From Natronoarchaeum philippinense (lineage in GTDB: Archaea > Halobacteriota > Halobacteria > Halobacteriales > Natronoarchaeaceae): DNA of 64,000 bases. The translations under genes and the position numbers were made by a program. Location of the stretch: contig NZ_OBEJ01000001.1 in NCBI RefSeq assembly GCF_900215575.1, forward strand, positions 310,001 through 374,000. The letters run 5' to 3'. Position 1 is the first letter of the stretch, and every line of letters begins with the position of its first letter. This document shows, in pieces, positions 1 to 64,000 of this stretch. The notes beneath the pieces were generated by a model, which was given only the letters and a program-made list of their open reading frames with translations, had not been told where the DNA came from and ran no database searches.

Positions 1-2
1 CC

Positions 3-200
3 GCCACTGCTCTGCTGGCCAGGCTTGCTGACCACAACGCGGGCGTCACTGCTCGCCGTGATGGCGCCAAGAGTCAAGGACGAGTCGCGTTCGGCCGGGA
101 GCACGAAGGTGAGGCAGGTATTGGACTGTTCATCCGTGCTGAGGACCTCCCCGTCATCGCCGAAGAATACCGCACTTGGAAGGAGAAACAGGAACAATGA
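3..200 (+). CDS. C-terminal part of an unknown haloarchaeal protein (cut by window start)
   Basis: The frame is open from the first bases of the window to a TGA at 198-200, giving 65 residues with typical haloarchaeal codon use (GC-rich third positions). It ends in a Lys/Glu/Gln-rich tail (WKEKQEQ). The stop overlaps the ATG of the next gene in an ATGA, which supports translational coupling and a real gene. The start codon lies outside the window. I do not recognise the family. The setting next to recombinase and replication genes suggests a plasmid or provirus protein. Confidence 0.55.
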   Translation, partial: ATALLARLADHNAGVTARRDGAKSQGRVAFGREHEGEAGIGLFIRAEDLPVIAEEYRTWKEKQEQ

Positions 201-928
201 CTCTGTTCGAGAGCAATGTCGACGTCGATGTCGACAAAGAAAACGAAGAGGAAGAGACTACTACATCGGTTGAAGAGGAGGAACAGACTGCCACCACAAG
301 CGAGGAACAGACATCGAAGCCCACGACGGGCGCTGACGAAGCCCCAACTGAGGAGTCTGTGAAGAGGTCGAGAGATGCGCCCAAGGAGGATGCGGTCGAG
401 CAAGCGAAAAAGGTCAGCAGAGATCGTCCTAGTTTTCAAGGCGGGAAGAACGTTCTAGACCAGCATACGGCCGAACAGCCGGCGGACCTCACGGACAGCC
501 ACCCAGACTTACAGCGCCGTGGTTTCCTCAGCCCCGTGCTCCGGAAGGGAATCTCAGAAGCTGCGAGAGATCCCGCCTCACCGCTCCATGATACAGACAT
601 AATAGAGGATGCGGTGAAGCGCTTGGCTGCCGATGAGGAACGGTTGGAGACGGTGGTGGAAAAAAGCGAGCACGCACGTTTGCTGGCGAGAGCACGGCGC
701 AATTCAAGAAAGCTGTGGGCGATCCCAACCCAGGAAATGGCACGTGTTGCTGATTCGCGGATGTATACTCGTGAACGGCGTGCCGTTCGCGTTGCGCACG
801 AGCACGCTGCAAGGGCAGCTCTTGAGAAGGTTCCCAGTGGCGAATGGATTGAAAACGCTCACGTCGATGTCGAGGGCCTCGACACGCTTCTCGACGCACA
901 AGGATGGACCGTCTTACTAAACCACTGA
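197..928 (+). CDS. Unknown acidic protein with Glu/Thr-rich N-terminus
   Basis: This is a 243-residue protein. I chose the ATG at 197 because it forms an ATGA overlap with the preceding gene; an ATG at 176 would overlap far more. Residues 1-60 are very rich in Glu, Thr and Asp, low in complexity and probably disordered. The remainder (about 90-243) is predicted helical, with Arg/Ala-rich stretches such as RLLARARRNSRK and RERRAVRVAHEHAARAALEK. No enzymatic motif, signal peptide or membrane segment is visible. It probably belongs to the mobile element that fills the left end of the window, and its function is unknown. Confidence 0.6.
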   Translation: MTLFESNVDVDVDKENEEEETTTSVEEEEQTATTSEEQTSKPTTGADEAPTEESVKRSRDAPKEDAVEQAKKVSRDRPSFQGGKNVLDQHTAEQPADLTDSHPDLQRRGFLSPVLRKGISEAARDPASPLHDTDIIEDAVKRLAADEERLETVVEKSEHARLLARARRNSRKLWAIPTQEMARVADSRMYTRERRAVRVAHEHAARAALEKVPSGEWIENAHVDVEGLDTLLDAQGWTVLLNH

Positions 929-962
929 CTGTCTGATTTTCAAGGCTTGGTGATCCTCGACG

Positions 963-1055
963 ATGGCAACAGTCGAAGAGGTTGGAAACACAGAAACTGG
1001 TGGTTCGTGGCTGCGCAGTGTGTCCCACTACCCGGGGGTTCCGAGACACCAGTAA
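963..1055 (+). CDS. Possible 30-residue small ORF
   Basis: An ATG at 963 opens 30 codons ending at TAA 1053-1055. A weak GGTGAT purine stretch lies about 13 bases upstream. It fills the space between the acidic protein and the repeat array that precedes the AbrB gene. Nothing in the sequence identifies it, and its length makes chance occurrence likely. Confidence 0.2.
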   Translation: MATVEEVGNTETGGSWLRSVSHYPGVPRHQ

Positions 1056-1089
1056 TTAGCACTAAGTGTAGTGCAATCTTTAGCACTAA
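1056..1089 (+). promoter_or_regulatory. Repeat array upstream of the AbrB-like gene, candidate operator
   Basis: Two direct copies of TTAGCACTAA occur at 1056-1065 and 1080-1089. Between them, GCACTA (1059-1064) and TAGTGC (1069-1074) form an inverted repeat around AGTG. The array ends 6 bases before the ATG at 1096, where a regulator would overlap the promoter or leader. The obvious candidate ligand is the AbrB-type protein encoded immediately downstream (autoregulation). That link is inference. Confidence 0.45.
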
Positions 1090-1095
1090 CTACTG

Positions 1096-1284
1096 ATGCC
1101 CAAGACGACCGTTACGAAGACCACGAGTACCACCACCAACTCCGACGGTGAAGACCGAACTGTCGAGCAGTATCGAACGACTGTTCCCAAGGGCATTGCC
1201 GAGGCGATGGACCTCGCGGGAGCACGTGTCGAGTGGAACATCAAGAGCGGGAACACGCTCGAAATCACAGTCACCGATGAGTGA
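1096..1284 (+). CDS. AbrB/SpoVT-type DNA-binding protein
   Basis: A 62-residue protein whose C-terminal half fits the AbrB/MazE swapped-hairpin fold: a strand pattern with TVPKGIAEAMDL (the usual V-P-K-x-(I/V)-R/A core), then GARVEW and LEITVTDE. The N-terminal 20 residues are Thr/Ser-rich. Such proteins are dimeric transcription factors or antitoxins. It is the first gene of a three-gene operon and overlaps the recombinase gene by 8 bases (1277-1284). A repeat array lies directly upstream, consistent with autoregulation. No toxin-like partner is seen, so a regulatory role for the recombinase operon is more likely. Confidence 0.75.
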   Translation: MPKTTVTKTTSTTTNSDGEDRTVEQYRTTVPKGIAEAMDLAGARVEWNIKSGNTLEITVTDE

Positions 1285-2065
1285 CGCCACCACCAGCAAG
1301 GCGCTCGCGGTCATTCGACGATCGCAAGGCGACGAGGATGGTGCCAGCCTTCGCCTCCAGCGCGAACAGGTGCCTTCGCTCGCGAGCGACCTTGCCGACG
1401 AGTACGATGTCGTTGACCTAGGTGTCCACACTGGATTTAGCATACTCTCGCGAGACAAGGACGACCCGAGAATTGACGATAACGACGAGATCCTCAACGC
1501 GATCGATCGCGTACGAGCTGGAGAGTACGACCACGTGGTCGCCTGGGACGACTCCAGACTGGCCCGCGACGACTTTTTCGCGGAATGGCGGCGTGCAGCT
1601 GCCTCGGGCAGCGCCGAGTTCGCATTCGTCGCTGGAGACGTTGATGTCGACAGTATGGAACATGGCGTTCGCCGAACAGTCGAAACCGCAATCAAACGCG
1701 AGGAAATCAAGAAAGCTCGGGAGGCTGTGAACGACCGCGAACAGCGAGCAATGTGGAACTCCCGGCCACCGGTCGGTCTCGAGTTCGACGACGCGCGCGA
1801 GTATCTGGTGGCAAGTAAGCAGTTCGACACCGTCGTGGACGCGCTCGCAATGCGCGCCGACGGCGTGTCGTATCGTTCGATCGCAGACGAGACCGGACTC
1901 TCCCGCGGAGCGATTGAGCGGTGGGTCAACCACGTTGAGGACCGAGCGCAGTCATGCCGCGATGGCGGTACCGCACGTACGCTCCTCGACGCCGCCCCGG
2001 ACGACGCAATTGACGACTATGAGGGAGACAACCTGTCTGCCACCAGTGGGGGTGAGGCAGCGTGA
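1277..2065 (+). CDS. Serine recombinase (resolvase/invertase family)
   Basis: A 262-residue protein. The ATG at 1277 overlaps the end of the AbrB gene and starts right before the catalytic domain; an upstream in-frame ATG at 1148 would lie inside that gene. The N-terminal domain (about 8-150) has the family landmarks: VIRRSQ with the catalytic Ser, LRLQREQ, a GVHTGFS loop, and AWDDSRLAR, matching the usual DRLxR motif. A C-terminal helix-turn-helix (GVSYRSIADETGLSRGAIERWV) should bind DNA. It probably catalyses site-specific recombination for the mobile element (resolution, inversion or integration). It is much shorter than large phage serine integrases. Confidence 0.85.
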   Translation: MSDATTSKALAVIRRSQGDEDGASLRLQREQVPSLASDLADEYDVVDLGVHTGFSILSRDKDDPRIDDNDEILNAIDRVRAGEYDHVVAWDDSRLARDDFFAEWRRAAASGSAEFAFVAGDVDVDSMEHGVRRTVETAIKREEIKKAREAVNDREQRAMWNSRPPVGLEFDDAREYLVASKQFDTVVDALAMRADGVSYRSIADETGLSRGAIERWVNHVEDRAQSCRDGGTARTLLDAAPDDAIDDYEGDNLSATSGGEAA

Positions 2066-2337
2066 CCTACGACGAGACACTTCCGAAGCTCATGTCCGTA
2101 ATTGACCGGACCGAACTCGTTAGTGAGGATTCTCTACCAACGTTGTCGCAAGCACGGGTAGTTGCGCCTGCTGGGAGTTCATCGGTAGACGTCGCGGTTG
2201 TTCTTAACGCGGCTCGTGACGGTGAGGATCGGCAGGTGACCGTGCGTACTGACGCTGACGGGATGCGCGCGCTCGGAGAGTCGCTCATTGAGGCGGCCGA
2301 CTCAGTGTCTCCCAACGACGATCGTAGTGACGAGTAG
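2062..2337 (+). CDS. Small unknown protein encoded with the serine recombinase
   Basis: A 91-residue acidic protein starting with GTG at 2062, which overlaps the recombinase stop as GTGA, so the two are very probably translationally coupled. Predicted strands (ARVVAPAGS, VDVAVVLNAARD, RQVTVRTDADG) followed by a helix (MRALGESLIEAADS) suggest a compact alpha/beta fold. No known motif is recognised. Its position suggests an accessory of the recombinase or its control, but this is inference. Confidence 0.65.
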   Translation: MTYDETLPKLMSVIDRTELVSEDSLPTLSQARVVAPAGSSSVDVAVVLNAARDGEDRQVTVRTDADGMRALGESLIEAADSVSPNDDRSDE

Positions 2338-2540
2338 CATCGCTCATTCCTCTGGTATGTAGTAGCAACCATTCCCGTTGAAATCCTAATGTAGGGCTTT
2401 GTTTTAACGGTCGTGCTGGATACAGAGGATGTAGCAGCACCGAGAGTATCTTTTGTGCAAGCACATCTGACCGAATCAGCCGCAAGGATGAGCGTGCGTA
2501 CTGAGCACGTTATTCGCGCGGTCGACGGGAGCGCAACTCA

Positions 2541-2632
2541 CTGAACGCGAGCAAAGCGAGCGTTCAGCCTTTTTCGCCCACGTTTTTGCCGCGAGCGGTT
2601 CGCGCGGAGCGCGAACCCGAGCGGGAAAAAGG
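2541..2632. terminator. Two nested hairpins with T/A runs between convergent genes
   Basis: CTGAACGC (2541-2548) pairs with GCGTTCAG (2560-2567) and is followed by CCTTTTT. A second stem pairs GGTTCGCG (2597-2604) with CGCGAACC (2610-2617). CCTTTTT (2568-2574) can pair with AAAAAGG (2626-2632). The block lies between the rightward operon ending at 2337 and a leftward gene ending at 2720, as expected for a bidirectional terminator. The rest of 2338-2719 shows no gene. Confidence 0.5.
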
Positions 2633-2719
2633 TGGTCTGTATCGACCGGTTCGAGCAACGTCGATTCCAACCATCTGTGACCGATTTGCGCCCTGTATTC
2701 AGCACGTCATTCCTATACG

Positions 2720-3589
2720 TTACCCTAAATCATCAGCGATCGCCTCTAGTATCGTTTGCTCTTCTTCGATCGATTTTTTGACGAGCCTGAGACACGGCTC
2801 GCAGAACATCAGCTTCCCCTCCCAATTTTTATATTTCAGCGTCGGACCCTGGACAGGAACGTCGCCGCAAATGAGACACTGTACTGACTCTCCACCATCA
2901 GTTCGACATGACATCGAATGGGTATCACTAGAAGATCGCTGAGCCATAGGCGTATCCAAGTACCGCCACTCTGGTCGATGTTTGAGTCGCATCGCTACCT
3001 CTCTTACTGGGTCGATCTGCTCGCACACGGTATCTAGTTCGTTTCGCATCTGCTGGTGTGCTTTCGGAGCGCTTCCAGAGATCGAGATAGGCGATGAGTG
3101 ATTCTCTTCTCCTTTCTTGATTGCCGTAATGAAAGTGAGATATGCAGTTAGCTCTGCTGCCACCACTGCCGCGTTAGTTGCTGAGGAGGGTTCACCGAGA
3201 AAGAACGGATATTCCTCTCCATCAAGGTAGTAGCTCGACACAACACTCACTTTGCCGTTCTTCCGAAATTCGACCTCCAGATTGATGGTCGGTTGTTTGG
3301 CTTCTGGTGACCGGCCGATAGCTCTCGCTAGCCTCACTGACCCGTCCCCATCAACGGAATACAGTTGGTGATGGTCGAATTGAGAGCGTACTACTGACTC
3401 AATCTCTTGCCAAGTCTGAGCTGAACCTCCAGTTCCATCACGAAGTTGGGCAAAGTCAAGCGATTGATCTTGGAATGACGGAGCACTCGTCGGGAGGTCT
3501 TTGATAGCCGTTTTGAGTGACTTAATCGCTGATTCGAACTCTGATACAGTAGGTAATCGTTCGGGAGATTCTTCCAGTGATTTGATCAC
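2720..3589 (-). CDS. Unknown protein with C-terminal zinc-finger-like motif
   Basis: A 289-residue protein with an ATG start at 3589. The middle contains strands such as TINLEVEFRKNGKVSVVSSYY followed by an Ala-rich helix (AAVVAAELTAYL), without a catalytic motif I recognise. Near the C-terminus two Cys pairs, CLICG and FCEPC, about 30 residues apart, look like a treble-clef or zinc-ribbon metal site. There is no signal peptide. Its base composition is clearly lower in GC than the chromosomal part of the window, which fits acquisition with the mobile element. Function unknown. Confidence 0.65.
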   Translation of the reverse strand: MIKSLEESPERLPTVSEFESAIKSLKTAIKDLPTSAPSFQDQSLDFAQLRDGTGGSAQTWQEIESVVRSQFDHHQLYSVDGDGSVRLARAIGRSPEAKQPTINLEVEFRKNGKVSVVSSYYLDGEEYPFFLGEPSSATNAAVVAAELTAYLTFITAIKKGEENHSSPISISGSAPKAHQQMRNELDTVCEQIDPVREVAMRLKHRPEWRYLDTPMAQRSSSDTHSMSCRTDGGESVQCLICGDVPVQGPTLKYKNWEGKLMFCEPCLRLVKKSIEEEQTILEAIADDLG

Positions 3590-3706
3590 AGATCAGTCTA
3601 CAAACTCATGGTATTAGTCTATATGCTGGCTAAAATTGAGGTCTCTATAACACACGTAGATGTGCTCTACAGGTAGTTTTCTCTGTTAGATCCCGTGTCT
3701 CTTTAG

Positions 3707-4057
3707 TCACGGACTTAACGGGCGTGACTCGATCTCAGATCCAGGCAGGAGAACTGCAAAAGCGTAGTAGCGACGAAGGTGCTCCCCAGGGGCAACAGTG
3801 GTGGAGTCGTAGTTGATGACGTTCGCCGAGTCAAGCTTCGGGAGATGGTATTGAGTGCTCGTTGTATAAACTGACTGCCGGGATTTCTTGTCGACGGGTC
3901 CTTGAGTCTGGGATTCGAGTCTTGCTACTTCCGTAGCGAGTTCTCCCACGTCGATCGGATCGCCACCACTGTTCTCAAGCAACACCATGGCGATCAGGGC
4001 ACGTCGTCGACTGCTCAGAAGGTCACCCCACTTGATGGTGCCGTCGCTATCTGGCAT
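3707..4057 (-). CDS. Small winged-helix-like protein (DUF7344-type)
   Basis: A 116-residue protein. I chose ATG 4057 over 4087 because GGAGGT stands 5 bases before it. It has the layout of the haloarchaeal DUF7344 family: an RRRALIAMVLLE helix, a VGELATEVAR helix, then a TQYHLPKLDSANVINYD wing ending in a strand. These proteins resemble DNA-binding winged helices and are common on haloarchaeal plasmids. It is read in the same direction as the large replication gene but is separated from it by a 340-base structured gap, so it may have its own promoter. Confidence 0.65.
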   Translation of the reverse strand: MPDSDGTIKWGDLLSSRRRALIAMVLLENSGGDPIDVGELATEVARLESQTQGPVDKKSRQSVYTTSTQYHLPKLDSANVINYDSTTVAPGEHLRRYYAFAVLLPGSEIESRPLSP

Positions 4058-4169
4058 AGGTGACCTCCCAGTCTGGTTCGTCTGCAATGATAGTCCGATG
4101 CCTCTCGACTCGAGCGAGACATTTTAGTCTCGCAGCGTCTGATTCGATCATGCGGTTTGCCTCCAAGCG

Positions 4170-4234
4170 GACCGCACGACAACCCGCGCCCCAAACGCGG
4201 GTTTTCGATATGAGAGTGTTGCTGTCGTGCGGTC
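4170..4234. repeat. Nested perfect inverted repeats (12-bp outer, 8-bp inner)
   Basis: GACCGCACGACA (4170-4181) and TGTCGTGCGGTC (4223-4234) are perfect 12-base inverted repeats. Inside them AACCCGCG (4181-4188) and CGCGGGTT (4196-4203) form a second perfect stem with a 7-base loop and a T run on the plus strand. The element lies in the 340-base gap 4088-4427, which has no convincing gene. It could be a terminator, a small structured RNA or a replication-related cruciform. Confidence 0.6.
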
Positions 4235-4427
4235 TGTGTAATCCTGTGTCCTTGTATAAAATAAGCAATTGTATCTTGCGCTACTGGGGCTGAACTCAAT
4301 ACTTCCACCTATCTTGACCCGATGATACGTCCTCTTCAGAAACTGACTGATTGTGCTCAATCCAACTGACCTTCGTACCGCCAACTCTGAAACTGCTCAC
4401 TTACAGGTTGGTGGTCCAGAGCGTCAG

Positions 4428-7400
4428 TCAATCAGCAGACGAGCGTGCAGGCATTTTTTCTTGTGAGACGGCGGCAGAGAGGTTTTGAGCAAGTGCGTCC
4501 CAGTCGGCAGGCGACGTTGGTGGAATATAGGAGGGCGTCTCGTCCACTTTGAAGCTGGCGTTATTGGTCATAACTAGTAACGCTCGCTTCAAAGTGGATT
4601 TCTCGAGTCGAAGCTGGTAGCCTTCTCGAGGAATATAGTCTCCTTCCGCCAGTAGTCCGAGGTTCTCGAAGTCGTCCACCCAATTGGAGATCGTTCTTGT
4701 CGAGACATCGATCCCGCAGTCCTCAGCGAAGTCTTCCAAGTCTCCTCTGGTAAAGCACAACGTTCCGCTCTGCTCCTTGAAGGGGAAGCTCTGGGGGTCC
4801 GGCGATTGGTCGCAGGCGGCATTGGACAAGTGGTGGAGGAGATCAATTGCGCGGGGGGTGACTGGGAGACGCTGTCGCATTGGCGCGGCGAGATCGTCAA
4901 GTTCGACCAGTCGGTCGACGGGCAGAGAGGTTGGGACGTTCGTGATCAGGTAGGCGTGTTTCGTTTCATCGGCGAGAATGGGGCGAATCCTGTGGACCGC
5001 CTGTACGAGCTCTTTTTCACGTGTTTCACGGAATAGAGCGCCGATGAGGCCCGAATAGTGCTTCGTCGGGACTGCACGTCCACACCCATCTTCATCTTCG
5101 TAATTGAGCTTTCGGTACACAGGCGGGTTCGCAGCAAGCTCCCCCTCATTCCGTCTGGTACTGCATTCCTTCCCGCCTGCTCGAAGATCGTCGCGATGTT
5201 GGGCAAGCAATTCGGCTTCAGTCTTGAGGTCTGAAATGTGCGGGTGCGGGGCGCCAATGCAGAAGACTGCATCACATCCAGTACGGTTTAGCCCACGTGC
5301 GGCGTGGTAGTGGAGGTGTTCACTGTTCGGTGGGAGGTCGAACTTGCTCTCGAGATCCTGCCGCATAACGAACAGCGGCTGGTCAAACTGTCGTCCAGCC
5401 TCGTCGATAGTCGCCTGGATTCTTTCACGAAGTGAGTCTGACTTCTGCACGGTCCCCCCGTGATACTGACCATCGGTTATCTGCGTCAGTACCATGTCGA
5501 CCTCAAGGGTTTCGTCGCCAGTGATGAGTGGCTCAGGATCGCCGAAGAGTGCGCCGATACGCTCGGGTGTCGCCGTGGCATCAAGAATAAGTGGCGAGGA
5601 TGGGAGATCAGATAGGAGTGGAAGGGACCGGAAATAGAGTCTCTTGCTACCGAGTTCGACATCTGCTCGCGCCTGTTCAGTTTGCTTTTGAATGAAACTG
5701 CTCTCGTCTTCTCTCCAGTTACACTTTTCACAGACGCGAGTTCCGCGCTCATCAACTGCGAGTTGCGTCGTGCAGCGCGGGCAGTGTGACAATTTGAAGG
5801 GGAAAGCGATCGCTTTGGAAAGTGGTTCGCGAGGAAGTCCGGCCTCAATTGCAGCAGCGATAAGCGCATCGAATGCTAGCGGAACACCGTTCCAATTACC
5901 GTCCTCGATACGCGCCAGAATCGTCTCGTTGAATTTGATTTTCGCCTTCGCAAAGGCTTCGCCGTACTGCCAGGGTTGGTCCTTCGAGGGGCGTTTGAAC
6001 TCGCGATGATGGCCAGCTACATCGTTGCGAGTCTCGTAGGATGCCCACCAGCTTTGAGGAGGTTGAACGTCAACTAACGATCCTCCGTTACTCAGAGCTT
6101 CCGCGATCCTGCCGGCGAACTGGCCAACCGCTTCCAGCGTACGAGTTGCAGCTGATTTCTTGTTCGCGTTTGTTTCGCCGATTTCAGTGAGCGTCGTTTC
6201 AAGCTGAAGCAGCTGGTTCGCAGAAAGTGTTCGTTCTGAAATCAGTGATCGCGGCTTCTCATCGACAAGGACGTCACGACTCTCATTCGCAACTGTCTTT
6301 AGTTGGAGATACTCATGGACGCCGACGATAGCATCCTCGTATTCGAGATCATCGAACTGTCGAAGATATGCGCATTCATCTCCTTCATGCGGGTCCAGTA
6401 GCAGGTGTGCTTTGACCGGGCCAACTTCGTCAACGACGCGTTCGAACCGTTCTCGAAGCGGATTATCAGGCGGACAGTTGTAAATCGGGCACATCGACGG
6501 GCACCGGCTAGTCTCCCCGTGGGTCGGGCATTGCTCGTCCTGATGGTCCGCGTCCATGCATTCGTTGTACTGTTTCTGTTCGGCCCCTTTCAGGTGGTAC
6601 ACGTCGTCGGGGGTAGCGTCATCTTTGATGAACTCACGAGCCTTCTCATGCATACCGAACAGGATACTGTACGGGCGTTCGCGCTGGGCCGCCGCGATTG
6701 CAGCGTTCGTGGTTTTTCCGGTCCCGGGCGGGTCAGCGAAAATCGTGACTGAGTCGGTGTCGATAAACTCGCCGTAGCGTTCTCCTTGGAGGGCTTCCCA
6801 GCGTGCTTCGACATCGAACGACGTTGACTCGTCTACTGGTGGCGCACAAGATTGAATCTGATATTGGGTAGTCAGCAAATCAGGCTGCTCAAGTTCCCAT
6901 CCATGATCGATGTCGCGTTCTTTGAGGGCCTCTAGAACCGATATTCGTTTGTCATTGTCGGGAAAGTCGACATAGGTTCCTGATGAGGTTTCCTTTTCGA
7001 CGAAGTCGTCAGTTTCGCAGATTCCAAGGGCGACTGCCGCTTTGCGTAGGACCCACAGCGGGGTTCGATCGTATTTATCTCCGTTCGGCCGTTCTGTTCC
7101 GGCCTCAGGTACCCATATTGGGATTGAATATCCACGATCCCGGAGGGCATCTACTGCCTGAGGGAATTCAGCCCCAGTTAATTCGTCGTCATCACTAATT
7201 CCGTCTGCTAGAGCAACAAGAACGACCGCGTTTCCATTCAGGCTTTGCCCAGTATCGTGGAACTTATCACGATCGGCGAAGGTCGACTGCCCAGAATTGT
7301 GTTCCTCGTGCCATGGCGGACCGAATCGGGGCGGCGTCTTTTCGCCGTGCCAGACGTCAGCAACCTGCTCTGCCAGTTCACGAACATCAATGTTTTCTAT

Positions 7401-8588
7401 AGCTGCTTCAACGAGGCTTCGATCAGTAGTTAACTGCAAGCCATCTAGTGATTCAGATAGCTCCTGCCGATGTTCCTCCGCTTCGTGCCAGCGCTTTTGA
7501 CGGTACTTTTCTTGTTCGCGTTTATCCTCGACCCACGTTTGGAGCGCCTCTTTCCAGGAATCTGCGTTTTCGATATAATTTGGCCAAAGAGATGCGACGA
7601 CGGACCCAACTCGGCTCGTATGTTCTACACTGGTGACCGCATTTGCCCACGTTCGCACCTTATTCAGTAGCTCGGCGTCAACATCCTCAATCGGCGTGAC
7701 CGAGTACGAGACTGCTTCCGGATCAATGGGAGCAACCACGGCATCATGGTCCCCGTGGAGGGAAAGCGGCGCCTTGTACTGGCGGTTTTTGTTGTTTGCC
7801 CAGTCGGGATCAATAACGCGCTTGGCACCAGGGACGCGGTTGTTGACACGTCGTTCAGCATCTCTGAGCCAGTCGTTTGATCGGTCAATAAATTCTTGGA
7901 AGACCCATCCACGAGCTTCCGGGTCATCGTCGAAGAGGTCAGCAATCGGGAGTGTAACACTGGGTGCGCCAAGAATGTAGGCGCCGCCGACGGAATCAAG
8001 CATGAATATCGCGTCGTATCCTCCGTACAGAGCCGCAAATTCGTCAGCATAGGCTTGGAGAGCTTCCTCAGCTGTGGCGCGTGTAGATTTAGAGAGGTTA
8101 CCACGCTTGGGCTTTAGGTCGTCAGCGAGGTCTATGTCTCCCCAAGCTCCGACGGCACGAAGATCAGCTGCATCGGGCGTAGGTGATTTTCCCGGTTTGT
8201 ATTGGTAGTTCGTGCCATCAAGAGTCGCTGCTGTCCAATTATTCATTGAATTTGGCGATTTGTAGGACGTCAGGACGTACAGAGACCGGTCAACCTGACC
8301 GACTACGTGATCGAAGTCTTGATGAATCGTCTGCATCCGACGCTTCTTCTCAAAGCCGTTCTCAATCTCGTCTACGTTGTCGTTCTCACGGGTCCGGTAC
8401 CACCCCTTCTTGTCGTAGACGAGCCCTGTCGGATTATTGAGTACCGTACTTAACGGTTTGAGTGCAGGTTTGATTCGTTCGTAATGCGTCTGGATGTCCG
8501 TGTGGGTGAGCGAATCGGACGCGTCTATGGTGGGAGGGCGGTTTTCGTTCGACATGTAGTTGCGAAGCCCGACGCCCGAAGACGCCAC
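4428..8588 (-). CDS. Primase-helicase replication protein (AEP-like N-terminus plus SF2-type helicase)
   Basis: A 1386-residue protein (1375 if ATG 8555 is used rather than GTG 8588). The N-terminal third resembles archaeo-eukaryotic primases: WGDIDL (about 149-154) fits the metal-binding hhDhD motif, followed by a GGAYILG strand and KAPLSLHGDHD (about 272-282), similar to the primase S-x-H region. A Walker A loop, DPPGTGKTT, lies near 619-627. A Cys cluster (about 677-705, with CPTH, CPSMC and YNCPP) and a zinc ribbon (CPRC...CEKC) follow. VDEKPR resembles a Walker B box and LDATATPE an SF2 motif III. The C-terminus looks like a winged helix. It probably initiates or drives replication of the element. 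The assignment of both enzyme halves rests on short motifs. Confidence 0.7.
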   Translation of the reverse strand: MASSGVGLRNYMSNENRPPTIDASDSLTHTDIQTHYERIKPALKPLSTVLNNPTGLVYDKKGWYRTRENDNVDEIENGFEKKRRMQTIHQDFDHVVGQVDRSLYVLTSYKSPNSMNNWTAATLDGTNYQYKPGKSPTPDAADLRAVGAWGDIDLADDLKPKRGNLSKSTRATAEEALQAYADEFAALYGGYDAIFMLDSVGGAYILGAPSVTLPIADLFDDDPEARGWVFQEFIDRSNDWLRDAERRVNNRVPGAKRVIDPDWANNKNRQYKAPLSLHGDHDAVVAPIDPEAVSYSVTPIEDVDAELLNKVRTWANAVTSVEHTSRVGSVVASLWPNYIENADSWKEALQTWVEDKREQEKYRQKRWHEAEEHRQELSESLDGLQLTTDRSLVEAAIENIDVRELAEQVADVWHGEKTPPRFGPPWHEEHNSGQSTFADRDKFHDTGQSLNGNAVVLVALADGISDDDELTGAEFPQAVDALRDRGYSIPIWVPEAGTERPNGDKYDRTPLWVLRKAAVALGICETDDFVEKETSSGTYVDFPDNDKRISVLEALKERDIDHGWELEQPDLLTTQYQIQSCAPPVDESTSFDVEARWEALQGERYGEFIDTDSVTIFADPPGTGKTTNAAIAAAQRERPYSILFGMHEKAREFIKDDATPDDVYHLKGAEQKQYNECMDADHQDEQCPTHGETSRCPSMCPIYNCPPDNPLRERFERVVDEVGPVKAHLLLDPHEGDECAYLRQFDDLEYEDAIVGVHEYLQLKTVANESRDVLVDEKPRSLISERTLSANQLLQLETTLTEIGETNANKKSAATRTLEAVGQFAGRIAEALSNGGSLVDVQPPQSWWASYETRNDVAGHHREFKRPSKDQPWQYGEAFAKAKIKFNETILARIEDGNWNGVPLAFDALIAAAIEAGLPREPLSKAIAFPFKLSHCPRCTTQLAVDERGTRVCEKCNWREDESSFIQKQTEQARADVELGSKRLYFRSLPLLSDLPSSPLILDATATPERIGALFGDPEPLITGDETLEVDMVLTQITDGQYHGGTVQKSDSLRERIQATIDEAGRQFDQPLFVMRQDLESKFDLPPNSEHLHYHAARGLNRTGCDAVFCIGAPHPHISDLKTEAELLAQHRDDLRAGGKECSTRRNEGELAANPPVYRKLNYEDEDGCGRAVPTKHYSGLIGALFRETREKELVQAVHRIRPILADETKHAYLITNVPTSLPVDRLVELDDLAAPMRQRLPVTPRAIDLLHHLSNAACDQSPDPQSFPFKEQSGTLCFTRGDLEDFAEDCGIDVSTRTISNWVDDFENLGLLAEGDYIPREGYQLRLEKSTLKRALLVMTNNASFKVDETPSYIPPTSPADWDALAQNLSAAVSQEKMPARSSAD

Positions 8589-8641
8589 TCGGCATTTCTA
8601 GCGTTGCCACTGGTGGATGCCAGGGCTTAAGATAGCCGAGT

Positions 8642-8681
8642 GAGAACCAAGGGTGTAGGCTCCGGGGTCCCCCCGGTTCTC
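8642..8681. repeat. GC hairpin and inverted repeat upstream of the replication gene
   Basis: GAGAACC (8642-8648) pairs with GGTTCTC (8675-8681). Inside, CCGGGG (8662-8667) pairs with CCCCGG (8671-8676) around a 3-base loop. The two stems share two bases, so they are alternatives. The element lies 54 bases upstream of the primase-helicase start, in a gene-free stretch (8589-8817). This is where plasmid origins often lie in haloarchaea, but no direct evidence of origin function is visible. Confidence 0.45.
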
Positions 8682-8817
8682 AGGCAGTTAGGCTCTTAGC
8701 GTGTCGTTTATTCTGACGGAGTCACCGGGGTGTATCCAATTCCCTCTTAAAACGCTATGGATATTGATTCAGAGCCCACATGACTGCTCTCGGTTACTAA
8801 GATGGTGATCCAGCTAT

Positions 8818-9405
8818 CTATGGGTCCTTAAGCGTCCATTCTTGGGAGTCGGTCAGTTGTATAGTATCGACAGCCGAAAAGTGAGGTCGGATTAGTTCCT
8901 GCCACCACGTAGTTGGTGTCTCATATCCAGCTTGGTGACTGGGCCAGACGTCGTAAATGAACTCTCGCTTCGATACTGGTCGCCCCTTGTCAGAGAGGTA
9001 TTCATATGCTGCTCGTACTGCGCGTTGTCGGTCCTGAACTCGAGGCTCATATCGTTCTTCAGGTTGTATAGCGAGATATTGGTCCATGTTTGTCCAGTCG
9101 TGCACTGCAACACGCGTGCCATGTGGTTTCTCCGGGTCTAATTGCGAAGCTATTGAGGAATCCCGATGAATCGATGGGTAGTGCCAAGTAATGCTTTTGA
9201 GCCACCAAACACAACCAGATTGTCCAACGTCCTTCTCCACCAGTATGTCTCGCTGGCTTAACGAGGACAAACGGTCTAATATTGCCCGCTGACTTATCGG
9301 AAGATCACTTGCAACTTCTGCTGTCGTGAGAACAGGGCTGTCTGCCTCCAAGAAGCATTCGAGAATCTGGTCGTCGTCAACTTGTTGTGGCCGCCCTCCA
9401 GACAT
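8818..9405 (-). CDS. Winged-helix transcriptional regulator
   Basis: A 195-residue protein. Residues about 10-68 form a clear winged helix: ILECFLEADSPVLTTAEVAS, then DLPISQRAILDRLSSLSQRD as the recognition region, and a wing ending in CVWWLK. The C-terminal two-thirds (WTNMDQYL onward) is of unknown fold, with KREFIYDVWPSHQ and TTWWQELIRPHF. Two palindromes lie within 65 bases upstream of its ATG, consistent with self-regulation. It is upstream of, and in the same direction as, the replication gene, so it may control it or copy number. That role is inferred. Confidence 0.7.
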   Translation of the reverse strand: MSGGRPQQVDDDQILECFLEADSPVLTTAEVASDLPISQRAILDRLSSLSQRDILVEKDVGQSGCVWWLKSITWHYPSIHRDSSIASQLDPEKPHGTRVAVHDWTNMDQYLAIQPEERYEPRVQDRQRAVRAAYEYLSDKGRPVSKREFIYDVWPSHQAGYETPTTWWQELIRPHFSAVDTIQLTDSQEWTLKDP

Positions 9406-9410
9406 TTTTG

Positions 9411-9468
9411 AGAACGTCTTCGAAGAGACGTTCTAAATCGTTCGATATAGTTCGTCTGGACGAACTAT
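9411..9468. promoter_or_regulatory. Two adjacent palindromes upstream of the winged-helix regulator
   Basis: AGAACGTCT (9411-9419) and AGACGTTCT (9426-9434) flank TCGAAG. ATAGTTCGTC (9447-9456) and GACGAACTAT (9459-9468) flank TG. Both are perfect and contain related GTTC/GAAC cores. They occupy the promoter region of the leftward regulator gene and lie on the side facing the rightward integrase, so they could serve as operators for both directions. Confidence 0.55.
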
Positions 9469-9501
9469 CTAATATTGCTCAAAACTCGCGCCATTGTGGC
9501 T

Positions 9502-9564
9502 ATGGACGATGTTTTACGAGATCAAATTCCCTTTGAGATGTTGGAAGAAATGCTCAGCGTTTAA
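9502..9564 (+). CDS. Possible 20-residue small ORF
   Basis: ATG 9502 opens 20 codons ending at TAA 9562-9564, encoding an acidic, amphipathic peptide (EMLEEMLSV end). It begins 33 bases after the second palindrome and is read toward the integrase. It could be a leader peptide or a chance ORF; nothing else supports it. Confidence 0.2.
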   Translation: MDDVLRDQIPFEMLEEMLSV

Positions 9565-9798
9565 TACGGTCATTGCTCTCACCGACTCTTGGATCGTTCC
9601 CGACGACGACAACTGATCGTCGTCGTGAAGTACAGCCGGGCGATGCCACGCCCGGCAACGAAGCGCGCACTCCACCAATGCAAGCCACGTACGCGCCTAG
9701 AGCAGAGTATCGCTCGCAAATCAATAAATCCCCGGTCTACAGCGAAGCAGCTCCCGCGACGAATGGACGGTCGAACTCGGAACGGGGGTGGTTATAAC

Positions 9799-10956
9799 GT
9801 GAACGTCGAACCAGACCACGGAGCTGCTGACAACGCGGAAAATCTAGACACGATTCGCTCTGAACTAGACACGATCCGCCAGAAACTCGATGAAGGAAGT
9901 ACGCTCCAGCCGATCGGGCCCGAAGAGGCAGTAGAAGTCTACTTGGAAGACCGTCGTGAGGAGCTCGTCGAATCGACGGTTCAGGACTACCAGCGGAGCT
10001 TGGAGTTCTTCATCGAGTTCTGCGGTCTCGAGGGGATCGACAACCTCAACACGCTCACCGGCCGGACGTTGCGCGAATATCGAGCCTGGCGGCGGACTGA
10101 GTCGTCACATAAGACGCTCAGTCCGAAGACGATGCGGGACGAACTATACCTAATGAGGAACTTCCTCAAGCTCCTCGAGGACATCGAAGGAGTAGAAGCG
10201 GGCCTGGCCGATAAAGTCCAGACCCCAGAGCTCAGCTACGAAGACGAAGTCCGGGAAGAACACCTGTCGGCAGACCGCGCGAAGGAAATCATCCAGTATC
10301 TGGAAGACTACGAGTATGCAACGACCGAACACGTCGTCTGGCTTCTACTCGGAGCCATAGGCTGTCGTCGAGGCGGCGTTCACTCGCTTGACCTCAAAGA
10401 CATCCACACCGATCGCAACGAACTCTTCATCGAGTTCTGCCATCGGCCTGATCAAGGGACGACGCTGAAGAACAAGAAAGCTGGAGAGCGAGAAGTGAAC
10501 ATCTCCGAAAACGCGGCAGAAGTCATCGACGACTACATCGAAAACAACCGTACTGAAACAACCGATGACTACGGTCGCGAACCCCTGATCACGACCACAC
10601 ACGGGCGAATGGCAAAGTCGACAATCAGCAAGTACGTTTATAAGTGGACTCGTCCATGCGAAATCGGCAAGGACTGTCCACACGGCCGCGATCAAGCTGA
10701 CTGCGAAGATGCACAGACCATCGACAACGCCTCCAACTGTCCGTCTTCGCTATCAACTCACACCGTCAGGAAGGGCTACCTGACAGCTGAGAGGTCGAAC
10801 AACATCCCGATCGAAATGCTGGCTGACCGCTGCGACGTCAGCCCAGAAGTTCTCAAGAAGCACTACGACCAGCGTGACAAGACCGATCGACGAGAGCTGC
10901 GTCAGGAAATTTACGAGGAAGTCTACGGCAACAGCCAGGGAGGGTATCTGAGCTAA
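9799..10956 (+). CDS. Tyrosine recombinase (XerC/D-like integrase)
   Basis: A 385-residue protein. The frame is open further upstream, but GTG 9799 is preferred because the preceding residues are basic and unlike the family and a GGGGGTGG stretch lies about 10 bases upstream. A coiled N-terminus (LDTIRSELDTIRQKLDEG) precedes a core-binding SAM-like domain (about 40-145). The catalytic domain shows the first Arg in GCRRGGVHSLD, HTVR as the H-x-x-R box, and the nucleophile Tyr in KKHYDQ. Between these boxes is a Cys cluster (CEIGKDCPH...C...C) likely to bind zinc. It should integrate or excise the element. It is followed closely by two unknown genes. Confidence 0.88.
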   Translation: MNVEPDHGAADNAENLDTIRSELDTIRQKLDEGSTLQPIGPEEAVEVYLEDRREELVESTVQDYQRSLEFFIEFCGLEGIDNLNTLTGRTLREYRAWRRTESSHKTLSPKTMRDELYLMRNFLKLLEDIEGVEAGLADKVQTPELSYEDEVREEHLSADRAKEIIQYLEDYEYATTEHVVWLLLGAIGCRRGGVHSLDLKDIHTDRNELFIEFCHRPDQGTTLKNKKAGEREVNISENAAEVIDDYIENNRTETTDDYGREPLITTTHGRMAKSTISKYVYKWTRPCEIGKDCPHGRDQADCEDAQTIDNASNCPSSLSTHTVRKGYLTAERSNNIPIEMLADRCDVSPEVLKKHYDQRDKTDRRELRQEIYEEVYGNSQGGYLS

Positions 10957-10958
10957 CT

Positions 10959-11333
10959 ATGGACCGCGGACACCCCTCAGAAAAAGACGCTTCCGGACCG
11001 GATATGGCCGACATCATCCGTCTAGAAGCCAAGCTCCTTGGAGAACCAGTCGGTGAGTCGGAGCAAACGCTGTTTGATACCGCTCTCCGAGCGCGTCTAG
11101 TGATGCTCCAAGACGACTGGGACGAGTCACTAATTGTCCCTGGACAGGTCTACGCCGAAGCTGTGGATCACAATCCACAAGCGGACGCTCACACGGCCAT
11201 AGAGTTCGCTGACGTCGTTACCCGTTATCTCGAGAAACGGGGACTCGAAACACTCGACGACCTGCTCAACTGGGAGCCAAAGCTCCTGAACCAGTACAGG
11301 TACGAGAAACAAGCTCAGCAGGAGTCCAACTAA
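10959..11333 (+). CDS. Unknown small protein downstream of the integrase
   Basis: A 124-residue, mostly helical acidic protein whose ATG begins 2 bases after the integrase stop, so it is surely co-transcribed. Segments such as MADIIRLEAKLLG, LFDTALRARLVMLQDDW and AIEFADVVTRYLEKRG suggest a helical bundle. No metal site, signal peptide or membrane segment is visible. It may be an integrase accessory factor, by position only. Confidence 0.65.
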   Translation: MDRGHPSEKDASGPDMADIIRLEAKLLGEPVGESEQTLFDTALRARLVMLQDDWDESLIVPGQVYAEAVDHNPQADAHTAIEFADVVTRYLEKRGLETLDDLLNWEPKLLNQYRYEKQAQQESN

Positions 11334-11361
11334 ATCGTCGACCTCGATCCTTTGCCAAGAT

Positions 11362-11832
11362 ATGACTACTGACGACACTCTTAGTGAGAACTCGGCCAAC
11401 GAACTCGACATCGAACAGCTATCAGCTGAGCAGCTCGAAACGGTTCGCGACAAGATCGAGACCGAGCTCGAAAAGCGAGCGCAGGACGCTGATCTCACCG
11501 ATAGCCGCACTACAGACCTCGTCAACGATCAGTGGGTCAATTGGCGAGAACTGAGTGCTCATCCTAATTTGAAGGCCGTCAAGCCGTGGATCCTTCGCGT
11601 CACTGGTCTGCACACTAAGTACGGCGTCGACGGTGAATGGCTCGACAAACAGCAGATCGACGGCGACTACCACATGGACGTTTCTGGCCTTGAAAACGGA
11701 GATGTCATCAAAGTCAGTGGCGCTAGCCATGCCAACCGTAAGCATCGCTACTACCGTGTGACAGCTGTTGGGAACGGGCGACTCTACCACGAGAAAATCA
11801 GCGAGAGTGAGGCTATCGAGGCAGTAGACTGA
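11362..11832 (+). CDS. Unknown protein with N-terminal coiled coil
   Basis: A 156-residue protein starting 28 bases after the previous gene. Residues about 15-50 (ELDIEQLSAEQLETVRDKIE and following) form a predicted coiled coil. The C-terminal half is strand-rich (PWILRVTGLHTKYGV, GDVIKVSGASHANRKHRYYR, RVTAVGNGRLYHEK). No family is recognised. It ends the integrase transcription unit. The stretch 11833-12065 after it holds no gene that I can see. Confidence 0.6.
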   Translation: MTTDDTLSENSANELDIEQLSAEQLETVRDKIETELEKRAQDADLTDSRTTDLVNDQWVNWRELSAHPNLKAVKPWILRVTGLHTKYGVDGEWLDKQQIDGDYHMDVSGLENGDVIKVSGASHANRKHRYYRVTAVGNGRLYHEKISESEAIEAVD

Positions 11833-12065
11833 CCTAGTCACTCGGCAGATAAAATAACTCAACTCTCTCAAAAATACGTAAGCTGCAAATCCCGTGGTCC
11901 AAGTGACCAGGCAATCTCTATCAGTAGACTAAGAATCGATGTGTGGCGCTTCTGGGATGCTGTGATTCAATTGTCTGTTGTAGACAAGTGAACTCAGTTT
12001 CCAGTCAGGTGCCATACCCAAGTCACCCAAGACACCCCATCGGTTCCGTCGTAAGCATCAGGTGA

Positions 12066-12209
12066 TATGAGTCGTCTCACCTCGCAGGGCTGGTAGGTGT
12101 CACTGACGAGCCAGTCGACGAGTTCGAGGACGCGCTCAAGGAGCACACGCTCGCCAACATCCGGCCGCTGTTCTCGTTTTGGGACGCGAACGTGGCCTTG
12201 CCGGAGTAG
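12066..12209 (+). pseudogene. C-terminal remnant of an unknown gene
   Basis: After a TGA at 12063-12065, 47 codons with strong coding bias run to TAG 12207-12209, encoding a plausible acidic C-terminus (DEPVDEFEDALKEHTLANI, then RPLFSFWDANVALPE). There is no start codon, so it is a truncated relic. The parent family is not recognised. It lies in the 11.8-13.0 kb stretch that carries no intact gene. Confidence 0.4.
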
Positions 12210-12362
12210 TTGGTGGGTATTTTCACTCGACACGCGGGGTGGTGCTCATTCAAAACAAGGGGTGTGCCGAGACACACACCACCGTCGAAGTGTTCTAAGT
12301 GTGCTCCAGCCAGCGCGGTATTTCGTCCGTCGAGTCGCCTCGTCGACCGACCAGACAAACGG

Positions 12363-12710
12363 TCACGTCTCTTCGAAGATGTACTCAACCACGTCGTCGG
12401 TGACGTCCTCGTCGATAAAGTCCGGGTGATAGATGTAGAACTCGGCGAAGTCGTGGAAGAGATTCCCTTCCTTGAAGTAGTCCTTGTTGGGACCGTCAAC
12501 AAGCCTGCCGAAAAAGTGGTCACGGTGAGAGTTGACGTACGTGCTGAGGCTCGACTGGGTGATGGTCGATACCTGGGAGGTGGTAGCGTCGACCAGTTCC
12601 TTCGCGAACCCACTACCGGAACGATTGTGGACTCGGTCCAACGGATGAATACACGCAGCGTCCATCTGGGTCTTCTCGCTGGCGACAGAGCGGTCACCGT
12701 CCTCGCGCCG
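12363..12710 (-). pseudogene. C-terminal fragment of an unknown gene
   Basis: An open leftward frame of 115 codons ends in VVEYIFEET. It includes protein-like segments (RSGSGFAKELVDATTSQVS, YVNSHRDHFFGRLVDG, NLFHDFAEFYIYHPDF). The only ATG (12665) is internal to the coding-like stretch, and a stop at 12711-12713 interrupts it. Protein-like sequence (an ATG followed by EDIDTLTSPV) resumes in another frame above 12710, suggesting a frameshift. I take it as a decayed gene. The family is unknown. Confidence 0.4.
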
Positions 12711-13050
12711 CTAGAGGTGATACTACTGAATCTTGCGACCGGTGAAGTCAGAGTATCAATGTCTTCCATCACACACCAGCACACAAAGTGCTTGGGGCGG
12801 CACCTATGCGACTGAATTCAGGACCATATTCGAAACTCACCCAAACCACTCTCGCCGTCACGGTCACTGTCAGGTGATGCGGCCGCAAGGGAAATGAGGG
12901 CACCTAGATCGAACAAACGTCTTGTCGAACTGACCTCTCCGTTCCGTAACGGCGACCGGTCTGTCCAACTCTTACAGGCCTTGGCGTAGCTATTACTCAA
13001 AAACCGATGCGTCGAACCTCGAACGCACCGGCGCGACTGGCCGACTACCC

Positions 13051-14103
13051 ATGAAACGGACGGTCGTCCTCGGCGGTGGAGAGGCGGGTCTGATCGCCGC
13101 GGCGTACCTCGAACGTATGAGCGGGACGGACACTGTCGTGGTTTCCGAGCGAGAGCGCCACGTGTTTTCATTCCTGCTCTATCAGGTGATGAAGGGAATG
13201 CCGTTCGACGAGGCGACACTCGACCTACGGGACGCGTTCGCAGACAGGGACGTCACCGTCGTCCGGGATCACGTCCATGGGCTGGACGCAACTGAGAAGC
13301 GAGTCGACTTACGGAGCGGATCGATAGAGTACGACATTCTCCTGATCGCGCTCGGCGGTGTGACCAGACTCGACGCTGTCGACCGCAGTCGCGTGTCGGA
13401 CGTTCGGACAGACGCCAGGGAGATTCAGCGTGCAGTACACTCCGGGAACGTTCACGATGTCGTCATCGTCGGTGGTGGCCCGGTCGGCATCGAGACGGCG
13501 GCGACGCTCGGGCCCCTCAACGTCGGTCTCGATGTCTCGCTGCTCACGTCGGGCGATCGCCTGCTCGCCGACTTTCCGGAGCGTGCGGGACGCATGGTCG
13601 AGCGAGAGTTGGGGCGACGCGGCGTCGACGTCCGGACGGAGACGCGCGCGACCAAAGCGACGGAGAACGGCATCGTCCTAGACGGAGAGCGCGTTGAGCA
13701 CAGTGACCTGACGATCTGGGCGGGCGGAGTCAAACCGAACCCGGTGATCGAGCACTTCGACCTCCTGCGGACCAAGCGGGGCTTACTCGTCGACGCGTCG
13801 TTGCGCTGTCGAGGCGCCAACGACGTATACGCTGTCGGAGACGTGGTCGACTACCCCGGAAAGGTCAAAGACGGGTACTCGGCAGGACTGGAAGCCAGAC
13901 GAGCCGCGAAGAATGCGCTCCGAGAGTTGCGGGGACGGCGACCGAAAGAGTACGATGAGCGGTGGCATCCGAGAATCGTCTACCTTGGTCGGACCACTGC
14001 CCTGTTCGCGGCGGCCGGGATCGTCCATTGCGGGGCAGGGCCGGCGATTCTGCGAGCTATCGCCGCCAGAGGCTACCCATTCTTCTGGAGCTACGTGTAC
14101 TGA
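13051..14103 (+). CDS. FAD-dependent pyridine nucleotide-disulfide oxidoreductase (NDH-2/SQR-like)
   Basis: A 350-residue flavoprotein starting at ATG 13051. An N-terminal FAD Rossmann loop (VVLGGGEAGLIAA, about 5-17) is followed by a second dinucleotide loop (VVIVGGGPVGIETA, about 144-157) and the FAD-binding motif YAVGDVVDYP near 265. Family members are type II NADH dehydrogenases or sulfide:quinone reductases that pass electrons to membrane quinones. The conserved Cys pair of SQR is not evident, so an NDH-2-like role is favoured. It is shorter than typical NDH-2 (about 380-430). It opens the redox island, followed by the convergent multicopper oxidase. Confidence 0.75.
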   Translation: MKRTVVLGGGEAGLIAAAYLERMSGTDTVVVSERERHVFSFLLYQVMKGMPFDEATLDLRDAFADRDVTVVRDHVHGLDATEKRVDLRSGSIEYDILLIALGGVTRLDAVDRSRVSDVRTDAREIQRAVHSGNVHDVVIVGGGPVGIETAATLGPLNVGLDVSLLTSGDRLLADFPERAGRMVERELGRRGVDVRTETRATKATENGIVLDGERVEHSDLTIWAGGVKPNPVIEHFDLLRTKRGLLVDASLRCRGANDVYAVGDVVDYPGKVKDGYSAGLEARRAAKNALRELRGRRPKEYDERWHPRIVYLGRTTALFAAAGIVHCGAGPAILRAIAARGYPFFWSYVY

Positions 14104-14188
14104 CTGTGTCTGACGCGCTCGGGCGACCGCGGCGAGATAATTGTGCGTCGGGCGGTTGCCGAATGGCGAAGATCACCGGATGCGGAGA

Positions 14189-15700
14189 TCACTGGACGTA
14201 CCGGAGGACCCGCGCCATCCCGGATTCAAGGTGATAGAGGTTGTGGCAGTGGAACAGCCAGTCGCCGGGGTTGTCCGCGAGGAAGTCGATGGTCACCTCG
14301 CCCATGTGGGGCGGGACGATCACGGTATCCTTGACCGCGTCGCCGACCCGGAAGAAGTGCCCATGGAGATGCATCGGGTGGAGCACCGGGCTGCGGTTCT
14401 CCATCCGAATCCGGACGTGTTCGCCCTCGCGAACGCGCAGCGGGTCGGCGTCGGGGTAGGCCTGCCCGTCGATTAGCCACTCGACGGATCCGCGGGCACG
14501 CGACAGCGTCAGGTCGAACTGGCGATCCGGCTGACCGTTGATGCCCTCCAGCGGCGAGATGGCCTGAAGGTCCCCATACTGGAGTCGGCGCCCCTCGGCG
14601 GACGGTGTGGTCGGAGACTGGTCACTCTCCTCGTACCGGACGACGGCGCGCGCCGGCGGTTCGTCACCGTCGAGCGCGTCAGCCCGGAGCTCCCACGCGC
14701 CGGGGTTGTCGGCCTCGACAACGACGTCGTAGCGTTCTCCCGATCCGAAGACGAACGAATCTGCCGCGACTGGGTCGACCGGCCGGCCGTCGGCGTGCGT
14801 GACGGTAAGTTCGTGTCCGGCGAGTCGGACGCGGAACGCCGTCGCGCTCCCGGCGTTGACGAACCGGAACCGGACGCGCTCGCCGCGCCAGACGTCGAAC
14901 GTCGGCGCGGACTCGGGGAGCCGACCGTTGACCAACAGCCCGGCGTACGGCGGGCGCCTGTCGCCCATCTGGCCTCCCATTCCTCCCGGTCCTCCGCCTC
15001 CGCCGCCCATCCCGCCGGGACCGCCACCACCTCCACCGGGACCGCCGCCACCGTCACCAGGACCACCGCCGCCTCCCATTCCACCGGGACCGCTGTCGGA
15101 GTCGAGTTCCGAAAGAGGCTGGGGCTCCCCTTCGAGGTAGTCGTCGAGTACGACGACGTACTCCCGGTCGTACTCGACGTGTGGATCGGACTCTTCGATG
15201 ATTAGCGGGCCGTAGAGTCCGCGATCGAGCTGGAGCCCGACGTGACTGTGGAAAAAGTACGTCCCCGCGGGTTCGGCCCTGAATTTGTAGGTGAACGTCT
15301 CACCGGGCGAGATCGGCGGCTGGGTGACGTTCGGGACGCCGTCCATCGTGTTGGGCACCGGGACGCCGTGCCAGTGGATCGTGGTTCCCTCCGAGACGTC
15401 GTTGGCGATTTCGGTCTCGATCACGTCGCCCTCGCTCACCCGGAGTTCGGGCCCGGGGAACTCGCCGTCGTACACCCAGTTCTCGGCCGAGGCGTCGGCG
15501 CCCGGCTCCACCGTCCCCGGCGCCGCGGTGAGCGTCGTCGACGCGTCTGCAGGAGCATCGACGGGCTCCTGGGGAGACACCGGCTGGTAGTCGTCACCCG
15601 AGTTCTGCCCGCCCTGATCGAGACAGCCCGCGGCAGCGCTCGCGCCGGCCGCGCCGAGCGACAGCAGGAATCGACGGCGGGAGGAAGACGGCAGGGTCAC
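14189..15700 (-). CDS. Multicopper oxidase, Tat-exported and probably lipid-anchored
   Basis: A 503-residue protein with GTG start 15700. The Tat signal SSRRRFLLSL is followed by a lipobox-like AAAGC at the N-terminus. All four copper motifs are present: HWHG, FFHSHVG, HPMHLHGHFF and FHCHNLYHLESGM, the last giving type 1 Cys, His and Met ligands. Three cupredoxin domains are implied. An unusual insertion of about 45 residues near 205-250 consists of Gly, Pro and Met repeats (GPGGMGGGGG type). The likely role is oxidation of cuprous ions or phenolics at the cell surface, as in CopA/CueO. The gene overlaps the upstream DUF302 gene by 4 bases (GTGA), so they form an operon. Confidence 0.88.
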   Translation of the reverse strand: MTLPSSSRRRFLLSLGAAGASAAAGCLDQGGQNSGDDYQPVSPQEPVDAPADASTTLTAAPGTVEPGADASAENWVYDGEFPGPELRVSEGDVIETEIANDVSEGTTIHWHGVPVPNTMDGVPNVTQPPISPGETFTYKFRAEPAGTYFFHSHVGLQLDRGLYGPLIIEESDPHVEYDREYVVVLDDYLEGEPQPLSELDSDSGPGGMGGGGGPGDGGGGPGGGGGGPGGMGGGGGGPGGMGGQMGDRRPPYAGLLVNGRLPESAPTFDVWRGERVRFRFVNAGSATAFRVRLAGHELTVTHADGRPVDPVAADSFVFGSGERYDVVVEADNPGAWELRADALDGDEPPARAVVRYEESDQSPTTPSAEGRRLQYGDLQAISPLEGINGQPDRQFDLTLSRARGSVEWLIDGQAYPDADPLRVREGEHVRIRMENRSPVLHPMHLHGHFFRVGDAVKDTVIVPPHMGEVTIDFLADNPGDWLFHCHNLYHLESGMARVLRYVQ

Positions 15701-16083
15701 AGATCACCCAGCGCACGGTCGAATCGGGCGGCCGCGTCCTCTGCGACCGCGTCGAGGTCGGGGTCGTCGGCGACGCCCAGGAGCCGTTCCGGGTCGATCG
15801 CGCTCACGACGACGTCGCCGTCGTCGCTCTCGTAGACGATGACGTTGCACGGCAACAGCGCGCCGAGTTCGAGATTGACGTCGAGCCCCTGGCGGGCGAG
15901 CTCCGGGTTGCAGGCACCGAGGATGCGGTACTGCCGGAACTCTTCGTCAAGTTTCTTCGCGAACGTCGCCCGGATGTCGATGTCGCTGAGGATGCCGAAT
16001 CCCGCGTCCTCGAGAGCGTCGACCGTCTTCTCGACGACCGCGTCGAACTCGCCGTCGACACGCTTCTGTGTAGTATATTCCAC
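15697..16083 (-). CDS. DUF302 domain protein
   Basis: A 128-residue protein. I chose GTG 16083 because the sequence from there (VEYTTQKRVDGEFDAVVEKT) lines up with the start of the second DUF302 protein at 27857; the ATG at 16179 would add a non-homologous tail. Landmarks are FGILSDIDI, EFRQYRILGACNPELA and GALLPCNVIVYE. DUF302 proteins are small alpha/beta proteins of unknown function often found beside redox and metal genes. The two Cys (ACNP and LPCN) could bind metal. It is translationally coupled to the multicopper oxidase. Confidence 0.8.
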   Translation of the reverse strand: MEYTTQKRVDGEFDAVVEKTVDALEDAGFGILSDIDIRATFAKKLDEEFRQYRILGACNPELARQGLDVNLELGALLPCNVIVYESDDGDVVVSAIDPERLLGVADDPDLDAVAEDAAARFDRALGDL

Positions 16084-16306
16084 ACAGAACAATACGGCAC
16101 GAGAGGTTGTTACCCGTTTTGTATCGCAACCTGATGAATATGCATTCTGGTGGGTTTCTGAAGTCCATATTTCTATCACTGCGTCGCCGCAGGCGTCGGT
16201 AGATTATATGTGATTGTGGTATTCGTGCAATATCTACTGTGCGGCCCAGGCAACTGATCGATTGGCGTACCGGCGTTTTACGCCCGTGGTCGGTGTAGCT
16301 GTTACC

Positions 16307-17233
16307 ATGGATGTACTCGTAACGGGCGGCGATGGCTTCGTCGGCCGGCACCTCTGTTCCGAACTCCTCGACCGCGGCCATGACGTCACCTCGCTCTCGC
16401 GAACGCCCGACCCGTCGGTCCTGCCGAGCGAAGTGGACCTGCAGCAGGGTGACGTGACCGACTACGACTCCATCGAGGACGCGTTTGAAGGGAAAGACGT
16501 CGTCGTCAACCTCGCGGCGCTGCCGCCGCTGCACCAGCCGCCGAAGGAGACCAGCCACGACAGCGTCTGCATCGGCGGGTCGATCAACGCCGTCGAGGCC
16601 GCCGAACAACACGGCGTTTCGAAGTTCGTCGAGATGAGCTCTCTGGGGGCGGATCCGAACGGCGACACCGCCTACTGGCGGACCCAGGGACTTGGGGAGA
16701 AAGTCGTCCGCTACTCGGAGCTCGACTGGATCGTCTTCCGGCCGTCGTTCATCTTCGGCGATGGCAGCGAGACGTTCACTTTCGTCAGGCGCCACACCAC
16801 GCCGTACGTGACGGTGCTCCCCGACGGCGGGGACCACCCGAGATTCCAGCCGATCTGGGTCGGGGACTGCGTGGAGATATTCGCGGACGGCATCGAGGAC
16901 GACGCGTACGACGGCGAGGTGTACGAACTGGGTGGTCCCGAGGTGCTCTCGTTCGGCGAGGTCGCCCGCATGCTCTACGAGGCCGACGGAAAGTCGGTGG
17001 AAATCGTCCCGGTACCGATGGTGCTCGCGACGGTCGCGCTGTACGCCGTCGACCCGATCCCGTCGATCCCCCTCGGCGTTGATCAGGCGCGGGCGCTAAA
17101 GATGTCCAACGTCACCGATCACAACGACGTCGGAGCGTTCGGGTACGATGAGTCGGACCTAACGACGCTCTCTGCGTATCTAAGGGGCGAGCAGCGACAC
17201 CGCCCGCAGCGGCGCCCAGTTCCGAGCGACTGA
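16307..17233 (+). CDS. NAD(P)-dependent epimerase/dehydratase (NDUFA9-like atypical SDR)
   Basis: A 308-residue protein starting at ATG 16307; a longer frame from 16214 lacks homology. The Rossmann motif TGGDGFVGRH lies at 6-15. The active-site Tyr/Lys pair of classic SDRs is replaced by YWRTQGLGEKVV, as in atypical epimerase-like proteins such as complex I NDUFA9. FRPSFIFGDG and IWVGDCVEIF are family landmarks. Substrate unknown; quinone biosynthesis and electron-transfer assembly have been suggested for relatives. It is divergent from the DUF302-multicopper oxidase operon, sharing the promoter region 16084-16306. Confidence 0.8.
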   Translation: MDVLVTGGDGFVGRHLCSELLDRGHDVTSLSRTPDPSVLPSEVDLQQGDVTDYDSIEDAFEGKDVVVNLAALPPLHQPPKETSHDSVCIGGSINAVEAAEQHGVSKFVEMSSLGADPNGDTAYWRTQGLGEKVVRYSELDWIVFRPSFIFGDGSETFTFVRRHTTPYVTVLPDGGDHPRFQPIWVGDCVEIFADGIEDDAYDGEVYELGGPEVLSFGEVARMLYEADGKSVEIVPVPMVLATVALYAVDPIPSIPLGVDQARALKMSNVTDHNDVGAFGYDESDLTTLSAYLRGEQRHRPQRRPVPSD

Positions 17234-17329
17234 GCCGACCAGTGCGTCTGGGCGGCGCAGTAGACCATAGGGGACTCTATCTCCATCACAGTCGAGCGCG
17301 TAAGTGTGATCAAGAGGAACTATACGTGA

Positions 17330-17763
17330 CCACAATCATTGTCGCTGCCATGAGTACGGACATGACTACAACACGGCGTCCGACGAGGTGGTGCGCCAAC
17401 AGTCGAAAATCGATGACGAGGCCGAAGGATGCCGATGTGGGAGGCTACCATGGAGTCTACGATTGTGAACACTAGAGTGATCCACTCGCTGCCGGTGGCG
17501 CGGGGACAGAGAAGCTAAGCCACTCCTGGAACGTCTCGCTGTACAGGATACCGGGATCGAGAGCAGCGTAGAGACAAAAAAGCGCTGGCGAACCATCTGC
17601 TCGGGGACTTCGGTGCTGTGGCCCGCATCGCACTCGTACCGCTCGTCGACTTCGCGTTCGTTGGCAGCTAAACTGTGACTCTCGTCAGCTTCGTCGTGAC
17701 CACTATGGTCCTCCTGCTGTCCGATTGCTCTCCGTCTCCAGGCGCCTCACTGTGATCGTCCAT
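17330..17763 (-). pseudogene. Decayed N-terminal copy of the CopB-type P-type ATPase gene
   Basis: The leftward strand from CAT at 17761-17763 matches the 5' part of the intact ATPase gene at 24330-26615. Best conserved is 17470-17620 against about 26195-26350, including the residues [12 protein letters not shown] and the downstream membrane segment. The reading frame is broken by several indels and stops, and only about the first 145 codons remain. The match fades below about 17430, so the left end is approximate. No other gene is seen in 17234-17910. Confidence 0.7.
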
Positions 17764-17910
17764 ATGCGATCCCCTCATGAGTGGGATACGCTTCCCGTGG
17801 TGAAAGTGTGAGGTCCGTTCGGTTGACGAGGATACCGCCTCGCCGATCTGTCTGGGAATGCCCAGAGCCCAGACGACGGACGAGTTGCTCTCTGCTCTGA
17901 TCGCCAGCGA

Positions 17911-18387
17911 TCAGTGTCGACTGCGACGACGCATTCCGCGTCGACGGCATCCGTGCCGATCAGAGTGCGTGTGACCGGTGGATTCGGGCGCTTGCTGGGC
18001 AGCGTTCGTCGTGTCGGCATCAACGGGGTCGTCCGACGGTCCGGGTTCGCCACCGATCTGGTCCTCCACGTGGGCGACCGAATCGGTCTCCAGCAGGGTC
18101 TCCAGTCGCCGCTCGAACTCCGCGTCGTCGATCTCTCCGACCGCGTACTGGCGTTTGAGCGTTTCCAACGCAGCGTTCTCGTCCGTTGAGCTGGCATCAA
18201 TGCTCTCAGGACGGTCGTCCGTGTCCCGTTTGGCCAGGACCCACGCCGTACCAGCACCGACGAGCAGTGCTGGAAGGAGCCAGTTCCAGGGGATCGCTGA
18301 TCCTGCCGCGACGAGACCGGCACCAACCGCCACCAGGCCGACGATCCAGACTCGTCCCGTCGATAGATCCAATATTGATCTACTCAT
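17911..18387 (-). CDS. Membrane protein with SHOCT domain
   Basis: A 158-residue protein with two hydrophobic segments near the N-terminus (VWIVGLVAVGAGLVAAG and LLPALLVGAGTAWVL) and a SHOCT motif (LKRQYAVGEIDDAEFERRL) at about 78-96. The tail after about 138 becomes Arg- and His-rich and unlike relatives, which may mark a frameshift near the 3' end. SHOCT domains are short helical pairs that probably mediate oligomerisation. This is one of five in the island. The function is unknown. Confidence 0.7.
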   Translation of the reverse strand: MSRSILDLSTGRVWIVGLVAVGAGLVAAGSAIPWNWLLPALLVGAGTAWVLAKRDTDDRPESIDASSTDENAALETLKRQYAVGEIDDAEFERRLETLLETDSVAHVEDQIGGEPGPSDDPVDADTTNAAQQAPESTGHTHSDRHGCRRRGMRRRSRH

Positions 18388-18525
18388 ACATTACTAGTAG
18401 TACCCCAAACTCAAAAGCTCTTGCTTAGACAGGAACTATGCCCTAATACTCCTCGAACCTTCGACTCCTTTGTCCCGCAGCTGTTAGGGGAAATGTGCTT
18501 AAGTGACAATACCATAGCATTGGGT

Positions 18526-18834
18526 GTGACTGAAGTCATCCTCTTCGCGCAGGAAACCTGTGGAGCATGCGCGACGCAACGAGAGAAAAATAACGGCATC
18601 GAGGACGAGTATCCGGACGTCGAGTTTCGGGAGATCGACATCCGGGAAGAGATGGACACGGCTGAGGAGTACGGCGTCCGGAAGACGCCCACGACGCTCG
18701 TCTATGCCAACGGTGAGCGGACAGCCGAGTTCATCGGGATCGTCGGCCGGGACGAATTGGAGTCGGCTATCAAGGACGCGAACCAGCAGTCATCCAGTTT
18801 CGTCGGGCGCTTCGTCGACGCCGTACGTGAGTAA
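18526..18834 (+). CDS. Thioredoxin/glutaredoxin-like protein with CGAC motif
   Basis: A 102-residue protein starting at GTG 18526, directly before the first strand (TEVILFAQE). Upstream in-frame ATGs at 18421 and 18493 would add residues that do not fit the fold. The redox motif TCGAC (about 11-15) is followed by EFREIDIRE and the cis-Pro strand RKTPTTLVYANG, then FIGIVGRDELESAI. It should reduce disulfides or handle metal-thiolate exchange in the cytoplasm. The cupredoxin gene follows 25 bases later, suggesting a shared transcript. Confidence 0.8.
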   Translation: MTEVILFAQETCGACATQREKNNGIEDEYPDVEFREIDIREEMDTAEEYGVRKTPTTLVYANGERTAEFIGIVGRDELESAIKDANQQSSSFVGRFVDAVRE

Positions 18835-18859
18835 CTGACTCCGAACTCCATTCCACAGC

Positions 18860-19591
18860 ATGACACACAACAGACGACAGTTCCTGGGGGCACTCGGCGC
18901 CGGTGCAGTCGCCAGCGCGGGGCCCACCCAACAAGCGACAGCACAGGAGACGCCCGTCGTCGAGATGGGGAACAACTACTTCGATCCGATCGGCTTGCAC
19001 GTCGAGCCCGGCACCACCGTTCGCTTCGAGATCGCGGCCGGGTCGCACTCGGCGACGGCCTATTCGAATCGCATTCCCTCCGACGCGACTGCATTCGATA
19101 GCGGCACCATCTCGGAGGGTAGCTTCGAGTACACGTTTGAAGCACCGGGCACGTACGACTACTACTGCATCCCGCACAAGTCGGTCGGGATGGTCGGTCG
19201 CGTCGTCGTCGGTCGCCCTGGTGGGCCGGCCGAGGACAGTCAGATTCCGGACGGCGACGTACCCGAGAGCGACGACATCGTCGAGCAGGGATCGATCCCC
19301 TACGAGACGTTCGCCGATGGCGACGGGAGTACCGCCGGTGGACCGATGGGACACGGAATGGGATCGGGACCAATGGGCGGTTGGGGTGGCGGCCCGCTCG
19401 GCGGACTACCATTCGTAGGCGGTTCACTCGCCGTGCTCGGTGGCGTCCTCTACTGGGCGCTCGGTAGTCGCCACGACGGGTCGAAGTCTGACGACGCCGC
19501 GATAGAAACGCTCGACGCTCGCTACGCTCGCGGTGAACTCGATGAAGAGGAGTACCGCCGCCGACGGACCCAGCTAGAGGACGACAAATAG
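18860..19591 (+). CDS. Cupredoxin (halocyanin-like) fused to a membrane segment and SHOCT domain
   Basis: A 243-residue protein. A Tat-type leader (NRRQFLGALGAGAVA) is followed by a plastocyanin-like domain (about 33-115) with type 1 copper ligands: His in AGSHSATAY and the cluster YYCIPHKSVGM (C-x2-H-x4-M). A Gly/Met-rich linker (about 165-185), one transmembrane helix (GGSLAVLGGVLYWALGS) and a C-terminal SHOCT motif (LDARYARGELDEEEYRRRR) complete it. The copper domain would face outside and SHOCT inside. It may carry electrons or copper at the membrane and associate with other SHOCT proteins. The fusion is unusual compared with halocyanins of about 150 residues. Confidence 0.8.
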   Translation: MTHNRRQFLGALGAGAVASAGPTQQATAQETPVVEMGNNYFDPIGLHVEPGTTVRFEIAAGSHSATAYSNRIPSDATAFDSGTISEGSFEYTFEAPGTYDYYCIPHKSVGMVGRVVVGRPGGPAEDSQIPDGDVPESDDIVEQGSIPYETFADGDGSTAGGPMGHGMGSGPMGGWGGGPLGGLPFVGGSLAVLGGVLYWALGSRHDGSKSDDAAIETLDARYARGELDEEEYRRRRTQLEDDK

Positions 19592-19635
19592 TCTCTTTCG
19601 AACACGAACGGCACGCTTGTGCTTCAGCAGTGTCT

Positions 19636-19765
19636 CAACCAGGTACCGTTCGTCCGGGTAATAGCTTTCAAGGACGAGAGCGTGAACAGACCCAACGCGC
19701 ATCATCGTGTATCCCGTGAGCGCGATTGTGGCGTAGTGGTACTTCTCGAGGCCAGCGAGCCCAGT
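19636..19765 (-). pseudogene. Decayed fragment of a tyrosine integrase
   Basis: Read leftward, this piece encodes LEKYHYATIALTG, then YTMMRVGSVHAL and YYPDERYLVE. It closely matches the intact integrase at 34282-35292 around its first catalytic Arg (MMRVGSIHALDIEDYYPDE), with a 15-base in-frame deletion. No start or remaining domains are present. It marks an earlier integration in the middle of the redox island. The rest of 19592-19844 has no gene. Confidence 0.75.
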
Positions 19766-19844
19766 CTCGTCCGCGTTGCTATCGCGTTTCTGGAGACGGC
19801 GCGGTGGTACTACTACGTGAGTGGGGAACAGCGAGCAGTTGATC

Positions 19845-20864
19845 TTACCTTTTTTCGCGGTTTCGGAACATCAGCGCAGCCAGCAGCGCGATCCCGGCGC
19901 CGATCAGTGCCGCCCCGAGTTCCACCGGATGGGTGAACGCCCAGAGCTGGAGGCTGCGCTCGCGCGCGCAGTCGTCGAACCGGCCGTGCGCGCCGTGGTC
20001 CGTCTCGTCGTCGACCGGCTCCCAGAGGTTGTGCGCCCGGTCGGGATCGCTCGGTTCGTCGGTCATCTGGGAGCTCCACCCCTCCGAGGCCAGTTTCCGG
20101 TCGAGGCGCCGCGGTATCACGCGGTTCCCCAGGATCGCCTTGACCGTCGAGCGGCCGACCCACAGCTCGCTGCGATCGTTCCGGACCGCCCAGACGATCG
20201 CCTCGGCGGCGACCTCGGGCTGATAGATCGGCGGCACGGGCTGGGGCGCCTTCGGCAGGCGACTTTTCACCCAGTCGAACTGGGGCGTGTTGAGCGCCGG
20301 CATCTGGACCATCGTGAGCTGGACGTCGCTGTCCTGGTGGATGAGCTCGCTGCGGACCGACTCGGTGAACCCCTGGATCGCGTGCTTGGCACCGCAATAG
20401 GCCGATTGGAGCGGAATGCCGCGGTAGGCGAGCGCCGAGCCGACCTGCACGATCACCCCTTCATCCATCCGGTCGAGCGCGACCTCGGTGCCGTACACGA
20501 ACCCGAGGTAGGTTACTTCGGTCACGCGCCGGTACTCCTCGTGGTCCATCTCGGTCGCGGGCGAGAACACCGACGTCATGGCGGCGTTCACCCAGACGTC
20601 GATCCGCCCGAGCTCGTCCTCGACGGCGTCTGCCGCGTCCTCAATCTTCTCAGCGTCGGCGACGTCGGTCGGCACCGCCAGCGCCTCGCCGCCGGCGTCC
20701 TCGACGTCCTCCCGGGCGCCGTCGAGGCCGGCCTCCCCGCGCGCGAGGAGGCCGACCTGCGCTCCCCGCTCGGCGAACGCGCGGGCCGTCGCCCGGCCGA
20801 CACCAGCCGACGCGCCCGTGACCACGACGACCGCAGAATCGTCCGTATCAGTTGTTTCAGGCAT
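19845..20864 (-). CDS. Short-chain dehydrogenase/reductase with C-terminal membrane anchor
   Basis: A 339-residue classic-type SDR. The NAD(P) loop [10 protein letters not shown] lies at about 16-25, NAAMTSVF corresponds to the N-N-A region, and the active site is S-x12-YCGAK ([18 protein letters not shown]). After about 260 an extension ends in a hydrophobic helix ([19 protein letters not shown]) and a basic tail, so it is probably tethered to the membrane. The substrate is unknown. It is the last gene of a leftward operon with the SPW/VKOR protein (6-base gap) and the GH15 gene. Confidence 0.82.
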
Positions 20865-20870
20865 TGTATC

Positions 20871-22214
20871 TCACACGATGTACTCCTGCCAGAACCCGTA
20901 CTGATCGCGGATCTGGCCCCGCGGGACGCTCAGGAGGATCAACAGCACGCCCGCGACGACGCCGCTCCACGTCGCGAGCGTCGGCGCGCCGAACAGCCAC
21001 GGCGCGACCGCGATCCACGCGCCGAGCGGGACGTTGACGAACCGCGCTGCCCTCGCCGGCTCGCCCGTCGCGATCACCGCGATCGAGACGACGAGCGCGC
21101 CGGCGAGGTGGCTACTGTCGGCAAGCAGCCCGCCGGTTCCGAACACCGTCGGCGAGAGCATCAGCCAGAAGCCGATCGCCATCGAGGCGATCAGGTACCA
21201 CGGGATAGAGACCCCCCAGAACATCCCCGCAGGTCGGTCCCGCTCGGATCGGGTGTCCCCGTTCAGGCCGGCGTCCTCCTCGGAGAGGTGCCCGCCCATC
21301 CAGAAGGCGTGCCACAGCGATGCGCCCTCGTCGGTCCGCCGGTCAAGCAACTGGACCATCGCGGCGACCTCGTCGACGGTCAGCGAGATCATCCAGAGCA
21401 TCCCGAATGCCGACAGGAGACAGAGCGTGCACCAGGTCCCGACAAGCACCGGCTGGGTGATGACCAATAGCACCTGAACGAACCCCAGCGGGATCACGAC
21501 GATGCCGAAGAAGGTCACCATCCACGGCATCGTCCGCCAGCGGCTCTTGTCGCCCATAAAGCCCATCAACGCCTCAATCGCGTACGCGACGGCGCCCAGG
21601 CCGGCGTCCGAGACGGGAAACGCCTTCGACACCCGCGAGTCGAGAATCTGGACGGTCCCGTCGCCGAAGAAGGGATCCCAGACGTGGTTGATGTAGCCGA
21701 GCTGGTAGGCCGCCATGTACTGCGAGGCGAAGAAGCCGAACATGCCCAGCGCGATCAGCGGAAACCGCTGGGCCGCCGTCGAGGGGTTGTACGACCACCC
21801 CGATGGCACCGTCGCGCCGTCCATCTCCATGCGCATCATGATAATGACCGAGAACATTATGACCAAGATGCCAACGAGCGTGTCATTGAGGTACGCGGCC
21901 GCCGTCGGCGCATGGAACACCAGCGGCGCCAGCAGCAGCCAGACGCCGACGCCGCCGCTGGCGTACGACGCCCACGGGTTCTTTCGCCAGATCGTCACGA
22001 CGCCGAGCGCGACGAGCACCAGTCCCGTCACGACGTCACTCCACGTCATCAGCGCGCTCTCGTACCCGTGAGCGTTCGGGCTAAAGACGAGCCAGATGCC
22101 CAGCGAGATGATGCCGTACTGAATCCACAGCTCCTTCAGCGGGTGGTTCAGCATCATCTCACCGGGTTCTTGCATGCCTCCGCCGTCGTCCTGATTCTGA
22201 GTGCTGTCAGCCAT
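20871..22214 (-). CDS. Polytopic membrane protein with SPW repeats and VKOR-like segment
   Basis: A 447-residue protein with about ten hydrophobic segments. N- and C-terminal parts resemble SPW-repeat proteins (LVFSPNAHG, WLMLSPTVFG, WIAVAPWLFG). The centre resembles vitamin K epoxide reductase, with the redox motif TWCTLCLLSAFGM. A role in oxidising or reducing disulfides at the membrane is inferred. Only one CxxC is visible; the extra loop Cys pair of bacterial VKOR is not. The ATG at 22214 overlaps the end of the GH15 gene by 8 bases. Confidence 0.78.
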   Translation of the reverse strand: MADSTQNQDDGGGMQEPGEMMLNHPLKELWIQYGIISLGIWLVFSPNAHGYESALMTWSDVVTGLVLVALGVVTIWRKNPWASYASGGVGVWLLLAPLVFHAPTAAAYLNDTLVGILVIMFSVIIMMRMEMDGATVPSGWSYNPSTAAQRFPLIALGMFGFFASQYMAAYQLGYINHVWDPFFGDGTVQILDSRVSKAFPVSDAGLGAVAYAIEALMGFMGDKSRWRTMPWMVTFFGIVVIPLGFVQVLLVITQPVLVGTWCTLCLLSAFGMLWMISLTVDEVAAMVQLLDRRTDEGASLWHAFWMGGHLSEEDAGLNGDTRSERDRPAGMFWGVSIPWYLIASMAIGFWLMLSPTVFGTGGLLADSSHLAGALVVSIAVIATGEPARAARFVNVPLGAWIAVAPWLFGAPTLATWSGVVAGVLLILLSVPRGQIRDQYGFWQEYIV

Positions 22215-24078
22215 CCTGGTCCTCCGGTCGTGAAGTTCCTGCGTTGTCGAGCGCGAGCGCGCCGTTGATCAGCCCGATCTGGCTGAACGCCTGCGGGAAG
22301 TTCCCCAGCAGTTCGCCCGTCTCGCGGTCGATCTCCTCCGAGAGCAGGCCGAGCGGGCTGACGAACTCGCAGACGTCCTCGAACAGGTCGCGGGCCTCGC
22401 CCTCGCGGCCCGCCAGCGCGAGCGCGTTGACCAGCCAGAACGAGCAGACCACGAACGCGCCCTCCTCGCCGGGGAGCCCGTCATCGTCCTCGAAGCGGTT
22501 GACCAGCCCCTCGTCAGTCGTCAGCCGGTCGCGGACGGCGTCGATCGTCCCCCGTACCCGCTCATCATCGGCCGGGAGGAATCCGACCATTGGGACGCGC
22601 AGCGCCGCCGCGTCGAGTTGATCGTCGGCCTCGAACGAGCGGACGAAGCTGTCGAGCTCGTCGCTATACCCCTTCTCGAGAATGGTCTTCTTGATCTCCC
22701 CACGAACGTCGCGCCAGCGCTTGACGGGCCCCTCGTAGTCGGTCTCGTTGACGATCCGAAGCGCTCGGTCGATCGCTGCCCAGCACATCACCTTCGAGTA
22801 GACGAAGTTCTGCGGATCGTCGCGGACCTCCCAGATCCCGACATCAGGCTCCTCCCACGCCCCGCAAACGTAGTCGACTATGTCCCGGATCGCCGCCCAG
22901 GTGCGGTCGGTGATCTCGGCACCGTAGCGCATCGTCTCGTGGACGCCGACGATCAGCTCGCCGTACACGTCGAGCTGGCGCTGCTCATGGGCGGCGTTGC
23001 CGACCCGGACCGGCGCCGAGTCCCGATAGCCCGAGAGGTGATCAAGCGTCCGCTCGGGCAGGTCGTCGTCGCCGTGGAGCCCGTAGACAGGCTGAATGTC
23101 AGTCGGCGGGCCCCGCGAGCAGTGCGAGAGACAGAGCTCGAAGTATTCCTTCGCCTCCTCGACGTGGCCGAGTTCGCCCAGCGCCTAGACGGTAAAGGCC
23201 GAGTCGCGGATCCAGTTGTACCGGTAGTCCCAGTTCCGGACGCCGCCGACGTCCTCGGGCAGCGAGGTCGTCGGCGCGGCACAGATCGCACCGGTGTCGT
23301 CATGGATCAGTAGCTTCAGTGCTAGCGCCGACCGGACCGCCAGATCGTGGTGTGCCCTAGCGACGGGACACGTCTCCCTGGCCGAACACTCGTGGGCCCA
23401 GTCTCGCCAGTACGCGACGACGTCGTCGAGTATCCGCTGGTGTTCGTCTGGTTGCACCGGGATTTCGCGGTCGTATCCAAGAACGAGCCAGCGCGTCTCG
23501 TCCGCCTCGAGTGTCAGCGAGGTGCCAGCGCAACCCTTGTCGACGCCGAACTCGACCGGACTCGTGAGAAACGCCGCCTCGCCGTCTCCCCGGGCGACGA
23601 CGCCGTGGTTCGATCTCTCGACATCCGGCTCGGTCTGCGCGTAGTCGAATCGCGGCTCGAACAGGATGTCCAGTTCAACCGGACCGACCTCGCAGTCGAC
23701 CTTTCGGTACAGCACCCGGTGGGCGTTCTCGGCGCCGTCGATCGCCTCCGGTACGGGCATGAAGTCGGTCATGGTCGCTCGGCCGGACGCCGTCTCGAAG
23801 CGTGTCCGCAGGATATTCGTCCGATCGAGGTACCGCTGGCTCGTCTCGAACGAACGGCTCGGACTGACGGAGAATCGCCCGCCGCCCTCGGCGTCGAGCA
23901 GGCGAGCGAACAGGCTCGGCGACTCGACGTGCGGGAAGCAACACCAGTCGACCGCGCCGTCGCGACCGATCAGGGCGACCGTCTCCAGGTTGCCGACGAC
24001 GCCGTACTCCGCGATCGGTTTGTACTCGGTGCACTCTTCGCGCTCAGTACCGGCGTCCTGCACGTTCGGTGAGGGCAT
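22207..24078 (-). pseudogene. Glycoside hydrolase family 15 (glucoamylase-like) interrupted by one in-frame amber codon
   Basis: Reading leftward from ATG 24078, an intact GH15-type protein of about 623 codons is seen, broken only by TAG at 23185-23187. The family landmark RNWDYRYNWIRDSAFTV is followed by TAG, then ALGELGHVEEAKEYF in the same frame. Relatives usually have Gln there, so a single CAG-to-TAG change explains it. Other landmarks are YGVVGNLETVALIGRDGAVD, GELIVGVHETM and EEGAFVVCSFWLVNALAL. Family members hydrolyse alpha-glucosidic bonds, including trehalose. It may be a recent pseudogene, a read-through gene or a base-call error. It is the first gene of the operon with SPW/VKOR and SDR. 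Confidence 0.8.
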
Positions 24079-24329
24079 GATTGGGTCGGTCGCCGTAGCG
24101 TCGACGTCGTCTCGTCGACGACGAGACCAGTGGCTGGGGAGCGGCGTCACGTGTGGCATATCACGAACCCGGTGTTCAAGCTAGGGGTGCGGGGGTCGCC
24201 CGGCGTCCGAACCAGGAGGCGCCGGAGTCGAACGCAAAAAGTACCAGTTGACGCGGCGCGGCGAGCGGTACTTGCGCGGGGAGTTCCACGTCGCGCTCCT
24301 GATGGAAGATGAACCGTGAGGCCAACGCC

Positions 24330-26615
24330 TCAGTCCGCTGCACTGGGATGGCCCGACGCATCGACGCCCGGGAGCGACGGGAGATCGAGATCGACCCGGC
24401 GGAGCAGCTGCGCGTTGATCGCGACGATGACCGTGCTAAGCGACATCAACAGTGCGCCGACCGCGGGCGACAGCAGGGTCCCGATCGGTGCGAGCACGCC
24501 CGCGGCCAGCGGGATGGCAAAGACGTTGTAGCCGGCGGCCCATACGATGTTCTCCTGCATCTTCCGGTAGCTCGCCCGGCTCAACTTCACGAGACGGACG
24601 ACGTCCATCGGATTGTTCTGGACGAGGATCACGTCGGCCGACTGGACGGCGACGTCGGTCCCGCTCCCGATCGCGATCCCTACATCGGCTCGCGTCAGTG
24701 CAGGCGCATCATTCACTCCGTCGCCGACCATCCCCACGAGCTTCCCCTCGTCTTGAAGTTCCTGAACTTTTTTGTCTTTGTCTTCAGGAAGGACTTCCGC
24801 GAACACTGTGTCGATCTTCAGTTCATCGGCGACAGCGTTTGCGACATCTTGGGAGTCTCCGGTGAGCATCGCTACCTCGATACCGAGGTCGTGAAGCGCG
24901 TCGACAACCGCGTAGCTCTCCTCGCGGATCACGTCGGCCATTGCGAACGCGGCAACCAACTCTCTCTCGCGAACAAGATACACTACGGTCTGTGCGTTCT
25001 GGCCGGCTTCGTCGGCGAAGCGCTGGAGATGGTTGGGGACCTCGCTATCGAGTTGGGTCAACAAATTCGGCCCGCCGACGTACACCTCGTTCCCGTCAAC
25101 ACTCGCTCGGACGCCCCTTCCCTTGATAGCCTCGAAATCGGCCGCATCAGGAGCAGTGAGGTCACGCTGTTCAGCGGCCTCGCGGATGGCCCGCGCAATC
25201 ATGTGTTCTGAATCGCTTTCGACAGCCGCAGCCAGCGCGAGTGCCTCGTCTTCGGCGACGCCGTCAACGGTCACCATGTCGACGACGCCGTGCTCGCCTT
25301 CGGTGAGCGTCCCCGTCTTGTCGAAGATGATGGCGTCCAGGTTCCGTGCCTCCTCCATCGCGATCCGGTCGCGAACGAGCATCCCGTTGCGCGCCGCGAG
25401 TGACGTATTGATCGCAACAACGAGTGGGATCGCGAGCCCAAGCGCGTGCGGGCAGGCGATGACGAGGACCGTAACGACTCGTTCGATGACTGTAGCGTCG
25501 AACGATACTGCGATTGTCCACGCGATGGCTGTCACGACTGCCGCCCCGAGCGCGACGTAGAACAGCCACCCGGCCGCTCTGTCGGCCAGCACCTGCGTCT
25601 TGGACTTGCTCTGCTGGGCTTCCTCGACGAGTCGCATGATGCCCGCAAGCGTCGTCTCCTCGCCTGTCGCACCGACGCGCACGCGAAGGCTGCCGTCGCC
25701 GTTGATCGTCCCGCCGATGACCTCGTCGCCGGGTTCTTTCGAGACCGGCTTCGACTCTCCGGTGATCATTGACTCCTCGACGTCTGAATCTCCCTCTTCG
25801 ACGATGCCGTCAGCAGGGACACTCGCGCCCGGCCGGACGAGCACGAGGTCGCCCTCGGAGAGCTCGCTCACCGATACTTCTTCGGTGTCGCCGTCGTTGG
25901 TGATTCGCTCGGCGGTATCGGGCATCAACTTCGCCAGTTCGTCGACCGCGCTGGAGGCCCGTCGCACCGACCGCATCTCGATCCAGTGACCGAGCAGCAT
26001 GATGTCGATCAGTGTGACTAGTTCCCAGAAGAACGCCGACTGCGTCGGGAACACGACGCTCGCGAGGCTGTAGACGAACGCCACGGTGATCGCCATTGAG
26101 ATCAGCGTCATCATTCCCGGCGACCGGTCTTTCAGCTCCGGCATCGCCATCTGGAGGAACGGCACCCCACCGTACGCGAAGACAATCACCGCGAATACGG
26201 GGTTGATCCATTCGCTCCCCGGGAATGCTGGGACAGAGAAACCGAGCCACGCCTGCAACGTTTCGCTGTACAGGAGGACGGGAATCGACAGGAGCGTCGA
26301 GACAAAAAAGCGCCGGCGGAACATCTGCTCGTGGCCCGCGTGCATCCCGCCATGGCCCTCACCGTGCCCCTCGTGGGAACCGGAGGCGTGACCCTCGCCG
26401 TCGTGTTCGGCGTGCGTATGGTGCTCTTGGTGAGTCGCTTCACCCTCTGCGGCTGGGTGAGTCTCTTCTGATAGTAGCCCCTGTTCTCCCCGTTGCTCGT
26501 CAGACTCGTTGACCGCTTCATCGTGGTCGCCAGATCCGTGCTGGTGGTGACTGTCGTTGTCCTGCTGGTTTTTCCCTCCGGTGGGGTTCTCACGTGTATC
26601 GTTGTGGTCGTCCAT
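24330..26615 (-). CDS. Heavy-metal P-type ATPase, CopB-like (CPH motif)
   Basis: A 761-residue P1B ATPase. Residues 1-100 are His-rich ([24 protein letters not shown]), probably a metal-binding tail. Then come transmembrane segments, the TGES actuator loop ([15 protein letters not shown]), [11 protein letters not shown] with the CPH motif typical of the CopB/P1B-3 class, phosphorylation site [19 protein letters not shown], and [10 protein letters not shown] with the TM7/8 residues. It should export copper ions. In SEHMIA the Pro of the usual HP motif is Met. A decayed copy lies at 17330-17763 and the HMA chaperone gene is upstream at 26768. Confidence 0.9.
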
Positions 26616-26767
26616 AGGTCATGCTCTCTCTTGAGATGGATTCGCTGGCTTCCTGAATGTTTGGCCCCTGAAATCGTGCATCAAGGCCTATGTGAACAAA
26701 CACCGAGGAGAACAGTGGGCCGTTCACCGAGGAGCGTTCTGTGCTATCCTCAGATTGGGGGTGATCC

Positions 26768-26965
26768 TCAGGCGTGAGCGGTGTATCCGGCGTCTTCGAT
26801 GGCCTCCACGAGGGCCGTGGCATCTGCGTCACCATCGACACTCGCCTGTTCGTTCTCCCGGTCGACAGTCGCGTCGGTCACACCGGAGACTCCCTGAAGC
26901 GCCTCTTCGACCGTCTGTTCACAGTGGCCGCACGTCATTCCCTCTACGGTGATGATTGTCGTCAT
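26768..26965 (-). CDS. HMA-domain copper chaperone (CopZ-like)
   Basis: A 65-residue protein consisting of one heavy-metal-associated ferredoxin-like domain: TIITVEGMTCGHCEQTVEEAL carries the metal-binding M-x-C-x-x-C motif, and DAGYTAHA ends the domain as in CopZ/Atx1. It should deliver cuprous ions to the ATPase encoded 152 bases downstream on the same strand; that gene has no N-terminal HMA domain of its own. A GTACGTAC palindrome stands just before the start codon. Confidence 0.9.
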   Translation of the reverse strand: MTTIITVEGMTCGHCEQTVEEALQGVSGVTDATVDRENEQASVDGDADATALVEAIEDAGYTAHA

Positions 26966-27080
26966 ACAAGAGTACGTACGTTCCCCTCTCTTTAGCGAAT
27001 TTCTCCTTCGATTATGCTGCTATGGGGGCGCCCAATCCTTGAATTAGAAACATACATCTCCAATATGATTTAGAAGATGG

Positions 27081-27434
27081 TTACTTTGACTGTTCGAGTT
27101 TGTCCCGACGGGTTTCGAACTCTTCGTCGGTGAGTTCGCCACGGGCGTACGCAGTGCGAAGTTCCTCCATCGCGGGATTCCGCGACGACCGCGAGTCCGT
27201 CACCCGGCGGAAGACGAGGTATCCCCCACCGAGGAGGACGAGGAAGAAGACTAGCTGGACGAGCATCCCGACGAGTGGCCACCACCCGCTGGTCGTTCCG
27301 TAGCCACCCATCATTCCACCGTATCCCATCATCCCGCCGAATCCCATCCCCATCGTGAGCATGGGGAGGACGATGATCGCCCCCAAGATGAGGAGGATGA
27401 GAGTCGTGGTGTCGAGTTGGTTCGATGATGCCAT
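27081..27434 (-). CDS. Small membrane protein with SHOCT domain
   Basis: A 117-residue protein with two membrane helices (LILLILGAIIVLPMLTMGM and VGMLVQLVFFLVLLGGGYL) separated by a Gly/Met-rich loop (FGGMMGYGGMMGGYG), and a C-terminal SHOCT motif (LRTAYARGELTDEEFETRR). The Met-rich loop would face outside and could bind cuprous ions. It begins 6 bases after the upstream DUF302 gene ends, so they form an operon. Its closest relative in the window is the protein at 31335. Confidence 0.8.
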   Translation of the reverse strand: MASSNQLDTTTLILLILGAIIVLPMLTMGMGFGGMMGYGGMMGGYGTTSGWWPLVGMLVQLVFFLVLLGGGYLVFRRVTDSRSSRNPAMEELRTAYARGELTDEEFETRRDKLEQSK

Positions 27435-27440
27435 CGGGTA

Positions 27441-27857
27441 TTAGGCCTCCGAGATGGATTCGAGTTCGGTGCCAACACTCGAGAGGACGCGTTCGAACCG
27501 GTCGTGAACCTCGGTCGCAATCGAGTTGAGCGCCTCGTTGTCAGCGATACCGACGAGTTGTTGTGGGTCGACTGCGCTCACCATGACCTCACCGTCGTTG
27601 GTTTCGTAGACGATGATGTTACATGGGAGGAGCGCGCCGAGCTCGATTTCCTCGTTCAGGCCCTCGTGTGCTAGTCCCGGGTTGCACGCTCCGAGGATGC
27701 GGTACTGTCGGAATTCTTCGCCGAGCTTCTCTTCAAGTGTCGCCTGGACGTCGATGTCACAGAGGACGCCGAAGCCTTCGTTTTTGAGTGCCTTTCTGGC
27801 CGTCTCGACCACTTTGTCGAATTCACCGGCAACTGAAGTCTGTATTGTGTATTCCAT
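27441..27857 (-). CDS. DUF302 domain protein
   Basis: A 138-residue protein starting at ATG 27857. It has the same layout as the protein at 15697: VAGEFDKVVETARKAL, FGVLCDIDVQATLEEKL, EFRQYRILGACNPGLA and GALLPCNIIVYE. Besides the shared Cys in ACNP and LPCN it has one in LCDID. The function of the family is unknown; a metal or redox link is supported here by two independent placements beside copper genes. Overlapping palindromes lie directly before its start codon. Confidence 0.82.
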   Translation of the reverse strand: MEYTIQTSVAGEFDKVVETARKALKNEGFGVLCDIDVQATLEEKLGEEFRQYRILGACNPGLAHEGLNEEIELGALLPCNIIVYETNDGEVMVSAVDPQQLVGIADNEALNSIATEVHDRFERVLSSVGTELESISEA

Positions 27858-27883
27858 GGTATATTATACCCCGTTTACGGGGT
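27858..27883. promoter_or_regulatory. Two overlapping palindromes at the DUF302 start
   Basis: GGTATATTATACC (27858-27870) is a perfect palindrome around one T and touches the start codon of the leftward DUF302 gene. ACCCCG (27868-27873) and CGGGGT (27878-27883) form a second stem around TTTA, sharing three bases with the first. The region probably contains the promoter, and the palindromes may be operators, for example for a metal-responsive regulator. Confidence 0.5.
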
Positions 27884-27952
27884 TAATGATTTGGTGCCGC
27901 AACGGCGGGCGTTGGGAGTGTGGTGACCCGGTTGGAACAGCAACTGTTCCGG

Positions 27953-28303
27953 TCATCCGGTACGTTCGAGCTGTTTTCGCCGTCGATCGAATTCGTCATC
28001 CGAGAGCTCACCGCGGGCGTAGCGCTCGCGGAGAACCGACAGCGACTGCTCATCGTTCCCGCCGGATCCTCGGTTGAGGATCGCATGGGCGAGGTAGAGC
28101 GGGACGGCGATGAGGAGCCCCATCCAGAGGAGCCCCCAGAATCCCATCGCTCCGCCGAAGAGCCCCCCACCGCCCATCATGCCGCCGCCGTAGCTCCCGC
28201 CACCGTGGGCAACAGCCGTTCCAGTCGCCGCGACCAGCAGCGGGACGGCGAGTATCGTGAGTCGACGAGCAGTGCGTCCGACGTGAGTGGTAAGTTGCGT
28301 CAT
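27953..28303 (-). CDS. Exported or membrane SHOCT protein with Gly/Met-rich segment
   Basis: A 116-residue protein with an N-terminal signal-like helix (LTILAVPLLVAATGTAVAHG), a Gly/Met stretch (GGGMMGGGGLFGGAMG), a membrane helix (FWGLLWMGLLIAVPLYLAH) and a SHOCT motif (LRERYARGELSDDEFDRRR). If the first helix is cleaved, the Gly/Met segment would be outside and SHOCT inside. It lies between the DUF302 gene and the Met/His-rich protein on the same strand. Confidence 0.78.
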   Translation of the reverse strand: MTQLTTHVGRTARRLTILAVPLLVAATGTAVAHGGGSYGGGMMGGGGLFGGAMGFWGLLWMGLLIAVPLYLAHAILNRGSGGNDEQSLSVLRERYARGELSDDEFDRRRKQLERTG

Positions 28304-28360
28304 TATCTTGGGTTTATGAGTCGTGGTGTTGGGTCGAAGCGATCGAAACGGTCAGGGTTG

Positions 28361-28663
28361 TCAGCAGTGGTCCTGCCCGTACATTCCGTCGTTGTAGTCG
28401 TCGTCAGCCATGTCCTGGGCCATCTCGTCGACGGTCACACCCATGTGGGACTCCATCCACTCGACGCTACTAGGACCCATGTGGTCAGTCATGTGGCCTT
28501 CCATCCAGGCCGCCCAGTCGTCCGCGGTCGCATTTCTGTCGTACGGTGGCGCATCGTCAGCAGTCGTGTTGGTGCCGTGTGCGCTGACCACGGGCGCGGC
28601 AAACGCGAATCCGACGATTGCAAGCGCCACGAGCAGCCAGCCGCCGAGTTTGAAGTTGGTCAT
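28361..28663 (-). CDS. Small exported Met/His-rich protein, candidate copper binder
   Basis: A 100-residue protein with a signal or anchor helix (WLLVALAIVGFAFAAPVVSA) and an acidic exported part rich in Met and His: WMEGHMTDHMG, WMESHMGVTVDEMAQDM, and a C-terminal end GMYGQDHC. The repeated W-M-(E)-x-H-M pattern occurs twice (about 53 and 68). Met/His/Cys-rich exported proteins commonly bind copper, and the gene stands in a copper cluster. No known family is recognised, so the copper role is inferred. Confidence 0.7.
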   Translation of the reverse strand: MTNFKLGGWLLVALAIVGFAFAAPVVSAHGTNTTADDAPPYDRNATADDWAAWMEGHMTDHMGPSSVEWMESHMGVTVDEMAQDMADDDYNDGMYGQDHC

Positions 28664-28776
28664 TGTTGTTCTCCTCGGTTACTCGTAGAACCGCTTGGGA
28701 GTTATCACGATGGGTGTGAATACGCACAGAAGATCGTTCGAGAACGTGTATAGGGCGTTTTAATCGTTTTTGAGGG

Positions 28777-28911
28777 ATGAGATCGTTCATCCACGTCAAA
28801 TTCGGCGGGCTCCGAGCTCACATCCTTGCTGCTTTGGAAAGACTACAGGCGGAGCAGGCCGAGGTGGTTCACTTCGGCGTCAAGGAGGGCATGAAGACCC
28901 TGCCGAGATAG
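28777..28911 (+). CDS. Possible 44-residue protein or gene remnant
   Basis: ATG 28777 opens 44 codons to TAG 28909-28911 with good coding bias; the peptide contains LRAHILAALERLQAEQAE and VVHFGVKEGMKTLPR. It looks like the C-terminal helix and tail of a longer protein, so it may be a relic. It lies between leftward genes and has no partner on its strand. Confidence 0.3.
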   Translation: MRSFIHVKFGGLRAHILAALERLQAEQAEVVHFGVKEGMKTLPR

Positions 28912-29029
28912 GGGCAGAGCCAGAGCACGGGACAGGCACAGGCCGCCGATTAACACGGTGCCCGATACTGCATCGGATACCTCACTGTCGGCCGATAGTC
29001 CCACTGGGCCTAGACTGCTGCCCCTGTGG

Positions 29030-29620
29030 CTAGTGCTCCTGATTCTGTCGCAGATCGTCGCTCGGATAGATACGGTACGTCCGCCCTTGACGTTCGCGAT
29101 ACAACAGACCCCGCCTCTCGAGAGCACTGACCGTCTGACTGACCTTGCTCTTCGAGAAGTTCGAGCGATCCCGTAATTCGATCTGCGTGATGCCGGGCGA
29201 GGAGACGATCGGTTCGAGAATCCGCCGTTCGTCGTCCGGCAAGAGGTCCAACACGCGAGCCTGCGGCTGAGACTCTGGATTGATGGCCTCATCTGGCTGG
29301 GTGTCAGCCGCCGGTGCTGTGCTCTCAGGGTCGGCTGGTTCCGACATCTCCTTCTGTGAGCGATCGTTTGCGTCTGTGCTGGTGAAGTCGTCGCGGACTG
29401 CGAGATACCCTCCACCGATGACCGCCGCGGCGAGAAAGGTCCAAAGGAAGTACCAGAGCGGATTCGTTCCGTGAACCGCCCCCATCGACGTGCCCATCAT
29501 CGAGCCCATTTGTTCGATGGCTTGCTGTTGCTGGTACGCTTGCCAGCTGAGCGCACCACCGACGATGAAGATGGCAGCGACGAGGAGACCGACCAGCGTG
29601 TCTGATCGACGTCGATTCAT
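29030..29620 (-). CDS. Membrane-tethered winged-helix regulator
   Basis: A 196-residue protein; ATG 29620 is preferred to GTG 29629 because GAGGTG stands about 7 bases before it. Two membrane helices (LVGLLVAAIFIVGGALSW and YFLWTFLAAAVIGGGYLAV) flank a short external loop with several Met (QMGSMMGTSMG). After an acidic linker, a C-terminal MarR/IclR-like winged helix (about 135-193) follows: LLPDDERRILEPI, GITQIELRDRS, KSKVSQTVSALERRG and a YRIYPS wing. It may sense copper outside through the Met loop and control neighbouring genes. The sensing role is inference. Confidence 0.75.
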   Translation of the reverse strand: MNRRRSDTLVGLLVAAIFIVGGALSWQAYQQQQAIEQMGSMMGTSMGAVHGTNPLWYFLWTFLAAAVIGGGYLAVRDDFTSTDANDRSQKEMSEPADPESTAPAADTQPDEAINPESQPQARVLDLLPDDERRILEPIVSSPGITQIELRDRSNFSKSKVSQTVSALERRGLLYRERQGRTYRIYPSDDLRQNQEH

Positions 29621-29752
29621 CCATCCCACCTCGATTTGTCGTGATCCCAGTTCATGCGTGATAGTTTGCGAGACACCGCCGTACCAGTTGTGATTAGCCG
29701 ACGCAAAACTCGAAGCCGCTTGGTCGCGATACTTGCTCTCGAGACACAGCAG

Positions 29753-31156
29753 TCAATGATGTTCATGACTCTGAGAGGCTCCCGTCCCTGAAACCTGTGG
29801 ATGTTGATTGGCAAACTCGGAGGGGTGCTTCTCGAACGATCGCTTGCAGGTCTTCGAGCAGAAGTAGTACGTCTCGCCGTCGTGGGTGCTGCTCGGCCCG
29901 CTATCGTCGATCCGCATCCCACAGACCGGGTCACGATACTGGCCAGGTGCACCCAGCCCTCGGCGATAGACGTAGAGGAGGACTCCCGAGAGGGCGAACG
30001 CGACGAGGTTGAGGTAGAACGTGTAGTTGAGTTCGAAGTACGTCTGTTCGGTCGCCGTCTCACCACCGGCCAAATCCGGGACAATGTTGAGGGCGTCGAA
30101 CAGTAGCTCCATGAGGAAGCCGGTGAACGCCATCGTGACGAAGAAGACGCCGAGGATGTACAGCATCACCTTCCAGCCGTAGTATTTCCGATAGACGTTC
30201 AACACGGGAATCGTGATGAGGTCCGCGTAGACGAACGCGATGACGCCGGCGAAGCTGATGCCGCCGCCCCAGAGTGCAACGGCGAAGGGAACGTTGCCCA
30301 TACTGCCGACGAAGCTGAGGACGGCAATTGCGACACCCATGATTGCGTTCTCGGCGGTCACGAGGAGGCCATCACCCTGGATGAACAGCGTATTCCAGAC
30401 CCACTGCGGGACGAAGACGATAACGAACCCGGAGATGAGGAAGCCGGCGATGACGTCCTTCCAGATCATCGACCACTCCTTGCGGTACTGGTTCCCGATC
30501 TTGTACCAGCCGCCCCACGACAGCAACTCCTCGCGCCACCCGCCACGACTGGACAGCTCCTGTCGGTAGGTCTCCATACAACCCTGCGAGCAGAACTGCA
30601 ACGTCTCCCCACCGTCAGTCGTGAGGGTGAACTCGTCTTTGCCCTCCATCCCGCACGTAGGGTCCTCAGTAACACCCGCTTCGCGGTCTCGCTCGTTGAG
30701 CGTCTCCCGGACCTCGTCGAAGAGGTTCTCGGGGAGCGTGAGGTGGACGATGACCGCCATGACTGCGATGAGAATGAGACCGCCAAGCAGTTCCGCGACG
30801 AGGAACTTCCAGCCCAGCAGAATCAGAATCATCAGCCCGAGCTCGACGATGAGGTTCGTCGACGCGAACATGAACGCCAGGAAGTTCACCACGTGGGCGC
30901 CCTTCTTGAACAATCCCTTCCCGATGGCGACGGCCCCGAAACTGCACCCACTGCTCGCCGCTCCGAAGGCAGTCGCCTTCGTGAGGCCGCTCAGGTCATC
31001 ATCACCTAGGACCTGGGCCATTCGCTCCTTGGAGACGTAGACTTGGACGAGACTCGTGATCGTGAGCCCCATGATGATCGCCCACGCCGCCGTCCAGAGA
31101 AATCCAACACCGATGCGGAGGGATTCGAAGATTCCCTCAATCATCGTCGTCTGCAT
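29753..31156 (-). CDS. Permease with two YHS metal-binding domains
   Basis: A 467-residue protein starting at ATG 31156; a start at 31282 would add an unrelated 42 residues. The core is a polytopic permease of the DUF318/UPF0718 kind, with the conserved CSFGAVAIGKGL segment and about eight helices. A YHS domain is inserted after the first half (DPTCGMEG, then FCSQGCMETY) and a second sits at the C-terminus (DPVCGMRID, FCSKTCKRSF). YHS domains bind metal through these Cys pairs, so transport or sensing of a soft metal is likely. The tail ends SHEHH. Confidence 0.82.
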   Translation of the reverse strand: MQTTMIEGIFESLRIGVGFLWTAAWAIIMGLTITSLVQVYVSKERMAQVLGDDDLSGLTKATAFGAASSGCSFGAVAIGKGLFKKGAHVVNFLAFMFASTNLIVELGLMILILLGWKFLVAELLGGLILIAVMAVIVHLTLPENLFDEVRETLNERDREAGVTEDPTCGMEGKDEFTLTTDGGETLQFCSQGCMETYRQELSSRGGWREELLSWGGWYKIGNQYRKEWSMIWKDVIAGFLISGFVIVFVPQWVWNTLFIQGDGLLVTAENAIMGVAIAVLSFVGSMGNVPFAVALWGGGISFAGVIAFVYADLITIPVLNVYRKYYGWKVMLYILGVFFVTMAFTGFLMELLFDALNIVPDLAGGETATEQTYFELNYTFYLNLVAFALSGVLLYVYRRGLGAPGQYRDPVCGMRIDDSGPSSTHDGETYYFCSKTCKRSFEKHPSEFANQHPQVSGTGASQSHEHH

Positions 31157-31334
31157 GATTGTATCAATGTAAACATCATCTATTGCAGTTCCCGTTAACA
31201 TCTCCCTCTTTAGGGAAGGCCTCAGCCATGGATTCAAAAGTTGCATGGTTGGATTGCAGAGGGTTCGAAGGCGTAATCGCATTGAACTGTGACCACGTAC
31301 TTGACACTAGAGGCTGGCTCACGGAGGGACATAT

Positions 31335-31718
31335 ATGCCTGAAAATACGGAGGACACACGCTTGGTCACGATTCTCCTCATCATCGGTGCGTTTGTCATC
31401 TTCCCGATGTTCTTCATGGGCTTCGGGATGATGGGATTCGGGCCGATGATGGGCGGTATGTGGGGCGGTGGAATGTGGAGCGACGGGACGATACCGGGCT
31501 GGATGTTCATCGTTGGAATCCTGATGCAACTCCTGTTCCTCGCTGCCCTCGTGGGCGGTGGCTATCTCATCTACAGGGTTGTAACGGGCAGTGAGAGTGG
31601 CTCAGACCAGGCGCTCGAAGAACTTCGGCTCGCGTACGCTCGCGGCGAGTTGACCGACGACGAATACGAACAGCGACGAGAGGCTCTCCAACGCGACACG
31701 GAATCACGCCAGGACTGA
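31335..31718 (+). CDS. Small membrane protein with SHOCT domain
   Basis: A 127-residue protein with GGAGGGAC before its ATG. Two helices (VTILLIIGAFVIFPMFFMG and FIVGILMQLLFLAALVGGG) flank a Met/Gly/Trp-rich loop (FGMMGFGPMMGGMWGGGMW). SHOCT is at the C-terminus (LRLAYARGELTDDEYEQRR). It is the fifth SHOCT protein in the island and a close paralogue of the one at 27081. It is divergent from the YHS permease and co-directional with the next gene (3-base gap). Confidence 0.8.
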   Translation: MPENTEDTRLVTILLIIGAFVIFPMFFMGFGMMGFGPMMGGMWGGGMWSDGTIPGWMFIVGILMQLLFLAALVGGGYLIYRVVTGSESGSDQALEELRLAYARGELTDDEYEQRREALQRDTESRQD

Positions 31719-31721
31719 AGG

Positions 31722-32366
31722 ATGACGCTGACACCTGACCGCCGTTACACGACTGGCCAACCCTCGCTCCCAGCTTGGCTCGACCGATACACGACGCTGG
31801 GCCTCTATGGACTACTCGTTGGAACGGGACTCTGCTTGCTCGCATTCATCACGAATCCGGTGCCAGACCCCTCGTTCCCGTGGGCGACGCTGCCGGAGTT
31901 ACTTCGACTGCCGTTCGAGCAGCCTCGGATTGAGCACTGGCCAGCAAGCTACACCATCGGTATTTGGCTGTGGATTATTGGATTTCCGTCGTTGTTCCTC
32001 GCTGGGTACAGGCGATTCGGAACGCAGACGCCATTCGGATCGACGCTGTGGCTCGCTGGTCTCCCCACGTTGGCGATGGTTGGCTGGACGACGTACTGTC
32101 GGTTCTTCTGGCCGAAACTCTATCCGCCGACGTGGAATGCCCCATCCTATACGTTCGTCTGCTGGCTGTACTGTTCCTCGTACGACGTGATCTGGAGTAA
32201 CACCGCCTACGTGGTTGCCCTGTTCGGTATCGTCGCGACGATCTTTGTAGTACGACGACGAAAGGGGGCCGGGTACGTCCTTCTCGGGTTTGGGCTCCTC
32301 GCACTTCCCCTCGGACTGCCAGCTGTGTACGATGGGTACCGACGAACGACGCAAACAGTCACCTGA
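31722..32366 (+). CDS. Unknown polytopic membrane protein
   Basis: A 214-residue protein with about five membrane helices (LYGLLVGTGLCLLAFI, TIGIWLWIIGFPSLFLAG, TLWLAGLPTLAMVGW, AYVVALFGIVATIFVV, GYVLLGFGLLALPLGLPAV). A central loop rich in Trp, Tyr and Cys (WTTYCRFFWPKLYPPTW, FVCWLYCSSYDVIW) is distinctive. It starts 3 bases after the SHOCT gene and is probably co-translated with it. No family is recognised. Confidence 0.65.
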   Translation: MTLTPDRRYTTGQPSLPAWLDRYTTLGLYGLLVGTGLCLLAFITNPVPDPSFPWATLPELLRLPFEQPRIEHWPASYTIGIWLWIIGFPSLFLAGYRRFGTQTPFGSTLWLAGLPTLAMVGWTTYCRFFWPKLYPPTWNAPSYTFVCWLYCSSYDVIWSNTAYVVALFGIVATIFVVRRRKGAGYVLLGFGLLALPLGLPAVYDGYRRTTQTVT

Positions 32367-32519
32367 ACTTCCACCAATGGTGCGTGATCGCCCCGGTCTA
32401 GCCGGTCACTCCAAACGAGATGCGGTTTTTCCTACTCTCGGACCGTACATAGGCTCTCAACTGGGTGAAAACGGACACCAATAATAGCAACTAGATAAAT
32501 ATCTGAATAGTGGGCGCAA

Positions 32520-33986
32520 ATGACGGCTGACATCGCGATTCACGACGCATACGTTCTCACGGTCGATGACCGAAATCGGCTCTACGAACGGGGTACGGTA
32601 CTCATCGAGGATGGTCGCATCACCGATGTGCGATCCTCCCGGAACGACGATGCGAACATCGCGGCCGCCCGCGTCATCGACGGCGAGGGCACACTCGTGA
32701 TGCCGGGGCTGGTCAACGCCCACACTCACCTCGAGCTGACGCCGCTGATCGGCGCGTTCAGCGATCTCGACCTGATGGAGATGATGAGCGGGATGACCGC
32801 CATCTTCGGCCACATCGCCGAGGGCGAGTACGACTACCTCACCAAGGCGGGGTACGAACTTGCTGCCCTCAACTTCCTCGCCGGCGGCGTCACTACCGTC
32901 AACTCGATGGACGTCCGGCCGAGCGCGGGCGCGGAGACGTTCGGCGAGGCGGGGCTCCGCGGGTTCTTCGGGATGGCACTCTCCGACCTCTTCTGGGACG
33001 TCCCCGCCGACGAGCAGTTCGCCCGTGCCCGCAGGTTCATCGACGAGTACCACGACACGTACGACGGACGGATTCGAGCGACAATCAACCCCCACGACGA
33101 CTGGTCGTGTACGCGCGAGCTGTGGGAGCGCACCGCTGATCTCGCCGCCGAGTACCCCGACCTGCTTGTTCACACCCACCTGCTCGAACTCGAGGAGAGC
33201 AACAAAATGGCGCGGTCGAACGGCGCCGAAGACTCACTCAACCTCCTCGACGACGTTGGCCTACTGGACGACCGACTGGTGGCCGCCCACTTCCGACTGG
33301 CCGACGACGAGGACATCCGACGGACTGCCGACGCGGACGCGTCGGTCGCACACTGCCCGTCCATATTCTGTTACTGGAACACGGACGGCGACGTGCAGTG
33401 GACGCCCGTACCGGAACTTCGAGAAGCGGGCATCGACGTCGGTCTCGGCATCGACGACCACTACTGGCACGATTCGTACAGTATGTTCGGTGAGGCGCGG
33501 CAGGCTCGGCTCGCTGCGAACCTCAAGCGGTCAGCCGGTCAGTACGACTCGATGGAACTGGTGCGAATGCTCACCACCGAGGGAGCAGAGGCACTCGGCG
33601 TCGGTGACGAGATCGGCAGCCTCGAACCCGGCAAGCGAGCCGACGTCATCCTACTCGACGTCGACAAGCCGAAGTTCACGCCGCTGACCAATATCCCGGC
33701 ACAGATCGCCAACAACGCGGCGCCCGCAGACGTAGAAACGGTCATTGTGGACGGCGACGTGCTTATGCAGGATGGCGAAGTGAAGACGATGGATGCCGAA
33801 GCGGTGTGCAACCGCGTCAAGACCGCGGTAGACCGCTTTGAGTCGGAGACGGACTGGGAACTCGGCATTGGGGGGAGCGAACCACCAGGTGCTACGGATG
33901 TCGCCCGCGATCTGCCCAAGCGTGGCCCCGCTCAGTTGCTCGGCCGCCTCGCGTTCCAGTCGGTCAGAGACAGATTCCCGTTTTGA
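32520..33986 (+). CDS. Amidohydrolase (TRZ/ATZ-like deaminase family)
   Basis: A 488-residue metal-dependent hydrolase. The metal motif NAHTHLE lies near 75, with further His in VHTHLLELE and VAHFRLADDED, and GIDDHYWHDSY carries the late Asp typical of the family. N- and C-terminal strands form the composite beta domain (LVMPGLVNAHTH; EPGKRADVILLDVD). Family members deaminate guanine, cytosine, methylthioadenosine or triazines; the substrate cannot be read here. It does not belong obviously to the copper theme. A TATA-like AGATAAATATCT lies about 25 bases upstream. Confidence 0.85.
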   Translation: MTADIAIHDAYVLTVDDRNRLYERGTVLIEDGRITDVRSSRNDDANIAAARVIDGEGTLVMPGLVNAHTHLELTPLIGAFSDLDLMEMMSGMTAIFGHIAEGEYDYLTKAGYELAALNFLAGGVTTVNSMDVRPSAGAETFGEAGLRGFFGMALSDLFWDVPADEQFARARRFIDEYHDTYDGRIRATINPHDDWSCTRELWERTADLAAEYPDLLVHTHLLELEESNKMARSNGAEDSLNLLDDVGLLDDRLVAAHFRLADDEDIRRTADADASVAHCPSIFCYWNTDGDVQWTPVPELREAGIDVGLGIDDHYWHDSYSMFGEARQARLAANLKRSAGQYDSMELVRMLTTEGAEALGVGDEIGSLEPGKRADVILLDVDKPKFTPLTNIPAQIANNAAPADVETVIVDGDVLMQDGEVKTMDAEAVCNRVKTAVDRFESETDWELGIGGSEPPGATDVARDLPKRGPAQLLGRLAFQSVRDRFPF

Positions 33987-34044
33987 TCCCACTGTGATTG
34001 AAGATTGTCAATAACAGCGGATACACAGACGTTGGCATTTGCGG

Positions 34045-34063
34045 ATCTAATGATTCATTAGAT
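34045..34063. repeat. 19-bp palindrome
   Basis: ATCTAATGA and TCATTAGAT flank a single T. It lies after the amidohydrolase gene and directly before a truncated gene remnant, near the integrase. It may be an operator or part of a recombination site. Confidence 0.45.
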
Positions 34064-34066
34064 TAG

Positions 34067-34300
34067 CAACAACCGCCTTCGTCGGGAACAGACTCCGCAC
34101 TCGCGGCTATTGCGGCAGAACGCCTCGACGCCGATGACGTCGAATTCGCGTGCATCGTGACGACCGACATCGACGCCAGTGAAGGTGTTGTTTCGGCGCT
34201 CTCACGAAACGGGTTTGACGGGCGCGTTCAGTTCAAAAATGGGTTCGAGTTGATGGAGAGATTGCTTGACTCGTCGTCGCGTTACAGGTCGTCGAGGTAG
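34067..34300 (+). pseudogene. Truncated unknown gene adjoining the integrase
   Basis: Between TAG 34064-34066 and TAG 34298-34300 runs a frame of 77 codons with strong coding bias and no start codon: SGTDSALAAIAAERLDADDV, then FACIVTTDIDASEGVVSALS, GRVQFKNGFELMERLLDS. The last codons run into the opposite-strand 3' end of the integrase gene (34282), so the original C-terminus appears replaced there. The family is not recognised. The junction near 34270 may mark the edge of an integration event. Confidence 0.45.
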
Positions 34301-35292
34301 TCCCTCCGCTGTTCCATCCGTTCGCGCTCTGTACGCCGGTCGTAGTGCATGTCAATCACTTCCTGACTGACGTTCGCTCTGTCACTGACGACCTTGTCGG
34401 GCATATCGTTGTTCAGACTGTGCGTGATACTTCCGCGACGAATCGCGTGGGGGCTGACCGACGACGGGCACTTCGAGAGGTGGTCGCGCTCGGTCGCTTC
34501 GCACTCGGCCGGGTTTCGATCATGCGGGCACTCTCCGTCGTAGCGACAGGGCTGTGTCCACCTGTAGACGTACACTCTGAGTGTCGATTTGCAGGGACGG
34601 CCCTGTGCAGTCGTCAAGAGAGGTTCTCGGTCACAATCGTCTTTGACGTCGCGGCGCTGGCTCTCGATCCAGTCGTCGAGGAGTTCACAGAGGTCGTCCG
34701 AGAGAGCGACGAGGCGTTCGCCGTCCCCTTGGTTCTTGATGGGCGTTTCTGTCTCAGGTCGATGCCTGACCTTCAGGTACTGTTCGTCCGGATAGTAGTC
34801 CTCAATGTCAAGGGCGTGAATAGACCCGACGCGCATCATCGTGTGCCACATGAGCGCGATCGTGACGTGCTCGATCGACGCGTAGTGGTACTTTTCGAGC
34901 TCGGCGAGCACGCTGGTGGCGCGGTCACTGTCCAGCATGACGTCGCGGGCGTTCTGCTCGGGCGTGATGTCCGGCGAGAGAACTTTCTCGCTGAGGTCCT
35001 GTTCGACGCCATCAACGGTCTCGAGCCAGCGAATGAACACGCGGAGAGTGTCCATCTGAGTTTTCTCCGAGACTGGCGAGAGGTCACCCTCGTCTCGCCG
35101 CCAGACTCGATAGCGCTGGAGCTGCCGCCCGCTAAGGTTGTTGAGGTTCTCGATGTCCTGCTGGTCGCACCAGCGGACGAAGTGACCGAGACGGTACTCG
35201 TGAGCTTCGAGCGAAGCTTCGGCAAGTTCGTTGCCCTTGTCCGCGAGGTAGAGTTCCAACGCGGTGTCGGGTTCGATTGGTTCCAGACTCAT
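34282..35292 (-). CDS. Tyrosine recombinase (XerC/D-like integrase)
   Basis: A 336-residue protein with ATG 35292. The core-binding domain occupies about 1-115. The catalytic domain shows the first Arg in TMMRVGSIHALD, the box PHAIRRGSIT (H-x-x-R) and the nucleophile Tyr in DMHYDRR. A Cys cluster (CRYDGECPH, then AECEA and SKCPSS) precedes the H-x-x-R box, as in the integrase at 9799. It probably catalysed insertion of neighbouring DNA. A closely related fragment lies at 19636. An inverted repeat covers the 35 bases upstream of its start. Confidence 0.9.
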   Translation of the reverse strand: MSLEPIEPDTALELYLADKGNELAEASLEAHEYRLGHFVRWCDQQDIENLNNLSGRQLQRYRVWRRDEGDLSPVSEKTQMDTLRVFIRWLETVDGVEQDLSEKVLSPDITPEQNARDVMLDSDRATSVLAELEKYHYASIEHVTIALMWHTMMRVGSIHALDIEDYYPDEQYLKVRHRPETETPIKNQGDGERLVALSDDLCELLDDWIESQRRDVKDDCDREPLLTTAQGRPCKSTLRVYVYRWTQPCRYDGECPHDRNPAECEATERDHLSKCPSSVSPHAIRRGSITHSLNNDMPDKVVSDRANVSQEVIDMHYDRRTERERMEQRRDYLDDL

Positions 35293-35327
35293 GGTTCCTG
35301 GTGGCGATCCAGAACCTATCAGGAACC
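35293..35327 (-). promoter_or_regulatory. Inverted and direct repeats upstream of the integrase, candidate operator
   Basis: GGTTCCTG (35293-35300) and CAGGAACC (35320-35327) form a perfect 8-base inverted repeat that begins directly at the integrase start codon. On the coding strand, GGTTCCTGATA is followed by GGTTCTGGAT, so a third half-site may be present. This arrangement fits a repressor site on the integrase promoter. Confidence 0.5.
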
Positions 35328-35614
35328 TTTTACAGGGTGCGCCTCATACGGTGGAAACCGTGAGAGGGCGATGCTTTCGTCGCTCGAAAGCAAGCCTGCA
35401 GCGCCCATCCTGTTGCCGCCCGTTTTGCTACCAATACCAAACCCGACGAAGAGACTTCAGTAACCACGATTTCCGGACTTGCGGCGTTCGGGAAACGCAC
35501 CCCTAACTCGGATGTGAAAATTCCCCACGAGAAAGCTACGGCCTCGCCGATGCGACGTGATTCGTCCCGTCGGGAACGCATACGGCAACGTCCGGCACCG
35601 CCAGCAAAGCGCCG
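35328..35614. other. Gene-free junction between the island and chromosomal genes
   Basis: I see no convincing gene. A hairpin pairs TGCTTTCG (35372-35379) with CGAAAGCA (35385-35392). Right of this point GC content and codon use look uniform and gene order looks like stable chromosome, so the island boundary may lie here. Confidence 0.35.
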
Positions 35615-36541
35615 TCAGGCGCTCGTGACCGTTCGATCGGGGGTCGCGGAACGAAGGGTGGCGACGGCGCGCTCGACATCGGCGGGCACGAAGATTTCCG
35701 CATCGAGATCTTTCGTAACTCCCGGGCTCACGATGCCAGCCTCGCAGATGCGGCTTGCGACGGCCGTGTCGTCCCCGTCGTACAGATCGACGACGGCATC
35801 GACCTCTGCAGCCTCGCCTTCGTTCGTGATGCGGAGTTCGACGCGCCCGAGTTGATTGTTGATCGCCTCGACATTGGTCGCGCTGCCGTCCTCGTCGTAG
35901 AACGCGACGCGGTCGAGGGTGAGGTGGTCGCTCTCGTCGCCGATGTACCGAAAGAGGCGCTCGGAAATGTCGTCGTGAATTGTCGCCCCCTCGGAGCCGT
36001 CTTCGAAGAGTGTGCCGATCGGGTTGAGGTCTGCTCGCAGGTCGCTGGCGATCGTGGCGCGGTTCCCGGTGTTCGTCTTTAGACGGAGATAGTCGGCGAC
36101 GAACGGGTCGAATTCCTTCGGAAGGTCACCGTCGTACATGTTGGAGAACGCCCTGAGGTCGGCGTCGAAGTTGATCAGCGGCGGGAGAGGCGCCAGCTGT
36201 TTCCCGACGGGAACCCACGGCTTGCCACCCGTCGGACGGTCGCTGGAGTCGGTGGTACTCGGAACGACCTGCTCGAAGTAGCCGAATCGATCGAACAGTG
36301 CGCCGAACACGGCGCTGAGAGCGGTGACCGCAAGCACGCCAGCAGTGAGGAGATGTGACACCGGCGCCGGAAGGGTGAACTGGAAGAGAGCGACGAACAC
36401 GCAGGTCACCATTCCGACGACGAGAAGAAACGACCCGAGGTTCGGATCTCGTCCGGTGAGGAACTCGATGCCTGCGAGGAACGTCGATCCGGTTTCGGCG
36501 TCCTGAGCCGACTGGTCCGACGGATACTCTCGGCGGCTCAT
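35615..36541 (-). CDS. Unknown membrane protein
   Basis: A 308-residue protein. ATG 36541 is chosen because it forms an ATGA overlap with the upstream gene; the frame extends to 36703 but that tail is Arg-rich and unlikely. Two membrane helices lie near 40-95 (FLLVVGMVTCVFVALFQF and LTAGVLAVTALSAVFGALF). The remaining 210 residues are soluble and strand-rich near the end (GRVELRITNEGEAAEVDAVV), resembling an immunoglobulin-like or CARDB-type fold. No function is recognised. Confidence 0.6.
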   Translation of the reverse strand: MSRREYPSDQSAQDAETGSTFLAGIEFLTGRDPNLGSFLLVVGMVTCVFVALFQFTLPAPVSHLLTAGVLAVTALSAVFGALFDRFGYFEQVVPSTTDSSDRPTGGKPWVPVGKQLAPLPPLINFDADLRAFSNMYDGDLPKEFDPFVADYLRLKTNTGNRATIASDLRADLNPIGTLFEDGSEGATIHDDISERLFRYIGDESDHLTLDRVAFYDEDGSATNVEAINNQLGRVELRITNEGEAAEVDAVVDLYDGDDTAVASRICEAGIVSPGVTKDLDAEIFVPADVERAVATLRSATPDRTVTSA

Positions 36542-36825
36542 GAGTCGGTCACCGCCATCACGTCCGCGTTCTTGGCGTCGGCGGCCCGTCGGAGTACTTG
36601 GACAAGGTGAGCGACCCAGAGCCCTGCCGTGAACCCGAAAAGGGTACCGACGGCCGTGATGCGGAGTGTTTCCTCGAGTGGTGCGAACGCCGCGCCGATA
36701 CACAGGGCACCGAAGACAATCATGAGAGCGTACTGGACGTGAGTCTCACTGTTCACTCGACGTATCTCGTCTAGCATATTGTGTCGAAGTAGGTCTCCAA
36801 GCGCCTTAACTACGATTCTTGACAT
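36538..36825 (-). CDS. Small membrane protein coupled to the next gene
   Basis: A 95-residue protein with two or three helices (ALMIVFGALCIGAAFAP and ITAVGTLFGFTAGLWVAHLV). ATG 36825 and ATG 36777 are both possible starts. Its stop overlaps the start of the 308-residue membrane protein, so the two are probably made together. No family is recognised. Confidence 0.55.
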   Translation of the reverse strand: MSRIVVKALGDLLRHNMLDEIRRVNSETHVQYALMIVFGALCIGAAFAPLEETLRITAVGTLFGFTAGLWVAHLVQVLRRAADAKNADVMAVTDS

Positions 36826-37051
36826 AATTACCGAATACGTACCGCGAACAGGTCAATACGCGACTTTAGCGCCGGTTACGAAGCTCAGGCGGAGGACGTC
36901 CCCGTCGTCAGGTGGGCAGCGGGTGAACGGTCATCTGGGCAGTTGGTGCAACCTCTATAGCGCCCGCGCATTTTTGGCACGGCGCAGAGCTAGCGTATCG
37001 CCCAGCCTGCACAAACGGTTATCCCCGCGGTCGCCGTCACCGCCACGTGGC

Positions 37052-37192
37052 ATGAGCACGATCGAACTCGACGACCAGCTTGTGGCGCGTATCGAAGGGC
37101 ATCTCGAAGAGGACGAGTCCATCGAGGAGTTCATCGAAGAGTTGGTCTCGATCTATGAGCAAGAGGGACGATTCCTGCAAGAGGGCGCGTAA
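37052..37192 (+). CDS. Small antitoxin-like acidic protein
   Basis: A 46-residue protein: TIELDDQLVARIEGHLEEDE is a short strand and helix like ribbon-helix-helix or VapB-type N-termini, followed by IEEFIEELVSIYEQEG. Such proteins are frequent in haloarchaea as stand-alone regulators. No toxin gene is adjacent; the next gene encodes a UspA protein. The family is suggested by shape only. Confidence 0.55.
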   Translation: MSTIELDDQLVARIEGHLEEDESIEEFIEELVSIYEQEGRFLQEGA

Positions 37193-37264
37193 TCCGCTGT
37201 TTACGCCGTTGCAACGGGTGGGCGACCCCGTATGGGTATACGCTCGGCCGTCGTAGCCACGCCC

Positions 37265-37693
37265 ATGCACGTGCTCGTTCCGATGGACTACTCGGAACTG
37301 TCCAAAGAGGCGCTTCGCACGGCAGTTACAGTCCACGCTGGCGCCGACATCACCGTCCTGCACGTCCTCGATTGGCACACGAGTGACCGCGGGCCGGGTG
37401 GCTGGGGTGATACGCCCGACGAGTTCGACCAGTGGCTCGAGGGCGCCAAAGAGCGGGCCGACGAACTGTTCGCGGAAGCGCGTTCGATCGCCGACGAGCA
37501 CGACGCCGAGGTCGCCACCGAAACCATCGTCGGCGACGACGCGAAACAGATCGTCCGGTACGCCGAGGACCACGAGATCGACCTGATCGTCATGGGCAGC
37601 CACAGCCGCTCGTTGCCGGCCCGTATCCTGTTGGGCAGCGTTTCGGAGACTGTCGTCCGTCGGGCGCCAGTGCCAGTGACCGTCGTTCGGTGA
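37265..37693 (+). CDS. Universal stress protein (UspA family)
   Basis: A 142-residue protein; ATG 37265 (MHVLVPMDYSE) matches the family's first strand, whereas 37232 would add 11 residues. The ATP-binding signature GSHSRSLPARILLGSVSETV (the usual G-2x-G-9x-G-S/T region) is present, followed by PVPVTVVR. UspA proteins bind ATP and help survival under stress. It stands alone between an antitoxin-like gene and a convergent nicotinate phosphoribosyltransferase. Confidence 0.88.
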   Translation: MHVLVPMDYSELSKEALRTAVTVHAGADITVLHVLDWHTSDRGPGGWGDTPDEFDQWLEGAKERADELFAEARSIADEHDAEVATETIVGDDAKQIVRYAEDHEIDLIVMGSHSRSLPARILLGSVSETVVRRAPVPVTVVR

Positions 37694-37723
37694 CCGCAGA
37701 CCACCGCCGGCGGCCGCATCCCG

Positions 37724-39091
37724 TCACAGCTCCCGATCACGTAGCTCGCGCTCCGTGTCAGCCGCCAGCGCGTCGAGGCCGTCGCTGATCCGCACCTCGT
37801 AGTCGGTAGGATCCCGAACGCGGCGGGCCGAGTCGGGGAGCCTCCCGATCTCTCGACGTGTCCGCGCCCGGATCGAATCGAGGTCCGGCGCGTCGTAGAC
37901 CAGCCGCCCGTCCTCGAAGATTGTCTCCAGTTGTGGAGTGCCTTCGGCGTCCTCGCCGCGGCGGGCGAGCACGTCGTGCTGGTACTCGCCATCCCGTTTG
38001 ACACGGTAAAATTCCTTCTGTCCGGGGTAGGTCGCTTTGCCCGCCGAGAGCTTCATTCTCGGGGTGAGATCGCCGTCGCGCTCGACGGCGGTCAGTTTGT
38101 AGACGACGCCGCTGTCGGGGGCGTCCGTGCTGGTCGTCAGCGCTGTCCCCGGTCCGAAGGCGTCCGCGACGCCGCCGCTGTCGAAGAACTCGCGGAGGGC
38201 GTACTCGTCGATGCCCGAGGAGACGACGATGTCGGCGTCGTCGACGACCTCGTCGACCGCGACCGAGAGATCTGCGAGGTCGCCGGAGTCGAGCCGGACG
38301 CCGCCCAGCCGGACACCCCGGTCGTCCGCGACGGCGACCGCGCGCTCGGCGCCGCCCACGGTGTCGTAGGTGTCGATCAGGTAGACGGCGTCGTCGCCGT
38401 ACACGTCGGCGAACGCCTCGAAGGCGGCCCGCTCGCTCTCGAAGCTCTGGACCCACGAGTGGGCCATCGTCCCGTAGGTCGGGACGCCGAAGCGCTGGCC
38501 GGCGAGGATGTTCGACGTGCCGTCGAAGCCGCCGAGATACGCCGCCCGCGCCGCCTTGAGTCCGGCGTCGACGCCGTGTGCCCGGCGCGAGCCGAAATCG
38601 ACCAGCGTCTGTGCGTCGCCGTGACGCCGTACCACGTCGGCCATGCGAGCGCCCTTCGTCGCCACCAGCGTCTGATAGCCGATCTGGTTGAGCACCAGCG
38701 TCTCGAACAGTTGGGCCTGCGCGATCGGCGCCGTCACCTCCAGCAGCGGTTCGTTGGGGAACACGGGCGTCCCCTCCGGCAGGCCGCGGATCTCGCCGGT
38801 AAACTCGAACTCGTCGAGGTGGGATAGCAGCGATTCGTCGAAGCCCAGATCGGCGAGAAACGACAGCGCGTCGTCGTCGAACGTCAGCGTCTCGACGTAC
38901 GCAATCACCTGCTCGAGTCCGGCGGCGATCGCGTACCCCCGGTCCGGCGGAAGATGCCGAAAGTACAGCGAGAACGTCGCGTCCGGGTTGTGATCTGATT
39001 CGAGATATCCCTGCAGCATCGAGAGCTCGTACCGATCGGTGAACAGAGCGAGATCCCGCGGCCCGACGTGACCGAACGCGGAGCGAGGCAT
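37724..39091 (-). CDS. pncB: Nicotinate phosphoribosyltransferase
   Basis: A 455-residue enzyme of the NAD salvage pathway that joins nicotinate to PRPP with ATP. Landmarks are ALFTDRYELSMLQGY at the N-terminus, the catalytic region DFGSRRAHGVDAGL, GTSNILAGQRFGVPTYGTMAHSW, DTYDT and GGVRLDSGDL, then MKLSAGKATYPGQKEFYR. The length is as expected. It has no obvious operon partner: the upstream gene is the TauE exporter 78 bases away, on the same strand. Confidence 0.92.
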   Translation of the reverse strand: MPRSAFGHVGPRDLALFTDRYELSMLQGYLESDHNPDATFSLYFRHLPPDRGYAIAAGLEQVIAYVETLTFDDDALSFLADLGFDESLLSHLDEFEFTGEIRGLPEGTPVFPNEPLLEVTAPIAQAQLFETLVLNQIGYQTLVATKGARMADVVRRHGDAQTLVDFGSRRAHGVDAGLKAARAAYLGGFDGTSNILAGQRFGVPTYGTMAHSWVQSFESERAAFEAFADVYGDDAVYLIDTYDTVGGAERAVAVADDRGVRLGGVRLDSGDLADLSVAVDEVVDDADIVVSSGIDEYALREFFDSGGVADAFGPGTALTTSTDAPDSGVVYKLTAVERDGDLTPRMKLSAGKATYPGQKEFYRVKRDGEYQHDVLARRGEDAEGTPQLETIFEDGRLVYDAPDLDSIRARTRREIGRLPDSARRVRDPTDYEVRISDGLDALAADTERELRDREL

Positions 39092-39169
39092 AGTCGAGAC
39101 GACGACGACCGCGGGGAAATACGTTGAATGTGCTCGTTCGCGAAACCGTCGTCCCGGACGCTGTCCGCG

Positions 39170-40210
39170 TCAGTCGGCCGCGACCGTCGACGGTTCGGCG
39201 TCCGCGCGGAGTTCGCGGACGCTGCTCACCACGACGGCGCCGCTGACCAGCAGCGCGGCACCGAGGATGATGACGAGGCTCACGACACTGAGCACGTCGA
39301 TGCCGACGTAGTTACCGACGTACCGGACGGCGACGGCGAGCGCGCCCAGCAACAGCATGACGCCGAAGTACACCTTGATGTCGTCCTCGTCGACCAACTC
39401 GGTCGCTCCGGCCCCGATCCGGGCGCCCAGCGCGCTACCGGCCAGCAGCGGCGCCACGATACTCAGATCGACCGCGCCGCTCTGGGCGTACAGGAACGAC
39501 CCCAGCCCTCCCGAGAAGACGATCTCGAACAGGTCCGTCCCGACCGCGACCGGTACCGGGACGCCGATAGCGTAGAACAGCGCGGGCATCCGGATGAACC
39601 CGCCGCCGACGCCGAGGAAGCCAGACAGCAGGCCGGTGGCAAAGGCGACCAGCAGCACCATCCACAGCGAGACGGTGATCCCGCCCCGCAGCGAGATCAT
39701 CGGCGGCACGCGGTAGGACTGGATCTTCTTTGCGATGTCGGGGATGTCGTCGGCGTCGAACTCCTCGTCGGCGTCGTCTTCCACATCGTGACTGATGCCG
39801 CCGCCGCTGTCGCTGCCGACGGCCTCGTAGGTGACGAACGCGCCGATCCCGCCCAGCAGCGCGACGTAGGCGACGCTCACGACACCGTCGGCGAGGCCGA
39901 TATGTTGGAGATACTCCAGCCCGATCTTCCCGACCTCGATGCCGGCGGTCGTCCCGACGATCATCGAGATGCCGAGTTTGTAGTCGACCTGTCCCAGATC
40001 GCGGTGTTTCAGCGTCGCGATGACGGAGGTCCCGAAGACGAACGCGAGCCCGCTACCGACCGCGACGTTCGTGTCGTAGCCCATCACCAACAGCGCGGGC
40101 GTGACGAGGAACGAACCCCCCATCCCGAAGAACCCAAAGAGGATCCCGATGAGGAACCCGAACCCGGTGAACATCCCGAGCAGCGCGGCGCTCATGCCGA
40201 GTACCTCCAT
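39170..40210 (-). CDS. TauE/SafE-family membrane exporter
   Basis: A 346-residue protein with about eight helices. The two repeated family motifs are visible: FGFFGMGGSFLVTPALLVMGY near 26-46 and SGFLGVGGGFIRMPALFYAIGVP near 197-219. An acidic cytoplasmic loop (about 135-160) separates the halves. Such proteins export sulfite, sulfoacetate or related organosulfur anions. It starts 2 bases after a small membrane protein gene and probably works with it. Confidence 0.88.
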   Translation of the reverse strand: MEVLGMSAALLGMFTGFGFLIGILFGFFGMGGSFLVTPALLVMGYDTNVAVGSGLAFVFGTSVIATLKHRDLGQVDYKLGISMIVGTTAGIEVGKIGLEYLQHIGLADGVVSVAYVALLGGIGAFVTYEAVGSDSGGGISHDVEDDADEEFDADDIPDIAKKIQSYRVPPMISLRGGITVSLWMVLLVAFATGLLSGFLGVGGGFIRMPALFYAIGVPVPVAVGTDLFEIVFSGGLGSFLYAQSGAVDLSIVAPLLAGSALGARIGAGATELVDEDDIKVYFGVMLLLGALAVAVRYVGNYVGIDVLSVVSLVIILGAALLVSGAVVVSSVRELRADAEPSTVAAD

Positions 40211-40212
40211 CG

Positions 40213-40428
40213 TCAGTCACCCCTGATGAAGTCGACGACGTACTTACCGGCGACCGATTCGAGCGCGCCATAGCCCACGTAGAGGACGATCGCCTCCAGC
40301 AGGACGAGCCCGATCAACGCGGCGGCCAGTGCAGTTCCGGAGAGCGATTCGAGTCCTAGCATCTGCTTTCGAACACCCAATTCGTCGACCGCGGTTTTGT
40401 ATGGATCATGGATTACTACTCGCTCCAA
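40213..40428 (-). CDS. Small single-span membrane protein paired with the TauE exporter
   Basis: A 71-residue protein with one helix (LAAALIGLVLLEAIVLYVGYG), an N-terminal charged segment and a C-terminal VVDFIRGD. The spacing of two bases to the TauE gene implies coupled translation. Small proteins of this kind are common partners of TauE genes in haloarchaea, perhaps as a subunit, but its function is unknown. Confidence 0.7.
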   Translation of the reverse strand: MERVVIHDPYKTAVDELGVRKQMLGLESLSGTALAAALIGLVLLEAIVLYVGYGALESVAGKYVVDFIRGD

Positions 40429-40725
40429 CGTAGCAGGATTAGGGTATTAACGCTTTTGGGATCAGCGCACAATATTGGATGGGCGTAGTTCGGCTATAAC
40501 ATATGAGAATCTGACGTAGATATAGAACTGCGGCAGTACCCCCGTGAATTACCCCTATTTGGCGGGTCAAATCGATCGCGCGCGACCCCCGACGCGTTGC
40601 GACGGTCAACCCCTAGCATCTCGACGAGTGACGGCCGTCTCCGGCGACGTGAACGACCCATACGCTTTTGATCTACCCGATAGTATTGCACCCATGGCTC
40701 AATACATGTGCCCAGAGAACTACAG
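40429..40725. other. Intergenic stretch without a recognised gene
   Basis: This 297-base region between the divergent TauE operon and the HalOD1 operon has AT-rich parts near 40440-40540 that could hold promoters for both directions. No protein-like frame, tRNA or repeat is seen. Confidence 0.4.
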
Positions 40726-40896
40726 ATGAACGTTACAGACGACACCAACACGCAGGACGCCAGAGCGCACCGCCGGCTGACGGCCGTTCAGGCGTCGCAG
40801 ACGATTAACGGTCGCGTGAACTGGGCCGACTACACCCATACCGATCGCGCGCCCGGCGCTGTCGACATCGCCGCAGGCATTTCCACGCGAATATGA
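40726..40896 (+). CDS. Possible small protein upstream of HalOD1
   Basis: ATG 40726 opens 56 codons whose stop overlaps the HalOD1 start as ATGA. The peptide is hydrophilic (DDTNTQDARAHRRLTAVQ) and unrecognised. The overlap is the main support for a real gene. Confidence 0.35.
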   Translation: MNVTDDTNTQDARAHRRLTAVQASQTINGRVNWADYTHTDRAPGAVDIAAGISTRI

Positions 40897-41147
40897 CCTC
40901 GCATACGAACGCACACGCCCAGTCGTCGGCGTCAGCCGACTCAGTCGTGCTCGGCATCGTCCACGCGGTCGCTGACGCCGACGGTGCCGATCCGACCGCG
41001 CTCCCGCCGCTCGGCGAGGCCGTCGACACCGACGCGCTGACGACTGTGCTCGACTCGGCCGGACGCCGCTGCCGGATCACGTTCAGGTACTTCGACTACG
41101 TCGTCACGGTTCGGGGTGACGGAGCGGTCACCGTCGACTCGCAGTAG
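40893..41147 (+). CDS. HalOD1 output-domain protein
   Basis: An 84-residue protein that fits the stand-alone haloarchaeal HalOD1 domain: a helix SVVLGIVHAVADADG, then PLGEAVDTDALTTVL, and paired strands CRITFRYFDYVVTVRGDGAVTV. This domain is predicted to be an output module of signalling systems. It stands alone here without a receiver or kinase. Confidence 0.75.
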   Translation: MTSHTNAHAQSSASADSVVLGIVHAVADADGADPTALPPLGEAVDTDALTTVLDSAGRRCRITFRYFDYVVTVRGDGAVTVDSQ

Positions 41148-41218
41148 CCGACCCTTCGCGTCTCGATCGATTGACCGTCGCCCCAACGCATCTTAGGATT
41201 CGGCGCGTACGAACTGCT

Positions 41219-41749
41219 ATGAGCGACGACTGGCGATCGGCGATCGAACACCAACGCGAGCAGAAAGACAGCTACTTCGCCGACGATCCGCGGTCCCCGA
41301 TCCCTCAGGACGAACCCTTCGACGGGCTGTCCTACTTCCCGATCGACGAGGATTATCGCTTCGTCGTGCCGCTGGAGACCTACGACGACCCCGAAACGGT
41401 GATCGTCGGCACCAGCACCGACGGCGAACAGGAGTATCACCGGTGGGGCGAGTTTCGGGTGACGATTGACGACGAGGACGTGCCGGTTCAGGCCTACAAA
41501 TCCGATCCGTCCGACGACCGGCTGTGGGTGCCGTTCCGCGACGAGACCAGCGGTCAGGAAACCTACGGCGCCGGTCGATACCTCGATTTGGAGCCGGACA
41601 CGCACCGCCGCGCCGACGGCTGGGTGCTCGATTTCAACGAGGCGTACAACCCGACCTGTGCGTACTCGGATCGGTACGAATGTCCGCTGCCACCGACCGA
41701 AAACTGGCTCGGCGTCGCGGTTCGCGCCGGCGAAAAAGACTACGAGTAG
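41219..41749 (+). CDS. DUF1684 family protein
   Basis: A 176-residue protein starting at ATG 41219. The family landmarks are R-x-x-K-D-x-YF near the N-terminus (EQKDSYFADDPRSPIP), FDGLSYFPIDEDYRF, PFRDETSGQETYGAGRYLDL, and FNEAYNPTCAYSDRYECPLPP near the end. DUF1684 proteins are conserved in many prokaryotes, have a beta-rich fold and no settled function. It ends right beside a convergent winged-helix gene (no gap). Confidence 0.82.
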   Translation: MSDDWRSAIEHQREQKDSYFADDPRSPIPQDEPFDGLSYFPIDEDYRFVVPLETYDDPETVIVGTSTDGEQEYHRWGEFRVTIDDEDVPVQAYKSDPSDDRLWVPFRDETSGQETYGAGRYLDLEPDTHRRADGWVLDFNEAYNPTCAYSDRYECPLPPTENWLGVAVRAGEKDYE

Positions 41750-42142
41750 CTACCCTTCGATCGAGGCGGTCACGTCGTCGGCGTGCTCGTACTCTTGGAT
41801 GAGCTGACCCATCTTGGCGTACCAGTCGTTGAGCATCCGCTGCATGTCGTCGGCGACCTGCTCGGGGTCGGTCGGGTAGTAGACGTGGTAGTACCCGCCC
41901 TGATCGTAGTTGATCTGCTCTTTCTGGATGAAGCCGGTCTGAAGGAGCCGCTGGATCGAGCGGTAGGCTGTCGAGCGCTCGCGGTCGACTCGCTCAGCGA
42001 CCTCGTCGATCGTCAGGGGCTCCTCGCTGTCGACGAGCGCGCCGTAGCAGTCCCGGTCGAGTTGTTTGAGCCCGTGGAAACACTCCAGCAGCCCCTCGCA
42101 CGCCATATCCTGCTGCAGTTGTTCGGACATCGAATCAGGCAT
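41750..42142 (-). CDS. Winged-helix transcriptional regulator (TrmB-like)
   Basis: A 130-residue protein starting at ATG 42142. The DNA-binding part (about 28-75) reads CYGALVDSEEPLTIDEVAER, then VDRERSTAYRSIQRLLQTGF and a wing with YDQGGYYHVYYP. The C-terminal helix (ADDMQRMLNDWYAKMGQLIQ) likely dimerises. There is no effector domain, so it is a small one-domain regulator. Its targets are unknown. Confidence 0.82.
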   Translation of the reverse strand: MPDSMSEQLQQDMACEGLLECFHGLKQLDRDCYGALVDSEEPLTIDEVAERVDRERSTAYRSIQRLLQTGFIQKEQINYDQGGYYHVYYPTDPEQVADDMQRMLNDWYAKMGQLIQEYEHADDVTASIEG

Positions 42143-42262
42143 TTGAACGACGTTGGGACTACGTGGGCATAAGGATTTTTGTGAACGCCGTGCAATCACG
42201 CTCGCACCGCTCTCGCACGACGAGTCGAAGCCGTTTTTCGGATGGCCCGCCCGTCATCGGGT

Positions 42263-42682
42263 ATGACTGAGCCGACCGCACACCACTTCGGCGTGACGGT
42301 GTCTGACCTCGACCGAGCCGTGCAATTCTACCGCGACGTGCTCGGCCTCGACGTGTCGAGCCGCTTCACCGTCGGCGGCGAGGCGTTCTCGACGGGTGTC
42401 GACGTTGCCGGCGCGACGGGCTCGTTTGCCCACCTCGACGCCGGCGGTGCCCGCGTCGAACTGGTCGAGTACGACCCCGAAGGCGAAGACGCGACCGGCG
42501 ACGCGCTCAACCGCCCCGGCGCGACACACCTCGGCCTCGAAGTCGACGATATCGACGCGATCTACGAAGAACTACCCGACGGCGTCGAGACACTGAGTCC
42601 GCCCCAGACCACCGAGAGCGGGACGAAAATCCTGTTCGTCCGCGATCCCGAGGACAACTTGGTCGAACTACTCGAACCATAG
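42263..42682 (+). CDS. Glyoxalase/VOC family protein
   Basis: A 139-residue vicinal-oxygen-chelate protein. Two beta-alpha-beta-beta-beta modules are visible: HHFGVTVSDLDRAVQFYRDV with FAHLDAGGARVELVEY, and THLGLEVDDIDAIYEEL with KILFVRDPEDNLVELLE. Putative metal ligands are His in HHFG, Glu in VELVEY, His in THLG and Glu in VELLE. Substrates in the family range from methylglyoxal adducts to aromatic diols or antibiotics, so it is not assigned. Confidence 0.85.
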   Translation: MTEPTAHHFGVTVSDLDRAVQFYRDVLGLDVSSRFTVGGEAFSTGVDVAGATGSFAHLDAGGARVELVEYDPEGEDATGDALNRPGATHLGLEVDDIDAIYEELPDGVETLSPPQTTESGTKILFVRDPEDNLVELLEP

Positions 42683-42705
42683 GTCGGCGTCGCTATCTTG
42701 TCCGG

Positions 42706-43821
42706 TCACCACTCCTCGCCGAGCGCGTCGAGCAGCAGATCGACCTCCTCGGCGGTGTTGACGGCGTGGACCGACGCCCGAATCGCTTCCGGATGGGGTA
42801 GGTCGCGCACGACGACGCCCTCGTTGGCCAGTCGCTCGACCGTCGCTTCGGGGTCGTCGACAGCGATCGTCACGAGTCCCGACTCCGGCGTCGCCGGGCT
42901 GCGAAGCCGCTCCTCGGGGACGCCGTCGGCCAACCGGGCGGCCAGCGTCTGGATTCGTTCTTCGATCGCCTCGACGCCGATCTCCTCGCAGATCTCGATC
43001 GCCTCACCGAGCGCGGCGTACGGCGCCGGACTGGTCGTCCCGATCTCGAACCGGGCCGCGCCGTCGTGCCACTCGTACTCTCCTTCGGCGTCCTCGACGC
43101 CGCGGTAGCCGATCGCTGCGGGTTCGAGATCGCCGACGGCGTCGTCGTCGACGTAGAGGAAGCCGGCGCCCCAGTTGCCGAGCAGCCACTTGTGGCCGGC
43201 CGCAGCGACGGCGTCTGCGCCCCACTCGTCGACGTTCATCGGCGCCTGCCCGGGCACCTGTACGGCGTCGACCAGCACGAACGCGCCGGCGTCGTGGGCG
43301 ATATCCACGAGTTCGGCGACCGGCAGTCGAGTGCCGTGAGTCCACGTGAGCGCACTGAAACAGACCAGCTTCGCGCCCTCGACGGCCTCGCGGTAGGCAT
43401 CCATGTCGATCCGGCCCCGTTCGGTTCCGACGACGCGGACTTCGACGCCGCGGTTTCGTTCGAGTCGATCCCACGGGAGGACGCCCGCGGGATGTTCGAG
43501 GTCGGTCCGGACGACCACGTCGCCTTCTGCCCATTCCATCGCCCCGGCGATCCGGTTGATCCCGTCGGTCGTGCTCTGGGTGAGCGCGATCTTGTCGGTC
43601 TCGGCGCCGACGAAACCCGCGACCGTCTCGCGGGTGTCGTCGTACAGGTCGAACGCGGCGGGGTACATCCCCTCCGAGACCGGCGCGTCGTACTCGTGGT
43701 GTTCCAGACAGGACTCGGCGGCGTCGACGACGCGGTGAGGGCTGGGACCGCTCGCCCCGAAGTTCATGTACGCGACGGAGCCGAGCGCCGGCACCTCAGC
43801 GCGGAGTTCCTCTGGCGTCAT
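42706..43821 (-). CDS. Class V aminotransferase (cysteine desulfurase-like)
   Basis: A 371-residue PLP enzyme; I use ATG 43821, where homology begins (MTPEELRAEVPAL), although the frame is open to 44805. The PLP Lys lies in AAAGHKWLLGNWGAGF, with the DAVQVPGQAPMNV aspartate segment, SALTWTHGT and GTTSPAPY. No active-site Cys loop of true IscS/SufS desulfurases is evident, so an isopenicillin-epimerase-like or related lyase activity is possible. It is divergent from the beta-propeller lipoprotein-like gene. Confidence 0.82.
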   Translation of the reverse strand: MTPEELRAEVPALGSVAYMNFGASGPSPHRVVDAAESCLEHHEYDAPVSEGMYPAAFDLYDDTRETVAGFVGAETDKIALTQSTTDGINRIAGAMEWAEGDVVVRTDLEHPAGVLPWDRLERNRGVEVRVVGTERGRIDMDAYREAVEGAKLVCFSALTWTHGTRLPVAELVDIAHDAGAFVLVDAVQVPGQAPMNVDEWGADAVAAAGHKWLLGNWGAGFLYVDDDAVGDLEPAAIGYRGVEDAEGEYEWHDGAARFEIGTTSPAPYAALGEAIEICEEIGVEAIEERIQTLAARLADGVPEERLRSPATPESGLVTIAVDDPEATVERLANEGVVVRDLPHPEAIRASVHAVNTAEEVDLLLDALGEEW

Positions 43822-43926
43822 ACCCCACACTACCGTCCTCTGGCGTGAAAACGGCGTCGCGGCGCCGCGGCGCTGCGGCGCCCCCAACGCGTAGCCTTTT
43901 TCGACACCGGCGGCCAAGATCGCACG

Positions 43927-45180
43927 ATGAAGCGAACGACGGTCGTCGCCGTCCTCGTCGTCTTCGCCGTGCTCGTCGCGGGCCTCGCCGTCGGCTTCGT
44001 GCAATTTTCCGGCAGCAGCGGGAGCCTCGACGAGCAGTGGGTCAGCGACACCGCGCGGGATCACACCGGGAACCACCACCCCGTCGCGGTCGTCGAGCGA
44101 TCCGGCGGCGACGACGTGATCGCGCCGATCAACGATGTCGGCGAGGATTCGAGCATGACCGAGACCTCCTGCGCGCTGACGGCGCTCGACGGACAGTCCG
44201 GCGACATCGACTGGCAGACGGGGATGCCGGTCGAACACTGTCACATCCACACGTTCTCTGACCCGCGGATCGCCGACGTGACCGGCGACGACACGCCCGA
44301 CGTGCTCGTCGGGACGGGGCGAGACGCGCTGGTCGCGTACGACGGCACCGACGGCGCCGAACTCTGGGACCGCGAGTTCGAGACGATCGGCTACAGCCCC
44401 CCCGTGCTGACGAACCTGACTGACGCGCCCGGCGAGGAAGTCGTCGCCGTCGACTTCCGGGGGAACGTCTACGCCGTCACCGCCGACGGTCAACCGCTGT
44501 GGAATCGCTCGCTCGACGCCACCGTCTGGGCCGAGCCCGCCGTCGGCGACTTCACCGGCGACGGCACGACCGAGATCGCCGTCGGATCGGACGAGGGAAC
44601 GATCCTGCTCTCGACCGACGGCACCGTCGAGCGCCGCTTCGACGCCACGGCGCAATCGCTCGTCGACGCTGACATCGACGGCGACGCCGACCCCGAACTG
44701 ATCGCGGCCGACGTGGGCACCGACGAGGGAACCGTCACCGCGCTCGACGCCGCCTCGGGCGAGCGCCGCTGGAGCGTCCAGACCGTCAACGACCCGTCGA
44801 TCCACGCCCTCGGCGACGGCGACGACGACGGCGCAGCCGAACTCTACGTCACCGTCCGCGGCGGCGGCGTGCTCGCGCTCGACGCCGAAACGGGCGAGCG
44901 CGACTGGGAGACCGAGATCGCAGTGGGCGGCGACACCATCGTCGCGCCGCCGACGCTCGGTGACCTCGGCGGCGACGCCAGCCCCGAACTCGTGGTTCCG
45001 TCGGGCAACGGCGTCGTCGCGGTGCTCGACCCCGCGAACGGCGACGAACTGGCATCGTACGAGCGCGACGTTCCCGTCTGGGCGCCCGCGACGCTGGGCG
45101 ACACCGACGGCGACGGCGACCGCGAGATCCTTGCGATGTACGGCGACGGCCGCGTCGTCGCGCTCGACTACGAGGCCTGA
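43927..45180 (+). CDS. Exported PQQ-like/FG-GAP beta-propeller protein
   Basis: A 417-residue protein with an N-terminal signal anchor (VVAVLVVFAVLVAGLAVGFV). The rest consists of propeller blades with repeated motifs: VTGDDTPDVLVGTG, FTGDGTTEIAVGSDEG, IDGDADPELIAADVG, GDTDGDGDREILAMYGDG. The D-x-D-x-D-G pattern often binds calcium. Early His-rich residues (GNHHP, EHCHIHTF) are unusual and may bind metal. It is followed 2 bases later by a polytopic membrane protein, so it may be its external partner. Confidence 0.78.
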   Translation: MKRTTVVAVLVVFAVLVAGLAVGFVQFSGSSGSLDEQWVSDTARDHTGNHHPVAVVERSGGDDVIAPINDVGEDSSMTETSCALTALDGQSGDIDWQTGMPVEHCHIHTFSDPRIADVTGDDTPDVLVGTGRDALVAYDGTDGAELWDREFETIGYSPPVLTNLTDAPGEEVVAVDFRGNVYAVTADGQPLWNRSLDATVWAEPAVGDFTGDGTTEIAVGSDEGTILLSTDGTVERRFDATAQSLVDADIDGDADPELIAADVGTDEGTVTALDAASGERRWSVQTVNDPSIHALGDGDDDGAAELYVTVRGGGVLALDAETGERDWETEIAVGGDTIVAPPTLGDLGGDASPELVVPSGNGVVAVLDPANGDELASYERDVPVWAPATLGDTDGDGDREILAMYGDGRVVALDYEA

Positions 45181-45182
45181 CC

Positions 45183-46643
45183 GTGTCCCGAACTCGCCTT
45201 CCGATCGGCCGCGCGCTCGGCGTCTTCCTCACTGTCACGCTCGCGGCGTCGGGAACCGCCAGCGCACATCAGGTCGGCGGGACGCGCTTCCAGACGCCGA
45301 TCCCGCTGTGGTTGCTGTTCGGCGGCGCCGCCGCGACGGTCGGGCTGACGGCGGTCGGGCTCGCGGTCGGCGGCTCCCGGCCCACGGTGTCGGCGGCCGA
45401 TACCACTGCGTCAGCAGCCGATACCACCGCGCCGGACGCCGAAGCGACCGCGGCGTCACGCCGCGTGCTTCGGATTCCGACTCCGGTCGGCGACGCCGCC
45501 GCGACGCTCGCCCGCGTCGGCTTTCTCGCGCTCGTTTCGCTCGCCATCGTCGCCGGCTTCGTCGGCCCGCAGACGCCCGCCCGAAACGTTGCGACGCTGT
45601 TCGTCTGGGCGGTCTGGCTCAAGGGCGTCGGCATCCTCGCGGCCGTCGTCGGCGATCCGTGGCCGGTGCTCTCGCCGTGGCGCACGGTGTACGAGGGGCT
45701 GGCCCGGATCGAGGGCGAGGAGATTTCCATCATGACCTACCCCGAGCGCCTCGGCGAGTGGCCGGCGCTGATCGGCGTCCTCGCGTGGGTCGGCATCGCC
45801 GAAAATCTCACAGTGCTCCCGCGCTCGCCCGCCGGCACTGCGGTCGTCGTACTCGGCTACGCGATCACGATGCTCGCGGGCGGGCTCGTCTTCGGTCGCG
45901 CGTGGTTCCGTCGGGCCGACGCGCTCGCTGTCCTGTATCGACTGTTCGGACGCGTCGCCCCGCTCGACGTTCGCCGGACCGAGGATGGCTACCGCGTCGG
46001 CCTCCGCCCGCCGTGGCGCGGCTGTACGGCTCCCGCTCGCTCGCTCGGCGGCGTCGCGGTCGCCGTGGCCGCGGTCTACACCGTGAGCTTCGACGCCTTC
46101 ACCGGAACGCCGGAGTACCGCTCGATTCTCTTCTCGCTCCGCGACGCGACCGGCCTCGGCCCCCAAGCGAGCGTCCTGCTCTATCTCGCCGGCGTCGTCC
46201 TGTTCGTGGGCGCGTTCGTCGGCGTCGCAGCGCTGACGACGCGGCTCAGCAACTCGGCGGCGACGGCCGCGGGATGGCGCCCCGCCGCGCTCGCGCTGGC
46301 GCCGACGCTGCTACCGATCGCCGTCGCCTACGAGATCGGCCACAACTACCCCTACGTCCTCGGCACGCTCGGCCAGCTCGTCGGCGTCCTCGCGGGCTAC
46401 GTCACGTCGTCGGCGCCGACGCTCACGCCGCTGTCGTGGCTGTCGGTGCAGGGCTTTTGGGCCTCACAGGTGGTCCTGATCGTCGCGGGCCACCTCGTCG
46501 CCGTCGTCGCGGCCCACGCCGTCGTCGTCGAGTACGCCCCCGCGGCACGCTCTGCGATTCGCGTCCACGCGCCGCTGGCGGCGCTGATGGTCGCCTACAC
46601 CGTCGTCTCGCTGTGGACGATCTCGCGGCCCGTCGTCGCGTAA
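45183..46643 (+). CDS. Polytopic membrane protein coupled to the propeller protein
   Basis: A 486-residue protein with GTG start 45183, a signal-like first helix ending SGTASAHQ, and about eleven further helices. Landmarks are WPVLSPWRTVYEGLARI, PIAVAYEIGHNYPYVLGT and WASQVVLIVAGHLVAVVAAHA; several His lie within or near helices (EIGHN, AGHLV, AAHAV), which could coordinate metal or heme. No family assignment is certain. The position between a propeller protein and the iron lipoprotein suggests a metal or redox role. Confidence 0.65.
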   Translation: MSRTRLPIGRALGVFLTVTLAASGTASAHQVGGTRFQTPIPLWLLFGGAAATVGLTAVGLAVGGSRPTVSAADTTASAADTTAPDAEATAASRRVLRIPTPVGDAAATLARVGFLALVSLAIVAGFVGPQTPARNVATLFVWAVWLKGVGILAAVVGDPWPVLSPWRTVYEGLARIEGEEISIMTYPERLGEWPALIGVLAWVGIAENLTVLPRSPAGTAVVVLGYAITMLAGGLVFGRAWFRRADALAVLYRLFGRVAPLDVRRTEDGYRVGLRPPWRGCTAPARSLGGVAVAVAAVYTVSFDAFTGTPEYRSILFSLRDATGLGPQASVLLYLAGVVLFVGAFVGVAALTTRLSNSAATAAGWRPAALALAPTLLPIAVAYEIGHNYPYVLGTLGQLVGVLAGYVTSSAPTLTPLSWLSVQGFWASQVVLIVAGHLVAVVAAHAVVVEYAPAARSAIRVHAPLAALMVAYTVVSLWTISRPVVA

Positions 46644-46665
46644 CTCGCTCGAAAAAGCGTAGCCG

Positions 46666-47736
46666 TCACTCGGCGGTGAACTCCACCGCCCCCATGTCGA
46701 GGAACGCCATCTCGTAGCCCTCGTGACGGGCGACCTGCGGCGGCGTGTCGACCGCGATCGTCACCTGATCGCCCGACTGGACGCCGTCGAGTTCGGCGCC
46801 GTAGTGATACCCGAGGTCGGGGTGGAGCGCCTCACCCAGCCCGCCGTCGTAGACGGCACTCCCGTTGCGGCTGACGGTGGCCGACAGCCCCATCAGCGGC
46901 AGCGGGACCCGGTTGTACGGCGTCCGCGGCGACACCGCGAGGTAGGCTGACGCGTCGACGAACGAGGGATCCTCGACGACCGTGGCGACGATGTCGGCGT
47001 CGCCGCTGGATCCGGTGCCGATCACGCGGCCCGGAAGCTCTCCCTGTGCGGGCACGGTCGAGGTCGGCATCATATCCATCTCCATCAGCTCGGCGGCGCC
47101 CTTCTGTCCCTGTACGTCGAGCGTCTTGTACGGAATCGAGTTCCGCGTCGCCTGCTCGTACTCGAACTCGATGTCGACCGGTTCGAGTCCCTCAAAGCGC
47201 CCTTGGAAAGCGCCAAGTTTCCTAGCGCCGACGCTGCCCGGCCGCACCGTGACGGTGTAGGTGCCGTCGCCGTCGAGCGCGTAGTTGTCGCCGTAGTGAA
47301 AGCCCATGTTCTGGGAGATCATCGGCCACGGCGGCTTCCCGGAGACGGCCTCGCCGTCCTGTGTGATCGAGAGCGTCAGTCCGCCCCCGACCGAGAGCAC
47401 GGTGCCGGTGTCGCCGTCCCACAGCGTCGCCATCAGGTGGACGGCGTCGCTTTCTTGGACGTTGACGCGCTGGGTACCCGCCGACTCCATCGTCCAGAAC
47501 CGATGGGGGTACGAATACATCAGCCCGACTTTGGCGTCGCCGACGCTGCCCATCCCGATCATCTCCATCTGCTCGATGTGGGTCGGGTAGTAGACGGCGT
47601 CCGGGCGGTTCGCAACTAGCGGCGGCTCGCCGCCTCGCCCGCTGGTGTTCTCGTCGGTCTCGAACAGGCCGGCACAGCCCGCCGTCGACGCGGCACCGAG
47701 CGCCCCCGCGGTGGCGAGGAATCTCCGTCGCTCCAT
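46666..47736 (-). CDS. Iron-transport lipoprotein of the p19/Tp34 type
   Basis: A 356-residue protein with a signal and lipobox (RRRFLATAGALGAASTAGCAG). The mature part appears to be two related beta domains. The first has MMGMGSV-like metal residues (HIEQMEMIGMGS) and SYPHRFWTM, HLMATLWDGD; later MSLGFHYG-like repeats occur (QNMGFHYGDN and DLGYHYGAEL). These match p19/Tp34-type periplasmic iron-binding proteins that use Met and His. It should bind ferrous iron or copper at the cell surface and may feed the membrane protein encoded convergently at 45183. Confidence 0.75.
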   Translation of the reverse strand: MERRRFLATAGALGAASTAGCAGLFETDENTSGRGGEPPLVANRPDAVYYPTHIEQMEMIGMGSVGDAKVGLMYSYPHRFWTMESAGTQRVNVQESDAVHLMATLWDGDTGTVLSVGGGLTLSITQDGEAVSGKPPWPMISQNMGFHYGDNYALDGDGTYTVTVRPGSVGARKLGAFQGRFEGLEPVDIEFEYEQATRNSIPYKTLDVQGQKGAAELMEMDMMPTSTVPAQGELPGRVIGTGSSGDADIVATVVEDPSFVDASAYLAVSPRTPYNRVPLPLMGLSATVSRNGSAVYDGGLGEALHPDLGYHYGAELDGVQSGDQVTIAVDTPPQVARHEGYEMAFLDMGAVEFTAE

Positions 47737-47801
47737 GCCGTCGTCTTGTCGCGGTGCGGTGATACGGCTTCTGATTCGTGGGAGGACGTATCAGTCGCCG
47801 C

Positions 47802-49082
47802 TCAGGCGTCGGGCTGTGGCGTCGGCAACGCACGGCTCGACCGCGGGGGAAGCAGGAAGTTCCCGCGGCGCTGGACCGTCATGTAGCGTTTGATTCCGTT
47901 GTTGTTGATCGTCCCGACGGCGGTGTTGTCGGCCACGTCGTCGCCGGTCATCTGCTCGCGCGTCTCGACGAAGTCGGCGATCGAGCGCTGTAAGGAGAGG
48001 AAGTGAAGCCCGGCGGCGCCGCCGTCGGTCGAATCGAAGTCACGCCGGAGCATGATCGGCGAGTCGTCGTTGTCGCGGGCGCGAGCGGCCTTCTGTGCGT
48101 GCCCGACGACGCCCGAGTTGTCCATCACGTCGTCGGCGCACTCGCCGACGCCGCTGTCGTTACCGAGATTCTCGCCCGTTCCCTCGACGCGATCTTCCTC
48201 GGCGTGGGCCGGACAGAACATCTTGCTGACGCGCTGTTCGCGGCTGTCCTGCTCGTACCACTGCTGGAGGTGCAGGCGGATCTTGGAGAGCTGCTGGTTC
48301 GTGCCGCCGGCAAAAGGACCGTCGGGGATCGTCACGCGGTCCTCGCTGGCCTGATTCTTCTCGAAGCCAGACTCGAAGCCCATGTACAGCGGCGCGTCCT
48401 CGGGCACCGGCTCGGAGTCGGGGATGCCGACCACGTCTTGGTTCTCGGCCGGCAGGCCGTCGCCGATAAACCCCGTTCGCCGGTCGACTTTTTCGAGGAC
48501 GCCGCTCACGTCGGTCTCGATGTCGACGCCGTTGAGCGCGTCGCGGTTGCCCAGTAGGGCCTCCTCGGCGCCGATGACGACTTGGGCGTAGTCGCTGGCC
48601 AGATGCACGACGGCGTCCTGCTGATCGAGTTCGGGATCTTCGAGATCGGTCAGCGCCCGAGGCTCCTGCAGGCGGGCCGAATCGGGCAGCGCGGCGTCGT
48701 AGCGCCCGAAGTACGCCGGGGAGTAGCCGGCGGTGAACAACAGGCCGTCCGAGCCGCGCTGGTAGGCGCGTTCGAGGTTCCGGAAGGCGGCCTCGACCTG
48801 CTCGCGGTCGGGGTCGTCGGGCGTCCCGTCGCCGGCGTAGTCGAGAAACACCAGCACGTGATGTCGGGGTGGGACGTGGTTACCGTGCTCGTCGGTGGTG
48901 AGGGCGTCGTTCCACGCGTGCTGCCGGGCCGGGAACGCCGAGAGGTCGTCGGGGCCGGTCGGGATGTCGGGGGCCTCCTCGCGCTCAGTACAGGCCGACA
49001 GCGCCGCGGCGCCGCCGATCGCCACGGCCGCTTTCGTGAACTCGCGGCGGGAGATGCCGCGTCCTGACGCGGGGTCTGTCAT
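47802..49082 (-). CDS. Tat-exported DyP-type peroxidase-like protein
   Basis: A 426-residue protein starting at ATG 49082, with a Tat signal (SRREFTKAAVAIGG) and a lipobox-like LSACT. Features resembling DyP/EfeB peroxidases are VVHLASDYAQVV, the loop GFIGDGLPAENQDV in place of the usual GxxDG, a possible proximal heme His in VVGHAQKAAR, and the C-terminal LHFLSLQRSIADFVETREQM. In EfeUOB-like systems this enzyme handles heme or iron at the cell surface, and the next gene downstream encodes an iron lipoprotein. The degenerate DyP motif leaves peroxidase activity uncertain. Confidence 0.72.
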   Translation of the reverse strand: MTDPASGRGISRREFTKAAVAIGGAAALSACTEREEAPDIPTGPDDLSAFPARQHAWNDALTTDEHGNHVPPRHHVLVFLDYAGDGTPDDPDREQVEAAFRNLERAYQRGSDGLLFTAGYSPAYFGRYDAALPDSARLQEPRALTDLEDPELDQQDAVVHLASDYAQVVIGAEEALLGNRDALNGVDIETDVSGVLEKVDRRTGFIGDGLPAENQDVVGIPDSEPVPEDAPLYMGFESGFEKNQASEDRVTIPDGPFAGGTNQQLSKIRLHLQQWYEQDSREQRVSKMFCPAHAEEDRVEGTGENLGNDSGVGECADDVMDNSGVVGHAQKAARARDNDDSPIMLRRDFDSTDGGAAGLHFLSLQRSIADFVETREQMTGDDVADNTAVGTINNNGIKRYMTVQRRGNFLLPPRSSRALPTPQPDA

Positions 49083-49163
49083 CACGCGCGGCTAGGGCTG
49101 CAACAGCCAAGGAGGTTCTGGTTGCGGTCGTTCGTCGAGATGGCGGCCGACAGCGGCCGGCGC

Positions 49164-51164
49164 TCACTCTGGGCGTTCGCGCACGTCGCCGAACTCGAAG
49201 CGCGCGCCGCCAGAGGCGCTCTCGGTCGCCTCGATCGTCCAACCGTGGGCGCTGGCGACCTCCCGGACGACCCACAGGCCGATGCCCAGCCCCTCCTCGG
49301 AGGTCGTGAACGAGGATTCGAAGGCGTGCTCCCGGATCTCGGCGGGCATGCCCGGACCGTCGTCCTCGACGTAGAAGCCAGTCGAACGCGCGGTGGCGTC
49401 CTGTTGCGACGAGTCGGACGACGAGTCCGAAGCGTCGGCGGGAGCGGCGTCCTCGTCGGCGGCGTCGAGCAGTCCGACTTTGATCGTCACGTCTTCGGCG
49501 CCGTGTTCGAGGGCGTTTCTGAACAGGTTTTCGAGCATTCGCAGCAGGCGCGAGCGGTCGGCCGCGATCGCCCCCGACGACTCGATGACGAGTTCGGCTT
49601 CCGGCGTCGAGACGTTCCCCCACGCGTCTTCGACGGTCGTTCGAAGGGTGAGCTGTTCGGTCTCGGTGACGGTCTGGCCGTGACGCGCCAGCGCCAACAC
49701 GTCGCCGATGATCGTCTCCATCCGGTCGAGCGCGTCGCGGACGTTCCTGAGGGCGTCGATCTCGCCGGCCCGCTCGCCAACGATGTCGATGTAGCCCTGC
49801 GCGACCGACAGCGGATTTCTGAGGTCGTGGCTGACGATGCTGGCGAACGCTTCGAGGCGCTCGTTCTGGCGTTCGAGTTCGCGCTCGCGCTTCTTGCGCT
49901 CGGTGATGTCGCGGATGACGCCGACGGTGCCGCGGCGCTCGTCGCTCTTGGGCAACAGCGCGATCTGGTTCTCGCAGGGGATGCCCGTCCCGTCTTTCCG
50001 GTAGACCGTGATCTCGACGGCTTCTTTCTCCCGATCGTCGTCGCCAAGCCGATCGATGGCCTCGCGCTGGCGTTCGACATCGTCGTCGTCCAGAAGGATG
50101 GAGACGTGCTCGCCCAGCAGCCCCTCTCGGGAGTAACCAGTCATCTCCAGCAGGCCGTTGTTGACCGTCATGAAGTGCCCGTTGGCGTCGAGCGCGTACA
50201 TTCCGTCGCCGACGGTCTCGACCAGCCGCTCGTACCGGCGGAGGGCGCGCTCTTGCTGGTCGAACTCGCCGCGAATCGCCATCGTGTCGAGCACGTGGCC
50301 AGTCGCCTCGCCGACCTCTTCGAGCGCGCTCCGTTCGGCCTCGCTGAAGCCGCTCGGCGCGTCAGTGTAGACGCCGAGGATGCCCCGCAGTTCGCCGTCG
50401 ACCGCCAGCGGTAGGAACGCCGCCGCGGTACAGCCCCGCTCGACGGCGGCGTCGCGCCACGGGACTGATTCGGAATGGTTTTCGACGTCTTCGACCCACT
50501 GGATCTCGCGGGCCCGCAGCGTCCGTTCGAGCACCGTCTCGGCCGAGCCGGGCCTGATCCCGAACGTGCGGGCGGTGGGCCAGTCGGCGGTCGCCGCGCT
50601 GGTCACCCACGGAATGACCTGTCGCTCGCCCGGGTCGTACTCGCCGACCCACGCGAACGTGTAGCGCCCGCCCTTGGTGAGCTGGTCGCAGACAGCGTCT
50701 TCGACGTCCATCGGCGACGTGGCGTCGACCAATCCGTGTCTGACATCTCGAACGAGGTCTTCGGGCTGGTTTCCGCCCGGTGGGCCGCCGTCGCCCGCCC
50801 CACAGACGACGGAGTTTGCGACCCAGCCGCCGAAGGCGTCGTCGTCGGGACTATCGAGAAAGTCGACGACCTCTGCCAGCGCGGTGGCCTCACTGCTCCC
50901 GGTCTCGTACGGCGACTGTACCAGCAGCGTGATCTCGGGGTGATGCCGACGGACGGCCGGCAACAGATCTGAACGGTCATTGAGGGTCTGTCTGTCGGTG
51001 ACGACGCAATCGACAGCATCATCCTCGATACGATCGATCGCTTCGTCCGGATCGGCTGTTCCGATGACAGTGATTCGGGGATACGACCACTCCAGTGGCG
51101 CCGCGAGACGCTCTGCAGCGTCGGGATCAATACTCAAACAGAGAACGAGAGCACTGTCAGTCAT
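49164..51164 (-). CDS. Sensor histidine kinase (receiver-like, GAF, PAS, HisKA, HATPase)
   Basis: A 666-residue protein. Residues 1-120 resemble a degenerate receiver domain (VLCLSIDPDAAERLAAPLEW). A GAF domain (about 150-290; KGGRYTFAWVGEYDPGERQ) and a PAS domain (about 300-425; VGDGMYALDANGHFMTVNN) follow, then HisKA with the phosphoacceptor in IVSHDLRNPL, and an ATPase domain with NLFRNALEHG, DDGPGMP and GLGIGLW. There are no membrane helices, so it senses cytoplasmic signals. No receiver partner gene is adjacent. An acidic Ser/Asp insert lies inside the ATPase domain. Confidence 0.9.
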   Translation of the reverse strand: MTDSALVLCLSIDPDAAERLAAPLEWSYPRITVIGTADPDEAIDRIEDDAVDCVVTDRQTLNDRSDLLPAVRRHHPEITLLVQSPYETGSSEATALAEVVDFLDSPDDDAFGGWVANSVVCGAGDGGPPGGNQPEDLVRDVRHGLVDATSPMDVEDAVCDQLTKGGRYTFAWVGEYDPGERQVIPWVTSAATADWPTARTFGIRPGSAETVLERTLRAREIQWVEDVENHSESVPWRDAAVERGCTAAAFLPLAVDGELRGILGVYTDAPSGFSEAERSALEEVGEATGHVLDTMAIRGEFDQQERALRRYERLVETVGDGMYALDANGHFMTVNNGLLEMTGYSREGLLGEHVSILLDDDDVERQREAIDRLGDDDREKEAVEITVYRKDGTGIPCENQIALLPKSDERRGTVGVIRDITERKKRERELERQNERLEAFASIVSHDLRNPLSVAQGYIDIVGERAGEIDALRNVRDALDRMETIIGDVLALARHGQTVTETEQLTLRTTVEDAWGNVSTPEAELVIESSGAIAADRSRLLRMLENLFRNALEHGAEDVTIKVGLLDAADEDAAPADASDSSSDSSQQDATARSTGFYVEDDGPGMPAEIREHAFESSFTTSEEGLGIGLWVVREVASAHGWTIEATESASGGARFEFGDVRERPE

Positions 51165-51344
51165 GCCGTGATCCCCACCCGGAACGCCCGTTGCGGGCTG
51201 TGGCTCCCGCTGTTCATCGACACGTCAGTCGGGACGGCGCATCGTGTAATAATCTTTTTCGTTGCGCCATTCTGGCCGAGTACGTCGCCCTCCGGCAGCT
51301 TTGGGGGCGGTGTTTTTGCTCGCTCGGGGAGACACGGTGACACG

Positions 51345-51623
51345 ATGACGACCGATCGCTCTCGCGCGGCCGACAGCGACGTGGGAAAGCCGATCGTCGA
51401 CGCTGACGGCGACCGATTGGGTCGGATTGCCGGCGTGACGGGGAACCGGATCGAGATCGCGCCCGATCCGGACGCGTTCGACCGTTTTAAGGCCCGATTC
51501 GGCTGGAAAGACCGGGACGGGGATACGCACCAGATCGACAGCGGACGTGTCCGGGATGTGACTGACAGCGAAGTGGTCGTCGACGCTCAGTGGACCGCAA
51601 AATGGTTCGATACTGGTAATTGA
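51345..51623 (+). CDS. PRC-barrel-like small protein
   Basis: A 92-residue protein starting at ATG 51345. VGKPIVDADGDRLGRIAGVT with NRIEIAPDPD and DTHQIDSGRVRDVTDSEVVV fits a PRC-barrel strand pattern. Such domains act in RNA processing or as photoreaction-centre-like scaffolds. No partner is obvious. The gene lies between the divergent kinase gene and dpsA. Confidence 0.6.
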   Translation: MTTDRSRAADSDVGKPIVDADGDRLGRIAGVTGNRIEIAPDPDAFDRFKARFGWKDRDGDTHQIDSGRVRDVTDSEVVVDAQWTAKWFDTGN

Positions 51624-51655
51624 GTAGCTTTGATTCTATTCTACAGAACTATTTT

Positions 51656-51692
51656 TTAGGGTTGCCAAAGAAGTGTTGTTGTATAGGCAACC
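51656..51692 (+). promoter_or_regulatory. Inverted repeat and TATA-like box upstream of dpsA
   Basis: GGTTGCC (51660-51666) and GGCAACC (51686-51692) are perfect 7-base inverted repeats. The left half extends to TTAGGGTTGCCAAA, similar to DtxR-type iron boxes. CTTTAAGT, just to the right, is a likely TATA element about 30 bases before the start codon. Iron control of dpsA would fit this layout, but no regulator gene is in the window. Confidence 0.45.
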
Positions 51693-51726
51693 TTTAAGTG
51701 GGTCGCGCGCGTATGCACGAAGTGCA

Positions 51727-52260
51727 ATGAGCACCCAGAAGTCCGTACTCCAAGAGGCCGGCACCGTCGAGGAGAACGCCCTGCGAATCGATCAGGACAA
51801 AGCCGAACAGCTCGTCGACGCGCTCAACACCGACCTCGCGGCGACCGAGGTGCTGTACCACCAGCTCCGCAAACACCACTGGACGGTCCACGGCTCGGAG
51901 TACCGCGATCTCCACCTGTTCTACGAGGAAGCCTACGAGAGCGCCAGCGAGGGCGCCGACCACCTCGCCGAACGCGCCCAAGCGCTCGGCGGCGTCCCCA
52001 CGAGCCGTCCCGCAGACTTCCAAGAGCGCTCGCCCGTCGAGCCCGAGCCCGAGGATATCTACGACGTGCGCACGATGATGGAAAACGACATGGAGATGTA
52101 CGGTGACATCATCGAGACGGTCCGCGAGCACATCGAACTCGCGGAGAACCTCGGCGACTACGCCACCGCCGAACTGCTGCGCGAGCAGATCGAGGAACTC
52201 GAGGAGTTCGCCCACGAGATCGAGCACTTCCTCGAGCACGACTCGCTCACCGAGTGGTAA
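51727..52260 (+). CDS. dpsA: DNA-protecting ferritin-like protein DpsA
   Basis: A 177-residue four-helix protein of the Dps/miniferritin family, which stores iron as ferric mineral using peroxide or oxygen. Ferroxidase ligands are visible in HHWTVHGSEYRDLHLFYEE (His and Asp) and EGADHLAERAQALGG (Asp and Glu region), and the C-terminal helix is EFAHEIEHFLEH. ATG 51727 fits homologous N-termini; upstream in-frame residues do not. The gene is likely iron- or stress-regulated from the structured promoter just upstream. Confidence 0.92.
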   Translation: MSTQKSVLQEAGTVEENALRIDQDKAEQLVDALNTDLAATEVLYHQLRKHHWTVHGSEYRDLHLFYEEAYESASEGADHLAERAQALGGVPTSRPADFQERSPVEPEPEDIYDVRTMMENDMEMYGDIIETVREHIELAENLGDYATAELLREQIEELEEFAHEIEHFLEHDSLTEW

Positions 52261-52387
52261 ACTGACGCGAGCGAGACGTTTCGACGGCCGAGGCGGCCCG
52301 ACGTACGGCTTTTTCTCCCGCGTCGCATCGGACTGACTACAGGCGTCGATGCCACTGGTCGCACTGAGGACGAAGCGACAGCTACGA

Positions 52388-52552
52388 TTATCGTTCGGGA
52401 GAAACAGTGAGATCGGTTGCAATCCACGCGTCGCTGTTGCCCTGCTCCGTGAAGACGGTGTTACCCGGAGAGGTTTCACAGGCTGCGACGACCTGCTCGG
52501 TAGTGTCCTCAGCGGCGTCGGCCGTGCGATCGTTGTCTGCCTCGGCGTCCAT
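52388..52552 (-). CDS. 54-residue haloarchaeal protein
   Basis: A leftward ATG at 52552 opens 54 codons ending at TAA 52388-52390, with strong coding bias. The peptide has an acidic N-terminus (DAEADNDRTADAAEDTTEQ), a single Cys in VVAACETSPGNTVF, and WIATDLTVS near the end, a pattern I associate with a conserved group of small haloarchaeal proteins. A DtxR-like palindrome lies 10 bases before its start. It is divergent from thiI and convergent with dpsA. Confidence 0.6.
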   Translation of the reverse strand: MDAEADNDRTADAAEDTTEQVVAACETSPGNTVFTEQGNSDAWIATDLTVSPER

Positions 52553-52561
52553 CGAGTGTGA

Positions 52562-52575
52562 TTAGGTAGGCCTAA
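52562..52575. promoter_or_regulatory. DtxR/IdeR-like palindrome
   Basis: TTAGGTAGGCCTAA has 5-base arms TTAGG and CCTAA and closely resembles the left part of the bacterial DtxR iron box. It lies between the 54-residue gene and thiI; an extra half-site CGCCTAA occurs about 20 bases to the right. It probably controls the leftward gene in response to iron or manganese. Confidence 0.45.
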
Positions 52576-52699
52576 ATCTAAAAGGGTTTTGGTCCGCCTA
52601 AGACTCAGCCGACGGAGGTGTCTCGATAGCTGGCGTCGCACCGAGGCGTCCGACCGGCCGTCCAAAGCGCGTATATTGGACGACCGAGTACGGGCGGGC

Positions 52700-53899
52700 A
52701 TGCAACCACCGGGAGCGGACACGGTGCTCGTCCGCCACGGGGATCTCAACACCAAGAGCAGGCAGGTTCAGGGGGCCATGGAGCGGCGTCTCGTCGCCAA
52801 TCTGCAGGCGCTGCTGGCCGACCGCGGCGTCGACGCCGAGGTCGAACGGCGCTGGTCGCGGCCGTTGATCCACACGAGCGAGCGACAGATTGAGGACGCC
52901 CTCGACGCCGCAACGAGCGCGCCCGGCGTCGTCTCGGCCAGCGCAGTGCGGGCCGTTCCCGCGGAGCGCCAAGCCATCGAGACGACGCTTGCGGAGGCCG
53001 CCCGCGAGCACTACCACGAGGGCGCGTTCGCTGTGAGGGGGCGCCGAGCCGACAAGAGCGTGCCCTTCGACAGCGAGGACGCCCAGCGCTTCGGCGGGAC
53101 GGCCATCTGGGAGGCCGTCGAGGACGAGTTCGAGCCCGAGGTCGATCTCGACGACCCCGATCTGGAGTTTTTCGTCGAAATCCGCGACGGCGAGGCGTTC
53201 GTCTTTCTGGAGAAAGTCCCGGGACCGGGCGGGCTGCCGCTCGGCACGCAGGACCCCGTCGTCGCGCTGATCAGCGGCGGCATCGACTCGCCGGTCGCCG
53301 CCTTCGAGGTGATGCGCCGTGGCAGTCCGATCGTCCCCGTCTACCTCGATCTGGGCGACTACGGCGGCGTCGACCACCGCGAGCGGGCCGTCGACTCCGT
53401 GCGAACCCTCGCGTCGTACGCGCCGAACCACCCCTTCGACCTACGCATCGTCGACGCCGACGAGACCGTCGATCTCCTCGCAGACCGATTCGAGGCGGGC
53501 CGGATGCTCGCCTTCCGGCGGTACATGTACCGCGTCGCCGAGCGCGTCGCCGAGGAGACCGGCGCCGTCGGCATCGTCACCGGCGAGGCTATCGGCCAGA
53601 AGTCGAGCCAGACGACCAGCAACCTCGGTGTGACGAGCAGCGCGACGACGCTTCCGATTCATCGACCGCTGTTGACCGTCGACAAGCAGGAACTGATCGA
53701 GCGTGCCAAAGACGTGGGGACGTACTCGACGGCGACGATCCCGGCGGGCTGTAACCGCTTTGCTCCAGATCAGGCCGAAACCCACGGCGACCTAGCGTCG
53801 ATCGAAGCCCGCGAGCCCGACGACCTGTTCGAGCGCGCCGAGCGCGACGCCGACGCCGCAGAGGTCGTCGGACTCGGTCGCGGCGCCAACGGCATCTGA
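52700..53899 (+). CDS. thiI: tRNA uracil 4-sulfurtransferase ThiI
   Basis: A 399-residue enzyme that forms 4-thiouridine at position 8 of tRNA and may serve thiamine synthesis. An N-terminal ferredoxin-like and THUMP region (about 1-165) is followed by the PP-loop ALISGGIDSPVAAFEVMRRG near 190. EAIGQKSSQTTSNL and the later PAGCNRFAPDQAETH, with the probable catalytic Cys, are family landmarks. No rhodanese domain is present, as in other archaeal forms. ATG 52700 starts at the first conserved strand (TVLVRHGDLNTKSRQ). Confidence 0.92.
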   Translation: MQPPGADTVLVRHGDLNTKSRQVQGAMERRLVANLQALLADRGVDAEVERRWSRPLIHTSERQIEDALDAATSAPGVVSASAVRAVPAERQAIETTLAEAAREHYHEGAFAVRGRRADKSVPFDSEDAQRFGGTAIWEAVEDEFEPEVDLDDPDLEFFVEIRDGEAFVFLEKVPGPGGLPLGTQDPVVALISGGIDSPVAAFEVMRRGSPIVPVYLDLGDYGGVDHRERAVDSVRTLASYAPNHPFDLRIVDADETVDLLADRFEAGRMLAFRRYMYRVAERVAEETGAVGIVTGEAIGQKSSQTTSNLGVTSSATTLPIHRPLLTVDKQELIERAKDVGTYSTATIPAGCNRFAPDQAETHGDLASIEAREPDDLFERAERDADAAEVVGLGRGANGI

Positions 53900-53913
53900 T
53901 CTAGCGCAGCCTG

Positions 53914-54702
53914 TCAGAACGGCGCCCGGGCGAGCAGCGGCTTCGCGCTCGGCGCGATCTCGAAGGAAAATCGCTCTTTGTCCTCGATTCCGCGTCCCGA
54001 CGGACCACGAGCGAACACGTTCTGCGTGTACTGCAGACCTCTTATTTCGACATCCTCGGCAAGCGCCTCCGCGATGACGACTACCCGTAGCTCCTCGCCC
54101 GACTCGACGGCGATATCAGAGCCCGTCCAACCGTCCGGAAGCTTGGGCTCCGACGGGCGGTACTCCTCAGCGCTTTCGTAGGCGTTGTCGTCGCTGCCGA
54201 CGAACGAGAGCGACTGGGTCCCCCGCCAGCGGACGGTCCGATCGCTCGTGTTCTCGACGGTCAGAAACGCGACGGGTCGATCGTCGTCGCCATCGGCCGG
54301 CAACGCGTGGTCGGCAACGAGTTTAGCTAGGTCAGCGCTGTCGTCGACTCCCACTAATCGTAGCGTCAGGTACTCGCCACGGAGTTCCAGCCCAACTCCG
54401 TTCGTGCAGGTGATCGCCGTCGAATCGTCGTGGATCGTCGCCTCAGCGCCGGCTCCTGCTCCGGGATGGCAGGTCGCCGTACCGCCGTCGGTCGACGCGC
54501 GCCGTCCCGCCCGAGCGCGTGCTGCCCGCGCTGCGGCGTCGTCGGCTTGGATCGACTCGTAGGCCTTCTTGATCCGAATGAACTCCTCGGTCGTGCCCCC
54601 CTGATCCGGGTGATGAGACTTCATCAGCGACCGGTAGGCGTCGCGGACAGCGTCGTCGCCGGCACCCGGAGCAACGCCGAGAACGTTGTACGGACTATCC
54701 AT
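53914..54702 (-). CDS. J-domain protein with C-terminal DUF4352-like beta domain
   Basis: A 262-residue protein starting at ATG 54702. The N-terminus is a short J domain (YNVLGVAPGAGDDAVRDAYR) with the HPD tripeptide in SHHPDQGG. After an Ala/Arg helix and a linker, a beta-sandwich follows (RPVAFLTVENTSDRTVRWRG, ELRVVVIAEALAEDVEIRGL). J domains stimulate DnaK-type chaperones. No zinc-finger domain of classical DnaJ is present, so it is a specialised J protein of unknown client. Confidence 0.78.
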   Translation of the reverse strand: MDSPYNVLGVAPGAGDDAVRDAYRSLMKSHHPDQGGTTEEFIRIKKAYESIQADDAAARAARARAGRRASTDGGTATCHPGAGAGAEATIHDDSTAITCTNGVGLELRGEYLTLRLVGVDDSADLAKLVADHALPADGDDDRPVAFLTVENTSDRTVRWRGTQSLSFVGSDDNAYESAEEYRPSEPKLPDGWTGSDIAVESGEELRVVVIAEALAEDVEIRGLQYTQNVFARGPSGRGIEDKERFSFEIAPSAKPLLARAPF

Positions 54703-54824
54703 CTTAATCCTCTTCTCTACTCGCGAGTAAAAATATTTTTTGCAAAGCTTCTGTATATCTATAATATTGGCCGCCGAACACCGACCGACAGTACGACGAG
54801 CCCCGGGCGCTGGGGCCCACGCCG

Positions 54825-55094
54825 TCAGAACGAAACGGCGTCCCGGTGCCAGCCGGGATCCTCGCCCGTCTGATCGATCAGCTCTGATCGACACGCCGGG
54901 CAGTAGTCCGGCGTTCCGGATTCGTTTCGGGGAACGTACACCGCGCCGCCACACTCAACGCACGCGTCGGGAACGATCGTCACGCAGTCCGCACAGACGT
55001 TGAAGTCGTCGACCGTGAGTTCGCGCAGGGGTTCGAGTTGTTTGTCCAAGAGGTACTCGTCGATGACCGCCTGACAGTTTTGGCACGGTTGCAT
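54825..55094 (-). CDS. Small zinc-ribbon protein
   Basis: An 89-residue protein starting at ATG 55094; the frame continues to 55151 without homology. Four Cys pairs are visible: CQNC, CADC, CVEC and CPAC, enough for two zinc sites. The spacing is that of tandem zinc ribbons. It stands alone between the J-domain gene and the divergent peroxiredoxin gene. Nucleic-acid or protein binding is likely, but no specific role can be given. Confidence 0.72.
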   Translation of the reverse strand: MQPCQNCQAVIDEYLLDKQLEPLRELTVDDFNVCADCVTIVPDACVECGGAVYVPRNESGTPDYCPACRSELIDQTGEDPGWHRDAVSF

Positions 55095-55256
55095 GGCGAT
55101 GCCTGTAGAGAGATGTGACCACACCACATAGGTTTGACGCCCGCGGTACACTTCGCCGTTCGACGCCGAACACCGGCTGTCGGATGTCCGACTGGCTCGC
55201 TCGGCCGGAGAACGTTCGGCAGGTGGATCCTTTGTCTCGGAGCCCGTAGCCGTCGT

Positions 55257-55748
55257 ATGCTCGACGTAGGCGAGTCAGCGCCCGAGTTCACGCTCCCGAA
55301 GGCAGGCGGCGACGTGTACAACGACATCGAGCCGTTCGACCTCGCGGACGCGCTGGGCGATGGCCCGGTCGTCTTAGCGTTCTTCCCGGCGGCGTTCACC
55401 AGCGGCTGTACCGCCGAGATGTGCGCCTTCCGGGATTCGATGCATCGCTTCGACGACCTCGACGCCGACGTGTACGGCATCAGCGTCGACCTCCCACCGG
55501 CGCAGAACGTCTGGATTCTACGGGAGGAACTCGACTTCCCGATGCTGTCCGATTGGGACCACGAAGTCATTCACGACTACGGCGTCATCGAACCCGAGAT
55601 GTACGGCCAGTTCGAGGCGGCCCGACGAAGCATCTTCGTCCTCGACGCCGCGGGAACGGTCGCGTATCGGTGGGTCGAAGGCGAGGGAGAGACGGACTTC
55701 GAGGCGGTCGTCGAGACGGTGCGGGACGCCGTTGCCGAGGTTGCGTGA
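55257..55748 (+). CDS. Peroxiredoxin (AhpC/TSA, BCP-like)
   Basis: A 163-residue peroxidase. The active site FFPAAFTSGCTAEMCAFRD holds the peroxidatic Cys in the second turn, with a second Cys five residues on. Conserved elements include SAPEFTLPKAGGD, YGISVDLPPAQNVW and RRSIFVLDAAGTVAYRW. It removes hydrogen peroxide and organic hydroperoxides using thiols. The start at ATG 55257 precedes the first strand directly. Confidence 0.9.
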   Translation: MLDVGESAPEFTLPKAGGDVYNDIEPFDLADALGDGPVVLAFFPAAFTSGCTAEMCAFRDSMHRFDDLDADVYGISVDLPPAQNVWILREELDFPMLSDWDHEVIHDYGVIEPEMYGQFEAARRSIFVLDAAGTVAYRWVEGEGETDFEAVVETVRDAVAEVA

Positions 55749-55795
55749 GGTGGACAGTTGCTGCTGGTGGTTCGATGGAGCGGAGACTGTAAAGA

Positions 55796-55809
55796 TAGTC
55801 CCGGGCGGA
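55796..55809. repeat. 14-bp copy of the tRNA-Gln 3' end
   Basis: TAGTCCCGGGCGGA occurs at 55796-55809 and again at 55895-55908, where it is the discriminator base, acceptor stem and start of the T stem of the tRNA-Gln gene. The copies are 99 bases apart and in the same orientation. Such duplications of tRNA ends are typical products of integration, so this may be a scar. No gene lies between them. Confidence 0.45.
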
Positions 55810-55894
55810 CGAACCACGAAGGCTCGAATCCTCTCGCCTTCTGCTTCGAATCCACCGTCCGCTATTCGCTGCTCACGTTCGTTCGTCGCAAAAG

Positions 55895-55998
55895 TAGTCC
55901 CGGGCGGATTCGAACCGCCGTCATAGGCTGTCTTCCGCGATAGGCGCGAACCGATCACGTCCAAAGGCCCATATGATTGGCCACTACACCACGGGACT
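55895..55998 (-). tRNA. tRNA-Gln (anticodon UUG) with 31-base intron
   Basis: Read leftward, AGTCCCG pairs with CGGGACT to make the acceptor stem, the T arm is GGCGG-TTCGAAT-CCGCC, and the anticodon stem TGGGC/GCCTA encloses CTTTGG-A, giving anticodon UUG. An intron of 31 bases at 55930-55960 interrupts the loop between positions 37 and 38, the canonical archaeal site, and would be cut at a bulge-helix-bulge. The mature length is 73. The discriminator base is A; CCA is not encoded. Confidence 0.9.
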
Positions 55999-56034
55999 TC
56001 GCATCCCGGTCTACCCACTGGCAGCACAATAGTG

Positions 56035-56787
56035 TTACTTTTTGCTGTCGTCACTGAGTGCCATCTCCCCCTCTTCTACACCCCTATGGCAACTGCGGCA
56101 CAGGGTTACTACGTTATCCATTGTGTGTGCTTGCTCGACGCTATCGAACTCGCGTACCGGTGTGAGATGGTGTACGTCGGGATTACGACCCAAATCGTCT
56201 TTGTTCCGTCCGCAAGCTTGGCATTCATAATCGTCACGTCTGCGTGCAGCACGTCTGATACGCCACCAAGACTGGCCATAGTTGATTGGACCTCCCTTCC
56301 ACTGGTGATGATCCGAACCCACAACGTTCTCTGAGAGCCACTGACCGTAGCAGTTCATATTGCAAAAAAATCCCCGCTTATTATCCTCTTCTTCTGAGGG
56401 AAGAACTTGCTTCTTTTCTCCACAATGACCGCATTCTACGGTGTTTCTTGGTTCTTTCTTCTGAGGATTGTCTGGAAGTAGGCCTTTAGCAGACTCAACA
56501 CAGTCTGGGCAGTATGTCCCCTCTTTGTTTGATGGATAATAAGAAAAGGTAGAGCTACAGGTTTCGCAGACAGCTATGGATTTCTCATCTTCCCAATTAC
56601 CATTGTGTTCCCCTGCGTTTGGATTGCAATCATCACAAAATTTCCTGCGTGCCTTTGAATCGTAAAAGTCTGCCCCACACCCCTTGCAGCACCGGTTTGG
56701 CAAAGGCTCGTCGTGAACGATTGTATGATGTTGGCGTACTCCCTGCATTGTAGACAGAGTTTTTCCACATGAGGGGCACTCAGACAT
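56035..56787 (-). CDS. HNH endonuclease with several zinc fingers
   Basis: A 250-residue protein. The N-terminus is a C2H2-like finger (CPSCGKTLSTMQGVRQHHTI), followed by Cys pairs CKGCG, CDDC, CETC, CPDC, CGHC and CNMNC. The C-terminal HNH nuclease reads YECQACGRNKDD, then PDVHHLTPVREFD, and VVTLCRSCHRGVEEGE. The DNA is markedly AT-rich compared with neighbours on both sides, suggesting recent transfer. It resembles free-standing homing-type endonucleases. It begins 36 bases past the 5' end of the tRNA-Gln. Confidence 0.85.
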   Translation of the reverse strand: MSECPSCGKTLSTMQGVRQHHTIVHDEPLPNRCCKGCGADFYDSKARRKFCDDCNPNAGEHNGNWEDEKSIAVCETCSSTFSYYPSNKEGTYCPDCVESAKGLLPDNPQKKEPRNTVECGHCGEKKQVLPSEEEDNKRGFFCNMNCYGQWLSENVVGSDHHQWKGGPINYGQSWWRIRRAARRRDDYECQACGRNKDDLGRNPDVHHLTPVREFDSVEQAHTMDNVVTLCRSCHRGVEEGEMALSDDSKK

Positions 56788-56940
56788 TTGTTTCTGTTAT
56801 TGGTGGATGAATACTTTGATTTTACGCTGCCAAAAATGTCACTATAGATACCTTTTTAACACCGTCCTTTGTATCCAACCATCCACAGTACGAAGCCCAC
56901 AACCCGAGTGCTTTTCCCCCCGGACGCCCGACCCAAGCGC

Positions 56941-59598
56941 GTGCAGATACGGGGAGAGATCGTCGACGTTGGCGACGTGCGGGAGATTTCGACGCAGTAC
57001 GGCGAGCGCGATCTCGCCGAGGTGAGCGTGCGCCGCGACGACGCCGCCGATCCCGAGACGGTCACGCTGTGGGGCAAGTGGGCCGAGACCGCCGAGTACG
57101 TCGAGGCGGGCATGGAACTGGTCGTCACTGACGCCGAGCGCGACGACTACGACGGCGAGCAGCGGTACGCGACGACCGGCGACTCCTTCGTCGTCGTCGA
57201 GCCGTCCTTTCTGGTCAACGTCACCGACGTTCGGTCGTGGGTCCAGTGCCCGCGGATGTACTACCTCAACAAAATTTCGGGCATCCCGCTGAACTACCCC
57301 GTCGTCAAGGGGACGATCGTCCACGAGGTGTTCGGCGACCTGCTTCGGGGACGGAGCCTCGACGACGCCGTCGAGGATCGAGTCGCCGAGGCCGGCCTCG
57401 AACTCGGACTGCTCGGCCGCGAGGCCGACGCCGTCGCCGAGGAGGTGCGCCAGAACGCCGCGGCGATCGACGGCTGGCTCGCACAGGGAACGCTTTCGGA
57501 CACCGACCAGTGGCGCAGCGAGCAGTTGCTGATCAGCCATCGCTTTGGCATCAAGGGCCGGGCCGACGCGATCCGGCGGGGGATGCCGGTCGAGCTCAAG
57601 ACCGGTAAGAACACCAACCGCGAGCCGCGGTTTCAGGACAAGATTCAGGCGGCTTGCTACGGCCTGCTGCTCAAGGAGAAGGGCGTCCCCGCCGACACAG
57701 GGACGCTGCTGTATACCAAAAACACGACGCTCGATCGCGGCGAGGCCACGGGCGATCTCTCGCCGGCCAAGGAGTTCTCGATCGGCGCCGGCCTCCGGGA
57801 CTTCGTCGTCCGCGCCCGCAACGAGATCGCGGCGATGGAACACGGCATGCGCGTGCCGACGGGCCACGAGGCCGACGCCAACTGCGAGTACTGCTTCGAG
57901 CAGGACGCCTGCATGGTCGTCTCCGGCCGGCTGGATCAGGAATCGAAGGCCGGCCAGATCGGCCGCGCCGTCCCCGACGAAGAACAGGAGTACTTCGAGC
58001 GCTTCTACGAGCTCCTCGAAACCGAGCGCCGAACGGTCCACGCCGAGTACGCCAAACTCTGGGAGCAGACCGCCGCCGAGCGAGCCGACGACGACCGCGC
58101 AGTGATCGGCCTCGACTATCTCGGTAAGTCCGAACTCCCCGGCGGTCGCTGGGAGCTTCGCGCCGAGCGATCGGGCGACGCCGTCTCGAAGATCCGCGAG
58201 GGCGACGTGGTGCTGGCCAGCGACGGCGACCCGGTCGACGGCCACGCCGAACTCGGGCGCGTCGAGCGCCTCGGCACCGACGAGATCGTCGTCTCGACCG
58301 ACGAGCCCGTCGAGTTTTCCCGGATCGACGTGTACCCCTCGGAGCTGTCGGTCGACCGGATGTTGACCGCGCTCCACGACGCCGTCCTCAAGGGCGACCC
58401 GCGCCGGAAGGACGTGCTGTTCGGGCGCACGGAGCCCAAATTCGGACGCACTTCCGAGACGTTCATCGACAACAACGACGCCCAAGACGAGGCCGTCCGG
58501 AAGGCCGTCACCGCGGACGATCTCGCGCTGATCCACGGCCCGCCGGGCACCGGCAAGACCTACACGATCGCTCAGGCTGTCCGTGCGATGGTCGACCGGG
58601 GCGAGCGCGTGCTGCTCTCGGCGTTTACGAACCGCGCGGTCGACAACGCCATCGAGGCGCTGCGAGAGCAGGGCTTCGAGGAGATCGTCCGCGTCGGGAC
58701 GAAAAGCGGCGTCCGAGAGGACATGCTCGATCTCCGACTCGACGAGCGCGGCGATCCCGAGGAACGCGCCGCGGAACTCGAAGACGCGCCGGTCGTCGCG
58801 GCGACGACGGCGACCTGCGGATCGCGCGTGATGAGCGAGCAGTCGTTCGACGCCGCCGTCGTCGACGAGGCCTCGCAACTCACCGAGCCGAACACGCTCG
58901 CCGCGATCAACCTCGCCGACCGGTTCGTGCTGGTCGGCGACCACCACCAGCTCCCGCCGGTCGTCCGGAGCGAAACCGAACTCTCGACCTCGTTGTTCGA
59001 GCGCATGATCGACGAGTACCCCGCGGCGTCGGTGATGCTCGACCGCCAGTACCGGATGGCCCAGCGCATTCAGGCGTTCGCGTCGCGGGAGTTCTACGAC
59101 GGCGAGTTGCGGCCCGCGACGCCCGAGGTCGCCGGTCGAAGCCTCTCCGATCTCGACGGCGTCGACGCCGACGCGCTCCCCACCGACCTCCGAGGCCGCG
59201 TGACGATGCTCGACGTGGAGGGCGACGCCGGCCGCCACACCGACGCCGTCGAAGCCGAGCGCGTCGCCGAGGCCATCGAGCGCTTCGGCGCCGCAGGCAT
59301 CGGCCACGACCGGATCGCCGTGATCGCGCCGTTCCGCGCGCAGGTCGCGGAGATCTCACGCAAAGTGCCCGACGGCGTCGCCGTCGACACGGTCGACCGG
59401 TTTCAGGGATCGAGCAAAGACGTCGTGATCGTCTCTTTCGTCGCCACCGACGGCCTCGACAGCCCGATCTTCGAGGACTATCGGCGCATCAACGTCGCGC
59501 TCACCCGAGCCAAGCGCTCGCTCGTGCTCGTCGGCGACGCCGACGCGCTGGCCACCCACGACCGGTACGCTCGGATGGTCGAGTGGGCCGAGAAGTGA
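56941..59598 (+). CDS. Dna2-type nuclease-helicase (RecB-like nuclease plus SF1 helicase)
   Basis: An 885-residue protein; GTG 56941 (VQIRGEIVDVGD) is preferred to ATG 56869, which adds 24 unlike residues. An OB-like N-terminus is followed by a RecB/Cas4 nuclease: VHEVFGDLL, GRADAIRR, ELKTGKN and QAACYG. Four Cys (VQCPRMYY, then CEYCFEQDAC) can hold an iron-sulfur cluster. The helicase has GPPGTGKT, VDEASQL, GDHHQLPP, DRQYRM, DRFQGSSKDVV and LTRAKRSL. It probably processes DNA ends in replication and repair. Confidence 0.9.
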   Translation: MQIRGEIVDVGDVREISTQYGERDLAEVSVRRDDAADPETVTLWGKWAETAEYVEAGMELVVTDAERDDYDGEQRYATTGDSFVVVEPSFLVNVTDVRSWVQCPRMYYLNKISGIPLNYPVVKGTIVHEVFGDLLRGRSLDDAVEDRVAEAGLELGLLGREADAVAEEVRQNAAAIDGWLAQGTLSDTDQWRSEQLLISHRFGIKGRADAIRRGMPVELKTGKNTNREPRFQDKIQAACYGLLLKEKGVPADTGTLLYTKNTTLDRGEATGDLSPAKEFSIGAGLRDFVVRARNEIAAMEHGMRVPTGHEADANCEYCFEQDACMVVSGRLDQESKAGQIGRAVPDEEQEYFERFYELLETERRTVHAEYAKLWEQTAAERADDDRAVIGLDYLGKSELPGGRWELRAERSGDAVSKIREGDVVLASDGDPVDGHAELGRVERLGTDEIVVSTDEPVEFSRIDVYPSELSVDRMLTALHDAVLKGDPRRKDVLFGRTEPKFGRTSETFIDNNDAQDEAVRKAVTADDLALIHGPPGTGKTYTIAQAVRAMVDRGERVLLSAFTNRAVDNAIEALREQGFEEIVRVGTKSGVREDMLDLRLDERGDPEERAAELEDAPVVAATTATCGSRVMSEQSFDAAVVDEASQLTEPNTLAAINLADRFVLVGDHHQLPPVVRSETELSTSLFERMIDEYPAASVMLDRQYRMAQRIQAFASREFYDGELRPATPEVAGRSLSDLDGVDADALPTDLRGRVTMLDVEGDAGRHTDAVEAERVAEAIERFGAAGIGHDRIAVIAPFRAQVAEISRKVPDGVAVDTVDRFQGSSKDVVIVSFVATDGLDSPIFEDYRRINVALTRAKRSLVLVGDADALATHDRYARMVEWAEK

Positions 59599-59635
59599 CC
59601 GACCGACATATGTCGGTGGCTTGTGACTCCCACCT

Positions 59636-59851
59636 ATGACTGATGCAGACTCCTCGCCGGTGATCGAGACGCGCTTTGCGGTTGCTGCGGTCGGCATCAC
59701 CACCATCCTCGGCGTCGGCTTCGCGCCGGCCGCCGCCGTCCTCGGCTCGTCGACTGTCTCCGAGCCGGTACTACTCGGACTGATCGCCGGGCTCCCGACG
59801 GTGATCGTTGGCTTTCTCGCGATGGGGCACCTAGCCTACCACTACGGCTGA
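59636..59851 (+). CDS. Small two-helix membrane protein
   Basis: A 71-residue protein with two helices (FAVAAVGITTILGVGFAPAA and LLGLIAGLPTVIVGFLAMGH) joined by a short loop. It starts 37 bases after the Dna2 gene. No family or function is recognised; small proteins of this shape are common in haloarchaea. Confidence 0.6.
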   Translation: MTDADSSPVIETRFAVAAVGITTILGVGFAPAAAVLGSSTVSEPVLLGLIAGLPTVIVGFLAMGHLAYHYG

Positions 59852-59895
59852 GCCGTCACGAACCGTTTTTGCCGCCGCGCCGACTACCTCCTCGC

Positions 59896-60294
59896 GTGAC
59901 CGACTACGACGACCTGCCCGACGACTGGGTGGTCTGGAACGACGAGCCCGACGGGCGCAGCGTGCTCGCCTACCGCCCCGACGTGTTCGACTCGCAGGCG
60001 TTCCCGCCCGAGTGCATGCCGACGATCTACCTCACCAGCGGTCGCCCCTCCCGGCGACCCGCCGGATCGGACCCGGTCGAGTCCGGACGGGACTGGCACG
60101 TCACGCTGTATCTCGAACCCGACGTGGAGCGCTCGGACGATCGCTACGAGAGCCGTGACGACGCCGTCGCGGGGGTCGTCGACCTCGCCGCGCGCTTTGC
60201 CGACGGCGACATCGATTACCGAGCGCTGTATCAGGTGCCCCGCGAGGACTACTTCGAGAAGCTCGACGAACTGACGGGCCGAGAGAAGGCGTAG
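59896..60294 (+). CDS. DUF5820-like haloarchaeal protein
   Basis: A 132-residue protein with GTG start 59896 (VTDYDDLPDDWVVWNDEPDG). Landmarks are AYRPDVFDSQAFPPECMPTI, YLTSGRP, WHVTLYLEPDVE and ALYQVPREDYFEKLDEL. It matches a conserved haloarchaeal protein family without known function, which I name with moderate certainty. It is soluble and alpha/beta in character. Confidence 0.7.
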   Translation: MTDYDDLPDDWVVWNDEPDGRSVLAYRPDVFDSQAFPPECMPTIYLTSGRPSRRPAGSDPVESGRDWHVTLYLEPDVERSDDRYESRDDAVAGVVDLAARFADGDIDYRALYQVPREDYFEKLDELTGREKA

Positions 60295-60326
60295 AACGAG
60301 GACTGAGACCGCAACGCCCTTCGCAG

Positions 60327-61244
60327 CTACGACGTGCCGACGGCCGGGTCGGTCCCGTCCCGGTACTGCAACAATGCTTTCTCCTTCGACTTGGCTTCGA
60401 GCATCACGTCGGCGCCGTCGAGCAGCCAGTCGGGAACCGTCGAGACGTACTCGGCGTGGGCCTGCGGACGCGCGTCTTCTCCGTACAGCCGTGCTGGCTC
60501 GGAGTAGTGTGCGATCGGCCGCACGTCGCCCCACGTCTCGGCAGCCAGTTCGAAGGCCTCCCTGTACGTGCGTCCCCGACTCGTGAACTGGTGGTGGTGG
60601 TAATCGAACACGACGGGCACGCCGAGCGGTTCCGCGACCGCCTCGACCAGTTCGGGGACGCTCCAGAGGCCCTCCTTGTCGTCGTTCTCGACCGTCAGTC
60701 GCTCGCGAGCGGCGGGCGAGAGGCGGTTCACGGCCTCCCGGAAGCGAGCGGCTGTGGCTTCTTTGTCGCCGTAGTGGGCGCCGATGTGAACGTTGATGCT
60801 GTAGTACGGCGTCCGGGGCAGGTCGAACAAGTCGAGCCACGCGCCGTGGACTTCGAGGTCGCGGAGGGAGTTCTCGACGGTCTCGGCGGACTCGCTGGCG
60901 AGCTTGCACCAGTGGCTCGGGTGAAAGGTGAATCGAACATCGTTCTCGCGGATCAGTCGGCCACACTCGGCGGCGATCCGTTCGATCTCGTCGTAGTCCG
61001 GCAGGTCGGTCAGCTCGAACTCGGAGTTCCACGGGACCAGATCGGACGTGCAGCGGTAGAAGTAGATGTCGTGGTCGACGTTCCAGCGCAGAATGTCGTA
61101 CAGATCGGAGAAGTTCTGCAGCGCGAGTTCGGACGCGTAGTCGAGCCCCCGCGACTCCCACGTCTTCCGTTGCATCCCGCGATTGCATCGCAGCGGGGGC
61201 TCGTGCTCTCTCAGCGTCCGATTCAGACAGGCGTATCCCAACAT
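60327..61244 (-). CDS. UV DNA damage endonuclease (UvsE/UvdE-like)
   Basis: A 305-residue TIM-barrel enzyme starting at ATG 61244 (MLGYACLNRTL). Metal ligands of the family appear in FTFHPSHWC, SINVHIGAHYGDKE, LTVENDDKE (Glu), VVFDYHHHQF and RPIAHYSEPA. It nicks DNA 5' of UV photoproducts as a light-independent alternative to photolyase, fitting life under strong sunlight. The frame is open further upstream, but residues before 61244 do not match. Confidence 0.88.
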   Translation of the reverse strand: MLGYACLNRTLREHEPPLRCNRGMQRKTWESRGLDYASELALQNFSDLYDILRWNVDHDIYFYRCTSDLVPWNSEFELTDLPDYDEIERIAAECGRLIRENDVRFTFHPSHWCKLASESAETVENSLRDLEVHGAWLDLFDLPRTPYYSINVHIGAHYGDKEATAARFREAVNRLSPAARERLTVENDDKEGLWSVPELVEAVAEPLGVPVVFDYHHHQFTSRGRTYREAFELAAETWGDVRPIAHYSEPARLYGEDARPQAHAEYVSTVPDWLLDGADVMLEAKSKEKALLQYRDGTDPAVGTS

Positions 61245-61503
61245 CGACGTAGCGTCCTGTTGGCGTCGTATCCAGATAACCGCACGGGTACACGAAACTG
61301 CGGTGGCGCGGGCGGGTCTACGGTGGGCCGGAAGCGCACCCGCCGCTACGAATGGATTTCCCGGTGTCGGCGACCACTGCACGGTCACGTGGCTCTGTTG
61401 AATCCTTCAGCCACGAACGGAACGAGCCCTTCCGATTGTTCGGTGCAGAGGGCGTATTCGGCACGCCACCCGTATCAGTTCGCTCACTGGAAGGAGAGTC
61501 AGT
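61245..61503. other. Intergenic stretch without a recognised gene
   Basis: No intact gene, tRNA or clear repeat is seen. Promoters for the leftward UV endonuclease should lie near 61250-61300. Some frames are open across part of it, but none has a recognisable motif. Confidence 0.4.
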
Positions 61504-61629
61504 TCAGACGCCAAACCAACGTAAGAGAGCGCCGACGAGGGCGATTGCTCCTCCAAGAATGAACGTTCCTGGGAGGGGGAGTACGAACAGTAAGGCACCG
61601 AGAGCGATGACGGCTGTGGACGTTCGCAT
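61504..61629 (-). CDS. 41-residue membrane protein
   Basis: A leftward ATG at 61629 opens 41 codons to TGA 61504-61506. It encodes two hydrophobic stretches (TAVIALGALLFVLPLPGTFI and GGAIALVGALLRWFGV) around a PLPG turn. Very similar mini-membrane proteins occur widely in haloarchaea. It is divergent from the UPF0179 gene, 78 bases away. Confidence 0.65.
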   Translation of the reverse strand: MRTSTAVIALGALLFVLPLPGTFILGGAIALVGALLRWFGV

Positions 61630-61707
61630 CGTGAGTGGGTTCGAGTTCGAGCCGTTTGTGTCTGGTGCCCCGAAAAGCGTAACCGCGCCGAATCGCTACT
61701 CGAACGC

Positions 61708-62157
61708 ATGGGGCAGGTGACGCTTATTGGAACGCGGCTCGCCGAAGCAGGCGAGGAGTTCGTCTACCACGGCGAGGCCAGCGGTTGTGATGGCTGTCCG
61801 TACCGCAGCCAGTGTCTGAATCTCTCTGAGGGCGTAAAATACGAGATCACATCGGTCAGAGACAACGCGCAGGTGCTCGATTGTGCGATGCACGACGCCG
61901 GCGTGCAGGCCGTCGAAGTCGAGCCAGCGGCGGTCCGAGCGAACGTCTCGGCGCGCAACGCCTACGCCGGCTCGAAAGTCACGCTCGAAGGACCGTGTCC
62001 ACACACCGAGTGCCCGAGTCACGAGTTCTGCGAGCCGGATGGCGTCGCGTTCGAGGAAGAGCACCGGATCGACGAGATCGTCGGCGAGCCGCCCCACGAC
62101 TACTGCATGCTCGACCGGGACCTGACGCTGGTCGAGTTCGCGCCCGCTGACGAGTAG
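61708..62157 (+). CDS. UPF0179 family protein
   Basis: A 149-residue archaeal protein. Conserved Cys motifs are CDGCPYRSQCLNL near the N-terminus, one Cys in LDCAMHD, and CPHTECPSHEFCEPDG, indicating metal binding. VTLIGTRLAEAGEEFVYHG is the typical start. The family is nearly universal in euryarchaea and its function is not established. It ends convergently with the aspartoacylase-like gene, separated by a hairpin. Confidence 0.88.
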   Translation: MGQVTLIGTRLAEAGEEFVYHGEASGCDGCPYRSQCLNLSEGVKYEITSVRDNAQVLDCAMHDAGVQAVEVEPAAVRANVSARNAYAGSKVTLEGPCPHTECPSHEFCEPDGVAFEEEHRIDEIVGEPPHDYCMLDRDLTLVEFAPADE

Positions 62158-62227
62158 CGCAGTCGCCTTCTCGGGGCTCGAAGCGCAACGCGCTTGGGCG
62201 TCCTCGCAAACGAAGTGAGCGAGGGCT

Positions 62228-62251
62228 CGTCACGAGCAAAGCGAAGTGACG
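62228..62251. terminator. Hairpin between convergent genes
   Basis: CGTCAC (62228-62233) pairs with GTGACG (62246-62251) between the ends of the UPF0179 gene and the leftward gene at 62255. The loop is GAGCAAAGCGAA. A T run is lacking, so its role as a terminator is tentative. Confidence 0.35.
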
Positions 62252-62254
62252 GTA

Positions 62255-63100
62255 TCACTCCGCGCTTTGGGGCGGCTCGCTCGACAGCTCCGTGATCTTC
62301 TCGGCGGCGTAGCCGAAGATTTCGTCGTACCCCTCGGCGGAGAGCAACACCGGATAGAACTCCTCTTCGGCGACGACTGGGACGCCGTCGGCGGTCGCAA
62401 ACCGTTCTCCGGCGTCGACGAGTTCGAAGTTGTTCACCGAGACCAGATGATCGTCGGTCCCCGATTTGGGCACCGACCGGGTCAGCCTGAACACGGGGAC
62501 TGACGCCGACGCCGGGCCGGGCTCGACGCCGAAGCGCTCGCGCAGGTCCGCGGCGACGGGCCCCGACAGTGCGCCCAGTTCCTCCAGAAACGCGATGGCG
62601 ATACGGATGGCGGCCGCCTCCGCAGCGTCTGAGCCCTGCAGTCCGCTCTCGATCTCGATAGTTCGGATGGCGCGGAACAGCCGGCCCTGAATGAACTCGC
62701 CGGTGTCGACGACTGATTCGACCGGCAGTGACCGGCCCAGCCGCTCGACCAGCGGGTCGATCCGGTCGCTCACCATGAACGGCTCGGGGTGGGACTGGGT
62801 CGCGTGCATCGACAGCGCGGTCGTCCCCTGCAGTCGCTCGGCCAGTTCGTGGGCCAATCGCTTCTCGTGGGCATCAGCGTCGGGGTCGCCCGGGAACACC
62901 CGGTTGAGGTCGGCGTCGAGATAGCGCTCGCCGGCCTCGATCGCTCGCTCGTTGGCGATGACGAGCAAGACGGGACGCTCGACCGGCGGCGACGCCTCGA
63001 TCAGGCGCTCGACTGCACTGACGCCCGAGGGCTCGTCGCCGTGGATCCCGCCGACGATAGCCAACTCCGGCGTTCCGTCGCCCAACTGTTCGACTCGCAT
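62255..63100 (-). CDS. Succinylglutamate desuccinylase/aspartoacylase-like metallohydrolase
   Basis: A 281-residue M14-type zinc hydrolase. GGIHGDEPSG supplies the His-x-x-Glu zinc ligands, LDADLNRVFPGD the substrate-binding Asn-Arg, and SMHATQSHP the third His. A Glu in RTIEIESGLQG is the likely general base. Members cleave N-acyl amino acids such as succinylglutamate or acetylaspartate. The substrate is not known here. It has no operon partner in view, and 63101-63361 upstream contains no gene that I can see. Confidence 0.85.
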   Translation of the reverse strand: MRVEQLGDGTPELAIVGGIHGDEPSGVSAVERLIEASPPVERPVLLVIANERAIEAGERYLDADLNRVFPGDPDADAHEKRLAHELAERLQGTTALSMHATQSHPEPFMVSDRIDPLVERLGRSLPVESVVDTGEFIQGRLFRAIRTIEIESGLQGSDAAEAAAIRIAIAFLEELGALSGPVAADLRERFGVEPGPASASVPVFRLTRSVPKSGTDDHLVSVNNFELVDAGERFATADGVPVVAEEEFYPVLLSAEGYDEIFGYAAEKITELSSEPPQSAE

Positions 63101-63361
63101 TGGTCGATTGTACGGCCGGGCGCCCTTATCGGGTTCGGTCTCGGGACGCCGTCGGCAGGGTTAAAAAACCGCCGTCGAACGGTGGGTGCCAGTTCACTGC
63201 GCTGGAGCGCCAACGTTCACGTGCTGGCTGATCGCCAGCCCACACGTCGCACCACACCTCACAGCACGACCGGGGTATCGTCGCCAAGAGGGCATGTCAG
63301 CGAGGGTCTTCGACCCGTCCGATTTTCTATCTCTCTCAGCGGCCCGCACAGCCCATTCGCG

Positions 63362-64000
63362 TCAACTGTCGGCGCGCTCTCTGGGGAGTGGGCCGTCGTA
63401 CTCCTCGGGAACGAACGGGCAAAGCGGGTCGCTCGCCAGCGGATCGCCGGTAGTCGCGTACGCCCGCGAGCGACTGCCGCCACAGACGGCTCGGTACGGA
63501 CAGGCGCCGCACTTCCCGCGAAGTTCGTCGGGATCGCGCAGACGTTCGAACAGCGGGGCGTTTCGATAGAGATCGACGATCGAGTCCTCGCGGACGTTCC
63601 CGGCCGACTCTGGTAGGAACCCCGACGGGTAGACCTCGCCGACGTGGCTGACGAAGGCGAACCCGTCGCCGGCCGTGACGCCGCGGCGTCGTCGGCGTCC
63701 AGCGTCGTTGCCGTCCGCCTCCCGCTCGGCTTGCTCGCGCTGGATGCCGACGCGGCGGTAGTGGGGCGCTTCGGTCGTCTTGATCCCGAACGGCTCCTCG
63801 TCGGCGGCGTCCTGCAGCCACTCCATTACCGCCTCGGAGCGCTCGGGCGAAACGGGATCGAGCGCGGCGCCCCGGCCCACGGGAACGAGGAAGAACACGC
63901 TCCAGAGCACCGCCCCGAGATCGCGGACCCGGTCGCGGATCGCGGGAAGCCGATCGGCGGTGTCGGCACAGACCGTCGTGTTGATCTGCAAGGGCACGCC
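63362..64000 (-). CDS. Radical SAM/SPASM protein, C-terminal part (cut by window end)
   Basis: The leftward frame is open through the window end, giving 212 residues of the C-terminal half. PLQINTTVCADTADRLP and a TIM-barrel end (VLWSVFFLVPVGRG) match radical SAM enzymes with a SPASM extension, whose Cys cluster is visible: CGACPYRAVCGGSRSRAYAT, then DPLCPFVP. This pattern is like heme-related radical SAM proteins (AhbC/AhbD/NirJ group). The Arg-rich stretch AGRRRRRGV is unusual. The CxxxCxxC site lies outside the window, so the exact activity is open. Confidence 0.82.
   Translation of the reverse strand, partial: GVPLQINTTVCADTADRLPAIRDRVRDLGAVLWSVFFLVPVGRGAALDPVSPERSEAVMEWLQDAADEEPFGIKTTEAPHYRRVGIQREQAEREADGNDAGRRRRRGVTAGDGFAFVSHVGEVYPSGFLPESAGNVREDSIVDLYRNAPLFERLRDPDELRGKCGACPYRAVCGGSRSRAYATTGDPLASDPLCPFVPEEYDGPLPRERADS

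Follow-up and report, generated by a model that had tools for sequence, protein, structure and literature searches.

Within the window that was analysed (64,000 nucleotides of Natronoarchaeum philippinense DNA), one long intact frame lies next to a tyrosine integrase gene on an integrated island. What kind of protein does this frame encode, how was such a chain put together, and what might it do for the element that carries it?

Reading frame and layout of the protein

The frame of 1386 codons runs uninterrupted on the minus strand from a GTG at 8588 to 4428, bearing out the single 1386-residue chain proposed in the first-pass annotation, and the plus strand of the same interval is dense with stop codons (Table 1). 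An in-frame ATG at residue 12 (position 8555) matches the N-termini of relatives better than the GTG does and, judged by this alignment, is the likely start codon, which would give a protein of 1375 residues. Searches of the whole protein against Pfam, PHROG, NCBIfam and PDB sequences returned chance matches only, amongst which those to antibody-Fc and GvpN were discarded as spurious. Profiles compared with PDB sequences gave no match either, and neither half is recognised by a sequence model from any of these four sources.

Comparison with relatives shows that the protein joins two modules, an N-terminal primase-type module and a C-terminal XPD/DinG-type helicase. The junction is sharp, with the best match flipping from primase-type to helicase-type relatives at residues ~565-580. 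An assembly or annotation artefact is ruled out because a second full-length fusion exists (G352:C34, 1520 aa), which aligns over residues 28-1350 at 41% identity with all motifs intact.

Table 1. Features of the fusion gene and of the adjoining genes, in window positions
Feature	Position	Strand	Basis
Whole fusion gene	4428..8588	-	Frame of 1386 codons; second full-length homologue
AEP-like primase domain, residues ~25-345	7554..8516	-	Motifs, weak AF2 model, structural matches
AEP motif I WGDIDL, D151 and D153	8127..8144	-	Both Asp invariant in 15 rows, including virus vir515
AEP motif II DSVGGAY, Tyr204 replacing the usual His	7977..7997	-	Alignment; PrimHYQ precedent
AEP motif III DPDWANNKNRQYKAPLSLH, D262 invariant	7755..7811	-	Alignment; hhalign to PriS TTDtkRLIRLPGSLHG
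Middle domain, residues ~385-560	6909..7436	-	Common to both module families, in divergent form
Module junction, residues ~565-580	6849..6896	-	Top match changes from primase-type to helicase-type relatives
RecA1, XPD/DinG-type, residues ~601-790	6219..6788	-	AF2, fold searches, hhalign
Walker A PGTGKTT, residues 621-627	6708..6728	-	Alignment
Cys cluster C677 C687 C696 C700 C739, putative Fe-S site	6372..6560	-	Conserved in 19, 19, 14, 18 and 16 of 19
Motif II VLVDEK, residues 773-778, with VxVHEYL before it	6255..6272	-	Alignment
Zinc ribbon C936 C939 C953 C956, between motifs II and III	5721..5783	-	Conserved in 21/21
LDATAT, residues 1002-1007, equivalent to 'SAT' of SF2 helicases	5568..5585	-	Alignment
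RecA2, residues ~1020-1240; GAPHP 1112-1116, motif VI QAVHRIRP 1196-1203	4869..5531	-	AF2, fold searches, hhalign
Winged-helix tail, residues ~1245-1344	4554..4862	-	Model residues 681-780; Fur and ORC2 C-terminal matches
195-aa HTH protein, upstream of the fusion gene	8818..9405	-	HTH_11 weak; phrog_15732 1.7e-12
Tyrosine integrase of the element	9589..10956	+	Phage_integrase 4.5e-8; phrog_1 6e-29

Assignment of the two halves

On its predicted structure, the C-terminal half can be firmly assigned as an XPD/DinG-like SF2 helicase, which we do not file within the DEAD_2/Helicase_C_2 families because no Pfam match to DEAD_2 (PF06733) or Helicase_C_2 (PF13307) was obtained at E<=1; the helicase profile also retrieves DEAD_2/Helicase_C_2 proteins. 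The AF2 model (pLDDT 78, pTM 0.74) contains two RecA domains of XPD/DinG fold, its ten Foldseek matches in the PDB at E < 1e-3 are all XPD/DinG, and it superposes on DinG with Z 18.3 over 443 residues. Using hhalign, chromosomal XPD/DinG proteins were matched with E 1.3e-4 at motif I/Ia and with weaker collinear matches elsewhere, and the order of motif I, Cys cluster, II, III, V and VI is that of XPD/DinG. Pfam gave no match to the UL9-type Herpes_ori_bp (PF02399), the fold search leading to XPD/DinG instead, and no D5/SF3 helicase domain was matched in this protein. The SF2-like helicase with a cysteine cluster that had been read from the sequence is therefore upheld; of the RecA pair placed near residues 610-1000, the pair itself stands, but its true span is ~600-1240.

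The cluster lies after Walker A and before motif II (VDE, 775-777), its conservation was counted over the 19 sequences covering the region, and from this sequence pattern it probably holds an Fe-S cluster. The zinc ribbon and the winged-helix tail noted earlier were also recovered, the former with all four cysteines invariant and the latter as a prediction that matches Fur, the ORC2 C-terminal and other winged helices with high probability and weak E-values.

The assignment of the N-terminal half is less firm. Residues ~25-345 are supported as a divergent PriS-like AEP, in agreement with the AEP-type region first proposed, by the motifs, by a PriS match at motif III, by a weak model that matches AEPs and by the AEP or TOPRIM domains found in the same slot of relatives. 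The metal ligands of motif I (hhDhD) are present, motif II reads S-V-G-G-A-Y with an invariant Tyr against the His of the AEP S-x-x-x-x-H, and motif III is present as D262..NN.NR..K.P.S.H; the invariant DxD, Y and D..N..R motifs extend as far as virus vir515. The His of motif II is replaceable by Q or Y in some AEP families, and Tyr is known in the PrimHYQ family (PMC5862659). Against PriS, hhalign gave E 0.0018 in register at motif III, compared with 0.44-0.67 for controls; against canonical plasmid AEPs it gave no significant match, in an underpowered test where the same AEPs also fail to match PriS. The AF2 model of the domain is weak (pLDDT 57.5, core ~70-95), the structure alignment being limited by the few relatives of this half in viral contigs, and its best structural matches are AEPs, with CAPP on top at Z 8.4 and Foldseek E about 1. 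A primase fold in the first 300 residues, on which the first-pass annotation had made its reading depend, is not missing from this model, which is however too weak to decide the matter.

Exchange of modules amongst relatives

Homologues of parts of the protein were found in 32 of the 292 sampled genomes of the class (two of the matches are marginal), which with the second full-length fusion puts the frame well outside what chance would produce. The two modules joined here are separately mobile. The primase module occurs alone or SF3-fused in haloarchaeal plasmids. In the 15.8-kb pHTUR06 it is fused to a D5/SF3 helicase, with matches to D5_N, DUF5906 and Pox_D5, and this protein is the sole recognisable replication protein of the plasmid. 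The branch of the primase module spans haloarchaeal elements and methanogen viruses; amongst the viral contigs scanned with the primase half, only one haloarchaeal contig (in several windows) and vir515-like contigs were found. On the question of one origin or two for the full-length fusions, trees set their primase halves apart, but a clade of the two is not rejected by the AU test (p 0.088). Stand-alone primase modules of 684 aa adjoin a VirD4-like conjugation gene in pNG600, so that a role in replication from an origin is not a necessary part of every case.

The helicase module is found in haloarchaeal proviruses with other AEP N-termini, which match PHROG DNA primase with E-values down to 5e-11, and AEP-helicase fusions adjoin genes for terminase and portal in contigs of haloviruses and in one provirus. 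In alphaproteobacterial plasmids it is paired with a Prim-Pol (AEP) or a TOPRIM primase, and one bacterial relative sits on a 17.9-kb plasmid without other visible replication protein. No neighbour genes are conserved between the element and relatives.

Considering the primase module in the sole recognisable replication protein of pHTUR06, the viral packaging neighbours, the small bacterial plasmid, the lack of Orc1/Cdc6 within the island, the adjoining integrase and a ParA on the island, our analysis makes it probable that the fusion, a single-chain primase-helicase, replicates an integrated plasmid- or virus-like element. From this context it is likely to be the element's own replication initiator, for whose replication it would be needed. 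The element may have lost independent replication; att repeats were searched for and not found, nor was the 3' end of tRNA-Arg found duplicated at the right border. As an initiator, the protein would bind the element's origin through the C-terminal winged helix, perhaps together with the middle domain, and the motor, probably carrying its Fe-S cluster, would then open the DNA and translocate 5'->3', a polarity measured for DinG relatives such as CasDinG (PMC10450177). The PriS-like domain would prime the strand under exposure, and host polymerases would complete the copy as with T7 gp4 or herpes UL5/UL52. The chain itself would have been born by fusion of the two mobile modules at ~565-580.

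It is unlikely that the protein instead acts on DNA that is being transferred or has just entered the cell (by conjugation or virus entry), priming and processing it, and does not start replication at an origin. The pNG600 modules beside the VirD4-like gene would suit such a role, and TOPRIM and Primpol primases co-transferred with conjugative DNA are known (PMC5512222), but the scan of island genes revealed none for conjugation, the version here bears a helicase and a winged helix, and the helicase module adjoins tailed-virus packaging genes and occurs in a small plasmid lacking another visible replication protein. The island also carries Dpd-like, BrxD-like and pAgo genes, which along with CAPP Prim-Pol as the closest structure to the primase domain and with CasDinG, related to DinG and part of type IV CRISPR (PMC10450177), would fit a defence or DNA-repair function comparable to that of CasDinG or CRISPR-associated Prim-Pol. 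Such a function is most improbable, however, since the relatives have no neighbour genes in common with it, several of them adjoin virus packaging genes or sit on small plasmids, and the domain plan is that of mobile-element replication proteins.

Two further readings concern the parts. The absence of a matching family model, the weak AF2 model and the Tyr of motif II would agree with an N-terminal half that is another palm-type or an unrelated DNA-binding module; nevertheless the motif set and its register with PriS, the mostly AEP structural matches and the AEP or TOPRIM domains filling the same slot make this quite unlikely. Doubtful, though with a real chance of being right and compatible with a replication protein, is a cysteine cluster that binds zinc or is vestigial as in CasDinG: five cysteines are conserved and not four, and some helicase relatives have lost part of them, several being missing in L040, L032 and L048. 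The cluster is, however, at the position of the XPD/DinG Fe-S domain, the bacterial relatives retain a 4-Cys pattern, and C739 stands before an NYxxL-like segment at the place of the last XPD ligand.

Comparison with known primase-helicases

AEP-SF2 fusions of UL9-like type are already known (PMC5862659), whereas no description of an AEP primase with an XPD/DinG-type motor was found in the searched literature. The single-chain primase-helicases known from mobile elements are driven by hexameric motors of SF3, RepA/DnaB or MCM type, or by UL9-like SF2 motors that have been little characterised; here one XPD/DinG-type motor is combined, across archaea and bacteria, with primases that are not homologous to each other. 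We regard as evenly balanced the proposal of a cross-domain class of single-chain replication proteins with a non-hexameric XPD/DinG-type (probably Fe-S) motor and a freely exchangeable primase (PriS-like AEP, canonical Prim-Pol or TOPRIM). If it is true, XPD-type helicases, whose known roles are in repair, transcription and defence, would also drive replication in viruses of archaea and in plasmids of both archaea and bacteria. Confirmation would extend a helicase family of repair type to replication, account for a protein set currently filed as hypothetical and offer compact replication modules useful for haloarchaeal vectors.

With the Fe-S SF2 helicases of the XPD/DinG (Rad3) type (DinG 6fws, SaXPD 3crv, CasDinG), the protein shares the RecA pair, motif order and predicted fold, including cysteines clustered between motifs I and II, a VxxHxYL that precedes motif II, a D/S-AT motif III, GxPhP and QxxxRxR. 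Unlike them, it is without a Pfam DEAD_2/Helicase_C_2 match, has VDE in place of DEAH, and bears a zinc ribbon between motifs II and III, a C-terminal winged helix and a fused primase. PriS/AEP proteins, including the mobile-element families of Kazlauskas et al. 2018 (PMC5862659), show DxD, S-x-G-G-x-[Y] and D..NR..K.P.S.H in the same order, a PriS-like motif III and a fused helicase and winged helix, but the present protein differs by the Tyr of motif II (with its PrimHYQ precedent), by escaping AEP models and by its separate branch. AEP-UL9-like SF2 fusions (all3500 family, pVOG 1685/9714; PMC5862659) likewise combine AEP and SF2 in one mobile-element protein, however no PF02399 is detected here and the motor is of XPD/DinG type with a Cys cluster. 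The AEP-SF3 (D5/pRN1-type) primase-helicases are linked through pHTUR06, where the same primase module is fused directly to D5/SF3, in place of which the present fusion has an XPD-type motor. SF3 helicases are hexameric AAA+ motors of 3'->5' polarity. Herpesvirus UL5/UL52, an AEP primase with a non-hexameric 5'->3' helicase, provides a functional analogy only and no membership is claimed; unlike the motor of the fusion, UL5 belongs to SF1 and is a separate subunit.

Two modules in one chain

The first-pass annotation had proposed one 1386-codon frame, and the frame is indeed unbroken and lies on the minus strand. It opens at GTG 8588, although ATG 8555 (residue 12) is the likelier start, since the N-termini of relatives fall near there. 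The window spans C1:310001-374000 of the 3.16-Mb source genome. The gene is single-copy in that genome, and its product gave no match above noise to Pfam, NCBIfam, PHROGs or PDB sequences; profiles of either half likewise matched no PDB sequence.

The protein was matched in 32 of 292 haloarchaeal-class genomes and, the query aside, these matches cover one half only or fragments of one half. Residues 26-570 match stand-alone proteins of ~684 residues and portions of 960-1894-aa frames. For residues ~570-1350 the matches are C-terminal parts of proteins ~1240-1330 aa long, and a sliding comparison places an abrupt change of best-matching relatives at residues ~565-580. An assembly accident as the source of the fusion is ruled out by a genome of a different family (G352), the only other one in a second sample of 392 with both halves in a single frame (1520 aa, 41% identity, all motifs kept); the fusion is therefore real. 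In trees the primase halves of the two full-length proteins are separated, but the AU test does not reject their grouping (p = 0.088); the fusion may have arisen once or twice.

Coordinates of the fusion gene, its relatives and neighbouring features (unprefixed, window; G000:C1, source contig; L, contigs or stretches analysed)
Feature	Location	Remarks
Fusion gene	4428-8588 (-)	
Zinc ribbon of fusion protein	C936/939/953/956	inserted ahead of LDATAT motif; conserved in 21/21
Helicase relative	L040:1-2631	without C696, C700, C739
Stand-alone primase module, pNG600	L033:7998-10013	684 aa; adjoins VirD4-like conjugation gene
Primase module with different Cys-rich SF2-like part, viral contig	L042:1714-5742	phrog_27506; HTH
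TOPRIM primase-helicase fusion, Roseivivax 17.9-kb plasmid	L113:1527-5186	Toprim_3, DUF7146
Stand-alone XPD-like protein	L092:12-1946	644 aa; also in five other genomes; Cys before motif II, HTH-like C-terminus
Recombinase candidate	1148-2065 (+)	resolvase-like N-terminus (E 0.0025), HTH
Long prokaryotic Argonaute	G000:C1:305756-309402 (L063:15756-19402)	884 aa; PADLOC pAgo 1185 bits
Dpd-like cluster	G000:C1:~274.5-301 kb (L065:4480-19499, L063:4916-11001)	DpdH-like 1058 aa; two ~1840-aa DruE/DpdJ/DrmA-type helicases; DpdA-like 967 and 344 aa; BrxD-like ATPase

Primase and helicase halves

By sequence and predicted structure, the N-terminal half is very probably an AEP primase, as had been suggested. 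The pattern D151-x-D153, S199-x-x-G-x-Y204 and D262..N..R..K..S.H278 is invariant throughout the family, out to the Methanosarcinales virus vir515. Motif II carries Tyr where His is usual, a position known to vary between His, Gln and Tyr (Kazlauskas et al. 2018, PMC5862659). Against haloarchaeal PriS, the family profile brings motif III into register (RqyKaPLSiH with RLIRLPGSLH, E 0.0018), while three controls gave E 0.44-0.67. Confidence in the AF2 model is low overall (pLDDT 57.5), but most of its core, model residues ~131-255 (chain ~145-269), reaches 70-95; Foldseek alone returned no significant match for it, and its top VIA-align matches were CRISPR-associated Prim-Pol (Z 8.4), PriS, Prim-PolC and PrimPol.

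For the helicase half, AF2 (17 sequences; pLDDT 78, pTM 0.74) predicts an XPD/DinG fold: all ten PDB structure matches at E < 1e-3 are XPD or DinG, and VIA-align superposes 443 residues on DinG 6fws (Z 18.3, rmsd 4.8). At sequence level the profile retrieves chromosomal DEAD_2 and Helicase_C_2 proteins, with hhalign matching motif I/Ia (E 1.3e-4) and, more weakly, the surroundings of motif II and GxPxP. The Cys cluster noticed after Walker A falls between motifs I and II (C677 and C687 in 19/19 sequences, C696 14/19, C700 18/19, C739 16/19), the segment that houses the Fe-S cluster in XPD/DinG; VGVHEYL and then VDE follow C739 at XPD-like spacing. These residues form a putative Fe-S site. The zinc ribbon also held up, as did the winged-helix tail, which ends the chain in the predicted structure. 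The Cys losses of one helicase relative (L040) suggest that the metal site is dispensable in some lineages.

Known AEP fusion partners are SF3, RepA/DnaB, MCM, VirE, DUF927, DUF3987 and UL9-like SF2 helicases (PMC5862659), and neither XPD nor DinG is named there. AEP-helicase fusions as such are thus known; we found no AEP-XPD/DinG fusion described in the open-access literature searched, and the helicase partner identified here is XPD/DinG-like.

Module exchange and a candidate mechanism

The haloarchaeal plasmid pHTUR06 (15.8 kb) encodes the primase module in fusion with an SF3 helicase (D5_N/DUF5906/Pox_D5), its only recognisable replication protein, and a viral contig joins the module to a different SF2-like part. 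Elsewhere the helicase module follows other AEP N-termini, which match DNA primase families of PHROGs (E to 5e-11); the genes lie near those for large terminase and portal, both on haloviral contigs and within a Salinibaculum provirus, and no such gene was found in deposited phage records. A related module with a 4-Cys pattern occurs in alphaproteobacterial plasmid proteins (hhalign E 4e-19), fused in one (L114) to Prim-Pol PF09250 and in another to a TOPRIM primase, apparently the sole replication protein of a Roseivivax plasmid that also has ParA and an integrase. That one motor takes several unrelated primases and one primase several unrelated motors is most readily understood if all these proteins act in replication.

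The winged helix would bind the origin, and a monomeric motor would separate the strands, 5'->3' by analogy with DinG, a polarity known for CasDinG (PMC10450177). The exposed strand would then be primed by the primase half. With a primase tethered to it, a motor of this polarity would move along the lagging-strand template, as T7 gp4 and UL5/UL52 do and in contrast to SF3-AEP proteins.

Near-identical copies of the stand-alone primase module of pNG600 occur on many haloarchaeal plasmids, mostly annotated as hypothetical. The 644-aa XPD-like protein, with no match in Pfam, is perhaps another mobile-element helicase.

Genomic surroundings

The fusion gene lies inside a stretch of low GC (mostly 50-60% vs 60-70%) that runs, in window coordinates, from roughly -39 kb to +12.5 kb and may be composite. 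A tyrosine integrase, an HTH protein and ParA are encoded close by; no Orc1/Cdc6 gene was found in the stretch. At its left edge stands a tRNA-Arg, for which the right side yielded no matching att copy.

The recombinase candidate is possibly a serine recombinase of the element. Immediately left of the window, the Argonaute gene stands directly behind a DUF2797 gene. The Dpd-like cluster is possibly a haloarchaeal 7-deazaguanine DNA modification/defence system.

Follow-up and report, generated by a model that had tools for sequence, protein, structure and literature searches.

The 64,000-nucleotide window analysed here, a stretch of the Natronoarchaeum philippinense genome, contains a gene in which a predicted blue copper domain is followed by a stalk, a membrane helix, and a SHOCT domain, raising the question of what a SHOCT domain contributes to a copper protein. 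SHOCT domains are widespread and have no agreed function; in this gene, one is joined to a domain whose chemistry is known. In public records, most of the plasmid rows examined list the fusion simply as "plastocyanin/azurin family copper-binding protein", a naming after the copper domain alone that conceals the SHOCT tail, and a search of the open-licence literature found no paper describing a cupredoxin–SHOCT fusion or its operon. The answer that we favor, with a probability of approximately 0.5, is that the protein is a copper carrier tethered to the membrane and belongs to a mobile system for copper/silver tolerance, with the SHOCT domain as an assembly module.

Architecture and Predicted Topology of the Fusion Protein

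The first-pass annotation had placed an open reading frame with a cupredoxin and a SHOCT domain at 18860–19591; this reading frame is complete, starts with ATG, has zero internal stops, and encodes 243 amino acids on which both Pfam models score over their cut-offs. Its parts are as follows.

18860–19591, + strand: cupredoxin–Met-rich stalk–transmembrane helix–SHOCT fusion, 243 aa (Pfam and conservation)
18860–18946, + strand: predicted Tat-type signal peptide, residues 1–29, ending at 18946, no lipobox (conservation)
18947–19324, + strand: predicted pseudoazurin-type cupredoxin domain, residues 30–155, C-terminal helices included (Pfam, structure model)
19046–19192, + strand: predicted type 1 copper ligand span (35/35 in the alignment; matched to pseudoazurin ligands)
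19046–19048 (H63), 19166–19168 (C103), 19175–19177 (H106), and 19190–19192 (M111), + strand: predicted copper ligands
19340–19411, + strand: Gly/Met-rich stalk, residues 161–184, predicted outside the cell (alignment, Met count)
19412–19468, + strand: single predicted transmembrane helix, residues 185–203 (hydropathy, conservation)
19496–19576, + strand: SHOCT domain, residues 213–239, a two-helix hairpin predicted inside the cell (Pfam)

Residues R5, R6, A28, and Q29 of the putative signal peptide were kept in all 35 aligned fusion relatives, and the Tat signal model PF10518 matched residues 4–20 with a score under its cut-off. The lipobox pattern was found in 0/35 fusions, with the conserved A28-Q29 in place of the lipobox cysteine. 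The arrangement proposed in the first pass, one helix and then SHOCT, agrees with the predicted helix at residues 185–203 (best 19-residue hydropathy 1.67) and the SHOCT match at 213–239; with the N-terminal part exported and one helix in the membrane, the SHOCT domain would be cytoplasmic.

The Copper Domain

The claim that the type 1 copper domain is complete found support in a Pfam match, in ligand conservation, and in a structure model. The model PF00127 (Copper-bind) matched residues 37–117 (E = 2.4e-10; 41.1 bits, curated cut-off 21.2), and each of H63, C103, H106, and M111 was kept in 35/35 aligned fusion proteins; when the set was widened to 65 cupredoxins, H63, C103, and H106 remained invariant and M111 was at least 90% conserved. 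These four positions align with the ligands of pseudoazurin, whose ligand roles we take to apply to the matched residues. Residues 30–155, modelled alone, gave a mean pLDDT of 96.9, and the model superimposed on pseudoazurin with Z = 16.0 and 2.0 Å rmsd (111 residues aligned, 33% identity). The fusion scored under the NCBIfam cut-offs for halocyanin (TIGR03102; 49.9 bits, cut-off 93.8) and pseudoazurin (TIGR02375; 46.0 bits, cut-off 109.85), and the cut-offs of the plastocyanin and amicyanin models were likewise missed, suggesting a cupredoxin of the pseudoazurin type that is not a member of any of these named families. CopI (NF051440) matched residues 18–59 only (19.5 bits, under the cut-off of 280).

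Pseudoazurin is the nearest solved fold, and the C-terminal helices and four ligands are common to both proteins; in solved entries, however, pseudoazurin is a single domain of approximately 124 residues, whereas the fusion has a stalk, a helix, and SHOCT besides. CopI, CinA, and CupA are cupredoxins of bacterial copper resistance and resemble the fusion in being blue-copper-type proteins encoded beside copper exporters; none of the three is known to carry a SHOCT tail. Halocyanin shares with the fusion Tat export, a type 1 copper domain, membrane attachment, and haloarchaeal hosts. It is reported to be anchored via an N-terminal lipid on its lipobox cysteine (PMC2945643), whereas the fusion is without lipobox and falls under the halocyanin model cut-off.

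The Stalk and the SHOCT Tail

The first-pass annotation had described a Gly/Met-rich linker between the copper domain and the helix; the enrichment in Met was confirmed, with 150 of 873 linker residues (17.2%) in the 35 fusions compared to 155 of 7873 (2.0%) elsewhere in the same proteins, but the stretch up to approximately residue 155 belongs, in the structure model, to the C-terminal helices of the cupredoxin. The window's own linker contains 3 Met (counted by eye), with a family median of 4 and a range of 2–7. In the 11 relatives listed with other C-terminal anchors, the C-terminal parts were not Met-rich.

PF09851 (SHOCT) matched residues 213–239 of 243 (E = 4.8e-8; 33.0 bits, curated cut-off 27). 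Helices at 210–223 and 229–242 reached a pLDDT of approximately 74–81 within an otherwise poor full-length model (mean pLDDT 46.9), which was used for the SHOCT hairpin only. Over 181 non-independent pairs, the cupredoxin had a dN/dS of 0.15 and the stalk and SHOCT each had 0.17, with the highest value of any region, 0.30, in the signal peptide. SHOCT proteins (PF09851) share with the fusion a helix followed by a C-terminal SHOCT hairpin. The paper defining the domain counts 63 architectures in Pfam 26, leaves the function open, and reports a negative result for the one direct test of whether SHOCT is an oligomerisation domain; its main text contains 0 mentions of copper or cupredoxin, and the architecture may be in its Table S3. 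A paper on PSP systems proposes that SHOCT-like domains help to assemble membrane-associated complexes.

Distribution and Origin

The fusion is common in haloarchaea: among 391 genomes of the class, it was found in 54 (57 matches spanning residue 5 or lower to residue 239 or higher of the fusion, from eight family codes; two of them, in G011 and G070, have in-frame stops), and within the nine genomes of the window's family, it was found in the window's own genome only. The 80 loci taken from named genomes included 43 intact fusions by pattern, to which L216 and the 5′-truncated L260 were added by eye, as well as broken copies in L211, L214, L219, and L230; both Pfam domains were recovered in 32/32 aligned relatives (E = 0.001). 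The first-pass annotation had proposed a search for the same domain order in other archaea, which located it in haloarchaea only, and had named a sequencing frameshift joining two genes as the finding that would overturn it; a frameshift or mis-joining is excluded by the conservation of the fusion in dozens of independently sequenced genomes.

Natural broken fusion copies were seen in L078 (the 9483 region), L109, L110, L214, L219, and L230; the copy in L078 stops just after the helix and is therefore without SHOCT.

Outside haloarchaea, no fusion was found by searches that are blind to fusions built on an unrelated cupredoxin. All genus names listed for 46 plasmid records matching at E = 1e-15 were haloarchaeal (nine names unlisted), and the 18 genomes that matched among 392 of the phylum (E = 1e-30) either belonged to the window's order or were its own genome. 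The lone non-haloarchaeal relative in the 80 genome loci comes from a Fraserbacteria MAG (L263) and does not match the SHOCT pattern.

In a tree of 84 cupredoxins, computed with the tail columns removed and L123 omitted (frame broken upstream), the 35 fusions clustered as a single group (SH-aLRT 98) within stand-alone proteins that carry a lipobox. The relatives are anchored in several ways (lipobox, PGF-type C-terminus, plain C-terminal helix); this variety, together with the position of the single fusion group beside lipobox proteins, makes the fusion look like an anchor exchange, from a lipid to a helix plus SHOCT. In a tree of the tails, which are too short to resolve it (two long rows omitted; L109 and L110, labelled stand-alone, are broken fusions), the fusion tails were not one clean group, and one group was not rejected (p-AU = 0.197).

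The Operon and Its Arrangement in the Window

The fusion is usually the last gene of an operon with the order ArsP/YHS permease, MarR-like membrane protein, SMALL, SHOCT1, DUF302, SHOCT2, thioredoxin, fusion. In the window, the following genes were identified.

14189–15700, − strand: multicopper oxidase (MCO)
17911–18387, − strand: SHOCT0, a divergent membrane protein with SHOCT and no Met-rich segment (Pfam, survey)
18421–18834, + strand: thioredoxin-like protein (CGAC), directly upstream of the fusion, 25 nt before its ATG
24330–26615, − strand: copper-translocating P-type ATPase CopA with a His-rich N-terminus
27081–27434, − strand: SHOCT2 (helix, Met-rich loop, helix, SHOCT)
27441–27857, − strand: DUF302 protein with conserved Cys33, Cys58, and Cys79
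27953–28303, − strand: SHOCT1 (signal peptide, Met-rich segment, helix, SHOCT)
28361–28663, − strand: SMALL, a predicted exported Met/His-rich protein with no Pfam match
29030–29629, − strand: MARR, a membrane protein with a winged-helix (MarR-like) domain and a Met-rich loop
29753–31282, − strand: PERM, an ArsP_1 permease with a C-terminal YHS domain, the first gene of the operon
31335–31718, + strand: SHOCT3, with the layout of SHOCT2, divergent from PERM

The operon is present here in two pieces, one running from the permease to SHOCT2 (31282–27081, − strand) and followed by CopA, and the other consisting of the thioredoxin and fusion genes (18421–19591, + strand). The closest relatives of the fusion, in L107 and L108, also adjoin a divergent SHOCT0 and are without the operon, so the window copy may descend from a lineage in which the fusion had moved out of the operon, and not from a recent split. 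Judging from annotated orthologues of 309 nt, the real start of the thioredoxin-like gene is probably near 18526 (102 aa); its CxxC motif was found in 31/32 rows, window included. PERM resembles the SO_0444 Cu/Zn efflux family, with a score under the cut-off, and the three DUF302 cysteines were kept in 25/27 (Cys33), 26/27 (Cys58), and 26/27 (Cys79) sequences. MARR residues M41, M44, M45, and H53 were invariant (16/16), as were SMALL residues H29, M54, M58, M74, M81, and C100 (20/20). MARR, with two hydrophobic segments and invariant Met/His in an outer loop, is a candidate membrane-bound metal sensor; SMALL, by its invariant Met/His/Cys set, is a candidate metal-binding protein.

Other island features include a segment (17478–17606) next to the thioredoxin–fusion pair with 81% DNA identity to part of CopA (26204–26334), likely a CopA remnant, and a second DUF302 gene (15697–16179, − strand) beside the multicopper oxidase, with 71% DNA identity over 300 nt to the operon DUF302. 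The gene at 20871–22214 (− strand) encodes a membrane protein that combines SPW repeats with a vitamin K epoxide reductase domain and has a relative near the fusion in L091; another membrane protein, of unclear family (31722–32366, + strand), comes after SHOCT3 here and is again its neighbour in several related loci.

Conservation of the operon was assessed over 46 distinct fusion genes for which 3 kb or more of upstream sequence was available; copies were grouped by their last 150 residues, such that near-identical ones count once and related ones separately. On the same strand within 3 kb upstream of the fusion, we found SHOCT2 in 37/46, DUF302 in 36/46, SHOCT1 in 34/46, thioredoxin in 32/46, and SMALL in 27/46, the SHOCT queries cross-matching one another; within 9 kb on either strand, PERM was found in 26/46, MARR in 23/46, CopA in 17/46, and MCO in 14/46. 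Twenty intact stand-alone cupredoxins of the same clade apparently have neither SHOCT2 nor DUF302 upstream, the four SHOCT2 matches in this group being assigned to broken fusion copies; stand-alone sisters are often near CopA and MCO instead. One fusion subgroup is without thioredoxin, and in loci L098, L103, and L108 most of the operon is not nearby. The operon is a likely copper or silver tolerance system.

A Shared Design among SHOCT Proteins

Hydropathy and signal peptides suggest one predicted layout for SHOCT1, SHOCT2, SHOCT3, and the fusion tail, with a Met-rich part outside, a helix, and SHOCT inside; Met residues were kept in nearly all relatives of SHOCT1 and SHOCT2, and SHOCT3 is Met-rich. 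The first-pass annotation had extended the link to copper carriers to the island's other SHOCT proteins as interaction partners. Given the upstream SHOCT2 (37/46) and DUF302 (36/46) genes, a functional association appears well supported, and the gene-fusion argument is the single pointer to direct contact; across the island, the shared layout of SHOCT1, SHOCT2, and SHOCT3 fits the proposal, which should not be extended to SHOCT0, as this protein lacks a Met-rich segment.

A survey of nine genomes of the window's family gave 37 SHOCT matches over the cut-off. With Met-rich defined as at least 4 Met before the helix, 12/14 Met-rich matches and 5/23 others were near island-type genes; the markers were partly taken from the island itself, and five matches lie in one neighbourhood. 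Counted by hand with CopA, MCO, and cupredoxin as the only markers, the values were 8/14 and 3/23. The fusion itself, with 3 Met, is in the low group, and the link of Met-rich SHOCT proteins to island-type genes is suggestive only.

Proposed Function and Alternative Explanations

In the reading that we favor, the fusion would be a pseudoazurin-type blue copper protein exported by the Tat pathway, with its single C-terminal helix keeping the copper domain tethered outside the membrane and a cytoplasmic SHOCT hairpin keeping it together with SHOCT1 and SHOCT2 in one membrane assembly. The fusion, SMALL, and the ArsP/YHS permease, with CopA and the multicopper oxidase where present, may work together, such that the assembly would take up or hand on copper, perhaps silver, at the outer membrane face as part of a mobile metal-tolerance system. 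This reading draws on the observed domain order, ligand conservation, single origin in the cupredoxin tree, conserved operon, and plasmid spread (described below); metal binding, topology, complex formation, the direction of metal transfer, and tolerance enter it as predictions. Counter to it are the negative oligomerisation test in the SHOCT-defining paper, the shortness of SHOCT, which could merely secure the helix, the 9/46 fusions with no SHOCT2 within 3 kb upstream, the SHOCT-less copy in L078, and a window stalk with Met under the family median. A bolder version, which we consider doubtful, is that SHOCT is a cytoplasmic zip code by which up to four Met-stalked membrane proteins (the fusion and SHOCT1, SHOCT2, and SHOCT3) would cluster around the ArsP/YHS permease, relaying Cu(I)/Ag(I) along outward-facing Met-rich stalks to or from the blue copper domain; if true, this would be a previously undescribed kind of metal-handling complex, plasmid-borne between haloarchaeal genera.

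About as doubtful is a tail that is a mere anchor, in which a lipid-anchored cupredoxin would have exchanged its lipobox for a helix whose partnerless SHOCT end secures it in the membrane. The varied anchors of sister cupredoxins (lipobox, PGF-type C-terminus, or plain C-terminal helix), the absence of the lipobox pattern from all 35 fusions, and L106, which has a plain C-terminal helix and no SHOCT, are consistent with such a history; however, the 11 listed relatives with other C-terminal anchors are not Met-rich there, constraint on SHOCT is similar to that on the copper domain (dN/dS 0.17 vs. 0.15), and SHOCT1, SHOCT2, and DUF302 adjoin the fusions, unlike the stand-alone proteins. Pseudoazurins are electron carriers, and the pseudoazurin-like fold, the thioredoxin and DUF302 proteins with conserved cysteines in the same operon, and a multicopper oxidase within 9 kb in 14/46 would suit a halocyanin-like electron carrier to a membrane oxidase or to the operon thiol proteins, with copper as cofactor, not cargo. 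We consider this distinctly improbable, as neither a nitrite reductase nor a respiratory oxidase is annotated within approximately 10–12 kb in four plasmid regions, the operon instead encodes a permease and Met-rich proteins, often alongside CopA, and a whole subgroup is without thioredoxin. Least probable, and by our estimate very unlikely, is a transmembrane copper sensor whose outer copper domain would switch state and whose inner SHOCT would signal to a cytoplasmic regulator: the operon already has a membrane regulator with a conserved Met-rich loop, MARR is found within 9 kb in only 23/46 fusions, and a flexible Gly-rich stalk seems ill-suited to signal transfer, even if the outside-in layout fits and SHOCT-like domains are found with regulators in PSP-type systems. 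The fusion has a conserved partner set in culturable haloarchaea, which makes the role of SHOCT testable.

Mobility and Metal-Stress Records

The fusion gene is mobile, with recent plasmid-borne spread: a 711-nt match to it was 100% identical across ten species of seven genera, with long flanks at 97.4–100%. A 20.7-kb query was held to at least 80% by five plasmid records, with the five listed first at 99.7% or higher, and such near-identity of approximately 20 kb across genera points to very recent transfer. Common and mobile, the operon is a candidate for copper or silver tolerance that has apparently not been described before.

Approximately 20 kb around the fusion (L188:1–20711; L186–L195) is near-identical in ten species and is also found on several plasmids such as pNG600 of Haloarcula marismortui. 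Natrinema salsiterrestre S1CR25-10 has two fusion copies and is reported to grow slightly at 10 mM copper (PMC12029414), a pairing that is anecdotal. In Haloferax alexandrinus, silver is reported to raise the levels of copA, of two plastocyanin-like genes, and of a SHOCT membrane protein.
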